Below are positions 1 to 64,000 of a DNA stretch of 64,000 nucleotides, piece by piece. The notes beneath the pieces were generated by a model that saw nothing but the letters and a program-made list of their open reading frames with translations, did not search any database and was not told where the DNA came from. A program made the translations under genes and the position numbers. Origin of the DNA: Terana coerulea (lineage: Eukaryota; Basidiomycota; Agaricomycetes; Polyporales; Phanerochaetaceae). The first letter of the stretch is position 1. Each line of letters starts with the position of its first letter. The stretch lies in NCBI GenBank assembly GCA_024811115.1, contig JAKOGH010001110.1, positions 124,001 to 188,000 of the forward strand, in the 5' to 3' direction.

Positions 1-3000
1 GAAGAAGAGGCGGATGTGCCAGTGAGGGACGTGGTGACTGAGGTCTGACGCCGGAGGGATCGACGAGTGCGAGAACTGGTGGAACTCTGGCTCTGGGTCT
101 TGGAGCGTGAAGAGGACGTCTCTTCGTTGTCGGGCGGAGGGGGTTCGGCCTTGACGACAGCCGCTGGACGAATGCCTGGCAGCCGGATCTTCAGACCCGA
201 CGATGGTGTGGTGGCGGGGGCGAGGGCAGCCTTCGGTGTGACTGGCTTCGCGATGGGCACGGTCCTCTCCGGTTTGGCGGGCTCGGCCGGTGGAGGCAAG
301 GGCTTGTAGCGCAACGAAGGGTGTATAGATGAAGGGCAGGAACACTAAGTGCAAGGTTGTTACTGTGAAATACGCCATTGAGCTGCCTCGCTAGCGGTGC
401 GGTATCTTCGGATGCAGGCTTGGTTTCAACGGGTGTCTGCGAAGGTTGTTTCGCGACGGGTGGCGACATGGGTGCAAGTATCGTGGGAGACTCTAGTCTG
501 CGAGGAGGATGCCGATTGCGCTTCGGCCGCGAGGAAGCTGTGCTGAGCGAAGGAGCCCCAGCGATGATGTCTTCCTCTTCAAGAGCTTGTTCGGCGACAA
601 CGGAAGCGGACTTTAAAGACTTGCTGGCCTTTCGAGAGAATTTACCATTCAAGTCGCGCTTGTGTCTACGAGCAAGATCATCTGCGGGAGGTACGTAATC
701 TTGGGAGTCTTCTTGGTAATCCTCGGCCTCATCCATGAAATCATCGGCTTGATTATAGGGATGTACACGCTTCCCAGCGTTGGGTCGTCCTGTACGACGA
801 GGTTCGGGCTAAGGGAATAATGAGCGGATTCTGGTCGGTAGCTCTTCTCTCCCTACGCACCTGTATCGCACCGTTGGCCCGTCCCTTAGCCGAGACCTGT
901 AAGTTGGAAGGTTTTGCAGCATCCCTAGACCTTTTCGACGGGCCAGAACGCGCCGTGGGTAGGTTTGATACAGCCCAAGACATCCCTTTCTCCGACGTTT
1001 CGGTCTTAACAGATGTCGACTGTAAGCCACACAATGCCTATGAAAGAGACTTAGCTCCCATTTCGATGGCTCAAGAGATAGCTATCTCACCAGCGCAGCC
1101 TTCAGCTCGTCCAGGTCGAACCGGCCATCGCTGGGAGCTGGTGTCATCATAGGAGTAAGGTCGTCGATGTCGTCCTCGTCCATTGGATCAATCGAACTAA
1201 TGGACGTGAGAGGCGATGATGAAATGGCGCCATTCAGATGAACGCTATGAGACCGCACTGTTTTAGCTGTGCCAATAATTGTGAAGCGAGATACAAACGT
1301 ACTCTTCTCTATGCGATTTCCCCTTTCCAGCTTTATTCCAGAAGTCCATGGTGATGACTCTCTCTGGTATCCTGAACCGTCGCCCGTTTATCAGTACCTC
1401 GTCAACAGCCATCCTTGGAGGTGGTGCCGGAGGAAGCTCAGGTTGAATGACTTCAATGTTTCCGTTGTTGACCTGGCCAGGCTTCATGATTTCAATTGCG
1501 GGTGCATTACTCTTGGGTATTCGACGCTTCGGTTGCTGCGTCCACATGTTCAGACATTATCGCTCCTACAAGTGTCATGCGACGGCTTACCAGAATTTGA
1601 TCGGCGTGATTGGGGCACATCCATCTCTTGTTCCAAGGAGGCATGTAAGCTAGCGGGGGTCAAGGCAGTCAAGGTGCCAATGTAAATGGCAATAATCGCA
1701 TGAGAGAATGCTCCTCCCGCCCGCAGCGTCCTGAGTGGTCCTCAGCGCACTTGCCGCTCTCCGTGCCCGTTTGGCCGCTGGGCCAACGGCTACCACATCA
1801 GGTGGTAAAGCCGAAGTTCCGCATTGATAGCATAGAACCGGGTCGCCGTTTCGATCCTTCAGCCGATAAGGTTCGCGTTCCTCCAATTGCCCATGTCGAC
1901 TGCAATAAATAGTCACTAAGTGTTCTACGACACCGAGAATGTGGCGAGTACCCACTTCAGACGAGGCACTTTGACTTCAGAACTGTCAACATAAGTCCCT
2001 TTGGGTCCCGCAGCGACTGTGAGAGTTTGAGAAGGGAAACTCCAAGGAATCAGTGTTTCAAACGTACCATCTTTGAAGAACGACCGGATGTCTTGAGGTA
2101 GTTGGAACTCGCTGGGAAGACTTGACTGCACTTGTTCTATGAGAGGCGCCATGAATTTGAGGCGTGTCGGGAGCTTGGGTAAAGGTTTCTAGATATGGTG
2201 ATCGGCTGAGATCAGGAGTGAACGGCAAGCAATGGTGTGCGCACCTGGCGAAGAGTGCAAGCTGGACAAAACCATCGAGCGTCCCCAGCAGGCAGCTCTG
2301 ATGCATCCATTGGGGGTCCAGACACCACAAATGATAGGCGCGAGGACACCCATCGCAGTACACGAGAGCACCGAGAGACCGACAAGCTGAACAATGATCC
2401 TCATTCGACTACGCGGGTATTAGGGGGTGGTCAGAGACAAGAGGACGACGGAGGACTCACAGAAGCAGTCGCTGGAACAGGTTCGCCAGCATGTAAAGAC
2501 ACGGGTTGTTGCTCCTCCTTCACCCTCACTTGCGCCACTCTCTCCTTCCCCTTCCCCTTGTTGTCTCGACGAACGGAACTCCGTCGAGTGTCAGAGACAG
2601 GTTCGCCTTCGTCTGGGGGTTGTGCAGATACAGAGCGTGAAAGGATCGCGTCGTCAGAGTCGATTAGCATAGAGAGGTGGTCGTTGTCGGGTAACAAGGC
2701 GGAGGTTGAAGCGACGGCTTCCGCTGGGCCAGGTGGATCCGAAGGCGCTGTCGAAGCAGACGCCTCATTGGCCATATTACGGGCTGACGCACGTTGAGCT
2801 CTTGACGATGCCGAGCTGCGAAGTCGTAGCAAGGGTCCAGGGATCGATGGAGGTGAGGTGAGGTGAGGGGGTGGCACAGCACCGCCGCGTGCGACGACGG
2901 GCAGCGTTGAAATGAACCGGCAAGAGTTCGGGGTGGCAGACACGAGGTAGACCACGACAAGGAGAGCGAGACAAGGTCAGTGTGACAGAGGTATGGGATC

Positions 3001-3075
3001 GAACAGGAGGACGTACCCTTTCTCCAGTCTCGCGCGTTTCCTCCGGGGGCCGTCCAGCTCGGGGACAGCAGCCAT
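1..3075 (-). CDS. RCO1: PHD-finger chromatin protein, Rco1-like (Rpd3S complex), C-terminus beyond window
   Basis: Probable nuclear chromatin reader of the Rpd3S histone deacetylase complex. The ATG at 3073-3075 opens MAAVPELDGPRRKR, a basic start followed by an intron with donor GTACGT. The first PHD finger lies at about 2400-2220 (VYCDGCPRAYHLWCLDP, then WFCPAC). The second lies at about 1850-1590 (CYQCGTS, CDYCHLHWHLDCLDP, WMCPNH). Between them is a FQLPQDIRSFFKD segment, as seen in the Rco1/PHF12 family. A GRRFRIPERVITMDFW segment follows near 1320, then a long basic, Ser/Pro-rich tail (KIRLPGIRPA) that runs off the left edge. Both PHD fingers have a one-base frame break at the LDP/P codons, each in a run of five C that needs six (see findings). 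The family call rests on the two-PHD arrangement and the linker; another double-PHD protein is possible. Confidence 0.72.
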
Positions 3076-4709
3076 GGTGCTCACCGTGTGGATCCCGTAG
3101 GTGGTTCCAGGGTCAGACGTAGGCAAATACGACACTGGGATAAGTGTCTTTTGTGGTCCTTCTTGAGCTGACCCGTTGGTTGGAGTGAAGCCAGAGGTGG
3201 GGGACCTGGTAGGATCTCGGTCGCTAACGCAGGGTCTCCCTCCAAATGGGGCGGTTGGCTCACTGGGACCGTGGCATGTAGGCAGGCCGGGATGGCCTCA
3301 ACGGCAGCCATCGCAGCGGTGGGCGGAGGACGGTGAGGAGCTGACCGTGGTGGTAGTGGGTCAACCGAGAAGTGAGGCTCTACCGGCGCTGTGCGCCAAA
3401 GTCAAGAGCAAGCACACTACTAATCTCGAAGCCCCTCCGGCGCAATTAGTGTAAACAGAGATGATTATTCTCCAGAGCAGATCTACGGTACTCTATGCAC
3501 GATATCTAACTACAATCTAGCACCCCTACGCGCAAAATCACAGGTGAAACGCCTTCGTAGAGGATGAGTCTCAATGCCCAGTGGACCCGCCTCCTGTGAA
3601 GCCGACGACGGTAGAAAAGCCTATAAAACGAAGACATCAATTACAGGGACGAGTCAATGAAGAAACGAACCTCGCCTGTGAAGCAAAAGGCAGCATGTAC
3701 ACCGTGCACGCTCTTCGGGACACGCCCACCTCGTCGAGTACCCGCAAGTATATGGTTATCCCAAGTGTTCAAATGTCTTGAACCACAGCCGCTGTACGTC
3801 AAGACCTGAATATAAGGAAGAAATTTACTGGCTTCCATCGGTTTGGAGGGGGTTACGTGGCACGTTCTGCCGCTCAGCATCAGCGTCCAATGGCCAGGGC
3901 AACAGTTGGCACCACTCACTGAATTCACTTCCAGGCTCTCCGAGCACCGTCTCAACTTCCACAGTAGCCCGTACAGAGCGCAATAAATCGAGGGGCTCAC
4001 TTGTCTTGTAGGATAACCTTCAGGTGGAACCCGGGACGGTGGCGATTGTGCGCATTGTGCAAGTGGCAGCAGGTGGCTGAGTAGCAGATGCTGTTTTCTC
4101 GCAAGCAGGAGGGTATGCTCGTACGTATGCATGTTTTCAAGTACGCCGAGGCTTGCGTGTCTTCTCCATGCCCAGGGAGGAGCGCGGCTGCTCATCAACG
4201 TGTGCAAAGGATGACCGGCTCGGAAGCCGTGCTGCACCGACGCAATGAGAGTTGAACCCTGGCTACATACGCTATAAGTTGTTAAGGGAGCCGAAAATAT
4301 TGCACTCACTGCTTCTTTGTGCAAATGGCAGCTGTTGTCGTTGCAATGTGCTGCCATGTTTATGTTTGTGAGTAACTTAATGCTCATGGCTCACTCCTGT
4401 ATAAGCTAACCAGTGCTCTTTGGTCATATTGAGAGCCTCTGGCAGAGAATAACTCCGCGCACATAACATTACGATAGAGTTGTAGGAGGAGTTGTGTGGA
4501 AGTCGATCTCAACGTTGAGTACTACGTTGAGTCGCCGACGTCGCGCCCGCAGGCTGAGCGCCTTTCTTGGCGCCGAAAAGCCCACGAGGAGTTGAACAGG
4601 ACTTGCCTACTGTACCAACAAATCAAGAGAAATCGCACAATAAATTAGGTTGGCTACAGCAAAGGTATACAGGACGGCGACGACAGATGAATAGTCGAAA
4701 GGAAAATAT
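3076..4709. other. Intergenic interval between the Rco1-like and Sec3 genes
   Basis: The interval holds the upstream region of the Rco1-like gene and the 3' flank of Sec3. The longest open frame is 248 codons on the minus strand (3641-4387). It has no recognisable domain, biased composition or splice-linked partner, so I treat it as chance. I see no RNA gene or repeat here. Confidence 0.5.
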
Positions 4710-7700
4710 TTACGACGCCACTCGGTGTTTCTTGAAAGCAGCCTCGACATCGGCCGCCGTGTACTCCAGCGACACTCCCATGCTCGAGTAGCACTGCCCA
4801 ATTCTGTTCGAAAAGAAGTCCGTCATGCGCAGCAGCTCCTCCTCGCAAGCCTTCCATACTCCCACCATCACCGTTCCAGGCGCGATGCCGGTGCTCGAGC
4901 TCACTTGCTCCGACGTCGCCTTCTCAGACGCCTCCGTGAAATGCTTCTCCACCCGCTTGAACAGGGCATCGATGTGCTTCCGCACGTCCTTCGGGGTGAA
5001 CTCCTTGGTGACTTTCCGGACTGCCGACTTGGAGTAGCTGCTGTTGGAGGCAACCTCGGTCGGCGCCGTGGTCTTGAGGAGACGTTCGACACCCTCGAAA
5101 TACTCCTGTCATGATGTGAGAAGATGGGCTAAATGAGAATGAGAGGTGATACACACAGTGATTTTGGCGAAAGGTCGGCGAAGAACAAGCTTCACGTATG
5201 CAGTGAGATTCTCATCGTAGACTGCTTGGGCTCTCTGCAAGAATGACGCCACGGAGCCGATGTCAAGCTGGGCCATTTCAGCTACGAAGTAATGCATATT
5301 CTCTGTAAACGCTGGGTTAGTTACTCAAGCATATCCATGATGGCATCTACAACGTACCGAGAAGGATAACGTGATAGTTCAGCTGACCCTTGTCCTCGCC
5401 CTCACCATCCATCTTCGCCATCTGCTTCAAGCCAGCAAACATGGTCTCCACGATTTTGTCGTAGGACACGTCGACCGTCTGCCGAATTTCGAGCGTATCT
5501 GCACCAATCAGTTGGTTTTCGATGCGTCCAACATATCCTGGGAAGAACTTGATGAACGGTGCAACTCCGTTACGCTTCTTGCTGGAGAGCTTGGTGTCCT
5601 CGACCGTTTTGATGAACTCGGCCTATATGATCTTCATTATAAGCGGAACACTGGAATACGGAACGCCCATCACGTACCACCCGACGGTCAAAAGAGCCCT
5701 TTCATGCGCACATGCTGCTTTTCAAGTACCCCCAGAAAGAAGGTGTTACCACGTTCTTCCGCTTCAGTGAGGAACCTTTCAAGGCACACAATCATCCCGA
5801 CGATCTGCCTGGAGGAGAAAAGATTAGTACGGTCTTCTCGCATGATTTTCCAGGACAACGTACAAAGAGTCTTTCGCAAGCGCAGAATCCAGCCATGTCT
5901 TCAGTTCCGCCGGTAGGAACCCAAAGATTAAATCCATCGCCCCGCGAACGAGCTTCATAGTACCAGGACTGAGACCTGCAGATCTCGCTGCTTGTCGGCG
6001 GAAGTAATTCTCCATGCCCATATAGTCAGCGAATGTGAGCGCAGCGTCGTTGATCTGCAAGAAGTCTGCAATGAACTCCTCTTCGCTGTACACCATCGGG
6101 CCAATATGTTCAAGCACGAGCCCGAAAGCCTATAGGATATCAATACAATGCGCGAAAGGATGCCAATGTGTACGCACGTCTGATGCGCGCAACTCGCCGG
6201 AGTCATTCTGTTCCCGTCCTGCCCGACGAGCTTCCAAGGGAGATCGCACTATGGTGCCTGCGCGGCGAACACCCGCTGCCGCCCGTCCTGTCGCACCAGT
6301 GGGCGACGCCACGCCGAACCCTATAGAACAGTCAGCAAGACGCTGCTTCGGAATGGCTTGAGCGTACCGTCAGCGTCTTCCTCGCTGCCCTTCTTGATCA
6401 TGCTGCTGCTTACGGTGAGGAACGCCTTGACTTGAGTGCTATGAAGAGTGCTTGCAGCAGAGAAGTACGCCTGGAAAAATGTCAAGGTTTGGAGATTGCG
6501 CCCGGTGAGAACACGTACAGCGCATAACTTTCCGTAGGTCGACTCGTCCATCTCCTTCAAATACAGCATCAGGCCGCCGTACCGTCCAAGATACATCTCT
6601 AATGGTTTATGGTCAACTATAGAGGGCTTCCCTCTGGCAGGTTTGCGGACGCCGTTGTTGTCGCCCAGCAGCAGCTTGGACTGCAGCATGTGGTGCATCA
6701 GAACTGCAGGAACTCTCCGAGGAAAAGCGGCACATACCTGGGCTGTGCACATGATAGACAAGAAGTCATATAACCGCTTGCAAAACTGTGAATTGTATGT
6801 TCGGTATTCTTCCAGTCTTTCCATAGTGGCGGCCATGTCTAGATATACCGTGAATCTCAATCCATGTCGGCCCTGAAGGCAGCTGACCTCGATCCCTCCC
6901 AGCTTGCAGCGCTTTGTAGAGCTGCGCTGCGGCTTCCTCCAACTTCTCGATACCCTTCTCCAGGGATTCCTGGGTAAGTGTAAGCAACGCTTGGTTATCG
7001 ACTTGGACAGTTTGCTAGACAGTTGTCAGGTCGTATACTCAAACGAGGACAAGTCGAACATACCAGGAGGTCCTCAAGCTCGCCAAGCAAGGCGCGCTGG
7101 TTCTGCGTCTGGACTTGCAGACCGCGGTCTTGCGACTGGATGAAGGTGATATCATCGTTGACAGCCTGACACATGCGAGGTTACTAGATGCATAGGTGTA
7201 ACGGAAGAAAGTTCCCCGTACATTCAAATGGATTTTATATGATGAGATCACGCTATCCATGGTGTCCAGTTCTTTCAGCGCGTTATCCAAATAATTGAGC
7301 ACAATGTTCACTCGGTCATCTGACTCTAAAAATGAGTGAATATTGGCCTGCATAGCCATTATTAGCCAAAGAGGCACTAACACAGAAAAAGAAAACGCAC
7401 CTTATCCAGCGCCATGAGTTCATCTATCAGCCTGGCCTCGACCAAATCCGTCGTCCCTCTGCCTGCCCCACTGAGAATATCGCCGCTTGCCCACTCATAA
7501 CCCTCGAGCATCTCTTCGACGCTTGTCAGCATTGCCTGCGCAGCCTCCTCCGCCACCTCGGTCTCCTCACCAGCCTCTTCGTCCCAGTCATTCTGCACGA
7601 TCACGTCTCCCGACAACAGGCGGTCAAGCGCCGCCTGATTCGCAGGGTCGAAGAACGAGACACGCGCGTTGGGTTCCCTGCGGCCCTGTGCGGAGGAAGG

Positions 7701-9105
7701 CGTCTCTCCGGAAGTGGTCGCCTTACGGGAGCGACTGGAGGGCGAATGTGAGAGCTTCGGGGGACGTGGCGTGTCCAACGGTGCCTCGTAGGCGGACACG
7801 GGCGATGCCCCGACCAAAGAAGAGCTGGAGGACGTTGACGGAACAGGGACTTCCGAGCGAAGAGGTACCGGGGGAGCCTGAGAAGGCTGAGCCGTTGGGT
7901 CGCCGAAGCGCAGATGTCGGTTGCGGCGCTACAATAGGTGCGGCAGTAGCGGGTGGCTGAGGTAGAGGTGGCGGAGGCGTCCTCACCGAGGACCGGACTG
8001 ATGAACGATCCGGGCTGGTTGAGAGCGCTATAGCGGGGAGTTGTGCTGCTACACCAGCAGCAGCGAAGGACCGTGAAGATGAGGAAGCGTTTGAAGGGCG
8101 GCGGCCTCGCCCTGGGCGCAGTGATGGCGGAGGAAGTGGTTGACCTTGAGAGGATGGGGTCGCAGCACGGCGTACGGGAGTTTCTGACCGCTCAGGCATT
8201 TCTGCGGCGATGTACGCGAGGGCTCCGGCATCGAAAGATTCAGGTCGCACGACAGGTGGTGACGCAGGCCGCCGGGGCCTGGAGGATGCACGGGGCACAG
8301 CCGTAGCAGGTACAGGAGGTATAGAAGGAGCGGGAGGACTGGGACCGCTGGAACGGCTTTGAAGGGATAGAGGGGTTTCGGATCGACCGTTCGCGTAGGG
8401 TCTCCGGGGTGTAGCAGCCGTGAGCGGCACACCATTCGGCGGGGTAGGTGCGCGTTCCATTCGTCCCAGAGCCAGCGGTGGCGGCTGCCGAGATGCTTTG
8501 CGCTCTCAGTGAGTAGGACATCTTTGATTCCTATGCAAAGCGGAACGCACATGATGAGGCATCTGGGTCTCGTATGCCGGTGATCTGCAATGGGCCTCCG
8601 CCAGTGATCGAGCGGTATAGCCGTATGAGAGAGATGACAAAATTGGCTTGCTCTCGCTCGTCTTCAGTTTGCCACTTGTAAGTCCTAGATAGTGTGATGT
8701 TGAATGCCAAAGCCTATGCGTTGCTATAGTCAGGTTATTGTCTCCAAGAAGCAGTCATACAATTGTAGTGACGTACGTTCATAACCTCCACCCCTCTGAG
8801 CTCGAGCAGCCTCCAGGTCTTACCGACTGAGAAGGAGCCGTTCGAGTTGAGCTTGGACTTGTGTATAAATCCACCGCCATCACTGGACCCTAAGTGAGGT
8901 GCACGAGTTTATTGGAGGTACTCGAATTGGTGGCAGCGTACTGTCCATACATACTGGCTAATAGAATATACCGTGGTTTCTTCCCATTCTCCTCCGGTGC
9001 ATCCTCCCAGATCTTGACATGCGCGACATAGGTCTCCTGGTGTCCTTGTGCGTTGAGTTTAGAGAAGACTGAGCTGACAATCCTCCCTCTAATGTCATCA
9101 GCCAT
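4710..9105 (-). CDS. SEC3: Exocyst complex component Sec3
   Basis: Exocyst subunit that helps tether secretory vesicles to the plasma membrane at growth sites. The first exons (MADDIRGRIVSSVFSK, then KTWRLLELRGVEVMN and ALAFNITLSRTYKWQTE) form the Sec3-type PH-like PIP2-binding domain. A long Ser/Pro/Ala-rich linker follows (about 8470-7640). Next come a coiled-coil stretch (LLSGDVIVQNDWDEEAGEE onward) and the C-terminal rod with IHSFLESDDRVNIVLNYLD and MENYFRRQAARSAGL, ending EYTAADVEAAFKKHRVAS. About ten or more short introns are needed. One frame break is visible in the linker near 7860, where removing one T joins PGTS to RSEVPVPSTSS. The start is 181 bp from the divergent uL15m gene. The identification is firm from both termini. 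Confidence 0.88.
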
Positions 9106-9286
9106 GAACCCAGCTCCACGCTACAGGTACGCTCGGGTCGGAAGTAGGGACGTCGTTCGTGAGAGTGGTGGTTGTGAGGAGGAAGTGTATGCGAAACACA
9201 CTGGCACAAGCGATCAATTGGGTTCGTAGACGCACAGCACTTATCCCGGACGACCTCAGCGTCGTTCGTCCGCTCCTACCTCTCCC
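9106..9286. promoter_or_regulatory. Shared divergent promoter of SEC3 and uL15m
   Basis: Only 181 bp separate two divergent start codons, so regulatory sequence must be shared or interleaved. No clear TATA box is visible, which fits housekeeping expression. Confidence 0.55.
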
Positions 9287-10246
9287 ATGGCCTCCATCTC
9301 GCGCTTCAGAGAAATCTCGAACAAAATCCACCTGTTCAACCTCGCGCCGGCCGCCAACTCCCAGCACAAGGTCAGTCCGCCGTACACCCCGACTCCGCGT
9401 TTGAAGGGCGGATTGTTGAACTTCTCGCCAGCAAAAACGTGTGGGTCGTGGGCAAGGGTCCGGCCGCGGCGGGACGTCCGGTAAGGGTCACAAGGGCCAG
9501 AAGGCCCGCGCGGGCAATGGCAAGCCCAAGCCTGGGTTCGAGGGTGGCCAGACACCGATAACGAGGCTGTTTCCGAAGCGTGGTTTCGTCAACGCGTGCG
9601 TCCAGCTGGTCTTGGTGGCTTTCACTGTTCTTTCTGACAGCTTTGATATTTAGAAATGCAAGGGTGTATGCACCTAATCAACCTCGACAGAATACAGCAC
9701 TGGATAGACCAGGGCCGCCTCACATCCTCACCGGAGAACCCTATCACAGCCCGGGAGCTTCTACTTAGCGGCTGCATCCACGACGTTCATGACGGAATCA
9801 AGCTGTTGGCCAACGTAAGTCTGTTGTTTCGGATGGATGCGTTTGCTGACGTGTTAGCGGTAGGGTTCTGAACACTTAAAAGCACCGATACACATCACAC
9901 CCTCAAGGGCCTCCAAGACCGCTATTCGTGCGGTGGAGAAGCGTGGAGGCTCCGTTTTCTGCAAATACTACAACGCGCTGGCTCTTCGGGACAATGTCAA
10001 GGGGCGGACAGATAGAACACAGGCGGCACCTGTCACTCAGAAGGATATCGGTATGCAAACCTCGCTCGACGCTGTGAATTGCACTCACTCCGAGTCACAG
10101 TCTGGTACACTCAGTGGAAAAACCGGGGCTACCTCTCGCCACAGGCGGTTGAGAGAATGCCTGCTGCGATCGTGGACGACCGCTGGAAAGAGCTGTCGAA
10201 GCAACTCCGTGTGTACAAGGAGCAGGGCTACGAGAAGCGCAAGTAG
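9287..10246 (+). CDS. MRPL10: Mitochondrial large-subunit ribosomal protein uL15m
   Basis: Protein of the mitochondrial 54S large ribosomal subunit. Exon 1 (9287-9370) is a short targeting-like leader, [19 protein letters not shown] 61-bp intron is followed by the L15 signature [20 protein letters not shown] and [19 protein letters not shown]. Later exons give [51 protein letters not shown] and [16 protein letters not shown], and the last exon ([14 protein letters not shown]) ends in KRK-stop. Splicing at GCGTGCGT joins FVNANARVYAP, after which one surplus A (9676-9677) throws INLDR into another frame. The 3' end lies 54 bp from the convergent PRP38 stop. The symbol follows the yeast uL15m name. 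Confidence 0.9.
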
Positions 10247-10300
10247 TCTTAATATACTCTTCTCGCCTAATATCCCTATCTACCATGCTTCGTACGTTAC

Positions 10301-11370
10301 TCAGCCAGGCCCTGTCTCCATACGGTCCGGCGATATACTCCTACTTCGAGATCGGAATCGGTCTGCATCCCCATTCGGCCTATCCGGAGATATGCTACGG
10401 TTGCGTGATCTGAACCGTGAACTACTCCTTGACCTTGAACGGCTGCGAGATACGTAGCGTGACCCGGCTTCTGAGGGTGACCTACTTCCTGTCTTGCCGG
10501 AACTAACGCTCCGAGACCTGCCCCGTTCGCGGCTTGGACTTCGACTTGGACTTCTGCTGAGACTGCGGCTTCGACTTCTCTCGCTCCCCGCCTCGCTCTT
10601 GCCCTCCATAGCATCCAGCAAGCGACTCTTTCTTGGCTCCGATGTCCCCGCTGTCTTCGAGGACATCGCGTTTTGTGATTCGTGGTAGGATGATGTCGCA
10701 GACGCGTTCTTCGGTCAACAGCGAGTCGACGAACTCGTCGAAGTGTGTGAGGTGGTACCCGCCTGTGAATGTCAACGTCAGATTCAATGTGGCGTGGGTG
10801 TTACTCACCTGCATTTCGATAGCGGATCTTCCTGTAGTCTTTCAGAAGTGGTTCCAATATCTCGTACACCTCCGCGGCGCGGAACGTCATGCGTACGTAC
10901 ATGACGGACAGGGCTCGCAGGTATCTAAAGTCTCGTCAGTATACAACGGAGAATAAGGGCCTCCGAGACTCACTTGAATTCATCGGCCTGTAAATATTCC
11001 AACAGTATCTCCTTCTCCGGTTGGATCTGCAGGAGCTTCGAGCAGCAAACATAAGAACTCCGTAGGCTTGTTGTTTCCATAAACTCCGCCGATGGCTTTC
11101 ACTTCTATTGCCCTGTCTATAAGGGTCTCGGCTGATGAGGGACGCGTAAGCAACCCCTTCTGGTAGCGGAGCACAGCAAGACAAACCTGTGAGCGCGAAG
11201 CAGTGCTCCTTCCAGTACGGGTCTTCATAGATTCGATTCCGAATGACAGTCTCGACGAGGAACTGCGGAATGCATCAGCACTGAGTCAGAATGCGTTTCT
11301 TGGGAAAAGGGCATACTTGGGGGTTCTGACCGTGGATAGCCTGTGCGCCGCGGACGGTGGTGTTGGCCAT
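10301..11370 (-). CDS. PRP38: Pre-mRNA-splicing factor Prp38
   Basis: U4/U6.U5 tri-snRNP factor needed for spliceosome activation in the nucleus. The start MANTTVRGAQAIHGQNPQ is followed by FLVETVIRNRIYEDPYWKEH, AETLIDRAIEVKAIGG, GNNKPTEFLC, LLQIQPEKEILLEYLQADEF and GGYHLTHFDEFVDSLL. The tail is an Arg/Ser repeat (SRSRSLSRSPSRSPSRERG) typical of longer Prp38 proteins, ending MEGTG-like and stop at 10301-10303. At least three introns are present. Two single-base frame breaks occur. One is near 11039, where a surplus base sits before LLQIQPEK. The other is at the C4 run 10646-10649, where dropping one base joins RDVLEDSG to EPRKSRLLDAMEG and opens the RS tail. Without that correction the protein would end in an unrelated basic tail. 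Confidence 0.9.
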
Positions 11371-11939
11371 GGCAGATGGCGGTCGAGTGGCAGGTTTGTT
11401 TGACCGTGTTAGGAATCAAAGGGGCTGCCTTCCTGTTTGGGGCTACTGCTTCCGTCGCCCGGCGCTGCTGCCAGCGCTGGCCGAGGGTTGTTCTGATTCG
11501 CTGCGGGAACGTGCATCAGCAGCGCCATTTCGCACGGAACGTTGGCCACCGCAGCCCTGCGCTGCGAGTCATGCTTCCATTTCCGAGCCACTCGTTCGAC
11601 CAAATCCAGTGGCTGTGTGACTTTTATGCACCATATTCCCAGATCAACTGGTTCTAGTCTACTGGCGCAGCCTTCGAAAGGACGTCCCAACTCGGACATA
11701 CCTCACGGTCAGCCTGTACCACTCTCTCTTGATATCCAGCGGAGGCTCACGCGTTCCCTTGGCATGTTTTATTATCAGTCTAGAGAATACATACGGAGAG
11801 GTGTGCCCGGTGGCGACGGGACGTGCAACGAGGCATGACGACGAGGTGGCCTGAGTGTCTTTGTTCCTTTGTCCGCTGATGGCTGCCACTTGTCTTCCCT
11901 CGTCAACGGGTGGCTCTGGATCACGGACAAAGGCCGCCC
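11371..11939. other. Interval upstream of PRP38
   Basis: Open frames on both strands have no recognisable domain. This is probably the PRP38 promoter plus the distal promoter of the 12-kb transcription unit. Confidence 0.4.
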
Positions 11940-12050
11940 CACGTGGCTGACGCCGTCGGCGTTCGAAATGAACCCTATTTGTTCGGAGGCCAGCCACTCA
12001 GCCAACCTTGTTTGTACCTGTAGGTCCCGGGGATCTCTCAAGGTATATAA
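11940..12050 (+). promoter_or_regulatory. CACGTG E-box and TATATAA box
   Basis: CACGTG (11940-11945) lies about 100 bp before TATATAA (12044-12050). The TATA box is followed immediately by an almost pure pyrimidine tract (CCCCTCCTCCTCCCGTCCCT), the usual look of a strong fungal core promoter. It points rightward. It could equally be the promoter inside a solo LTR of a retrotransposon, because a PBS-like TGGTGGCAGCGG occurs near 12960. Confidence 0.55.
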
Positions 12051-12074
12051 CCCCTCCTCCTCCCGTCCCTCCGT

Positions 12075-13800
12075 CTCTCACCTCCTCCCCCATCTCCCCC
12101 CTTCCATCTCGCTCACCGTCCGCGATCTCTCCTTCCCCTTCTTCACCGTGTCTCTGTTCAGTATACCTCGACACTCGACAACCTCCCTTCAAGGTCAACC
12201 CTCCTCGACGCGTGTGGCCTCGGACCTGTGGCGTGTGGCAACGTTGTGTTTCTCGGCGAGTCCTCTGGTTCCGGCTTCCTTCGTACTCTCTCTTCTATTC
12301 CCTTCGGGGCCATTGGGTGTGTCAGTGTCGCGAGTGCCGGCTCATCCACCCAGAAATGTCCGGTGGCGCAGGGACTGGCCTACCCTGCGTCGACGACCTG
12401 AAGTAGGCTCGGCTCGTTGTGGCGTCTTGTTCCGTCGTGTTCGTGGTCGGCTGTCTCCCTTGTGCGCGTTGACTCGGTTTAGGCGACTTCCGACATCCCA
12501 AGAACGTCCGGGGCCTGGCTATATGCGGTGTGGCGTCGACGACTCCGGCTGTTTTTCGCGACTTTTCTTCAAGGTTCAACTAGTGGTGATCTGTTACAAG
12601 TCCTCGGTTTTGTTGGTTGCCTCTCTCACCGTGTTCGGCGCGTTCGACTCCGGCCATCTCGGTTCCTCGATCTGGCGCTCCTCGACCTCGGCGGTTTGTC
12701 TATATGCCAGTGGCCACCATGTTCAACCTCGGTCTCGTCGTCTCTTGTCCGGTCCGTCTCTTGTCGTTGTGTTCTCTGGTGTCTCCATCACGGTATATGT
12801 CTGGTTTGCCTCGGCTACCTTCTCTGGGGTGCCTCTGTCCGACTGGAAGGCCGATCGGGTTTCACTGAAGCTTTTGCACATCGACAACCAGGCCAACTAC
12901 TTAGGATTGGACGTGAGCGGGATATAGAACACTCAACAGCGCGACAGTCGACCCATGTGGTGGCAGCGGTGAGTCACTGTCAATGTGGCGTGGCTCCCAA
13001 ACAGCCCTGCGCCCATGGGCGGCCGAGGAGGACCATGGAGAATATCAATGTACGTCCGTCATCTTCTCCGTTTGCTATGCTCGCTGACCTGGCCTCTTGA
13101 CTAGAATCAAACACTATCATAAAAATTATTAATGTACGTCCCTTCATTCATCCGTTCGCTATGCTCGTTGACGAGGTCTGTTGGGATAGAACTGGGCACT
13201 ATTCCGCAAGGGGTGTGTTCACATAACTCGATGCAAGATCAAGCAATGAAATAAATACAAAATAACGAATGCAAATGCCGTGACTGATGGTAGCAATCGA
13301 TAACCTGTACGTCTTCCTTTCCTCTCTTCTTTTACGCGCACTAACTGCTATTATACAGGCCCTAACTGTGCGAAGACAAACCTCAAACAAAACAACAAAA
13401 AATTCAAAGAAAAAAAAACCTCAAGCAAAAATTAAATATTAAAATTAAATACCCCATGTAAAATGACCTTTGATAGTCATTTACTAACGTACGTCCACCT
13501 CCCCTCTCATCCCGACGCCTACTGATGTCGGTATGACAGGTAGACAGATACTCGCCCAGAGTAGCAAGGCCCGCGGGCCGGGAACACCTCATCCGAGGTG
13601 TATACGCTGAGTGTTTCGCCTCTCGCATAATACGTTCGCTAACTTCAAGGGGCGTTTCTGCCCCGGTGAGTAGCTTTCCTTTTTCTTCGTTAACGAGTAG
13701 ATGCTAACTTGCCTACACTTTTTCTGCAGATCTCGCAATGGGGAGGGGAGAGCGGCGTGGGGTGGGATGTGGCGAGCGTGGCGGATTATCTTGATCATGG
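12075..13800 (+). ncRNA. Candidate spliced non-coding transcript or LTR-retroelement remnant
   Basis: Rightward of the TATA box lies a CT-rich leader, then a chain of five well-formed intron signatures: 13050-13104, 13134-13189, 13307-13358, 13489-13539 and 13666-13729. Four start with GTACGTC and the fifth with GTGAGT; all end in TAG or CAG. The inferred exons between them are short and A/T-rich and contain frequent stops; the best start (ATGGAGAATATCAAT) reads only MENINNQTLS before a stop. The exon at 13540-13665 contains three strong hairpins: GGCCCGCGGGCC, ACACCTC/GAGGTGT and GGGGC/GCCCC. A 352-codon frame crosses the leader but has no domain and follows the pyrimidine bias. The transcript ends are guesses. 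Confidence 0.3.
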
Positions 13801-14092
13801 CTGTATGCGCTCGGTCTTTTCTCTTTCAATGCACTTTATCTCTACACCATCTGCAGTGGGATTTCCGTCCGTCTGCATGCTGAGCTAATCTGCGCAATTG
13901 AGCTCGCTGCGCCAGAAACCACGTACTAAGCCGGCGAGTGTGAAATTTAAAGTATGCATAGTGAGATACGACAACGAAAAATCAGAGCGCATAATTACAG
14001 GAAGCATCCGGTCTACAGTACAACAAGCTCCAGGAATCCAACGCAAGTCCATAGCAAACACAGCCGGAAAAAGAAGCAAATCTAACAGAGGT
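13801..14092. other. 3' flank of the MFS gene and of the candidate transcript
   Basis: No supported gene. The interval is A-rich towards 14050-14092, consistent with a polyadenylation region for the minus-strand transporter. Confidence 0.35.
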
Positions 14093-16060
14093 CTAGGTCA
14101 TGGTATGTCGGTACTTTGTCATGCGGCTCGCGCTGAGGTCTCCGAGAAGTGAGAGCACGACGGCGACGACGACCCACAGGTGTCCGCCGAGTGCATGCGT
14201 CGTGATCGAGTACGCGAACAGCGCGCTGCAGCCGAGTTCGTCAGCAGGCGTAATACGTCGGCGACCGCCCGCGGAAGTACGCACCTCATGAGCGGCGTGC
14301 CCACCGAGGTGCCGAGCATCTGGAAGAGCTCCGTCAGGCTGTTGGTCGTCCCGAGCGCGAACGACGTCGGCGTGTGGTCCTTCGTCAGGATCATCACGAT
14401 CCTGTCCCGCCACCACGCCATCAGCACGTTCTTCCACGCCACACACCGCGAAGGAGGACTCACGAGAACGCGAGGCAGCCGAGGCGCGAGAGGAACAGGT
14501 CGAACGCGATCGCGGCCCACAGCAGCGCCTCGCTGCGCGCGGTGCGCTCGCCCTCGGGCCCGGCGGCGGCGGCGCGCGCGATGATGTTGAGGACGGGCAG
14601 GAAGCCGAGCGTGAGCGGCCACGTGAGCAGCGTCGCGCGGAAGACGGTGAGCGCGTCGAAGCGGCGCAGCACGAGCGGCAGCGCGGCCTTGAGCCCGATG
14701 GAGACGAGGCCCATAAACGACAGCGCCGTCGCGATCTTCTTGGGCTACAGAGCATCAGCGACGGATGAAGGACGAGCGCGTGAGTGAGGATGCATGGAAA
14801 TGGGGGAAAGGGCACGGACGTTCATGGACAGCCCGCCGTCCTCGACGGGCGTGTACGAGACGAGGACGAAGAGCGCGGTCCAGCCGGACGCGATGAAGCC
14901 GAGCATCCACTGGCTCGCGCACAGTGCACGGATCGCGGGCAGCGCGATGAGGCTCCGCAGGCTCGGCGGCTTCTCGAGGTCGAGCAGCGGCACGGGCTCC
15001 TCTGCCGGCTCGGGCTCGTACGTCACCTCCGGCTCCGGCACGACACGCTTCACCTTGTGTGGATGCGTCTGCAGTGCATATATGCATTCAGCTCTATATC
15101 TGCGACGGAGATGTATCACAAAACGCACCTCGCGAAGGTAGAAGAAGGACAGCCCTGCGGAGAAGACGGCGAGTATGGATGCGATGATGCCTGGGAGGGC
15201 GTAGGGATAGGCTCGGAAGAACGCATTGTCGAACCATCCTCCGTACTCTGTGGCGGGTTCAGCAAACGCTCCGCCAATGAAAGGTCTGCAGTCGCGTTCA
15301 GTGTCCCCTTGGCGTCGAACAACAGACGAGGGATGCATACCCGATGACAAAGCCAAGGGCGGAGACAATGTCGTAGTACGGAAACGCAGAGGACTGGTTG
15401 GTGCTGTCGGATAGTTCGCCCACGACGGAATGGATTACACCGACGAACCCGCTGAATACCCCCTCTAGCGATACAAAGCGAGGTCAGACAATGTCGCGAT
15501 TTCCGAAGGAAAGCATGCACAGCTTACTAAGAAAGCGAGCTACGAGAGCTGTGCTGAACGTATGCGCAAAACCGAACCACAGCGTCGAGAGCGCCAGCCC
15601 CAGCATCCCGAACCCCAGCACAGGCGTCCGGCCGACCCAATCTGCCTCGCCTGCATCAGCATCCTCGCCCACGCCATCCCACACAAGCAGACGCAGACGC
15701 ACCAGAAAGCCGCCCCCACGCGTAGATCGTCAGGAACTGGCCCGCCGAGTGGCTGAAGCTGAGCAGGCCGGTGTAGTACCCGACGGAGCGCTGGCTGGGC
15801 AGGTCGAAGCCGGCGACCATCTTGTTGATGTACGGCAGCGCCTGCGTGTTCGCGACGGGCACGGTGAGCTTGATGGCGTAGATCGTGCCGAGCTGCGCCT
15901 TGGGCAGCGGCGTCGGGTCCGCGCGCCCCTTGGACGCGGCGCGCGGCGGCCGCGACTCGGGGTCGGAGGGCGCTGCGCGCCGCGGTTGCGCGAGCAGGGG
16001 CGCGAGCTCGCCGTCGCCGTCGCCCGGGCGCGGGTAGTAGTCTTCCTCCCTCACGGACAT
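14093..16060 (-). CDS. Major facilitator superfamily transporter (ZIF/tetracycline-resistance-like)
   Basis: Twelve-helix membrane transporter; the substrate cannot be read from sequence. The start MSVREEDYYPRPGDGDGEL is a polar cytosolic tail. After TM1-2 the MFS motif A reads WGRLSDWVGRTPVL once the intron ending GGCGAGGCAG is removed. Later segments include FVGVIHSVVGELSD, ALGFVIGPFIGGAFAEP, an acidic central loop (PEPEVTYEPEPAEEPVP), ASQWMLGFIASGWTALFVLV, and the end HLWVVVAVVLSLLGDL. The GELSD and GFxxGPxxGG elements fit the fungal DHA1/ZIF-like group common in Agaricomycetes. At least seven introns are used, including one with donor GTGCGT that joins GTPLM to SALFAYS. The region is very GC-rich. 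One splice junction near 14440 could not be resolved in frame and may hide an indel. Confidence 0.82.
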
Positions 16061-16216
16061 CGTGCTCGCGTGCGGCTGCTGCGTGGAAGACGGAGGTAAG
16101 GAGCGGGCGGCGGGCGTGGAAACAGAACGGCTGTGTTTGGCAGCCTCCCGTAGCCGGCGGGCGTGGTTGGAAGCGTAGAGAGGAAGGAAGGTGGCCGGCT
16201 CGGTGCGTCACGGAGG

Positions 16217-16224
16217 TATATAAG
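16217..16224. promoter_or_regulatory. TATATA box upstream of the MFS transporter
   Basis: TATATAAG sits about 155 bp upstream of the minus-strand MFS start. The core TATATA is palindromic, so direction is not fixed; no plus-strand gene follows, so it is assigned tentatively to the transporter. Confidence 0.4.
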
Positions 16225-16534
16225 AGCGGGCGTGCGAGTGCTTACGGAGGCGCATCTCGCAGCTCGGTGTTGGCCTGTCTCAAGCCATTCTCGCGTCAGA
16301 TAGCGAAACACGCGCCCGCCCGCAACATGCCGACGCCATTGTGGCGTGGGAAGTCCGCGCCGAGGCCCTTCACCTCTTGGCAAGCAATTCCAACCTCATT
16401 TCTCTCTGATAGCCTGCCAATGCCTCGTATCTATCGTTCTGCTGCCTTGGTATGGCTCAAACGGATGCCACATACCAGTATGCACCCCATACCACAGCAT
16501 CTGACGCAAGGCGGCTGGCATGATGATTCATCTC

Positions 16535-17201
16535 ACTTCGTCTGAATAATGTGCAGTCCCTATGGTGGGACTGCACATCAAACATGCAGTCTCGAGCGCC
16601 TGTGTTAGGCAGAGGTGTGGAGACGTGGGAGAGGGCAAAAGGACATGCACAATACCAGAGAATGCGTATGCAGGCGAGAAATGAGTGCGGTATGAGATAA
16701 GTGCCAAATTTGGTAAAGAAGCGGCGAAAATAGTCGCACTTACCGAATATGGGCATGCGTCGGGGCGGAGCGCCCGGCGAGGGACTGCACATTCAGCGTC
16801 TTGGGACTGCACATCTGGCAGACGCAGGCAGCTGATGAGGTGACTTTGGCGGGAGCGCCTGCCAAAGTTGACCCCGTCGCAGACAGTTTCTGACCGAAAG
16901 ATGTGCAGTCCCTGTGGGAAAAGACAGTCCCAAGACGCCCGGGCGCGCAGACCCATCATTTGGGCAGAGAGCCCCGGCTACCTCTAATTTCGGGGCTCCC
17001 TCTCATTATTCAGCTCTAGCTTTAATATGCTGCATTGCCTCATACTTTAAGTAGCTCAGCAATTATTTTCGTAATTTACACACTTTCTACGAGTCGGACC
17101 TGCCTCTGTGCGCTGCATACCTTCAGGCGCCTCGTTGCGATCGCTTACATAATCAGCTCGGCAGTCTCCCGGGGACTGCACACCACTACGCCCGAAACGC
17201 A
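16535..17201. repeat. Tandem 667-bp repeat, copy 1
   Basis: The unit begins ACTTCGTCTGAATAATG and ends CCCGAAACGCA, directly followed by copy 2. I found one difference between the copies: four A instead of three in GGGCAAAAGGAC. ACTTC occurs at the start of each copy and again after copy 2, as if it were a 5-bp target-site duplication. No open frame longer than about 140 codons occurs. The unit may be a non-autonomous element, such as an LTR or foldback-type element, duplicated very recently. Confidence 0.9.
16551..16945. repeat. Nested inverted repeats built from GTGCAGTCCC inside copy 1
   Basis: GTGCAGTCCC (16551-16560) faces GGGACTGCAC (16567-16576) across 6 bp, giving a perfect 10-bp hairpin. 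GGGACTGCAC recurs at 16781-16790 and 16803-16812, and its complement at 16903-16912. GGGACTGCACATCT at 16803 pairs perfectly with AGATGTGCAGTCCC at 16899, and CGTCTTGGGACTG pairs with CAGTCCCAAGACG further out. A central ACTTTGGC/GCCAAAGT hairpin lies between them. The unit can fold into a large cruciform. Confidence 0.85.
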
Positions 17202-17867
17202 ACTTCGTCTGAATAATGTGCAGTCCCTATGGTGGGACTGCACATCAAACATGCAGTCTCGAGCGCCTGTGTTAGGCAGAGGTGTGGAGACGTGGGAGAG
17301 GGCAAAGGACATGCACAATACCAGAGAATGCGTATGCAGGCGAGAAATGAGTGCGGTATGAGATAAGTGCCAAATTTGGTAAAGAAGCGGCGAAAATAGT
17401 CGCACTTACCGAATATGGGCATGCGTCGGGGCGGAGCGCCCGGCGAGGGACTGCACATTCAGCGTCTTGGGACTGCACATCTGGCAGACGCAGGCAGCTG
17501 ATGAGGTGACTTTGGCGGGAGCGCCTGCCAAAGTTGACCCCGTCGCAGACAGTTTCTGACCGAAAGATGTGCAGTCCCTGTGGGAAAAGACAGTCCCAAG
17601 ACGCCCGGGCGCGCAGACCCATCATTTGGGCAGAGAGCCCCGGCTACCTCTAATTTCGGGGCTCCCTCTCATTATTCAGCTCTAGCTTTAATATGCTGCA
17701 TTGCCTCATACTTTAAGTAGCTCAGCAATTATTTTCGTAATTTACACACTTTCTACGAGTCGGACCTGCCTCTGTGCGCTGCATACCTTCAGGCGCCTCG
17801 TTGCGATCGCTTACATAATCAGCTCGGCAGTCTCCCGGGGACTGCACACCACTACGCCCGAAACGCA
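17202..17867. repeat. Tandem 667-bp repeat, copy 2
   Basis: Direct head-to-tail copy of the unit starting at 16535, one A shorter and otherwise apparently identical. It contains the same palindromes and is followed by a third ACTTC and then unique sequence running to the fasciclin gene. Near-identity means either very recent duplication or an assembly duplication. Confidence 0.9.
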
Positions 17868-18025
17868 ACTTCCATGATGCCCATTCTCTCACGACAAATC
17901 GGTACTTGTACTGACTAAGATGCATTGCTAATGTTACATGTACACCACATTTTGTGGCGAGTACGTTACCGAGAGATTGCTTACTAGATACCATCCGCGC
18001 ATTGTGCAATTCGTCACGAATGCGA

Positions 18026-20749
18026 CTAATCCTCAGCAGCCCACTGAGGCAACCACTCCTCCCAGTCCTCCCACTCATTCTCCTCCTCCTCGCGCGCATC
18101 CATCGTAAACGCACTTTCTTCAAACTCCTCTTCGCCGTGCTCGCCATGCTTGCCGTGCTTGCCCTTGCCCCACGGCTTGATGAGGCGCGACACGACGTGC
18201 ACCGCGCCGTTGCGCGCAGGCACGTCCGGCGCAACAACCCACACACCATTCACGGTCACCGCCGTCGTGTACTTGCGGTGCGGCAGCACGCTCTTGAACT
18301 GCGCGACGTGCACCTCCAGCGTATGGTTCGTGAGCAGCGTCGGCAGCGTCACGTTCGCGGCGTACACCGGCTTCGGGTGCGGGAGCCCGTGGTGCGGAGG
18401 ACGGCCGTGCGGACCAGGAGGACCAGGAGGAGGAGGGCCGTGGGGGCCGGGACGAGGCGGGTGGTGAGGCGCGGGCCCTCCAGGGAGTCCGAAGGGAGGC
18501 GGAGGGAGGTGATGCGGTTGTGGGCCGCCTGGGAAACCACGGAAGGGGGGGAGGGCAGTGTGGGCCTTCAGCACCGAAGGGAGCGCCGTGGGGACCGGGC
18601 GCATGATGCGGCTGAGGTCCGCTGGGGAATGCACGGGGAGGGGAGGGCAGTGAGGGCCTTCGCCACCAAAACGGAGGCGGCGGCGGTCCGTGCGGGGGCG
18701 GATGGTGCGGGGAGGACCGCCAGGGAAGCCGTGGGGAGGGAAAGGAGGGCAGTGAGGGCCCTCGCCACCGAAGGGAGGCGGCGGTGGTCCGTGAGGATGC
18801 GGGTGGTGCGGGGAGGACCGCCAGGGAATCCGTGTGGGCCCGGTGGCGGCGGCGGGAAGTGCGGGCCACCAGGACCTTCGTGATGCGGACCTCCGAACGG
18901 AGACCCGCAGAAGCCACGTCCGCGGTGGATGCTCTCGAACGGAGGCACGCCGTGAGGACCACGACCCGGGAGGCGGGGGCGGCGGGTGGAAGGGGCCGGG
19001 GCCGTACTCTCCGCCGGGGAAGCCGTAGCCGTCGTGCTCAGGATGCGCACGCGGAATGTTGGCCCATCCACCGAAGCCGTCGTCAGAATACGCAGCTCCT
19101 TGGAACTGCTCAGCATCGGGACCTTCTTCGAGGGATTCGTCGGTCTGCTCTTCGCGACTGCGCAGCTCCTCCTCAAAGTCAAACTCCTCATTCGCATTGA
19201 GGCCATGGGGGATCTGAGCGTAGGAGTTGTCATGGTCAACGATATGAGTGAGGTCATCGTCGGTGGCATTGTGTACCCAGTCTGAATGAATATTCAAGCA
19301 TCAGTGATAGCTCAAATGCAAAAGAGAAACTCTGCTCACTGCTGTGGAGAATGAAATCGGGGACGACGTGATATGAGAGAATCTTGCTCAACGCGCGGTG
19401 ACCGAACGGCGAGAACAGGAAGAACTTGAGCTTCTTCGGCAGGCGGCGGAAAGCCTCATTGGTAGGCGCAAAGAACGTAACCGCCGGGGTACCTTCGAGG
19501 GTCTCTGAGCTGCGAACGTAGTGCCAGTCGACAGCATCAGTGAAGTTGACGCGCTGGATGGCAGAAGTCTACAAATCGCGATGATTAACGAGGGTCTCCG
19601 AGAAGGTGAAAGCGATGCTCACCAAAGTGGAGAAAATGTCGGTGAAGGCAAACAGAGTAGTGAAGATGGACGGCGGCGGGAACAGGGGTGGTCCACGACA
19701 TGGATGAGACCTGAGAGACAACCGTAAGTTTCCCGTTAGAGAGCTACTTCATGCTAACACATACCGTTCTTTGTCTTCACATCGGCGTATAGAACTTTAG
19801 CGTAGAAGTTCAAAGACAAGGTGGGCTTGAACAGCCGAGGAGGCTGTTCGACACGCAGACGCAAGGCCTCCGAGTGCAAGGAGCCATCACCGAGCTTCAG
19901 CGACGTCTCGAACGTGGCGTTCTTGGCGAGGTCAGCAGCGGCGAGGTCCGTGGGCAGAACGTGGTACGCAAGGACGGCCGTGACAATCTTCTTGATAATC
20001 TTCTTCTTGCGCTCCTTCTCCTCGTCGTCCTCGTCGTCCTCGTCAAAGCTGTCGAGCAGCTGGCCGTCGACGAAACCCTCGAGGGCCGCAAACATCTCGA
20101 GCTCGTCTCCCTGAGCGATGACGTCATCGGCGAAGAACGCCTCGACGCCGGCCGCGTCGAACGCGGTGTTCTTGACGTGCCTGCGCTTCCGGCCGTGGTG
20201 CTTGGGCGGCTTCAGCGCGCGGTCGGGCGGGGCGAAGAAGGTGACGCTGCAGAGAGGGGCATGCGATCAGCGACAGGCACGGAGCGGCTGCGGAGTGCGA
20301 GCGCGCGCGCACCTCTTGGACGAGTCGTTCAGCAGCGAGGTGATCTCCTCTGTAAAATTGACGAGCTTGAAGACGCGGGAGAACCTGAGCAGAGTAATGA
20401 TGTTATAGAGGCTGTGTCATTTGTAAAAAAGGGGGGAAGGCATACCTGTCGTCGTCCTCCAAAGCCTGGTAGATCGTCTTGTCGTCCACCTTCGGAGGGT
20501 GATGCGGTGCCCCGTGAGGGTGTCCTGGCGCAGGATGGTGCTCTGGGGGAGGAGGCCCAGACGGAGGCCCGCCCGGGGGCCCGGCGGCGTCTTGGGCTCG
20601 CCAGGGGGATGCGGCCAGTCGACGCGGACGGGCCGCTGGGCGCGAGGCGCAAGCGGATCGGACGCGGGATCGTCGTGCTGCCTCTGGCCGGGGCTGGCGG
20701 CGACAGCCAGGGCGCCGCAGAGGGCTGCGACGAGGCTGCGGGTGAGCAT
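18026..20749 (-). CDS. Secreted fasciclin (FAS1) domain protein with a His/Pro/Gly-rich insertion
   Basis: Predicted secreted adhesion-type protein. MLTRSLVAALCGALAVAASP is a clear signal peptide, followed by a Pro-rich stretch. FAS1 domain 1 runs from TIYQALEDDDR through VTFFAPPDRALKPPK and AVLAYHVLPTDLAAADLAKN to LIHVVDHPLFPPP. FAS1 domain 2 starts FTDIFSTLTSAIQRVNF and has VTFFAPTNEAFRRLP and ILSYHVVPDFILHS. It resumes at ANVTLPTLLTNHTLEVHVAQ and ends GAVHVVSRLIKPWGKGK plus an acidic tail. Domain 2 is therefore split by roughly 250 residues: an acidic part (LRSREEQTDESLEEGPD), then tandem GPHGFPGGPPHHPHPHG-like repeats (about 18950-18400). The repeat region changes frame several times at C or T runs, and a further C-run break occurs at 20575-20579. 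No GPI signal is visible at the C-terminus. Confidence 0.82.
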
Positions 20750-21356
20750 CGTGGATGCAGGAGGCAAGCGGTCTGTGGCGGACGGGAGGCAGGTCCAGAC
20801 GATTCAAATACGCACCAGCCGGGCGTCATTGCGTATGCTGTATGCCATTCCGCAGCTGATCCTGCGCCCTGCCGCCGCCAGGGCCCCTGCGCAGGGCCCG
20901 ATACCTCGCTCGGCGCGCACGATACCGTTACGACCCTCGGCTGGGGGCCAGCTGAGCGTCCACACGACACGAATGGCTGAGACCGTCTGGCCGCGCTTCT
21001 GGTTGTCTCGAATTGTTTTCGAGCCCGACCGTTCGCCACATTCACGTAGCAGCAATCAAGCATACGCAGGGACGTGTGCGGGTCGTCAGGCAGCGGCGTG
21101 GCGTACGGTGAGGGCGAGGAGGAGCAAGCAGAAGGCCATCACCTCACCCATTACTCACAGCCTAGCACGGGCGCCTCCACACAGTTCCCACACCCGCCGC
21201 AGTCAGAGTTCGGATAAAGTTGGAATGAAAGCGTGCAATCCATTCATGAGGAAGAGTCCTGCCGGAAAATTGCTGCAATAAATTCCAAATAGAGGGAGGG
21301 TCTCTCCCGGTTAACGTACATCTTAGGTGCATTTCGTCACGGGTAGCCTGCGCAGT
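20750..21356. other. Interval between the fasciclin gene and VMA1
   Basis: About 600 bp holding the fasciclin promoter and the VMA1 3' flank. Open frames here lack domains. No repeat or RNA gene is seen. Confidence 0.45.
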
Positions 21357-23692
21357 CTACTCTACCAGCTGCCGGAACTTCTCCTGGATCTCATTGTACA
21401 GCGCGTCCATCTTCTGCTTGATGTCCTCCTTGCCCTGCGTCGGCGACTGCAGCCACGCTCAGCACCGGTCCTGTGAACCGACACAAGCAGGCGACTCACC
21501 TCGAACTTCATTTGCGACAGCTTGTACATGATGTCGCCCGCCGACTCCCTGATCTTCGCAAACGTGACGTCGCCGGTGGCGACCGCCTTCACCGCCGAGT
21601 CGTGGAACGCGACAAAGTTCTTGAGCATCGCGCTCGTCTTGTAGAACGGGCAGAACCGGTCGTACTCGCTCATGCCGTTCTGCTGCAGGAAGTCGTCCTT
21701 CAGCATCCGCGCGACCTCGAGCGTGATCTTGTCGCCCTCGCCCAGCGCGCTCTTCCCGACCAGCTGCACGATCTCCGCCAGGTCCTCCTCCTTCTGCAGG
21801 ATCTCCTTCGTCCGCGTCCGCAGCTCGACGAAGCCGGGCTCGTTCGCCTCGTAGTGCGGCTCCAGGACCTTGGTGTACTTGGAGTAGGACACGTTCCAGT
21901 TCACGGACGGGAAGTGCTTCCGCTGCGCGAGCTTCTTGTCCAGGCCCCAGAAGACCTGCACGATGCCGAGCGTCGCTGACGTGACCGGATCTGAATAGTC
22001 ACCACCGGGGGGCGAGACGCTGCGAGAGGTGTCGTCAGCAATACGCGCATCTACAGCGCCCGATGCAGACTTACGCGCCAACAATCGAGACTGTGCCCTT
22101 GCGGACGGGGTTGCCCAAACATGTGACCTTGCCGGCACGCTCGTAAAGCTCGCCAGCTTCGTACCCAGGTACGCCGGGTAGCCAGAGTCGGCGGGCATCT
22201 CCGCGAGACGGCCAGAGATTTCACGGAGGGCCTCGGCCCAACGGGAGGTCGAGTCAGCCATCATCGCGACGTCCTTGCCCTGATCACGCCAGTACTCGGC
22301 GAGCGTAATACCAGTGTAGATTGACGCTTCACGGGCAGCGACAGGCATGTTGGAGGTGTTGGCGACGAGGGTTGTACGCTTCATGATGGGCTCTTTACGG
22401 TCACCAATTTCCATAGTGAGTTCTGGGAACTGGAAGCAACGTTAGTCCATACGATGATCCAGAACGAGTCTGATTGTGCACTTACTTCCATCAACACTTC
22501 AGCCATCTAGCGCGATTGCTCCGTGAGTACAGATATTGAACAGAATATGTATACCACACACCTCGTTTCCTCGCTCACCGCAACCGACGTAAATCATGAT
22601 CTCCGAGTTAGAGTACTTAGAGATCGCTTGCGAAATAACAGTCTTGCCACAGCCGAAGGCACCAGGAATAGCGGTGGTTCCTCCTTGCACACAAGGGAAG
22701 AGCGCGTCCAGGATACGCTGACCAGTCAACAAGGGGTAATCTGCCGTGTGCTTTTCCGCAACGGGTCGGGGTGCACGGACGGGCCAGACCTGCATCATCG
22801 TGTGCTGCGTAGTCTTGCCTCGAACTCTGTCTCGAGGACGATATCCTGAAACAGGCATCAGTGAAGGCCGTACAATCGATTCACTTAAAACGTACGTTGA
22901 CGGCATAGCTGCCCTTGTCCGCAACACGAGTAATTGTACCGAGGGCGCGAGGGCCAAGCATAATCTTGTGCTCATTCACAAGCGAGTTCTCGTACACCTT
23001 TCCGAAGATATCTCCGCCGGATATGTGGTCGCCGACCTGACCGAGCGTTGGAATTCAGTCATCCATTTTCGATATTGACGTCACGTCGAGTACGTACTTT
23101 GAAGTTAATGGGATCAAAGTCCCATTTCAGACTGCGGTCCAGGGCTTCGGTGTTAATACCTCTTGGAATGTAGATTGACTTTGACAATTCTTGGATAGAC
23201 TGTTCTACGTGAGAACGGAAATTTCACCAATGCGATAGGGCACTTACTCGTAGCGGTCGCTGAATACCATCGACAATATTCTCCATAAGACCTAAATGGC
23301 AACGCTTGCATAGAGCATCCAACGAACAGGCACATTATGGGCTTACCTGGCCCCAGCTCAACACTTAAGGGTTTGCCTGTCCGTAGCACGGGGTCGCCGA
23401 CCGTGACTCCCGAAGTCTCTTCGTACACTTGAATCGTCGCCTTGTCGGCATCAATCCTAATCACCTCTACGGTCCATCAGACAACAACCCACATAAAATC
23501 CTGCAAATAATGCCCACCTCCTACGAGCTCATTGTGCCCTACACGCACGAGTTCATACATGGCCGAGCCCGTCATGTTCTCTGCGATGACGACGGGGCCG
23601 GACACGCCAAAGACCTGGCCGAAGCGCGACTCGCGCTCCTCATCTCTGACCTTCGGCAGGTCGCGCTTTGCGTTTTGCAGTGCCCCCGCCAT
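21357..23692 (-). CDS. VMA1: V-type proton ATPase catalytic subunit A
   Basis: Catalytic subunit of the V1 sector; it hydrolyses ATP to drive proton pumping into vacuoles and endosomes. The start is [19 protein letters not shown], then [39 protein letters not shown] and [20 protein letters not shown]. The Walker A is GAFGCGKT, followed by [10 protein letters not shown] and [20 protein letters not shown]. It ends KFRQLVE-stop. Length and order match the family. No intein interrupts the P-loop, unlike in some yeasts. At least eight introns are present. Two one-base deletions break the frame in invariant segments: FEGK at 22818-22819 and ASFYERAGK at 22145-22147, both in homopolymers. The gene is divergent from RPT1 with 209 bp between starts. 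Confidence 0.95.
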
Positions 23693-23901
23693 TGTCGTGA
23701 GTGTCGGCGACGGTGTGTGGAGGAGGTCCGGAGGTCGTCGTCGTCAGTGGTAAAGCTGCGCCAAGCAGTCGAATCTCGATGATGCAGGCTCGGGCGCCTG
23801 ACTATCCTAAAAGGGATCGGGGCGCTTGTGGACGCGTACAGTGACGCGTCGCTTACAACACTGTGACTTCACCTTACACTACCACCACCGCCTCCACAAC
23901 C
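23693..23901. promoter_or_regulatory. Shared divergent promoter of VMA1 and RPT1
   Basis: The two start codons are 209 bp apart in head-to-head orientation. No TATA box is visible. A pyrimidine-rich stretch (CTACCACCACCGCCTCC) precedes the RPT1 ATG. Confidence 0.55.
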
Positions 23902-25872
<1,971 letters not shown>

Positions 25873-28086
25873 ACATGTTCTGCGATAGCCTGGACTCCTT
25901 TGTACGATATGTTTTACCTCTATATTATTCTTTGAGATCCTATAGGTGCGGGGTTTCGTATTATTCGCACAAGTCCCTCGTGACTTGTCGACCCTGCCAT
26001 CGTATGCCAATCGCATACATGACCTTGAGGGAAGGGCCAATCCGAGGATCTCCGTCCGTTCGTGGAGGGCATGTCACAAATGAGATCACCTCTGTCCTCA
26101 TGCTCCTCGTACAGGTGCCGTCCGTTGGCCGCTGAGTGCTAAAGCACAGAGGCATCGATTGACGATGTCATCAGTGTGGGAGGATTAACCATGCTGTTCG
26201 GGCGTGAAGCCTGCTGGGACGAGTTGGTCGCCGGGTCGGGTACGTTAGCCCTGCTGCTCGTCCGTCTGTCGTTCATTCATATATCCTTAGCAGCACGCGA
26301 GCATGCCCAGCCTCCCGTCGGGCAGGGCGTGAAAGGTCCTCGGAAGCGAACGCTTTCGAACGCATTTATGATCGCCCGGAAGAGACGCGAGAAGAGGAAT
26401 TGCGCCGGTGGTCATGACCAGGCTATGAAGACATTGCATCTGCCGTCTCGTAGCCATGCGCTGCGGAGCTTCTCCTCCACTTTCTGCCTGTAGAATGGGA
26501 TACATTGGCCATACTCATGGTCTCAAAGGGCCGATCTAAGTGCGTACAAGAAATTGCGAATATTATATGGCGGTCTTTCCGGCATGGTACTTGTAGTTGT
26601 TGGAGATTAGTACGTGTGTCAACTGTTCTTCGTGAATACTGTACCTTTTGCTGTTGGTTCGACGTTTATCAAGCGCCTTGGTTTTTACTTTTCCTTTATT
26701 TCCCATCGAATTGCTTGTGTCTGTGCCTTGCACGCAGCCTGCCCGCCTGTGCAAGGTTGGTTGGTGAACTTATGGACGGGAGTGCTGCCTAATCTAGATC
26801 TGATGGCATCAATTTGATGCCCCTTCCAGCTGACTTCTCCTTTTCGGTGAGTAAGTTCAGGCTGCTAGAAAACTTAGCTAAGCTGCATTGCTTTCGCTCT
26901 CTCCCAGCCCACACACACGAGGCCGTCGTTATTGCGGCTTATAGGCGCACACGAGCGCATTGCTGCACTGCGAAGGCGATGGAACGAATGAGCAATGTAC
27001 GCCTAGACAGCACTCGCCCTTCTCTCACTGGTTCTCCCCCTCGCACTCAGGGAATGGTTGGCATAGAACGCTTGTCTTCTGAGGGTTCTGATGAATCCAA
27101 ACACGGGCTGCACGCCGGTATATGCTAATTTACCCGATATCTGGGCGTTCTACCTGCGGCAGGTTGCGTACGCTCGCATGCCAATTTCTGAGATCGCGAC
27201 TTCCCGTGAAGCGACTTGAGCTCGCCTGCTGGACATCCCACGATCACACATTGCCGTACATACCGACACTCACCCAGAACACACTGCATGGCTGGCAGTA
27301 CCCGACTCTCCGATCGATGCTCTTCATCATTGCTTCTCGCCGTCCCTTGCGGCGTCTCTGGCTGGGCCACTGCCGCGCTCCTACTCTAGCCACTACCACC
27401 ACCTCCCAAATATCCAAAAGCGAGGCCGTTGAGCATGGTATTTCATTACGGATCTAGCCACATTACTCATACTGGAGCTCGACGGCTCTCTGCCGACCAA
27501 CACCGCCAAGTCTACTCGCCATGCGCTCAAGGAAGCAAGGAACTAGAGACGACGCAATCGTCTCTCGTCTATCCCCCCTGTACGGGGGATCGTCTCCTCC
27601 ATGGAGCGCGCAACCTTGACAAGCTAGAAGACTGCGGATGCGGACTTCTCTCCAGGTTCGCCGTCGATCCTACCAGCATGCTGAAGTCACGGTCTCGCTC
27701 ATCCGCGGCGTCGCACGACGTTCGACCCTGCAGCCAAGCCGTCAATCTCGCAACAGATTGCTCATGTTCGCTGCGGCTATGGGCGAAATGCATGATGTGA
27801 GCTTCTTCGATCGTAAGGACTGACGTCGATCGAGCGCGATGCAGGATACAAACTTCACACAAGTCGTTTCGATCACGGGGCAACACCAGTGTATTCGAAC
27901 GAAGGCAAAGGCTACAGAAAAATGCAAGGCTACAGGAAGGACGAAGAGACGGGGTACCAGACCATACATGAGTTGCAAGCAACATTTCGAGATGAGACAA
28001 ACGGAAGAACAAATGCGACGCTACGACCATTGAGAATCTACACAGGCGCATGGACAAGTATGCCGCTGGAGTCGCTGGAATGGCGA
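25873..28086. other. Gene-poor interval after RPT1
   Basis: Several short open frames exist on both strands, the longest extending leftward from the orphan gene, but none shows a domain or consistent splice-linked reading. An expressed short gene cannot be excluded. No repeats or RNA genes are recognised. Confidence 0.4.
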
Positions 28087-28727
28087 TCACGGCTGGGCAG
28101 GAGGGCCGATCCAGAGCACGGGCTGGAAGCTGCCCACCGACATCTTCAATATAGCGACCAGGTAAAGCTGGTTCAGTGCAATCCCCCAGCTCCGAATTGG
28201 ATGTGACCGGGGCCGGGCTGAAAGGGAGGAGGGGCCTATGCACGATAAATGCGAATAATAAGTCAGTCGGCACATGTCGACAGTACTCAGCGTTACATAC
28301 CTCGTAAAACTCCCTGATCACTTCACAAACTCGAGTACCGAACGCCCCCTTTCTGACGAGTCTATTGTCTCCGGATGTGCGCGCGTACTTGGGCTTCTCG
28401 TATTTACTATATCCATCTATCTGCATGCGCATGTCAATATATCAGCTGGCAACGAACACCGCTTGCAACAAAAAAAAACTTGCCAGTAGCCGAACGTTGA
28501 TCTTTAAACCTGTAGTCTCATCGAGGTCGAATGCGTTAGGCTCGTCCAGGCCAGCGTAGTTGGCGTTGAGGAGTCGAACGACGGGGATGCCTAGCTGCCC
28601 ATTCACTGTGTAGAGCTTGGGCGAGGAGTCAATTACGACGGTCGTGTGAGAGGGCGACCTGTAGACGGTTTGCGGGACCAGAAAGAACCCCGGGGGAGGG
28701 TTTGTCAAGTAAGGGTAGTTGTTCATT
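28087..28727 (-). CDS. Orphan Agaricomycete family protein with a WPGY-like motif
   Basis: Function unknown. The start MNNYPYLTNPPPGFFLVPQ is chosen because a TATA box and a 5'-UTR intron lie just upstream. Exon 1 continues SPSHTTVVIDSSPKLYTVNG and FDLDETTGLKIN. An intron (donor GTTCGG) joins LKIN to IDGYSKYEKPKYARTSG, the position where related basidiomycete orphans read LRINWPGY. Exon 3 gives HIQFGAGG, then IALNQLYLVAILKMSVGSFQ and PVLWIGPPAQP-stop, which matches the family ending of the type VSKGSWQP. One G is missing from a five-base run (28183-28187) between GAGG and IALN. The family is recalled from memory as common in mushroom genomes and has no known role. Confidence 0.6.
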
Positions 28728-28905
28728 TGGGAGTGGGCGTCGGATAGCAAGTGTGGTTCTGGCTGGGCGAAGCACCTCAAACGGCTACAGCCCTAAGGTC
28801 AGCACTGATGTCACATAGCGAAAAGTGGTTGCAGCTTACGTTGCTCGTACAGATGTGAGGAGGGATGTGTTTGTGAGTCTGCCTTTCCCGACTCCGTAGG
28901 AGGAG

Positions 28906-28913
28906 TATTTATA
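28906..28913 (-). promoter_or_regulatory. TATAAATA box of the orphan-family gene
   Basis: TATAAATA on the minus strand lies about 180 bp before the start codon. A UTR intron (GTAAGC...CTTAG, about 28785-28842) fits between them. Confidence 0.55.
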
Positions 28914-28919
28914 TTGTGG

Positions 28920-31900
28920 CGAAAGAAGATCCTCGGCATTGGAACGTAGGGCGGAGGCGAGGCACCCGCGCAAGTTCGTCACAGCGGTCACCTCCGCATG
29001 CCGGAACCTGCTCAACTGGTCGCAGTATCAATTGGCGGACCTTATCGCAGGCGTGGTGATCGCACGAGATCTGCATTCATTGTGGGGAATACACCGCCGG
29101 CGAGAGCTTCGTACAAACGCGACCGGACAATTGACAATATGTCGGAAGCCTACGCCTTGATGAACGGTCATGCCTGCTCATGCGTTTCGGCGTCCAGATC
29201 CACTTGACGAGTCGGAGATGGGCATGCCTAATTCCAGCGTAGTCTCTCCCGTTGGATATTTCCTATTCAAGGGGAACGGCAGCATCCAAAAGACTTTTGG
29301 CATCGCCGTTGTCTGTGGCGGTGATCTCTACGCGTAACATCTACATAACCTGTCAATCATGTACAACAAATGTCGGTAGAAACCGACCAGTAACTCAGCT
29401 CAGGGTAGCAAGGTTGCGCACGACTTGCACGCGACAGTTGTTGTCCATAGAAAACATACGTAAAGGAAAAAATCCGACGCGGTTTGGTCGTGGACAACCC
29501 TATCATTGCGCTGCACGGATTGTCCTTGGCGCAGCCTCTGGGGGTCTGCGACATCAGTGGACTGAATGTCCTCGTGTTTTGCCACGAGGAGGCAAAGGCG
29601 TGCCGTGAAGCTGCCTCAACCCCGCCGGACCTCAAGCAGGCCTTCCAAATACTGTGTCCGAAACCTCGGCTGGACGTCCCGGCCTCGTGCCATTTTGCCC
29701 CGCGCTCGAAGTTGCCCCTCCCATTAGACCGGTAAGAGGCAGGCTTCGATCCCACTGAGCATCCAGGGTTGGGCAGAAGCTTCCAATCGGCCTGCGGAGT
29801 TTCAGGTGTGATGCAACGTTGCTACTAGGCGTCTACATCGCCGACAGATACCCATAGTGTGGCAGTTGGTTCTCGGCCACCGGCAGCTGCCAATTGTATG
29901 GCATCGCAGAGGTCTCACGACAGCGAAATCCGTTTACGGCACTGCTGCCACACCTGCGTCGAGTTTCAACACTCTTTAAGTGATGTCCCTGGCCCAGAAG
30001 TTCCATAAACTCACTTGATTCTGGCCTCATGTTGCCATTCTTGAATCTCGTGGAACTAGAAGTCTGTCCGCGACGAGGTCTGGCAGCGGACTTTGGTGTG
30101 ACAGCGGGCAACGAAACAAGGCGAAACCAAGTTTGACCAGCCTCAGTCCGCTTGTCCGACGGTACAGCTCTGCTTCCGCCCGAATTTTCGCTCAGCTGGC
30201 AACGTCGGTGAACGGCCGTCGGCGTCCCGTAGAGTTCGATCGATATCTGGCTGTGCCTGGTGATGCACTTGAGAGCGAGGCGAGAAAACGAGCGTGTATA
30301 TTCAGGTCATTTTGTGCGGGAGAAAGGTAAATGGAACATCTTGGAACGCAGTGCAGATCTCCCAACCACGGTGGTGGTTCTAGCTTTGTGCCAAAAAGGA
30401 AAGACACCGGACTTTGCGTTCGTATTCTTTAGACGCCCGTGGAGGGTAGTGCATGGCAACCACAGCTTTGCAGTGAAACGCAAGAAATACAAGTACGTTC
30501 ATTCTAAGAAATTCAGAGAATCGTTTCAAGTCTGACGAACTATCAGAGCGGTGCGTTGGTGTCAATGCAACATGCTTCTTCGCCGAGACTTGAAGTTGCC
30601 GGTGAGACCGCAGCATAATAGTATCCTAGTTCTAGTCTAACAGGGTGTACAGGTTCCTAAGGTCCGCCGGTTCATGAGAAATTGCTCAGGGCTCACACAC
30701 GTAAGGATCCAAATTCGCTCTACGCCTAGCCTTGCTTTGACTGCTAGAAACCTCCAAGCTGTCCACTACCACCGCCGAAAATTGATGCGCGGAACTTCTG
30801 GGTATCCCGACGCGCGAGGCAGGCCACTCCTGGTTCAAAGTAATAGGAGACATAGCACATCGCCCGGAGACCCTGACTCATACCCCGAGCCCGAGCCTGC
30901 CACAATGGAGCTCCTCCGTAAAAGGCGCGGCGAGCTCTGCCAGGGTTCAGCGGAAATCATCACAGCGCGGCCACCTCGTCATTCCCGCTGGCGGGCAGTT
31001 ACCAAATATCGCCTGACTCGACTGCGACCGCCGGCCATGCCTCCCCCGCTGAGTCCGGACTGCCTGTATGCCTGCGGCATGTGGCCAACGTCCATTTTCT
31101 GGGGATCGCCTGTCGAACGTGGAGGCAACGCACGCCGCTCGGCTACAAAGATGTGCGCTCTCCCGTCTGCGCATTGCCCCTATGTGCTAGTGTCATTGTC
31201 CTGCCCATCTCCACGCACCTTCCGCCACTGTCAGCGTCGTCGATGGTCGCCCAGGAGGCGAGGATTCCATTATCAACACTCGGGAATGATTTCTTTGAAA
31301 TTCGGCAGGCGTAGTCGACTTCCCCAAGCCGTATCGGGAAACACCACTTTCATTTCTGATCGGACATTGTGCTCTTGGCCCGTCCGTAATGGACTGAATG
31401 CGCTTGGTGAGCCTGCTTCCTGCTTAGTAGAAAAGAGACCGGTCTACTAATATTAGCGGTCCAGCGATTCAATAGCTCTCGAGACACGTTCTCCATCGAT
31501 CTGGCATCTCGCATACTCTGCGTTGCGAAGCACTGTACAGCTGATCGTGTCCCAGCGCACCCTTCTACCGCAGCAGGGCGCTCAGATACGAATACATACT
31601 TGGTGCCCCTTGTCTACTGCTGGGACCACACCGCTGGTAAGATGACCTACGTCTCCAACCTCAGGCCTCCCTCAAATCAAGCGAGCACTTGCGATTGGCC
31701 AGTGCCGGGCGACCTTCAACGTTATGCTTCAACTCTGAAACGACGGGGTCGTCACTGATAGGATCTCTGAAGATCTGCCTAAACGCACCTCCGCTGTTTA
31801 CGTGACAGACGAGCGCACAACTTCTAGGATGCAGACGTAATCCTCTCGGCCGTCATCATATAACAGTGTCGCCCATACACTTCTCTGGTTCACTCTGTCC

Positions 31901-32244
31901 TGTATTGAGATAGCCTGGGAATACACTGGCAGGATTTTAACTCTAAAAATGAGAATCCGGGCGACCGAGCCTGCGAAATGTCATGCTAACGACGCTTCCC
32001 GCGCGGTAGTGACGCCGCCGCTCGTCTACAACGAGGGCGACAAAGACAGCCGCTGCCTCGGTGGACCCAGCGCCAGAGTGGAACCTTTCCCTTCAGCCTT
32101 TCCAACAAACTCAAACACAGCGTTCTGCAGGAACGCACGGAATTACGCTGCGTTTGGTGACTCCAACGCTTCACCTGTTCCGGCACCGAGGCCGGTCGCG
32201 CTGGCACGGTGGGAGGCAGCGCTGCAGGCACTCAGGTCTGGCAG
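28920..32244. other. Gene-poor interval of 3.3 kb
   Basis: Open frames reach 258 codons (plus strand, 30674-31450) but show no domain, no codon-like regularity and no linked exons. The sequence is compositionally mixed, with no obvious tandem repeat, LTR pair or RNA gene. It may hold old transposon debris that cannot be recognised by eye. Confidence 0.4.
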
Positions 32245-34216
32245 TCAGGTCGCGGAAGGTATGTCCCCGTTGTCCGTCTCATCGTCTGCACGTGCAGGCA
32301 ATGCCTCCCGCCGCCTTTCCTCCTCTTTCCTCGCCCTTCTGGAGAGATTGCGATGTTTCCGTGTCCCTTCATGCGCCTTCCACTCGCCCCCCTCCTCGAT
32401 CATGACCGGCTGGCCGTCGTAGGCAGAGCAGATGGGGCACACGATCTTCCGCCGCGCTTGCAGCACCGCCGCCGGCCTAGATATGTACCTGACGGTCAAA
32501 CGCCACTGTTACCGCGGGATAAAACGACAAACTGACTCTATGGGCTTGGCCGCCACCGCCAGCAGCGTCTCAGCGGTCTCTGACAGGGACAGCGGATCGG
32601 GGAGAGGGCGCTGTGCGAGGAAATCTACAGATGTGTCAGGCCTCGGTGGTCTGGACCTTCCGCATTAAAGATGGGCCTACCTTCCACTATACTTTGTGCT
32701 GCCCGCTGCACGCCGACTGTCCACTTATCTCCGAGCTCTAGGCCTTGCATCAGCGACGCCATAACGACGGATCGTTCCCGTCGACTTACCACTGGCGTCC
32801 AGAAGATACGCCGGCACGACGTCGCCGTCTTTGGGAGTGTCCTCACTACCTGCGCGCGCAGCCATATTCGCCTCCCGCGCCGCCGGAAGCAGTTTATTTC
32901 GAATCCAGCTCACTTGTTTCTTCGCGTACTGCCGCGTCGACAGCTTCATGCGCTCAACGGCAGCCTGGAAGACTCGGTCGCGCTCGAGAGGTTCATTTGA
33001 CCAGTCCCGCGCAAGGTACGTCGAGAACTCCTTGTAACCTGATACGCAAAGTAGAAATCACTTTTAGTACATCTGGCTCTGATCCGCCGTGATATTTGCT
33101 TACCTATGGATTGATACATGCCTAGAGTATAGTCTGTCGACGACGTGCTTCCCTCTGAATCGATATCCATGCTGTTCCCCCGCGGCAGAGTTGGCGGCGA
33201 TGCTTGCTGCGCGATGGTCATGAGCGCTTGCACTTCCTCAAGAAGCCCTTGCTACTGACGAAGTATGGTAATGAGCATCGGAATACAAGGTACTCTCCGG
33301 AAGGCTGTACTCACCTCCAGCATCTGATCAACACGGCTGTCTAGCCTAGGATTGAGGACTTCTGGCCGCGCGTAGAGCCAGAAGCACAGTGTGCGATACC
33401 TGCCGTAAGAATAAGGGCTTCCGAATGCAATGTATAGCGGTGTCACTGACCTGGGCTGTGGCCGTGTCTGCGACTGCTCGGAAATGATCTCGCTAGGCAG
33501 ACGGCCCGTCTGCTTGGTGAGTTCCAGACTCCTGAGTACTTTCCGCGTGTCCTTCCAATGCCAGCGCATTGCAACAGGTGGATCAAGCGCGGCGAGAAGA
33601 CGGTGCATCGTCAGCGCGAGCTGTGGGTTCGCCTCAGCGGCGAGCGCGGTCTCCGGAAGGTCCTCGTTGTACAAGGCTGCCAGATCCGCGGGAAGCGAGG
33701 CAATGGCCTCAGCGAGCCGTGCGGACTGCTTGGCGGAAACTTGGGCCGGTGCGTCTGGATCTTGGGGGAAGGCGGCGAGTCTACCTGGGAACACCAAGTG
33801 CTGGATCCAGTAGGACGTCCCACCCACAACAATGGGTATTTGATTCCGCTGGTGCGTCTCGTCTATCTTCAGCGCGCAGGGTCAACCAAGAGTGCCGCAA
33901 GAAACGTAAAGGAACAACCAACCACACGCATGGCATCTTTGACCCATTCTCCAACGACATATTGTTCGCCTGGGTTCTTGAAGCCCATGAGAAGGTGCTC
34001 AACGCCGCACTGTTCCTCGAGCGGGACTTTGTTCGTGAGGATGTCTATGCCAGCGTACACCTGCATAGCATCCGCGTTTATGATCCGCGCGCCACTGTAC
34101 CCATGCAGCTGCGGCTTAGCACCATTTCTCGCCAGTGCCAGCGCGAGCTCTATGGCAAGCTTGGACTTTCCGACGCCTGTGGTACCGCATACGGCGATGA
34201 GGGGGCGGAGAGACAT
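32245..34216 (-). CDS. MOD5: tRNA dimethylallyltransferase (isopentenyltransferase)
   Basis: Transfers a dimethylallyl group to A37 of tRNAs reading UNN codons; acts in cytosol, nucleus and mitochondria in other fungi. The start MSLRPLIAVCGTTGVGKSKL carries the P-loop GTTGVGKS. Then come IINADAMQVYAGIDILTNK, NPGEQYVVGEWVKDAM and PIVVGGTSYWIQHLVFPG. Middle exons give MRWHWKDTRKVLRSLELTK, CFWLYARPEVLNPRLDSRVD, YKEFSTYLARDW and RQYAKKQVSWIRNKLLP. A C-terminal C2H2 zinc finger (CPICSAYDGQ, then WKAHEGTRKHR) is typical of eukaryotic members. All introns I checked keep frame (donors include GTGGTT after DAMR). The second Met of yeast Mod5 used for dual targeting has no obvious counterpart here. Confidence 0.92.
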
Positions 34217-34506
34217 GCAGGATCAGGTCAACAAATTTCCGCCCGCGGCGTCGCCGCCACGACGCTGCCGTCGTCTGCCGACGGCGCTTGCTGGTGTAGG
34301 TCCCAGTGGTCCCGACGCAACGTTAACCCGTCGACGGTCGCATCAGACGCACCGCATAACAAGTGGGCAAGATGGCAATCTATTTACTTGTTTTGCTCGC
34401 TGCGATAATACAACCGATAAAAACCAGAGCAGAATGCAAGATCAATCACCCAATATGAAGAATAATCTCATAATTTACGAAGAGTAGTGCGCAGCCGTCG
34501 CATGCG

Positions 34507-37500
34507 CTATGAGCTCCTGTAGTTCAATTATCAGCAATCGACTTCGGTTAGGACAACACAAGACTCACATCTATGCTGTCGAACAGGTGGCGGCAAGGCT
34601 CGCCCGGTGATACATGATACGCACAGACCAACCTGTCAGGCAAGTCATTTGAAATGTGCTGTGTGAAAGGTACCGTTCAGCAGCTATTCCCCGTGAGTGG
34701 GAACGGCAACTCACCTTTGAGGCATGTCCGCGATCCCCCACCGGCAACTCCGCCAGCCTTGCCTCCATGTCCTGCTTGTACTGTCTCAGATGCATCAGCT
34801 CTGCCTCCAAACCATCCGCCTGGGGCTCCTTCCGCTGGGGCTCCTCAGATCTCACCACGGCCACAACCTCTTGCACATTGTTCCGCGTAGCGACTAACTC
34901 TTTCGACAACATACGAATCCGTGCCTCGTGTGCCTCGTTGATCGCTATGAACTCGGCGTTCTGCTCTTTGCACGCCTCCATCGCGGCTCGCAGAGTAACT
35001 AGTTCCCCGTTGAGTTCCTCGATGCGGCCTACACGAGAGGTGTGGTTTGCCATCAGTTCTTCGTTCTGCGCTTTGGCCACCACCAGCTCATTAGACACGC
35101 TGTCGAACTGCTGCTCGAGGTTCTCCCGGAGCTGCTTCGTCTCGAGAAGCTCCGTCTCACGCCGTGCCACCTCGTCCTTCAGTGACGCATTCTCCTCCTT
35201 CAACTTTCCGTTCTCCGCGTCCAGCTCAGCATTCTTCGCCCTCAACTCCGGCTCCTCCGCTGCGCGCCGCCGTACCTCATCGTCCGTGCGCTCCTCGCGC
35301 TTGCGCTGCATCTCGTACATCCTCCGCCACCGCTCCGCCTTATCCTCTGCCTTCCGCGCATGCGCTTCAAACACCTGCTTCCAGCCGCCCTGAGCGGCGA
35401 CTGCGGCGGCGCGCACGTTCGCGAGCGTATCGTGCAGCTCTTGCACCTCATTCTTCGCCTGGTTCAACGCCTGTATCTGCTCCTCGTGCTTTTCCGCTGG
35501 TATTCGGACATCGCGTTCGGTTTCCAGCGCAACGACTTGTTCCCGCAGCTTGGCCTGTTCGCTCCCGAGGTCCTGAAGGCGTTGCTGAAGGGCCGCGTGC
35601 TCTTTCTCCAAAGACTCGAACTTCTCCGGTAGTATACGCGTGTCGCGCTCCGTCTGCAAGGCATCTCGCTTCGACTCCAAATCCGCGATCTGCGCCCGAA
35701 GGAGCACCTGCTCGTCCTCGGTATCCTGGCATCGTTGCATGAGAACCGCATGTTCCTGCTCCTGCGTGTTGAGATAGCCCCGCAGCTTAGCGACAAGTTC
35801 ATCCTTCTCCTGCAACTCCGTCGACAAGTTGGCCACTTGCGAGTCAGGGACAAGCACGACCTGGGACTGGCTGTCGATGTCCGCCCGCTGGGTCGACGCG
35901 GTGCCTGGCAGTGTCACCCGCGATCGCTCAGGCGACGACGGCGTGGGCGATAATTGCAGTTTATGAACGGGGACTTGCGACGGTGATCGATCCGGTGATG
36001 CCTGTTCTGAGGGCTGCCCGTGTGGTGAAGGAGAACGGCGGCGAATACGTCCAGTGGGTAGTCGCCGAGGCGGAGGAGATCGAGACCCTTGTGAGTTGGT
36101 CGTATTCTCTCCGCCAGAGTAATCGACAAACTCCTTTTCCATTCGCTCAGCCAGCTCATGCTCAGGGAGGGCTACTCCCGGTGCTGGCAGTACATCTCGT
36201 GAAGGAACGTGTTGATCTGTGTAATGATGAAAATCAGGTTATGACGGACATTGGAAGCAGCTCGCACCTTGTGTCGATTGCTCTATACTGCTGTCTGCGG
36301 GACGTTGCTTGATTGGTGAGAAATCTTCAATGGGAGAAGGCGGCTGCGATAGATATGGACGGAAGGCTGATGGAGATACTACAGGTACAGGCTTCAGGGG
36401 CTTCTTGAATTTAGACGATACTTCGACTGGATGTATACTAGACGATTGAACGGGGGAGTTCGGCTCGGCTACCTCGGGTGAAATAGGTTCTTTGGTGGGT
36501 TTTGTCTTCGAAGACGCGACTGCTTTGTGATTTCCTCGGTTGGGGGTACTAGGAAGGTCGTCTTGGGATGCGTAAGCCGGCGGAGGCTCGTAATCTTCTG
36601 GGATAAAATCATCATCATTTTCTGGCTGGGTTTCCGGTATCACATCGTCTCTTGAGTCGTGAGGAGCATGAATGTTGTGCAGATGGTCGTCGTCCCAATA
36701 CTGAGAGCTATGCAGTGGGTCGGGCTCAATATCTGGCTCTGGGGGCGGCAAATCTGCTATTGTCGGATCGTGTTGAGAATTCACTTCCGCCGAGTCGACC
36801 GAGGCGGAACCATCACGACGGGAACTACTCGAGCTGGCTAATTAAGCCTGAGATAACTGTATAGTCTGAATCTGGGTCTACTCACCTTTCGCGGCGCCTA
36901 CATTGAATTTGCGCTTCTTGCGTCGCGGTAGCCCCATGGCCACAGGCTCGTCAGGCGACTGTTCGCGATTTGCGGAGGTCGTTTGGTCTTGCTTCAAGGG
37001 TTTTTCGCTTGTTCTTGACCGTTTAGCACCACGCGGTGGACCAATCTTGGTGACTTTGGTTCCTGGACTGATGACCAGCTTGGAGGTAGAAGGGCCTGAA
37101 CAACCACATGTATTCTTAGCATGTCTACCCAATAGAGTGCAACCGTACTCACCTACTTCCTGGTTCTGCTGGATAGGCCTGCCCCTGACAAGTCGCGGCG
37201 TCCACTTCGGCTCCTGCATCACGGCGTCCATTTCGACATTCGATTCGACGGGTTCAGCCTTGGCTTTGCCCTTGCCCTTCGAGTCGGCTATCTTCGGTTT
37301 GGCCTCTTTCACCCTCGTAGCGACTACCTTGCCCTTCTTCTTCTTGGCCTTCTTCTCCTGCTTCTCCTCTTGCGTCTTCTTCCACGCCCTCACAATATCA
37401 GGAGTGCAGTCGTTCTTGGGCACCCAGTCCATTGGCCACGGTTTGTTCGTCTTGGGGTCGACGCCTGCCCAGCGTACCCTATACTTGTTGCCCCTCTCGG

Positions 37501-37594
37501 CGACGATTTCGATGACTTTCCATAGTGTCTCGCCGTCATTTGGTTTCGAGATAAACTCATAATCTGAGGGCAATGAGGCGTCCTCGTCGTCCAT
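34507..37594 (-). CDS. Chromodomain protein with long coiled coil, function unknown
   Basis: The start MDDEDASLPSDYEFISK leads into a chromodomain-like fold: WKVIEIVAERGNKYRVRWAG, NKPWPMDWVPKNDC. A Lys-rich nuclear segment follows (KKAKKKKGKVVATRV). Further exons are acidic and Pro-rich with SP/TP sites (PETQPENDDDFIPEDYEPPP, DLPSTPNR). From about 35860 to 34750 comes a continuous Glu/Lys/Leu-rich coiled coil (LSTELQEKDELVAKLRGYLN). After an intron the tail reads VGLCVSCITGRALPPPVRQH, with two Cys. The final intron (GTGAGT...CTACAG) puts the stop at 34507-34509; without it the stop would be 34531-34533. The layout suggests a chromatin-bound scaffold, but no ortholog is recognised. Divergent from the mitochondrial kinase gene with 241 bp between starts. 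Confidence 0.75.
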
Positions 37595-37835
37595 GTTGTC
37601 GAGTGATATATGCGCAACGGTTCGACTGTGACGGAGCAGAGCAAGCCTGGGCCCTGGGACAGTCTCCGGCGCGGCCACAGCTCGTGTACATACCGCGTTT
37701 GACGCCCGACGCGCCGCGGCCTTGCAGCTGACCACCATCCTCCCGACTTGTGGCACCTACAAAGTCGACTAGATTCAACGACCAGAGCACGCCGGATGTG
37801 TTTGAATCGTATCCCCGCTTTCATTCTCTACCTCC

Positions 37836-39421
37836 ATGTCGTCTCGGATAACTACCAAATCGCTGTTTGGACAGGTGAAGGTGACTCGCGTGCATGCTCG
37901 TAACTTTGCTCAACAGCGGAGGTCATTTCGTCTGGACAATGTCTCAACACCAAGCGGTTCTCCAACGCCGGCAGAGATTGCACCTCTACTCGAGGAGTAC
38001 GCGACTCATCCTGCGAGGCCTCTAACACTATCCACACTACTCTCCTTCGGAAAGCCCTTGACACCAGAATCAGTCCTCGACTCTGTTGGTTATGTGCTCT
38101 CAGAAGTGCCTCGCACATTCGGCTGGCGGGTCCGCGCATTCGAGGAGCTGCCGTTCATCGTCGGCATGAACCCCTTCATCGCCCGCATCCTCGCCGCACA
38201 CCGCAAGAGCTTCCAAACGATCGCGACCTACCCGCCCGTCACGTCGCTTTCGGAGAACGCCAAGTTCACCGAGCAGCTCGAGCAGCTCGTCATGAACCAC
38301 GCGAACGACATCCCGATTATGGCCAAGGGGTGAGTGCTCCCGTCGCCTGCTCGCTGTGCGCCGCCCGTCCATACCCATACGCCAGCTTCCAAGAATGCGC
38401 CCGTTACATGACGCCGGAACAAATCTCCAAGTTCCTTGACGCGGCCATACGCAACCGCCTCGCGGTCCGTCTGCTCGCGGAGCAGCATATAGCCATCTCG
38501 CGGGACCTCCAGCACCCGGAATTGGCGAGCAGTGACCATATCGGCGTGGTCCACCTGAAGTGCTCTCCTACCAAGATGATACGCATGGTCGGAGCCTTCG
38601 TTTCGGAGCTCTGTGAAGCCACCCTTGGAGCTTGCCCGCAAATCGTCATCGACGGCGATGTCGATGCAACATTCGCGTAAGTGTATACAGGATCTTACCC
38701 CGAGAATGTCAATTTATATCCTCGTGGCAGCTACATTCCAGTCCATCTCGAGTACATCCTCACAGAAATCCTCAAAAATGCCTTCCGCGCTAGCGTTGAG
38801 CGGCATCGAAAACTCCACGGCTCTTCCTCCACGCAACCCATCCCACCTGTGCAGCTAACCATCGCGCCCGCCTCTTCCCCCGCGGCGGCCTCTCCACACC
38901 CCGCGGTCCTGTCCATCCGCGTGCGCGACCAGGGCGGTGGCGTAGTTCGAGCAAATCTGCCGTACATCTTTTCTTACTCATTCACGACGGCGCGGTCCAA
39001 CGAGGACGAGGAGGACGTCGACGGCGGACCGTACGCAGCGCAGCATGTTGGCGGCGCCGCGGGAATGCTGGACGGCAGTGCGGGCGCGAGCGGTAGGGGG
39101 AGTGCCGGCAACGCGAGCCTGTTCGGCGAGATTGTGGGGCAAGGTGGGCAAACGGGAATGGGCACCATCGCTGGGTTGGGATACGGCCTGCCGATGAGTC
39201 GGCTGTACGCAATGTGAGTATATGTTGTACCACTCCAAGAGCATGGCTTATGTTTTGTACAGGTACTTCGGAGGCTCGTTGGACTTCTTGACGTTGGATG
39301 GCTGGGGTACGTTCACCTCTTTGAAGTGCATACTCGCAACTCACCCGCTTGTTCATTCACAGGTAGCGACGTCTTCGTCAAGCTTCGTTGCCTCGATTCC
39401 GCTGGCGACGTTCAGATATAG
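37836..39421 (+). CDS. Mitochondrial protein kinase of the PDK/BCKDK family
   Basis: GHKL-type kinase that inactivates pyruvate or branched-chain 2-oxoacid dehydrogenase in the mitochondrial matrix. The N-terminus (SSRITTKSLFGQVKVTRV) is basic and Ser/Thr-rich as in import signals. The helical regulatory domain reads PLTLSTLLSFGKPLTPESVL, FEELPFIVGMNPFIARIL and FLDAAIRNRLAVRLLAEQH. The N-box is LEYILTEILKNAFRASVERH, G1 is IRVRDQGGGV, and the G2/lid is GYGLPMSRLYAMYFGG. The end is GWGSDVFVKLRCLDSAGDVQ plus I-stop. A Ser/Gly-rich insertion of about 60 residues (AGASGRGSAGNASLFGE) separates G1 from G2. Five exons splice in frame with no breaks. Whether it acts on pyruvate or branched-chain dehydrogenase cannot be decided by eye. 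Confidence 0.9.
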
Positions 39422-39839
39422 CATGTATTCACAGATGTCATATCACCTCAGTGGAATAATTGGATGTGCGAGTGAGATGAATATACTAATGCATTAGTGT
39501 GAGCGATTGCGACGTTGAACATCAAGGTATTGTGCTAGAATCCAACCATGTCTACATCCGAGCAGCGTTCAAAGCCCGTTGCCAAAGCTGAGAAACCATC
39601 CACACTTTACAAAAGTGTGCTGTGCTCAGTCTAATAGCGTACGGCTCAAGAAACGGAACCAAATGAGATGTACAAAGACCGTAAGAGTGGTTATGCAAAG
39701 GATGAAGAAGAGCAGTCATCAGACCAGCTTGCGTGAGGGTGCACTCCCTGTCATGATAAGTAAGACGTAGATAGAATAAGTAGTACAGTAGAAAGCGATG
39801 AATGCAATGGAGATAACGTGGCAATGTATGAACAGAAAA

Positions 39840-42800
39840 TCATTTGGCGAGCTGCAGATTCGAGGGGAGCGGTACATGAGCGATCGCGCCGGCAACGAGC
39901 ACAGGCAGACCTACCATTGTCCGACTAGAATGACTGGAGTGGTACGAGAGCGACTGGGTCTGCGAGGTGCGGTACGACCGGGACGAGCCGAGCGTCGCTG
40001 CGTGCAAGCTGCTCGAGTTGCTGGGCGTGGTGGGCACGGCGGCGCCAGACGTGATGCGGCTCGTGCGCGCGGTGAGCGGCGTCGGCGCGCTGATGAGCGA
40101 CTTCTTCGGGGTCTCCTGCAGCTTCGCGGCGCGGCTGCCGACGTTCGAGGACGACGAGCCGAGCAGGGTCTTCGACGCGCTGGGCGACGGGCTCGTCACC
40201 TTCGTGCGTGGCTTTGTGTTGCCCCCCGTAATGAACGGGTGGCGGAGCGCCGCGTGCGGCTTGAGCCGCCGCTCGGGATCCCAGCAGAGGCACTTCGCGA
40301 TGAAGTCAACAAACATATCATCGTCCGAGCGGAGCACCTGCGCCAGGCTCTTGGATCCTGGACGTCGCCGACGGCCCTTGGAGTTGACGACCGGACGCGG
40401 GGCGCCAGTTTGGTCTGGAGAGAGTTCAGACTCAGCAGCACACACCGACAAGCTGGGAACTTACCGAAGAACAGCCTCCGGCGAGAACTGCGGTTGACAA
40501 AGTCCTTGTCCGGTACTCCAAGCACTTCCATGATACATGAGAGCTGCTCCTGCTCGTTCTCACCAGGGAAGATGGGGAAGCCTGTATATAGCTCGGCCAT
40601 GATGCATCCCAGACTCCACATATCGATGGCCATGTGGTAGTTCATGCCCAGGATGACTTCAGGTGACCGATAGAAGCGACTCTGAATGTACGTGTAGACT
40701 ACCAGACAGGTAAGTATACATGCATCGCATGTGACAGAAACGCAGTGCTCACTCTTCTCATGCTCGAAGCAGCTGCTACCGAAGTCAATGACCTTCAGTG
40801 CGCTTTTCGCCGGATGGCGAAGCAAGACGTTCTGTACCGGCCAACAGTCAGCCTGGCTGAGCTTCGGGGGAACGGGCTCACGTACTTCGGGTTTAAGATC
40901 ACAGTGCACGATGCGATGGTGTCGCATGAGGGCCAACGAGTGCAGCATCTGGCTCGTAAACCGCCGAATGAGGCCCGTCGAGAACCCCACAAAGCTGTTG
41001 GCCTTGATCAACTCATACAAGTTAATGCTCAGCAGCTCCATCGCGATGCAAAGGTGACCACGGAAGTAGAAATGCTCAGTCATCTTGATGACATGATGCT
41101 TTTCCTCAGGATCCTGGGATTTTGGGTCAGTACAACCTTTGCATCCAAGTAAGTCGACTAACCCATTTGCGCAAGTTATCAAGGATTTTGATCTCCACTA
41201 ACGCCTGGTGGTGGAATCGTTTCTTGTTGCGAATGATCTTGATAGCGACGGACTCGCCGGTGCAGTGGTCGCGACAATGCAGGACCTGCCCGAAGGAGCC
41301 TTTGCCAAGCGTATCTATGAGTTCGTAACGATATGCAAGGTGGTCTCGTAACACTACTAGGTAGTCTCCTCGGTCGTCGTCGTAGCCGTGATTGTTCGTA
41401 GAGTTGTCCAGGGTCGCCAGCTTTTTGTCACTCTTCGGGCCGATGAAGTACACGGAAGGATAATCCAGTATCTCCTTGCACTCATATTCAGAAAGGTACT
41501 GCACTTGACTGCTCTTCAAGATTGCTGTTACCGTATGTGAGCACAATGACAAGCTATAGCTGGAAGAGGAACCTACCTGCGGGCGATGATGGATTTGCTG
41601 GGGGAATAGGTTCAGGGAAGCGTAACATTCCCTCAATCTCGGCTTGAGATGCGCCGCTCGCCAATTTCTTCGCCTGCTGTTTCTTGATATACTGCAGCAT
41701 CTCCTCATCTCCGATTAGCTCATCCTCATCCACAAGACTCGACACGGGCGACGGTGTAGACGTCGTCGTATGCCGGCTAGTGGACGGAGACGCCATAACC
41801 TGAGCCAGGCTCTGGCTGTTGGACGCCGACGAGTTCCGCGTGGTGGGCAACGAGATCTTGGGACTGAGCAACTTGAGGCCTTTCGAGGGCGACAGAGCAG
41901 AGAACCGATGACTCTGCGCGGGCGGAGGCTCCTTCATTCTGCGACGCAGCCGCAGCGTTGTTGATGGAGGTCACAGGAGCCCGTTGAGGACTTGCGCAGC
42001 CCGCCGAGCGAGATTGACTCCCGGTTCTTGCGTGAGCTCAATCCGCTGACGGTCGAGGAGCTGGCAACCGGCACCTGCCGCGGGACCCGAGAGGTGGCGG
42101 CGGTGGATGGCGACGCCCGCACCGACTGCCGCTGAGGCGCCGCGCTCGATGTGGCCTTTGGGGTCTGGCCACTCTCGAGCACGCCGAACTCATTAGTAGA
42201 GTCGTTGACCAGAGGCGAGTTGCCACGGGAGCCGACGTTGGTAGACTGGACAAGGACGCTCGCTCGCCTCTCAGCTTTGCCCTTGAGCGTGGGCGAGTTT
42301 GGCAGCGGAAGAGCGGCTCGAGATACGCGGAATCTTCGTAGGGGTCTCCTTGGAAAGAGTGGCGGACGTGTTAAGCGAGGACGGCGGGGGCGGCTCGCGC
42401 GATGACTGATGTGGTAAAGTGCCGACGCTCGGGGATCCAGCGATAGTAGGCAGCACACTCCGCGAGCTGCGCAACGATGAGTCCGACTGTTTCTGCATAG
42501 AGCTGACGGTCTGCGACGTGAGACGTGAGGACTTCGGGGTGCTCTGTGTTGAGGACAACGATGACGTCGATCCTGTCTTCATGTTGGCGAGACGTTGAGT
42601 GGTGGCCGGTGGCAGCGCCGAAACATGCAGCGGTGGCATCGCCACAGGCTCTTGTTTCTTCGGTTGCGCAGAGGACAAGGTCTTACGCACGTGTGAGCAT
42701 CCAGATATACACCCACATAAGCTTCGCGACGTACCTTGCCCCGCTTCCTGCCCATCAACACCGAAATCCGGCTCTCGCTGCGGTCTTTGTCCTCTTTCTT

Positions 42801-45800
42801 CGTCTTCTCTTTCTCCGAGTGCCTCGAGTCCTCCTTGCCGCTCTTCGCGTCGCTCTTCTCCTTGTCTGAATGCAGGCTTCGACGCGAGCTTGAGCCCTTG
42901 AGCAGCGCGGGTAGGCCGAATACCGAACTCTTCTTGCTCGGGACCGTAGGAGATGTCACGGGCGTTTCTTTCGTGGGGGACGTCGTGGAGGGCGGGCGCA
43001 GCGACTGGGTAGTGGAGGTAGAGTATGTCGGTGACGTGGAGGGCAATCCCGGAGGCGGCATCTGCATGGATTGAGACGAGGAGCGGCGGAAGAAGGGGAT
43101 TGATGACGGCGTCAACCGCTTAGTGGAGGTATTTCTACGCACAGACGAAGACGGGCTGAGGGGCATTTGCTGAGGGGCCGGGGCGAATGCAGTGAGATTT
43201 GTGCTTGAGCTGGAAGCCGTGTTTGGTCGGCTACCTGTCAGACGGTCGGGGGTCTTCGAGGTCATCGGCGGAGGTGCAGATGCGGGAGGAGAAATGGGGT
43301 GAACGGAGCCGATAGACGACATGGATAACAATGAGGAAGCAGATCCCATAGCATCAGAGTTGATGTTCATCCAGTCGTCGGCCGACTGCTTGCGTGCAGG
43401 CGGAGGTTGGCTGGAGTGATCCCGAGAGGCAGACTTACGGAGCTGGTGAGTGAAGCTGAGGGCCCGAGGGCTGAGAGCAAGACCGACAGACTTTGAATCC
43501 TTCATGGACGATTGCGAGGGCGACGTGACCAGTTTCTTCCCTAGAGGGTTAGAGAAACTCCATTTCTTCGAGGGGCGTTTTGTGAGGAGTGGTAGAACTG
43601 GCTGGTGTCGCCGTCTTCACAGACTGGCGCTTCGACGGAGTCGAGAAAGTGGGCACGTCAAGGGTGGCAGCCGGCTCAAGGTCACCCGTGTGTCGTGGTT
43701 TCTCTCTGAAGTCGTCGCTATCCGAAGACGGGAACGCCACGCTTGCAATGGCTTGCTGCTGCTGTGCTTGCTTCAGATTCGACAGATCCTTGGGCAGCGG
43801 CGGCACAGGGGGCACGATCTCCTCCTCCACTATCTCCCCAGCCGTAGCCAGCGCACCCATGCGGTCCCGGGCAGATGAGGCATCCGTCGAGTGACCGTTC
43901 GAGATATCGCTGCCTGCGCTGTTCCGCCGCGCTGCCTTGGCGTTGGACTGGCGGCTCGACGCGGCGGAGACGGACGTCGCGCTCGTCCCGATCGACAGCG
44001 GAGCCGAGTCGCGCGACGACGTCGTGGGCGTGCTAGCATACGTCGTCGAGGACGCTGAGCCGCGCTTCGGTGTGAAGCTCGTGCGATGGCTCATGGACGT
44101 ATGCTTCTTCATGGACGCCTTGTCCGACGTAGGCGAGCCCGCCTCCTCCTCCTCCCTGCTTGCATTCGCATGGCCGTTCAGATCAGAGTCTGCAGAGGGT
44201 TCTGCGACACCGATGCCCAGACCGACGGGGCGCGGCGGCGTGGCATGCTCCTTCACCTTGTCCTTGCCAGAAATAGATCCATGCGAGCTACCAATGCGGC
44301 TTGAGCGCTTGGTCTCCTTCGTCTCGACGCCTTCCCATTGGGCCACCGCCTTGGCTGGCGTGCCCGATCGACTGGCGCTGTTAACCCTGCTGTGGGCGCC
44401 GATGCTCGAGCGGGCCCTAGCACTCCTGCCGGAGACGCCGTCGAGCTTACGAAGCACCTCGACTGTCGCCTGGTCGTCCAGATCAGACCAACCTTCCTGC
44501 GTCCCCCTAAGCAATGAATGGGCGACATTGGCAGTCGCATGGGTCGCCTCTTTCGGCGAGCTCGCGGTGCTGGCGAGTCCGGTGCCCGTGGTGCTGCCAG
44601 TGGACGCGTGCCGCAGGAACTGCTGAATGGAGGACGATCCGGGAGAAGGCGGCAAATGGGAGTAGTCCGATGTATGCAGTCGCCGTGAATGGTGAGATGA
44701 CTGCGACTCGCCGTGGCTCGACGATGACGAGCCGGCCGAGACCTGCCGCGAATGGCGGGTGCTCACCGAGAGCGTGTCCCTGCGCTTGTCCTTCACCTTG
44801 TCCCGAGATGAGGCGGCGCTGCTCGAGGACGGCATGCCGGGCCCGATGCTTCGATGCTTTCGTGCAGCGGTCTTGTCCTTATCCTGCCCACCGGGAGAGG
44901 TGGCGGATGTATGCTTGGAAGAAACTGCTCCGGACTGATCCAGTTCGAACTCGTCGGAGGTTCTTTTCTTGGGACGCTGGCTCGAAACAACAAACGCGCT
45001 CGGAGGTGCGCCTGTGTGAGACTGTGCAGCCTCATCCTCCGCTGGATATGAAGACCGCTCTATAATTTCGGCTGCCTTCGAGAGTGTAGGAACCTGACGA
45101 GGGTATAGGATCTCTTCACCCCCGCTTTCGTCTGCAATTGAGCGTTTCGTGTGAAGTGACCGCGAAGGTGGTTGTACGTCGAGAAACTGAACTCATGTGA
45201 AATTGAGCAACCAACAACGCATATACTCAACTAGCCTTCACTCACGTCGTCGATCTCATCTGGTTCACCATCGATAGCCTCGATGGTCCACGGACTATCA
45301 GGCAGGTCGGGCATTTCCTGTTCCCCGCCTTCAACCAACACCTCGTTATTTTCATCGTAATTCTCATGCCCTTCATCCACCTGCTCTTCAATGTCAACCT
45401 CCTCCCTCCGCACGCTCCGCGCCCAGCGCGGAGTTGCCAGCTCTCCTACGCCCACGAGGCCCCGGCGGTCAATACCAGCGGGATTCTTGTGCGGCGTCAC
45501 AGGGTCGTCGAAGGATCCCAGCTCTGGCGTTTTGAGCAAGGGCGGGGGCGGCATGGGCGATGATTGCGCTGGAGACCCACCGCGGGAGCTGACGCCAAAG
45601 TAGTACGGGTCCAGCGACGATGTTGCCGACGCAGAGCGCGGCGCGCCCTGCTCATGGTCGTCGTCCTGCTCTTCGGCATTTGAGACATGCAACAGCAGCT
45701 GGGCGTGGCGGGTCGTCAGGGCGTTGGTCAGAGCAAGGCCACCAGCAATACGGGGTGAGTCTCACCTGGGAAGCATCTCGGCCGGCTTCGCGAACTGGAC

Positions 45801-45924
45801 GCGCCTCGCTGTCCGAGCCCATCTTGTTGTCCTTGAGCTCGAGAGCCGGCGGCGGCACCCGCCGCTTCGTGCGTCCGCTGTCGACGGCGAGGTGCGCAGA
45901 GGGTGGTGACGGCGGGAGAGACAT
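39840..45924 (-). CDS. Class II DYRK (Pom1-like) protein kinase with very long disordered N-terminus
   Basis: Dual-specificity Ser/Thr kinase; in fission yeast the class II member Pom1 controls cell polarity and size. The kinase sits in the last quarter. The DYRK homology box is [13 protein letters not shown], the glycine loop LGKGSFGQV, the lysine VAIKII, the catalytic loop HCDLKPEN, the DFG is DFGSSCFE, and the activation loop is [17 protein letters not shown]. Upstream, about 1,100-1,300 residues are Ser/Pro/Thr-rich ([16 protein letters not shown]) and contain basic clusters. It starts [17 protein letters not shown] and ends [10 protein letters not shown]. Frame breaks occur at the G4 run 43572-43575, which joins TPHKTP to [13 protein letters not shown], at the T3 run 42298-42300, which joins SRSSAA to [12 protein letters not shown], and probably at 41930-41990. 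Without allowing for these it would be split into three false genes. Confidence 0.85.
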
Positions 45925-47470
45925 CTGAGCGAGAGGTAACGAGCGAACTTGGGAAAGGAAGGACGGCGAAACGGGCGGCGATCTCGATGGGCGGGGACCA
46001 CAGTGAGTGGGCCGCTGAAGGTGGGGTATGTCGTTAATCCAGACGAACGAAAGCGATGTAGTCTGTTGCTCTCGCCCGGCTCAGATGAGGGAGAGCCTTG
46101 CCAGACAGACAGACATTTCGCAGCGCAATTGCCAACGCTGGAACATCCTCGTGGCACGGTGTTTGCCATTATTTGGCTGTTTTAAACGCCCAATGGCCAC
46201 ATTCTCGATATTGTCTGCGTATTGTCCGCCAGTGCTATGACCTTCACCGTCCTGCGCAAAATTCGACAGCACTGGGCTCGGTGAAGTTCTCTGGCTCTGC
46301 TGAAATTGAAGATTTGCATCGGTCAGTGTATGCGCCCCTCGACGTGGTCGCAAACAATATGCTCACGCCACTCCGTAAGGACTGTAGCAGCTGCCAAAGT
46401 CTTCGGACTCCGCTCATGATTGAGATTGCCCGAATGCCTCACCTTCACTTGAATGTGAGCTTCTCGAGTCTGCAGAGTGGTGGCGTTGGGCTGCGGCTGC
46501 AAGATTGGTCGGAAAGAAAACAGTTGGTTAACTATTCTCTTTTCTTGCGTATGATCTCATCCAGCCATCCTCAGGTAATCATCATTATGCCCACTGTTCG
46601 TTTAGTGCAATCGCGAAAGCCCGCGAGCCTCACAGAGGGCGCATTTCATCAGCCGCGGTACGTTATATTTTTATGCACATCACACAAATGGACTTGACGT
46701 AAATGGACTACAGTGTTGCCCGTTTGACTTCGCTTTCCGCTGTGCCACAAAAATCCAATCGACGCTTAGGTTCGTATGAACGGCAAACAAGCTACGATGC
46801 GGCGAAGCTCGCCTCCGCCACACAGCCCACGGAGGACGGCATCTCAAAGTGTGCACAGACGATCCCACCGGGGCTTGGCTGATCGTCACAGTTGCAGAGT
46901 GCAGCCTGACGCCGACGGAGCATACTGGCAGGACAGCTCCTGCTCGGCAGTGGTATACGCAACTTATGACGGCGTATCGCCAGACGCAGTCTCGTGCGGT
47001 AGGCTTGCAGGGCCGACACTCTGCCCGTCGTGAACGGCCCCTCGAGCCGTGGCCCACGTTCCCGACGGTTAGAGTTAGGTTTGGTCTGACATTGTCAGCT
47101 GGGCTCGCGTTCGCGGACTGTTCATATAGCCTGGAGTGTATCGGCGGGGTGTGGGGGCAATTCCGTGCAAGGAGAATAAACTCTGGAGTGACATATGTAT
47201 GCAGTTCGCGTAGCTGTGAGAGAAAGAACATAGAGAGGTGCCGCTGCGCCGAGGGGATGTCCGAGAGCGAGTGCGGCGTTCGAAAGCAACGGCCGAGCGG
47301 CGATCGCTGGGCGCGGAGTGTGACTTGCGGACAATGCACGTAATGGCGGTCGATAAGATGGCAGTGCCGTAAGGCGTCGTGCGAGGGAGAACGTCGATGC
47401 GCGGGGGAAGACACCCCCCAGGGCGAGCCGAGAGCCTGTCACGCTCAGCGCTGTCACGCCGCACGGCTCG
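45925..47470. other. Interval between the DYRK gene and the Zn2Cys6 gene
   Basis: Open frames of up to about 240 codons on either strand lack domains. The right end is the promoter of the zinc-cluster gene. Confidence 0.4.
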
Positions 47471-47478
47471 TATATAAA
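47471..47478 (+). promoter_or_regulatory. TATATAAA box of the Zn2Cys6 gene
   Basis: A clean TATATAAA lies about 430 bp upstream of the start codon and is followed by a CG-rich then CT-rich leader. A possible 5'-UTR intron starts at GTGAGCG near 47774. The long leader suggests translational control, which is common for fungal regulators. Confidence 0.6.
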
Positions 47479-47902
47479 CCCAGCAGGGATTTTCGGGGCG
47501 GACTTTGTACTCGCCACCTCCGCGCCCGTCTCCGTCTGTGCTCGCCCGCCCCTTTGAGTCGGAGCCCCGCCCCGTCCCCGACGAGCTCAGCGACCACCGG
47601 CGTCTGGTCAGTGTTGCGCTTTGTCTCTGCTCGTCGTCCACTCCCCGCTCACGCCCGTCCCGCCCATGCAGCCCGCCCCTGTCTGCCGCCCCCGCCTCGC
47701 AGCGGACGCCGTTCTCATCAGCGGCAGCCTTAATACCGCTTCGAGGCACGTGTCCTGGGAAGCGAATTGAAAGGTGAGCGTCAAACGCCTCAAGTCTGGT
47801 GCCTTCTTGATGCCTGCCTCTCGCTCAACTCGTTTGTTCTCTGCCCACGCAACTTATCGCCACACCAGTTCGCCCTCCGTCCGTGCTTTGTCTCCTCCCA
47901 CC

Positions 47903-48952
47903 ATGTCCGACCAGGCTCCCCGACGCGCCCGACACTGCGTCGACGCCCGCCTCCGACGCCTCCGCCGCCCAGCAGAACATGACCGGCCTGCCGCACCCTA
48001 TCACCTACTCCGGCGTGCCCATGCACATGTACACCTTCCCGCCCGGCATGGTCCCGACTCAGCCCGCGCGCACCAAGCGCAGGCAGGTCAAGAACGCCTG
48101 CACCAACTGCCAGAAGGCCTGCAAGAAGTGCGACGACGCCCGCCCGTGTCTCCGCTGCGTCAAGTACGGCATTGCTGAGGAGTGCGTCGACTCCCAGCGC
48201 AAGGAACGCCAGAAGGGGATCAAGCGGGGTCCTTACAAGAAGCGTGATGGAAAGGGTGCGTCCCGCTCTCGCTCTCGCTCTGCTCGCCGCGCGGTCTGGG
48301 CCCGCGGAACGCTGACACCTTGAATGCACAGATCGCGCCGCCGTCGACGTCGAGCCCGAGCTCGACCTTACGACCCACCCCGCCGCGATTCCTGCCGCCG
48401 TAGCCGCCACGAGCGCGAACCCGCCGATGCCCTTCATGGCCGCCCCAATGGGCTACCCGGCAGGCTTCAGCTTCCAGTACCCCGGCGTGCAGCCCTCCAA
48501 GCCGGGAGAGGCGCCCGCCTACTACCCGCAGCTGTACTATGCGGCGCCGTTCCCCATGCCGCCGCCGCCACAAGCGCCGCCAGGCCAGGACGGCGAGGTC
48601 GCGGGGTACCCGACCGGGTTTTACCCCGCGACCTTCCTCACGCACTACGCGCCGCAACCGTACCCGGGCGCGCCAGTCCCGTACATGGTCCCTGCGCCAC
48701 CGACTCCGCGCCAGGAGGGCCAGCAGGCGCAGCCCCAGCCGGTCGCTCCTCAGTGCGCCGCCGCTGCAGTACGCGGCCTACCCGCAGGCATACCCGAGGC
48801 CCATGATGCCAGCCCCGCCGCCTTCGACGCCTCGCGAGAACGGCCAGGACATGGGCTCCCATCAGATGATGGACCCTCATGTCCGCCGGGACCCTCGCAT
48901 GGAGAGCTACGCCGCCAGCATCTCCGCGAACGGACACGCGTCCAAGGCTTAA
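47903..48952 (+). CDS. Zn2Cys6 zinc-cluster transcription factor
   Basis: Fungal binuclear zinc-cluster regulator. The DNA-binding domain is intact: KNACTNCQKACKKCDDARPC, then LRCVKYGIAEECVD, giving six Cys with C-x2-C-x6-C spacing, followed by the basic linker RKERQKGIKRGPYKKRDGK. One intron (GTGCGT...GCACAG, within 48257-48331) separates it from a Pro/Tyr/Ala-rich low-complexity C-terminus (PYYPQLYYAAPFP-like) ending ASISANGHASKA. There is no fungal-specific middle homology domain, so the protein is short. Two frame breaks are seen: a C4 run at 47918-47921, where removing one joins MSDQAP to DAPDTASTPASD, and a surplus base near 48754 before PPLQYAAYPQAYP. The target genes are unknown. Confidence 0.85.
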
Positions 48953-51900
48953 AGGAGGGGTTGGGAAGGTCGATGACTGCGTCGCGGTCCTGTTGGTAAA
49001 CATATATTTTGGATTGAACAATATCCTGGTCTGTTGGTTTTTTTGGTTTGACATATGCTCTCCCTTTCCTTATATATACGACCCCATCTGCTGTCTCTAA
49101 TTTTTGTCGCTGTCTTGTACATCTAGTAGTCTCCTGTCTCGTTTTCTTGGCCATGCAATTGATGGTGCTGTCGCGCGCGTTCCGCTTACCTCCTCCCGCG
49201 CCGCGTCGCGCAACTGTGTGAACCCTGTGCGATCAATGCAGATGCAAACAAACACTGAGCAAAAGCGGAAAATGTTCCGAGGCAATGTACCGGATGGCGA
49301 CGAGAACAGAAAGGGTTGTGCTCGCTTGTGTACCCTCGGAGGCTGTCGTTTGAAAGCCAACGGGGCCGTGCCTCGTGCGTCCCTGTCCGAACCATCGCAA
49401 CGGCCATTGGGCGTCGCAAGGAATGTATTGCGCGGTTGCGTAGCATACACCAGTACTTCTCGACCTGCTCTAACCCTAATTTGAGGCACGCAGACGGCCA
49501 CTCGACTCGGAGCGTTCGCCTGTCCTTCACCCGTCGTGCACCAACGCTTCGCACCTCCGCTTCCGCTTGTCCACTACACATGTTCCACCCACCGCCACAA
49601 CCGTCGGGAGAACCTGGAATGTCGCAGGGCAATTAGTGTCTCAGCCTCACCCTGGTGCCGTCCGACCTCGACAAGCTCTCGCTGCCCCGTCCGCCGCGGT
49701 GCCTCTGCGGATCCGCGGGGCGTCTCTGGCCGTTTCCGCTCGCCCGTTTCCGTTCGAACCTTCCCGCCCTCGCACCGTCGCGGCCTGGCGCAGGCCCTTC
49801 GTCACTCCCGTCACACCGGCGCGAGCCTCGCCACACAGGCCCCGCCAGACGGGCAGCCGGCGGCGCGGCAGGGACCCACGCGCGAAAAACAGCCGTAAAC
49901 GGAGCCACAGTCTTCGCCGTCCGCGTCACAGTCACGATGCTGCAATGGGCCCGCTTCCGCCTTCCGCTTCCTGCACGATGCACTGCCTGGACGACTCCCG
50001 TTGCGCATGGGAGGCGCAGGGCCGTCCCGGATGCACTTTGCTGCGTAGACAAAGATGGCAAAGAGATCGACCATTCGCGCGCGCGCCGACGATCTTGATG
50101 AATGCTTCGCGACGGGCGGCGTCGAGACCTGGGACGGGAATTTGGCGAGCTCCTAGCGCGCGCCGGCGCGCGCACCATGTCGCGCTATCACGGACGAGTC
50201 ACTGCTTTGCTTTTCCACTGAGACGAGAGTTCTCGGTTAGTAGGTCCGGAAATTCTGCGAAAGTTGTTGATCTGTGGCCTACACGAAGAATATGCACTGG
50301 TCCAGGAGCCGCGCTTCTAAAAGAGAGGTCTTGGTAGTATGGCGGCGAGTCTGCGGTTTCATAGGATGCTAAACAGGGCATTATACGGTGAGCACAGGAA
50401 TATACAGACGTATTCATACCACGCGCCTAAAATACCGGCGCCGCACAGCACGAAGCCTCCAAAACCCACTACTCGGGCGTTTGACGTGGCACAGAGGTCG
50501 GCGACATCGGGATATGTGATTTGTGGCGACTTTCCGGAGCTGTATGGCGTGTTGGAGCCTCAAGGCGAGCCTACATCCAGTTGGGTCTAGTCCAGGCGCA
50601 CCGAGGTGTTCACAGTGTTAACGAAATGGCCTGCGGGTGTAGCTCGAAAACTTAACGACCTTGGACCTTGCGGGTCCATCGTACGCACGCCTAGTCGGTG
50701 CTATACGATTTGGAGCACGGGAGAAGCTACCCCTTACGTCAGGCTGACAGCCTTGCTACCATTCTAAGAGTTACGAGTGAGTAAATTCATCATGGAGTGC
50801 AGATCTTTGCTAGCAACTTACCTGTGGGTTCTGATTTGAACTTACTTGCGACACGATCACCAGCGTTATTGGATATTACGAGAGTTTCCCGGCCTAGGAC
50901 CTGCCCGTCAGCCTCTTGCAGAGAAACTTGCGGCGATACATTCACATATCCCCACGCACCTCATGGCTCCACCGTAAGCACTCCGATACCGGACCGTAAT
51001 CTCGCGGACTCATTGATTACGCTCTCCGCGCAGCGAGCGGTCCCTTCACAACTCTACGACAGTTGGGTCCCAGCTGCCACCTTGCGCGTGCGCGAACCGG
51101 GGAACTTGCCCTTCAGCTTCTCCGCTCCTATGTTCTCCGGGCCCAGCGAAGTTGTGCGCCGAAGCATCGAGGGGGCCGCTCGCTGCCCGAGACTGCGTCT
51201 TCACTCTACCGATATTAGGACCGTCCACCAGGCGAAGCGATACGTCCGGTGCTACGCTGCGGACCTGCCTGCTGTGGCGGAATCCAGGCGGTTCACATGC
51301 GATAACGCCTTCCGTGAGAGCCGACCTGGAGCCCTTTGGTGCCTTCTGGTCGCTGACCGCCAGCAGAAGGCCGCACACGGGACCCACTGTACATGAGAAG
51401 CCCCGTGACGCTTCGGCCATATCGCATGTCTTCCACTAGGTGGCGAGCCATTGTAGGAAGATCGCCGCAAAGGAGAACTCATAAGTGTGTTCTCCAGAGA
51501 GCCGGGCTGCGAGCGACGTGCTGCAAGCACAGGTGATCTGAGTTTTCAGGAGCAACGGAGAACGGTGCGTCGATGGTCATTTGTTCATGTGTCCTACCGG
51601 CGGCATGCGTCGTGCCACGGTTCTCGCGGAATGTGGATGTTCTAGCAGCCTCGCATTTTCGCCCTCAGCGAGAACATCAGTTCGGTAACTCCGACAGGGA
51701 ATATTTGGGTATGCATGCGGCGATGGAGTGTTTTCTGCGGTCACCTCCGGTCACTACCGTCACGCGTTACGGCCACCCTGGTTCGCCCTGCCTGATTGCG
51801 CAAAGCAAGAAGAAGTCCGTAATGTAAAATGGCGGTGGAGGACACGGATCCTTGGATCGGGAAGGTTGGTGGATGGGGAAAGGAACTGGAATGCATATTC

Positions 51901-54096
51901 CTGCAGTTGCGCCCACGGTGAAGGTAAATTTGGCCATTGTGCTCCACTGCGTCTTCGACGGTCTGATCGAGGCGTCGGCTAGAGGCATTCGAGCGACGCT
52001 ATCGTACCAATAAATCGGTATGCGAAGCAAAGACATAGCAAAATCCAGATGAATGTGCTTCGCAGATGAAGGCGGCGGAGAGGCGGCGACTGCACTTGGT
52101 GTGGGGATGGAAATGAAGACGACGGTGTATGCTCTTTTTTATCCCGTGCTTCGCCAAAGAAATTAACATTTGCCTTCATCTTGATCCAGCGAGTCTGCTG
52201 GGCCTGGGATATCCATGGCTGCTGCAGCTAGCGAATCGCTCATCCTGCGAGGATTCATGGAGTGGCGAGGGGATATGGACATGCGCCGCATTGGGCAAGA
52301 GGGCTCGACTTGGAGGATCGGAGGGCTGATATTAGCCGACGAAGAGTGTACCGCGAATGCGCGAAGTGAAGGTTACGCCGTGCAGGTGAGTCGGTGTGTA
52401 TTCCCGACACTGAATCTTCTAGACGGTCGAGTATATGCGCCTCAAAACAAGCGAGCAATGTTTTCGCTAGTCTCCTCAAGGCTGCAAGGCCGTGGGGTAG
52501 CAGCTAGCTCGGGCTCCAGCTGCCAGAAAGCGGATGAGGTCTCAGCAATAAACATCCGCGCGGATACTTTGACTTGTTGTTCTGAGGTCAGCAAGCGGGA
52601 GATTAGCTGTCTTGACACCTGTCAAGCTAGGGGGTGAACATACTTCTGTGCCCAACGACCCCGGTATTTTCCACCCTCGGACAACATTTACGAGTTCGTC
52701 AACGTCCAGTGTCTGGTCTATCCGCCCCTTCGCATGCCTTTCAACTTGCTACCACCCTCACGCCTCCTTACTTGTCTTCCCAAGCGCACCTTACGCGCGA
52801 CTTCTTGCTGGACATGGTCCCAGAATATGCTACGAGAAGTTAATGGTGAGTGAATGCGGTTGTAACCTGAGCCACAAATAATATGACTGACACGCACATG
52901 CTGTCAGGGGCAATCCAACGTTCAACCTTAGTGTCCGCTGTTTCGGTCCTTTGGGAAGGGCAGTCCGTGTGCGGATACTTTCGGCGAACAGTATGCAGTG
53001 GTCCCACTTCTGGTACAGATTGTTTGAGGTGACTCTAAGTTCCCCAAACCAGCAATGTCATAGAAATATCCTGTGTATACGCATATAGCAAGGTCTTATG
53101 CAAGGTATATGCGCCGGCACTGACGCAGCTGATCCTGGTCTCTCCTCCCATACTCTTGGACAGAATTGTGCGGGCAGCGACGCTCTGCAGACCGGCGGTA
53201 TGGAAATATACGTCGCCAGCGTTGGTATGAAGGCTTCGTTGGTGGGCGCAAGCTATTCAACGGTAGTTCGTCGCGATTTCTGGCGGGGGCGCCCTTGTAC
53301 TCCGGCTGCCGGGTTCATTCATTATGCTGAGTTCTGACGGAGAGCACGTCCAGGATTCTGGGTAAGTGGCTTGTACTGGGGTTGAATGTGAGGGCTGACA
53401 TGCTCAAGGGCAGCAAAGACCGATGGCGAGAGGGGAATGAAGCTCTGTGTTTGATAACGCTCGAGCGCTAGAGTCGGGAGCGAGAGACAGGAGGAGTTTT
53501 CTGGGTTTCGTTGCGGACCTCGGAAGGGCAGCCCCGACTTGGGCTCCCGATTGGTCGCTGTCTTCCCTCACTGACGTCCCGACGCTTTCCGTAAATGGGA
53601 CGCTATTAGGTTTGCTCGCATTATGTATTGCACCGGCTGAGGCCTGGGCCTTGTCAAATTGTGTGGCGTAATTGACGTACTTTGGAACAAAATGGGCACA
53701 GATGGCTAGCTCCCGTACTGTGTACGATGACTACTCTGCCATAAGCTTACTCGATATATACTCAGTTTGGAGAATAAGCAAAATGGGTTCGTTATAGCCT
53801 GTGTTCACTCGGAGCCCCCACCATTAATTCCCCTCTTTACGCCGCACATACGTATCACCCAAGAACTTGTTGGTACTGGCGCAATGAGGTGGTTCGAGAA
53901 AGCGGCGCAATTGCATAGCATAAGTTGACGAAAGAGGGCGAGATTATATAAAGAGGAGCGAATTGCTTAGATAAGTACACTAGATGGCAATTCATTCAAA
54001 ACGCTCCCATCGCAGAAAAACATTGCAGTTGCAGACACCCAATACTTCCCTAGTCATCCACCACGTAAAGCAATTCTGGCAGAGATCGCGAGCTCA
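48953..54096. other. Gene-poor interval of 5.1 kb
   Basis: GC-rich to about 50.2 kb, then more balanced. The longest frames (256 codons at 49567-50337, 199 codons at 50797-51396) lack recognisable domains. A telomere-repeat-like CTAACCCTAA is at 49470-49479. A TTATATAAAG motif near 53945 points rightward but precedes no plus-strand gene. No LTR pair, tandem array or RNA gene is recognised. Confidence 0.4.
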
Positions 54097-56434
54097 TCAT
54101 ACCCATACGACTGGTGTTGGTTCTTCCCGGGGCACTTCGACATGGGCCGCGTCCGCCGCCCGCAGCCGCGCGTGGACATCGGCCATGTCAGGACGATCTT
54201 CCGGATTCGTCTCGTAGCAATCCTGCATAAGCTGCCAGACTTCGTCCGTCACCCATCCCTCCTCCGGGGTGGGTCGCGTTGGGCGAAGATTATACATCGA
54301 GACTTGAACGAGGACCTGCTCATTGCGCCTGTATTCGGGGAAGGGGTGGGCACCGGTGAACACCTCCAGCATCACCATTCCAAAAGGACCAGATGTCGCT
54401 CTTGAAGCTGGGTGTCATGCTGCGGGCGAGTTCTGGCGCCGTCCAGCGGGGAGAAGGTTGGCGTGTGAAGGTGGCGATCGCCAAGTTCGCATCTTTTGCA
54501 GTGTCCAGGATGACTTTAGACATCCCAAAGTCGGATACGAGGGCCTCCCCCTGGATAGTGTAGTCAGTATGAATAGCAGCGCACATACATAGCGATCGAG
54601 CTCACTTCGTCATCGATGAGAATGTTGGCCTGTGAATGCAATGTTAGCTGTCAATGGTGATGGCAAGGCAAGGACGATAAAATCACGTACACCTTTCACT
54701 ACAGCCCGAATCCCAACGTTAGTATGTCTATCAAGTTTTGTACCAGCAGTACTCACGGTTGGCATGCAAGCTGCTCATTGTCACATGCAAATACTCCATA
54801 CCAGAGGCGGCACCAGCAAGCTGTGAAGTTGGTTTGCTACAGTCCGGTACTGTAAAGGTTGTGCAGACCACTTACTAGGTGTAGTTTGCTGGCATCTGGG
54901 TGAAACCTTCAGTAACTACCTAGCGGTCAGTTAACTTATCCCGTCATCGTGTGAAATTCACGTACGACATGATGTTCCCATTTTGCCACCACCGCGAAAC
55001 CTAGCCGCACAAAGCACAGTGAGAGAGGCATATGACGAATAACCGACACGGACTCACTAATGCGATATTTACAGCGCATTGATCCGAGAGGCCGATGAAG
55101 TGGTGAATGTGCCTATGCCTGTACTGGGCCCAGTTTTTGCATTCATTGAGGAGACGCTAGGTAGGTGTGATTAGGGTATAACCGACCGCTGATGAATATA
55201 ATGATGTACCTTTTTCGCCTTTTTCTTCCCTGCTTCTGAGGCCGCGCAGGCATTTGACTGACACCTATTAAGTGTCCCAAGAGGACTCGCAGTCAAAATC
55301 TATGATATTAGTCCTTCCGGCTCATTGCTCTTACCTTCGTGTCTTTTCTCAACCATCCGATATATATGTCCGTGAACTCTGCGCTCGCCTCCGGATAGTG
55401 TGCCTCAACGACTACGTTTCTACCCAAGTTGTCGTCTAGCCCAGTATTCCCGGTAATCGCAGCCATCTTGTTGACCGCGTCGACGATATCAGTGAAAAGA
55501 ACGTTGAACTCCGTCCTGGTCACAGGCACTCCCGCAAACGCCAACTTTGAGTCAGGGTCTCCACTATGCTCTTGCAATTGATTGATTACCTAGGACGTAG
55601 TTAGTATCACACTATATACGACAATGGAAGAGTGGTCGTACCAAGTTTGCGTCCTTGAGTAAGGCGTTGCCCGCCTCAGGACTTAAATTCTCAATCCTAG
55701 CTTGTAACCGGTCAACAACGGTACGGAATTCTTGGTTGTCATGTTCAACGTGGCCAAATTCCATGCGCGCGTTTATCATCGCGGCCACTCCTGCGAGGAC
55801 GGCCTTCGTCTGCGATACATGGAGTCGTGAGAGATTTCGCGATATCATACACCCAACTCACGTCGTACTTCATTAGTTCACTGTCCACAAGAAACTGACA
55901 CTCCTCAAGGTCTTTCGAGATTTGATCGTGTTTCACTAAAGTGTTCAGCTTGGGGCTATTACTGTTTTATATAATAAACTCACTGATAGCCTTCCAGCGC
56001 CCGTAAGAGCAGTACTCGTACAGCTTGCGCTGCGCATCCTCGAGTATCCTAAAAGGCCTTCTCTTCAGTATTGTGGCAACGTATACGAGGCAAGGGCCAC
56101 GCACGCGACGGTCTCCTTCGTAGGCTTTTCCAGCCCCATTCGGCCCAAGTCCTTGTTGCGCTCCTCGAACGTTTGCGCGAGGTCCGCACATCGTTGGGCC
56201 AAGCGGATACAGCCTTCCTATGTTCCGCAGTCCGGTCAGCTAACGTCAGACGCAGAATAACCAAGCACGTACTTGACGCCACTTTGACTGTTGTACGGTT
56301 TTCTGAATCGACTGCGCCACCTGTGCGACGACGTTAGGCCCTGGGATGGGGGTAATGCTCGCCGCGATGGAGATCGCGCTGATTCCTATGGTGGTGAACG
56401 AGCTGTCTACGAACTTATCGAAGACTGTAGGCAT
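54097..56434 (-). CDS. MLKL/HeLo-like N-terminal domain fused to a TKL-type pseudokinase (gene A)
   Basis: The start MPTVFDKFVDSSFTTIG is followed by an amphipathic ISIAASITPIPGPNVVAQ segment, then a helical bundle: EGCIRLAQRCADLAQTFEER, LEDAQRKLYEYCSYGRWKAI, ISKDLEECQFLVDSELMKYD. A linker (ARMEFGHVEHDNQEFRTVV) leads to the kinase fold. There is no glycine loop (EFTDIYIGWLRKDTK); the beta-3 Lys is kept (VSVKCLRG). The catalytic loop is HANLKGANILIDDE, with Asn replacing the catalytic Asp. DFG is intact (VSDFGMSK), then RWTAPEL and GWVTDEVWQLMQDCYE. An 8-nt microexon encodes part of the catalytic loop. One surplus T in an A4/T4 run (54382-54385) breaks DIWSF/GMVMLEV. By analogy with animal and plant MLKL it may be a membrane-acting cell-death or immune effector (inference). 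Confidence 0.72.
54691..54698 (-). other. 8-nt microexon TGAAAGGT in the catalytic loop of gene A
   Basis: Upstream intron: GTGAGT donor, TACTAAC branch site, GGCTGTAG acceptor. Downstream intron: GTACGT donor, GCTAAC branch, TTCACAG acceptor. Only this definition joins CATGCCAAC-C to GCCAACATT in frame, giving HANLKGANIL. Confidence 0.75.
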
Positions 56435-57162
56435 GGTTGGACGTTGTAGAGGGCAAGCACGGTGTGCGGTTCTAGCCCTTGCGCAGCTTGCACTTTACGT
56501 GCTTATAAGGTTCCACGCCTCGAGGACCGGGTCCTTGTACTTCTCTTCTTCTTGACGGAACCAAGGCAGTGATGATAGCCGCTAGATACGGCTGCAAGAC
56601 AACAGGAGGACATGACAGCACCGGTGACCGTTGACAACGTTGACACCTGGTGCACACAATAGCCTGGCGTACCGGGGACAACGGTGATCTGCGAAGACCA
56701 AACCTGGTCGGCAATCGCTCAAGTACACAACGCTGTGAACCGTGGTAAATAACCACGAGTCCGGATGCGACTGGTTTACGCACTTTAAACCCGAATCGCA
56801 GTGGTGGCTGCTGGACGGCTTACCACAAGCTTCATACACCATGAACGTGCCCAAACTACAAGAAAGTTGGGCTATTTGGTTCATACATGCATGCGATCTT
56901 GCATGGCCGTTGAGGACAAGAGCGAGAAGCTATTTTGACAGCTGGGCGCTTTTGCAACAACGTGCCTTCGAACCCGGGCGTCGCCAGGAATTTGCGTGAG
57001 TTTGGTAAATTCTTCTACCTCACTCTGCACACCACACAATTCCAGGGATAGATAGAATCATTTTGCGGGATATACATGTATTTACGAGGACAATTAAGAA
57101 GGTAACAAATATGAAGATATCAAATAACCAGCTACCATGGGCTTCGATGAGGATTGGAATCT
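56435..57162. other. Spacer between the two pseudokinase genes
   Basis: About 730 bp containing the promoter of gene A and the 3' flank of gene B. No coding region is supported. Confidence 0.5.
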
Positions 57163-59465
57163 CTAGCCCTCCGACTCCTTAAGTTGCCGTGCACTTTCAG
57201 CTTGGAGCAAAGCCTGGCGTACATGGGCAATATCCGGTCGAGCCTCAGGATTCCCCTGCCAACATCCCTCTTGCAAGAGCGTCCAGATGGCGTCGGTCAG
57301 GCAAGCGTTCAGTCGGACGCGCTCAGGCCTGGCGTCGCCACATCCCACTTGGAAGACAAAATCAGCCAGCGTCCGCAGCTTCTTCATGAAGGGCTCGTTC
57401 CCAATAAACACCGCCATCATCACCATGCCGAACGACCACACGTCGCTCTTTTGGGTGACGTTTTCGCTCCGAAGCACTTCTGGCGCCCACCACTGGTATC
57501 GAGACTGTGAGATGAGGATTGAGCTGCTCTCGCTCAGCGGCGAGGGCGTTTCCGTGCTGCGTGAGAACTTGAAGTCCGTGATGACAACTCTTTGCTGTGT
57601 GCCACTTAGCATCGGCTCGAATCGGTTTGACGTGAAGCTTACCTCGTCTGTGATGAGGATATTCGTCTTGGAAGAACGGTGGTTAGTTAATAAACGCACA
57701 AATTCGGTAGTGTTGTTCTACATACGGGTTTCACTGTCAAAAATGAGACGTTAGTCTGCGTCATACTGAATAGGATACGTCCGACTTACGATTCCCATGT
57801 ATGTATCCTGCATTGTGTAGATATTCGACACCGGCTGCAGCATCTGCTAGCTATGTGTAGACGATGAGTTCCTAAACCACGACAAAGTGCACCGGCCCAA
57901 ACGTACCAGTTGGAACTTCGAGTAGCGTGGGTTCCCAAGCGCAAACCTAGCGACATAATAAGCCTTGAGTAAGAAGATCTTTAGCTAGAGGAGAACCGCG
58001 CGTACTGCTTGATGTTCCCAAACTTCTGGTACCAAGGCGAGGCCTATCAATCCATAGATCAGCATGTAACATGACCTGAAGAGAAAATACATACTAGGGC
58101 GATCATTCCCTTGCAGTTCGTGGTATACCCTAAAAACTCATGAATATGGGAGTCCTCAAGAGCCAGCCATATCCGTAAATCGTTCTCCAGGAGCTATGCA
58201 TCACAGGTCAACAGCGGCCGTGTAAGCTTCCAAGAACAGTAACTTGCCTGGATCTCGTCTTCAGTGGAGGTAGTGGTCATTCGACGCACTGTCTTTAGTG
58301 TCAACTATCCGAACGACGTTATTAAATTCCGGTTGCATATGAAGATATAACACGTACCCGTCTCTCGTGCACTTTGTTCTTCAAGCGTCCAAGCCAGACG
58401 TGGTTCAGGTTGCCCGCTTCCTCTACACCATCCACCTCTATACGTTCGGTCAGGTCCAGAGTCCCAACATCCTTCCCAGTAGTGTCTGCTATTGACTGCA
58501 GCGACGCCTCGATGAGTTGGCGATGTTGAGCATATTGTCGATGATCCACAAACTCAGCCTCGAGATCCGGCAACACGGCATCTCGCTGCTGCAAGGAGTC
58601 AGAAGGCTTGAAAACGGGCTAGGCACAATGCGGACTAACCTGAAGATGCTTCTCTAACATCTTGTTCATGTTCTGCACCTGAATTGTGGTATCCTTCACG
58701 TCCGCCCTTACGGCGTTGACCCTTTCACCATTCTCCACCACCATCTTCCTGGTGACATGTTGACCTTTGCGCTACACATCGCCTCGTGTCAGTAAACAGT
58801 AATGAACTGGGGGCTGTGTACGTACACAAATTTCGTCCATGACGTCCTTCATCGACGTTTCACAACTCGCGACAGTGTGTGTAATCTTCGAACGAAAGCC
58901 TGTTCAGCAGTGAGTATTACCCCGGAGTCAATATGGCCAACAGGCTTACGCATCATCTTGAACCTGCTGTAGTCTTTGTACTGACGCACTTTGGCCTCGA
59001 TCTCCTTGAGCTTGCTTCGTGGCGTGTAAGTAAGAGGTCAAGCAGTCCCTCAAATGCTTGACGTACAGGACTGTGTCTTCTAAGGCGTGCTGCAGTTCTT
59101 CTTGCGCGGCTGGTTCGATATCTTGGAGGGTATTTATACAGGTCTGGCAAAGTTGTTGCAGCTTGCCACAGCGTGCCTAAGACAATGCTATGTCAGCGTA
59201 CTGCGCACAATGAGCATGCAATGCTGACCTTGAGTTGGGCGGACTTCTCTATTTCGCTGTGTAGGCTCTCAAGTACGCTTGATACGGAGCTTAGGTCGGT
59301 GGCCACAGGTGCAAGGGTGCAGCCTATGTCCACCATTGCCACCCCGCCATCGCTGCTGATCAGGCCTAAGAGGCGGAGTATTGGTTTGAAACCCATTTTG
59401 GCTGCGGTTTGGAGGCCAGCTTGGAGGGTAGGGACAAGCAGTACAAAGCGTACAGCTCCAGACAA
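57163..59465 (-). CDS. MLKL/HeLo-like N-terminal domain fused to a degenerate TKL-type pseudokinase (gene B)
   Basis: Paralogue of gene A. The start used is MSGAVRFVLLVPTLQAG; a second Met (MGFKPILRLLGLISS) is possible. Helical N-domain: CGKLQQLCQTCINTLQDIEP, LEDTVLLKEIEAKVRQYKDY, HTVASCETSMKDVMDEI. A linker (MNKMLEKHLQQRDAVLPDLE) follows. Kinase fold: the glycine loop is absent (EAGNLNHVWLGRLKNK), the beta-3 Lys is replaced by Arg (TVRRM), the catalytic loop is HGNLKPTNILITDE (Asp to Asn), and DFG has become DFK (ITDFKFSR). Structural motifs persist: RYQWWAPEVL, DVWSFGMVMMAVFIGNEPFM, and NPEARPDIAHVRQAL. It is therefore almost certainly inactive as a kinase. About twelve introns occur, one with a GC donor. 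No frame break was found. It ends ARQLKESEG-stop. Confidence 0.72.
57726..57733 (-). other. 8-nt microexon TGAAACCC in the catalytic loop of gene B
   Basis: Same position, length and phase as the microexon of gene A. The upstream intron ends TTTTTGACAG. The downstream intron starts GTATGT, has CTAACC as branch site and ends CCAAG. Splicing yields HGNLKPTNILI. Confidence 0.75.
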
Positions 59466-59895
59466 GTCGAGTAGTTATTAGGCCACCCACGCGCCCTTGT
59501 ACTCGTCTTCCTGCTTCCATCATAACGGCTGTGACAATAGGCGGCTCAAAGCTTGTCACACAGCTTAGAGATGTATTAGGGAGCTCACCTGGCACCTAGC
59601 GACCCTCACACTCGCCTCGACGTCCCAAGAACCCGGGAGACCTCCTCCTTAGGCACAAAAGCGGTACATTCTGCAGGTCCTCGAGGAACAATAAATGCAC
59701 AGCCGGTGTCATGTTGCCTAGGAAAGCCTTTGCCGCATGAAGTCCTGGCCGTGGGATACTCGATCCGTTTGAAAGGCCAGGCGTCCTCGTCCAGGAAACG
59801 CGGAGAAGGCGGAGAGTCGCCGAAGACAAGGATGATTTATGGGCGCCTGCATACCCGGGCAATATGGGCGTCTGTGGGCTCGAGTCTCGACCGCG

Positions 59896-61510
59896 ATGTC
59901 CCGCAAGTATCGTCCCAACAAGCGGTCCCATACTCAAGCCTTTCCGGCTCAGGAACCTGTCGAGCAAGAGCAGGATATTGACGTACAAGTCGAGGCACCC
60001 GTACCTCTCATAATTGACGTGGATGAGCTCGAATTGCAGAAGGAACAGCTAGCGGAACAGCCAGACGGCGAGCAACCCGTCCAGGAGGAGTCGGAGGAAG
60101 ATGTCAAGAGGAAGCAAGAGATCTGGGAGGCATTTCAGGAGGAGAATCATGAAGGTGCGTTGATGTCGCATATCACGCCTGGCTGCAGGGACTTACTGTC
60201 GGCACCAGTCCTAGAGCAGCTGCCCCTGTCCCTGCAGCGGTCGTACTCTCTCATACGGGAGCTAGACGAACAGGTAACCAGTACGTTCACCGCACCTTCT
60301 CTACGATATGTTACACAATGGCGTAGACTACAATACGCAGATGCTCGCTACGTTCAAGAGCTATGCCGCCTTGCGCAAGTCTCTGGCAGCGATGTCTGAG
60401 CCTGCTTCAAGTCAACCCGCAGACCCAATCACACCAAGCACCCCACCTCCAGAAGCAACGACATCTACCAATGGAGTAGTGAAGCCTGCTGCTGGGTTAG
60501 CTGAGCCGCAACTGTCTAGTCGCGAGATGTTGAGCAGCATTGCGCAGATGGCGGATGAGAGTGTACGGTCCTCACGAGAAAAGCTCAACATTTCGCGCTT
60601 CGCTTGCGGTCTGGTATGCCCTACACCCCCTGTCTCAGAACGTTGCCCTCTGATATAACCACAGATAGACCGCTACATCCGACATCTCGACCGGGCTATC
60701 AAGGAGCAAGAAGCAGCGATTTCAATAGGCACAAGACCTGGCACGCATCCCGCACACATCATTCTCCCAGAGCTGGTGGTCCCTGCCGGGCCCCGTGCCC
60801 CCAAGTCCCTGCAAACGTCCCTCATGGACGACTTGATAGACGAAGACGAGCCGCCAGAGGAAGTGGTCGAGGTTCCAGCAGAGCCCGTCGCGCCTGTCGC
60901 TGAACCCGAACTGGTGGTTGAACCTCCAGCGCCGCCACCGCCACCACCACCGCCTCCACTTCCCGCCTCCGCCGGTGCGCGGAGCAAAGAGACGGAAGTC
61001 ACGGCGGCAGTCCTCGCAGCCGCAACCACAGGTGCAAGAGCAGGTGCCCGCGGAACCAGAGATTACAGAGATTGTGGAGATTGTGGAGATTGAGGCCGAG
61101 ATCGAGGTGCCTCCAGAGCCGAAGTCCCGTCTTCCGTCTGTGAAACTTACCCTCCCCCCACCACCGCTTCCCGAATCGGACATCATTCCGGAGCAGGAGC
61201 CGTTATACTGTTACTGCAACAGGCCTTCGGAAGGCACCGTACGTACCTTCCTCCATGTAGCTGCGGAGAAGTCGCTCACGGTGTGCCACAGATGATTGGT
61301 TGCGACAACGCGGATTGCAAACGCGAATGGGTGAGTCGAAGCGCCAAACTTATCTCAGAATTTCAAGGCATTGACACATGGATATAGTTTCACATTCCAT
61401 GTCTCGGCATGGTTGAAAACGAGGTTCCAGTGGGCGAATGGTTTTGCCAGGACTGCCAGTCCAACACTGTCCAGCGGAAGTCAAAGAAGGGGCGCCGTCG
61501 CAAGCGGTGA
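59896..61510 (+). CDS. ING-family PHD-finger protein (histone acetyltransferase/deacetylase subunit)
   Basis: Nuclear H3K4me3 reader of a chromatin-modifying complex. MSRKYRPNKRSHTQAF is followed by an acidic segment, then the ING N-terminal helices: VLEQLPLSLQRSYSLIREL, DEQVTNYNTQMLATFKSYAA (after a GTACGT intron) and IDRYIRHLDRAIKEQEAAI. A long Pro/Glu-rich spacer holds EPPEEVVEVPAEP and a poly-Pro tract. The C-terminal PHD finger reads [32 protein letters not shown] and GEWFCQDCQS, then a basic tail KSKKGRRRKR-stop. One surplus T at 60960-60961 breaks the frame inside the poly-Pro tract; dropping it joins PPPL to PPPPVRGAKRRKSRR. Which of the Yng1, Yng2 or Pho23 classes it belongs to is uncertain. 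Confidence 0.88.
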
Positions 61511-62224
61511 ATATTCTACATGTATCAGCGCGGCTTATTCCATGTGGCTAGGTGCGGCGATATTTGTCCAATACGGTCCGCTACTTCTGTGCTATGTATA
61601 TGTTGTTCATCTCGGAGCCTACGACTTGCCATGTGATGCGTGAAGCTAACGCAACAGTCAAAACAATGCGTAGTTCGCTTGGTGATCACCCAAATGGGTA
61701 CGTGCCTACTCGACCTATCCATCCCGCCAGCTTTGGCTTATTGCTGCCAACACTACAGATTCCCGTTCAGCGTTTGTGCCGGGCATTCTTCACCGTTGGA
61801 GTCTTGCGGATAGGATTCGAACACCCCATCCGGTCTGCTTCGGAGATGCAGCGCACGCCATTGATCCCTTAAGCTAGGATCTGGTGTTGCCTTGTTGACT
61901 GTATTGTTGAGGAGGTGTCCTCCGGCCTGCGTGTGGGTACGTCTGATGCCCCTGACATCAATGCGTATCTAAAGTTCAGCCAGTTGTTCACAGCGCCTTA
62001 CGGACGGTGCTCAAGGCACCCATGCTTATGCATCCAATGCAACGGATAGCGGCGTTTCGCCCTGCAGCCGCATGTACCCGACTTATTGCGAACTCCAGCT
62101 CGTGACCGGTCTGCGTCCCACAGATCACCCGTTTGGCATACGTCCGGTTGAGCTCGATCGCCGGCTATTAATATCAACAGGATGGGTCGACGGGACACAG
62201 TAACTCTGCTCCCGAAAGCTAGCC
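61511..62224. other. Interval between the ING gene and the P450 gene
   Basis: Contains a tRNA T-loop-like string GGATTCGAAC near 61815 that does not fold as a tRNA (see rejected items). A TATTAATA element near 62166 lies about 60 bp before the P450 start and may be its core promoter. Confidence 0.45.
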
Positions 62225-64000
62225 ATGGCTTATGCTACTGCGCTGCTCCTTTTCGTTGTGGCTCTCACCGTTCTCAGGGTACTCTGGAGAGGGAATAAAT
62301 CCCCACCACCGCTTCCGCGAGGCCCGCCCGCAGATCCCGTCATTGGTCATGCTCGTATCTTTCCCCCGGACCAACGTGCATGGCGTACTTGCCGAGTGGG
62401 CCAAACAGTATGGTACGTGTCTTCGCGCGTAGTGGGAAGCTTGGTTGATGTTGGGCTTGGGTGTTTGTCTCATAGGTGATGTGATGCACCTGCGCATACT
62501 GCAGAAGTCCCTAGTCGTTCTCAGTAGCGAAAAAGTCGCTCTGGATCTCCCTGGCCGACAGAAGCGCTATCTACAGCAGCAGGCCAAACTTTCCGTTGCA
62601 CGATCTGTAAGTGTGGCGAAGACCTTACCGTCTACTTCTTCACTAAGCATTGATTCCTTGTCTAGTGTTGGCTGGAGCGATATGCTGGCGATGTTGCCGT
62701 ACGGTGAACGCTTCCATACGCAACGCAAGTTTTTCCAGCAGGCCTTCGACCGCCAGGAAGTCGAAGCATTTCGTCCTATACAGCAGCAACAGCTGCACAT
62801 TCTTTACAGAATTTGCTCCACAAACCGGAAGCATTTGAGGATCACGTCCGCCGGTGAGCATTTGTGTTGTGCGCTCTCCTCCGAGCATAGCTGTATCGTA
62901 ACGACTTGTTTTGCTTGCAGGTTCGCTGCCGCGGTAGTGATGGAGATCGCCTATGGACATAAGGTGGTATCTGATGATGATCCATACGTGGGCATGGCGG
63001 AGGACGTCAACAAATTGCTTACTGATTTGGGTGACACTTGGTTCCTTGATGTCTTCCCCTTTCGTGAGTATCGCAAGCAATGCACAGTAGCTGGCACTCA
63101 CAAAGCCCGTCAGTCAAATACGTCCCTGGTTTGGTTCCCGGGTGCAGGAGTTATTCGCAAGGCACGAGGTGATGCGCTGTCTCCTAATTATTCGGCCGTG
63201 CTGCTGACAATAACTTGAGGCGGTGGTGCGCTAACAAGCCAGATGCGCAATCAGCCGTACCAAGAATTACGCCGGGAGTTGGTCTGTAGCTCCTCAAAAT
63301 CCTTGCAAGAGTACATTGACATTCAAGGAACTTTTCAGGCTGCGGGCACCGCACGGCCTAGCTTTCCTGTCGATGCAACTGGAGTTGCTTGAAAGCGGAG
63401 GCGGTGCTACGCAAGAGGAACTCGCCGCACTGAAAACAGCAGCTATGCATATCTACGGCGGTGAGCATCCCCCTTCCCGCGAACAAGCAGTCTCAACCTT
63501 TGTCGATCTGAGCAGCCGGGTCGGAGACGGTGGGTTGCACGGAATGAGAATATTGCGAAGAAGCTAATTTTAGACAGACTTGGTCCTCGATACAGAATTT
63601 CTTGGCCATTATGCTCCTTCACCCCGAAGTCCAGCGGAAAGCGCAGCAGGAACTCGAGGGAGTCATTGGGTCAGACCGTTTGCCGGACTACTCTGACCGG
63701 CCATCGCTGCCTTACCTTGAAGTCCTCTTGCACGAGATTTGGAGGTACGAGCACAGAACCTCGTGGGCCTATGCACTCATGCTAATAGAATTTCGAAAGA
63801 TGGAGGCCACCAGTTCCTTTGAGTAAGAGTCATTTTGCAACACCGATTGGAGTTGGTCAAGACCGTTGCCTTGTCATCCTGTAGGCTTGCCACATTACTC
63901 CACCGCGGACGACATGTACGAAGGGATGTTCATCCCAAAGGATTCCACTATCCTTGCAAATGTCACGTCTGTTGCTCTCGGTTTCGTTTGAGCGAGTTAA
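62225..64000 (+). CDS. Cytochrome P450 monooxygenase (C-terminus beyond window)
   Basis: ER-anchored haem monooxygenase; the substrate is unknown. The start MAYATALLLFVVALTVLRVL is a membrane anchor, then the Pro hinge PPPLPRGPPADPVIGH. Further exons give VHGVLAEWAKQYGDVMHLRI, DMLAMLPYGERFHTQRKFFQ (helix C), EAFEDHVRRFAAAVVMEIAY, LTDLGDTWFLDVFPF, RRELAAGTARPSFLS, the helix I end before TWSSIQNFLAIMLLHPEVQ, LPYLEVLLHEIWR (ExxR, helix K), RWRPPVPL and STADDMYEGMFIPKDSTIL. The haem-Cys loop lies past the right edge. Order and length fit the CYP5144/CYP512-like fungal clans. At least four one-base breaks occur (62371-62372, 62549-62551, 62803-62805, 63130-63132), all at short homopolymers, so they need not mean a pseudogene. 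Confidence 0.85.

Follow-up and report, generated by a model that had tools for sequence, protein, structure and literature searches.

A tandem pair of genes for predicted pseudokinases with MLKL_N-like N-termini in the basidiomycete Terana coerulea

Results

In the 64,000-nt stretch of Terana coerulea contig JAKOGH010001110.1 analyzed here (the window), two genes, A and B, adjoin each other on the minus strand, in agreement with the initial annotation and at about the place it gave (Table 1). Each gene encodes an MLKL_N-like N-terminus followed by a TKL-type kinase domain. A splice model of B built by eye is open throughout, comprising 14 exons and 512 residues. Its 13 introns are 48–59 nt long, 12 with GT–AG and one with GC–AG borders. 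The automatic model of B is identical up to ...SKFQL and differs at the small exons and at the C-terminal end. The N-terminal part of A is in frame over six exons (279 residues, 56434..55335), and in the assembled sequence its kinase part loses the frame twice; thus, B has an open model and A does not. The automatic model of A is open only by omitting the β3 strand and part of the C-lobe, and several splice sites in the kinase part of our by-eye model were picked with B in view.

Table 1. Positions of genes A and B and of their main features, numbered from the first base of the window
Feature	Position	Strand	Remark
Gene A	56434..54097	-	MLKL_N-like N-terminus and TKL pseudokinase (predicted); two frame breaks in the assembled sequence
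A, MLKL_N-like stretch	55862..56329	-	Residues 36–138; Pfam MLKL_N match
A, exons 3 and 4	55862..56048	-	65 + 74 = 139 nt; phase 2 at the start, 0 at the end; exon comparison
A, β3-strand exon	~55210..55264	-	55 nt, with VSVK; first frame break (joins out of frame); by-eye model
A, HAN	54758..54766	-	Asn for HRD Asp; DFG retained downstream (SDFGMS)
A, second frame break	54383..54390	-	Kinase C-lobe, after SDIWSF; by-eye model
Gene B	59396..57163	-	MLKL_N-like N-terminus and TKL pseudokinase (predicted); by-eye splice model, frame intact
B, MLKL_N-like stretch	58826..59282	-	Residues 39–139, four-helix-bundle type; PF22215 match and exon homology with sisters
B, exons 3 and 4	58826..59014	-	65 + 74 = 139 nt; phase 2 at the start, 0 at the end; equals the sisters' 139-nt exon plus one extra intron
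B, kinase domain	57208..58417	-	PF07714 match
B, HGN	57791..57799	-	Asn for HRD Asp; by-eye splice model
B, DFK	57568..57576	-	DFG Gly replaced; by-eye splice model

The C-terminal kinase fold was recovered in both proteins with PF07714 (E=6.3e-31 for B and 2.6e-19 for the kinase piece of A), and the annotated replacement of the catalytic Asp by Asn is present in both. The Gly loop is also lost in both (EEAGNLNHV in B), as is the DFG Gly in B. These losses support the assignment of A and B as predicted pseudokinases. Both genes still have the kinase core and the β3 Lys codon, the latter within LTLK in B and, inside the broken exon, within VSVK in A. Sorting the output of a pattern search by eye and counting the readable loops, we found 28 distinct kinase loops of this genome that carry the Asp, with Asn confined to A and B. 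The activation stretch of B is 22 residues long, 11 of them Ser or Thr. The PDB matches of the B kinase are headed by RIPK1, and MLKL is absent from the best 60 of 2157. A homologue search with the whole B protein passed 821 proteins, the best 120 being mostly S6-kinase-like ordinary kinases.

Judged from their sequences and exon structures, A and B are old tandem duplicates. Aligned, they are 40% identical over 146 columns of the kinase domain and 18% identical over 112 columns of the N-terminus, and in the by-eye models their 13 introns match up in order. Intron phases are equal at 12 borders, the border after the broken exon 7 of A being unreadable. Five of 13 exon lengths are equal at the same rank; when exon order was shuffled 100,000 times, 6 of the shuffles did as well. 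Moreover, a single base separates both HAN and HGN from the next intron, behind which lies an exon of 8 nt. A kinase tree clusters the two genes at 83/94 and places the pair neither within nor outside the sister genes described below; its branches are very long (B 3.32, stem 2.48).

These long branches, together with the two frame breaks of A, would fit a relic pair, in which A is a decaying pseudogene, B is heading the same way, and the catalytic loss is decay that brought no new function. We consider this unlikely, given the clean open model of B, the Lys codon and kinase core retained in both genes, and the tail of A past the break, which is still 40% identical to B over 84 query residues. 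Furthermore, the breaks of A may be assembly errors, since near-duplicate contigs of the same assembly differ by small indels; error and decay are not distinguishable here. One such contig pair shows 5 gap openings vs 1 mismatch over 3302 columns; each of the five further pairs that we compared has more mismatches than gap openings. A second copy of the A locus, sought as a check on the breaks, was not found.

We compared the N-termini with Pfam, in which the cut-off of MLKL_N (PF22215) is 27 bits. Residues 1–138 of A match MLKL_N below this cut-off (E=1.5e-4, 21.7 bits, matched residues 36–122), and it is their sole Pfam family up to E=10. For the 279-residue piece of A the E-value is 3.6e-4, and two further families match more weakly (0.029 and 0.082). 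The corresponding residues of B give a co-linear match, also below the cut-off (E=0.07, 13.1 bits), which ranks ninth of 14 families; the whole B protein gives E=0.33. None of eight shuffled control sequences matched MLKL_N. Neither protein matched the HeLo, PigL_N, SesA, or Goodbye families of Pfam at E<=1 with whole pieces or at E<=10 with residues 1–138. The best Pfam matches of the B N-terminus resemble noise. Its PADLOC matches (PbeC, 1.8e-5; ZorA, 0.0025) resemble coiled-coil likeness and were set aside. Searches of 5.8 billion proteins with the A and B N-termini returned nothing at E<=0.1; such a search requires shared 5-residue words, so that the empty result is not proof of absence. 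A whole-genome MLKL_N profile search was empty at E<=1 and missed A, B, and the sisters alike, the exons being too short for it. With an A+B N-terminal profile against the PDB, keratin and a designed protein stood above MLKL in one search, and hemolysin E and two designed proteins in the other. In A and B, about 26 extra residues precede the predicted bundle. Hydrophobicity is highest within these residues in each N-terminus, a peak that is unexceptional, being equalled by 209 and 790 of 2000 shuffles. The helicity of both N-termini was judged from hydrophobic moments alone.

Besides the pair, ten sister genes elsewhere in the genome join such N-termini to a kinase domain. All ten retain the Gly loop, the Lys, and the catalytic Asp; their splice-script models are reliable in the N-terminal and kinase N-lobe parts only, and the C-terminal ends look wrong. 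Among 11 kinase loci inspected by eye, L016 and L067 are without such an N-terminus. All seven sister N-termini tested match MLKL_N (E=2.2e-7, 6.1e-6, 3.6e-5, 1.4e-4, 1.1e-3, 0.012, and 0.21; 11.5–30.9 bits, one over the cut-off), which is the top Pfam family in six; SesA was matched in one (E=0.011). As these E-values span that of A, A scores like a sister. The best PDB match of the joint sister N-terminal profile is full-length MLKL (4btf), at E=2.9e-5, or 2.1e-4 with the stretch alone; profile columns 1–110 align to MLKL residues 3–115, and MLKL accounts for 7 of the 12 sequences listed. In addition, a 139-nt exon encoding the second half of MLKL_N, running from phase 2 to phase 0, fits all ten sisters. 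A and B possess the same 139 nt with the same phases, divided by one extra intron.

Compared directly with the sister profile, the N-termini of A and B show marginal likeness. The score of B was reached by 3 of 1000 shuffles and that of A by 36 of 1000; hhalign gave E-values of 0.012–0.019 at probabilities of just 2%–4%. Sister N-terminus searches recovered neither A nor B, and tblastn of the A and B N-termini on the kinase loci stayed at chance level (best E 0.95). Reversed B ranked fifth of 2388 targets against the sister profile, just behind B itself. Such near-equality, the noise-like Pfam matches of B, and the proteins standing above MLKL in the PDB searches are what would be expected if the N-termini were generic coiled coils unrelated to MLKL and fused to a TKL pseudokinase. 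We regard this as very unlikely, given that MLKL_N is the only family matched by A residues 1–138 and that exon length and phase agree exactly with those of sisters whose joint profile finds MLKL. Thus, the MLKL-like architecture of the initial annotation is supported weakly by the direct profile match and better by the sister genes and the shared exon. The MLKL_N matches of the sisters, the MLKL match in the PDB, and the exon correspondence point to what is probably a fungal MLKL_N–kinase family containing a kinase-dead tandem pair.

As for the genomic surroundings, six of ten neighboring ORFs scanned in the window have Pfam matches, none to an NLR, HET, or gasdermin family. Neither this genome nor any of the 14 controls yielded a match to the PF17111 (PigL_N) profile. 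With PF05729 (NACHT) there were 18 matches genome-wide, of which 16 exceed the cut-off and none lies on the contig of A and B; NLR-type ATPases are thus probably present.

Discussion

In necroptosis, animal cells are burst by MLKL, which consists of a four-helix bundle, a brace, and a pseudokinase. A and B share with MLKL the domain order and the loss of the catalytic Asp with the β3 Lys kept, and B also the Ser/Thr-rich activation stretch; in the sisters, the likeness lies in the aligned N-terminal profile. They differ in that A and B carry the extra residues before the bundle, that the B kinase is closest to RIPK1 among the PDB matches listed and not to MLKL, and that the fungal family includes catalytically intact members. 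Plant MLKLs also have a pseudokinase part. Like A and B, they thus combine it with a bundle outside animals (for the bundle, the available text of PMC12881547). According to the available parts of two reports, HeLo, HELL, and basidiomycete MLKL_NTD-like (BaMLKL) domains belong to the MLKL bundle superfamily, and an extension N-terminal to the bundle, as in A and B, is described for BaMLKL (PMC9815663, PMC12881547). One sentence of the available text already mentions HELL domains in fungal kinase or pseudokinase proteins (PMC12881547). The remaining domains of this kind described there reside on NLRs or separate effectors (PMC9815663, PMC12881547), whereas the partner in A and B is a TKL pseudokinase. 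Expansions of TKL or TKL-related kinases in basidiomycetes, including FslK, are likewise documented, but MLKL-type N-termini go unmentioned in the available text of those reports (PMC2838846, PMC3937382).

On balance, we lean toward a model in which A and B arose by an old tandem duplication within a larger family of MLKL_N bundle plus TKL kinase proteins, with the bundle silenced by the dead kinase and freed by a signal. Within a fungal family of cell-death proteins, the pair may be the branch that has lost kinase activity. The division into regulator and effector and the cell-death or allorecognition role suggested by the initial annotation are hypothetical, and A may be broken. Initially, the kinase-dead domain would keep the bundle silent, as in MLKL. 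The signal at the pseudokinase could be a nucleotide, the binding of a partner, or phosphorylation of the activation stretch, perhaps by a catalytically intact sister with the same bundle. Afterwards, the freed bundle would oligomerize on membranes and either kill or signal. As an improbable extension of this model, the genome might hold a whole relay of MLKL-domain kinases, in which about ten bundle plus active-kinase proteins, RIPK and MLKL in one chain, activate the kinase-dead pair via bundle–bundle contact and phosphorylation, amounting to a necroptosis-like pathway without separate RIPK and MLKL.

It is also possible, if doubtful, that the same family contains no executioner: the bundle would only assemble complexes, and A and B would be regulatory pseudokinases serving the intact sisters as decoys or scaffolds. 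The ten sisters pair the same type of bundle with an apparently active kinase, an odd place for a pure killer domain, and the Asp-to-Asn loss is limited to A and B among the 28 + 2 loops read. Against this, the available text of reviews describes the known relatives of the domain, namely MLKL, HET-S, and plant CC domains, as acting on membranes.

If the executioner model holds, A and B together with their catalytically intact sisters would allow the origin of kinase-controlled necroptosis to be tested beyond animals and plants, and would represent a fungal cell-death switch based on a kinase instead of amyloid motifs or NLRs.

The window belongs to contig C834, one of 896 in an assembly totalling 48.4 Mb. 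Closely spaced short introns and numerous TKL-like kinase matches suggest that it comes from a mushroom-forming basidiomycete. By-eye splicing of the two neighbouring genes A and B, each with an MLKL_N-like N-terminus and a predicted TKL pseudokinase domain (MLKL_N, Pfam PF22215, models the four-helix-bundle N-terminal domain of MLKL), placed both on the minus strand, in agreement with the adjacent same-strand pair proposed in the initial annotation. The splice script yields an open model of A only if it leaves out the b3 strand and a portion of the C-lobe, and its model of B equals the by-eye model as far as the small exons and differs beyond. Given this disagreement, the small-exon part of both models relies on kinase-motif continuity and A/B correspondence; for the kinase part of A, B was consulted in choosing some splice sites.

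The kinase domains match PF07714 with E=6.3e-31 for B and 2.6e-19 for the kinase piece of A. The b3 Lys is kept in both (VSVK in A, inside the broken exon; LTLK in B), the place of the Gly loop reads EASAEFTDI in A and EEAGNLNHV in B, and the DFG motif is DFG in A and DFK in B. The catalytic loops, HANLKGAN in A and HGNLKPTN in B, bear out the claimed replacement of the catalytic Asp by Asn. Without this Asp, phosphotransfer is usually abolished. In a rival reading, the putative N-terminal bundle and the pseudokinase of A/B would serve as a scaffold. Asp was found in all 28 distinct catalytic loops (24 plus four more, chance pattern matches sorted out by eye) at readable loci around related kinase matches; thus, Asn at this position is peculiar to A and B within this sample. 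Ser/Thr account for 11 of 22 residues of the activation stretch in B and 5 of 25 in A. Another D/N split like that of this family was read in P0001 (686 aa, metagenomic source), whose two tandem TKL-like kinase domains carry HGD (first domain) and HGN (second domain).

Features in the window and sister genes elsewhere in the genome
Feature	Position	Strand	Remarks
Gene B	59396-57163	minus	14 exons, 13 introns of 48-59 nt, 512 aa; spliced by eye
8-nt exon of B	57733-57726	minus	inside catalytic loop (LKP); by-eye model; missed by splice script
Gene A	56434-54097	minus	plan as in B; frame lost at two places as assembled
A frame break 1	about 55264-55210	minus	b3 exon; by-eye model
8-nt exon of A	54698-54691	minus	inside catalytic loop (LKG); by-eye model
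A frame break 2	near 54383-54390	minus	by-eye model
ING, weak	59836-60399	plus	Pfam; under its cut-off
ATP synthase alpha/beta	21365-22441	minus	Pfam; V/A-type C-terminus
IPP transferase	33255-33881	minus	Pfam
Pkinase	40199-41197	minus	Pfam; two overlapping ORFs
Fasciclin			Pfam; neighbour ORF
Ten sisters (L020, L023, L025-L029, L036, L037, L076)	contigs C849, C712, C310, C123, C117, C604, C42		MLKL_N-like domain + TKL kinase

A and B each have 13 introns in the same order, with equal phases at six N-terminal borders and, from exon 8 onward, at six kinase borders, leaving aside the unreadable border after broken exon 7 of A. Five exons are identical in length (65, 74, 99, 8 and 24 nt), a number reached in 6 of 100,000 exon-order shuffles. 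The kinase domains share 40% identity over 146 columns, and the co-linear N-termini 18% over 112 columns (E=6e-5, single comparison). This intron/exon correspondence, together with both identities, argues that the duplication is old and included the whole gene. A kinase tree groups A with B at 83/94 on very long branches and does not fix their place relative to the sisters.

Eleven other kinase loci of the genome were picked by their catalytic-loop region, disregarding the N-termini, and nine of them turned out to share one kind of N-terminus; direct search added a tenth such sister on contig C42. All ten have the Gly loop, VAVK and the catalytic-loop Asp; L023 has DFD instead of DFG, and the DFG motif was not read in L027, L028, L029 and L036. 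Contig C123 carries three of the sisters, and C849 carries two. The C42 gene, a near copy of that on C310, has a stop in the first exon where C310 stays open, and so may be broken. MLKL_N matches all seven sisters in the N-terminal alignment (2.2e-7, 6.1e-6, 3.6e-5, 1.4e-4, 1.1e-3, 0.012 and 0.21), from which L036 and L037 (first exon start not clean) and the later-found C42 gene were omitted; it is the top family in six, and one (E=2.2e-7) passes the 27-bit cut-off. Against the PDB, the best match of the sister profile is full-length MLKL (2.9e-5; 2.1e-4 for the stretch alone), with profile columns 1-110 aligned to MLKL residues 3-115 and MLKL making up seven of the 12 sequences listed.

An exon of exactly 139 nt, starting in phase 2 and ending in phase 0, can be obtained by acceptor-donor choice in all ten sisters (with a GC donor in L036), this being the only choice common to all, while most had alternatives. 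The third and fourth exons of A and of B likewise total 139 nt, begin in phase 2 and end in phase 0, and are separated by one extra intron. Six of seven sisters have a first exon of 197 nt (other options in three of these), and the seventh has one of 191 nt; exons 1 and 2 total 275 nt in A and 278 nt in B, about 26 residues beyond that length. This extra stretch holds the most hydrophobic window, which is not exceptional against shuffles. Comparison of pair and sisters by hhalign gave E of 0.012-0.019 with probabilities of 2-4%. Shuffles matched the sister-profile HMM score of A in 36 of 1000 cases and of B in 3 of 1000, and reversed B scores nearly as high as B. Conversely, the A+B profile ranks the seven sisters 1, 4, 6, 12, 24, 166 and 301 among 1057 sequences including shuffles, and genome searches with sister N-termini recovered neither A nor B. 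With profile likeness weak and neither searches nor tree placing the pair, its assignment to the sister family derives mainly from architecture and exon structure.

The MLKL-like N-terminal domain claimed initially is suggested by HMM for A, for which MLKL_N is the sole Pfam family listed (residues 1-138, E=1.5e-4), at 21.7 bits and hence under the cut-off; for B, MLKL_N ranks ninth among 14 families (E=0.07). None of eight shuffled N-termini matched MLKL_N. Against the PDB, MLKL makes up six of 16 sequences listed for the two-sequence A+B profile (E 0.14-1.7), outscored by hemolysin E and two designed proteins, and five of nine for a longer profile (0.43-0.66), where keratin and a designed protein score better. 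The N-termini may be coiled coils unrelated to MLKL; taken alone, this direct comparison is only suggestive of MLKL likeness.

Both frame breaks of A lie within or beside single-base runs, and a search of the assembly for a second copy of the locus found none. The assembly contains near-identical duplicate contigs (L053/L054, L018/L019, L021/L022); some of the differences between them are small indels, frequently within homopolymers, which calls for caution with frame breaks elsewhere in the genome. L053/L054 differ by five gap openings and one mismatch over 3302 columns; the other five of six such comparisons have more mismatches than gap openings. In the four with printed gaps, these are mostly of one base, many in single-base runs. 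The breaks may thus reflect assembly error or decay, either of which fits the sequence, and A/B may be a relic pair.

A scan of ten neighbouring ORFs gave Pfam matches for six and nothing for the other four; the ING, V/A-type ATP synthase, IPP transferase and protein kinase neighbours are of housekeeping type, and no immune-type gene was seen among the ten. NACHT matches lie on other contigs than A/B. In the accessible parts of the literature, HELL domains are mentioned in fungal kinase/pseudokinase proteins (PMC12881547), fungal immunity is reviewed (PMC10197012), and basidiomycete MLKL-like domains occur chiefly on NLRs, with N-terminal extensions (PMC9815663, where kinase appears twice in the accessible text, both times in the reference list). 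Among fungi studied, MLKL homologues are reported only from Glomeromycotina, with Sel1 repeats (PMC8778642), and TKL or TKL-related kinases are expanded in basidiomycetes (PMC2838846, PMC3937382).

In summary, comparison at the sequence level establishes A and B as old duplicates with an MLKL-like domain order and lost catalytic residues, and demonstrates that their exons are akin to those of a sister family whose members are catalytically intact. In such a pair, the N-terminal bundle would be autoinhibited and freed via the pseudokinase.
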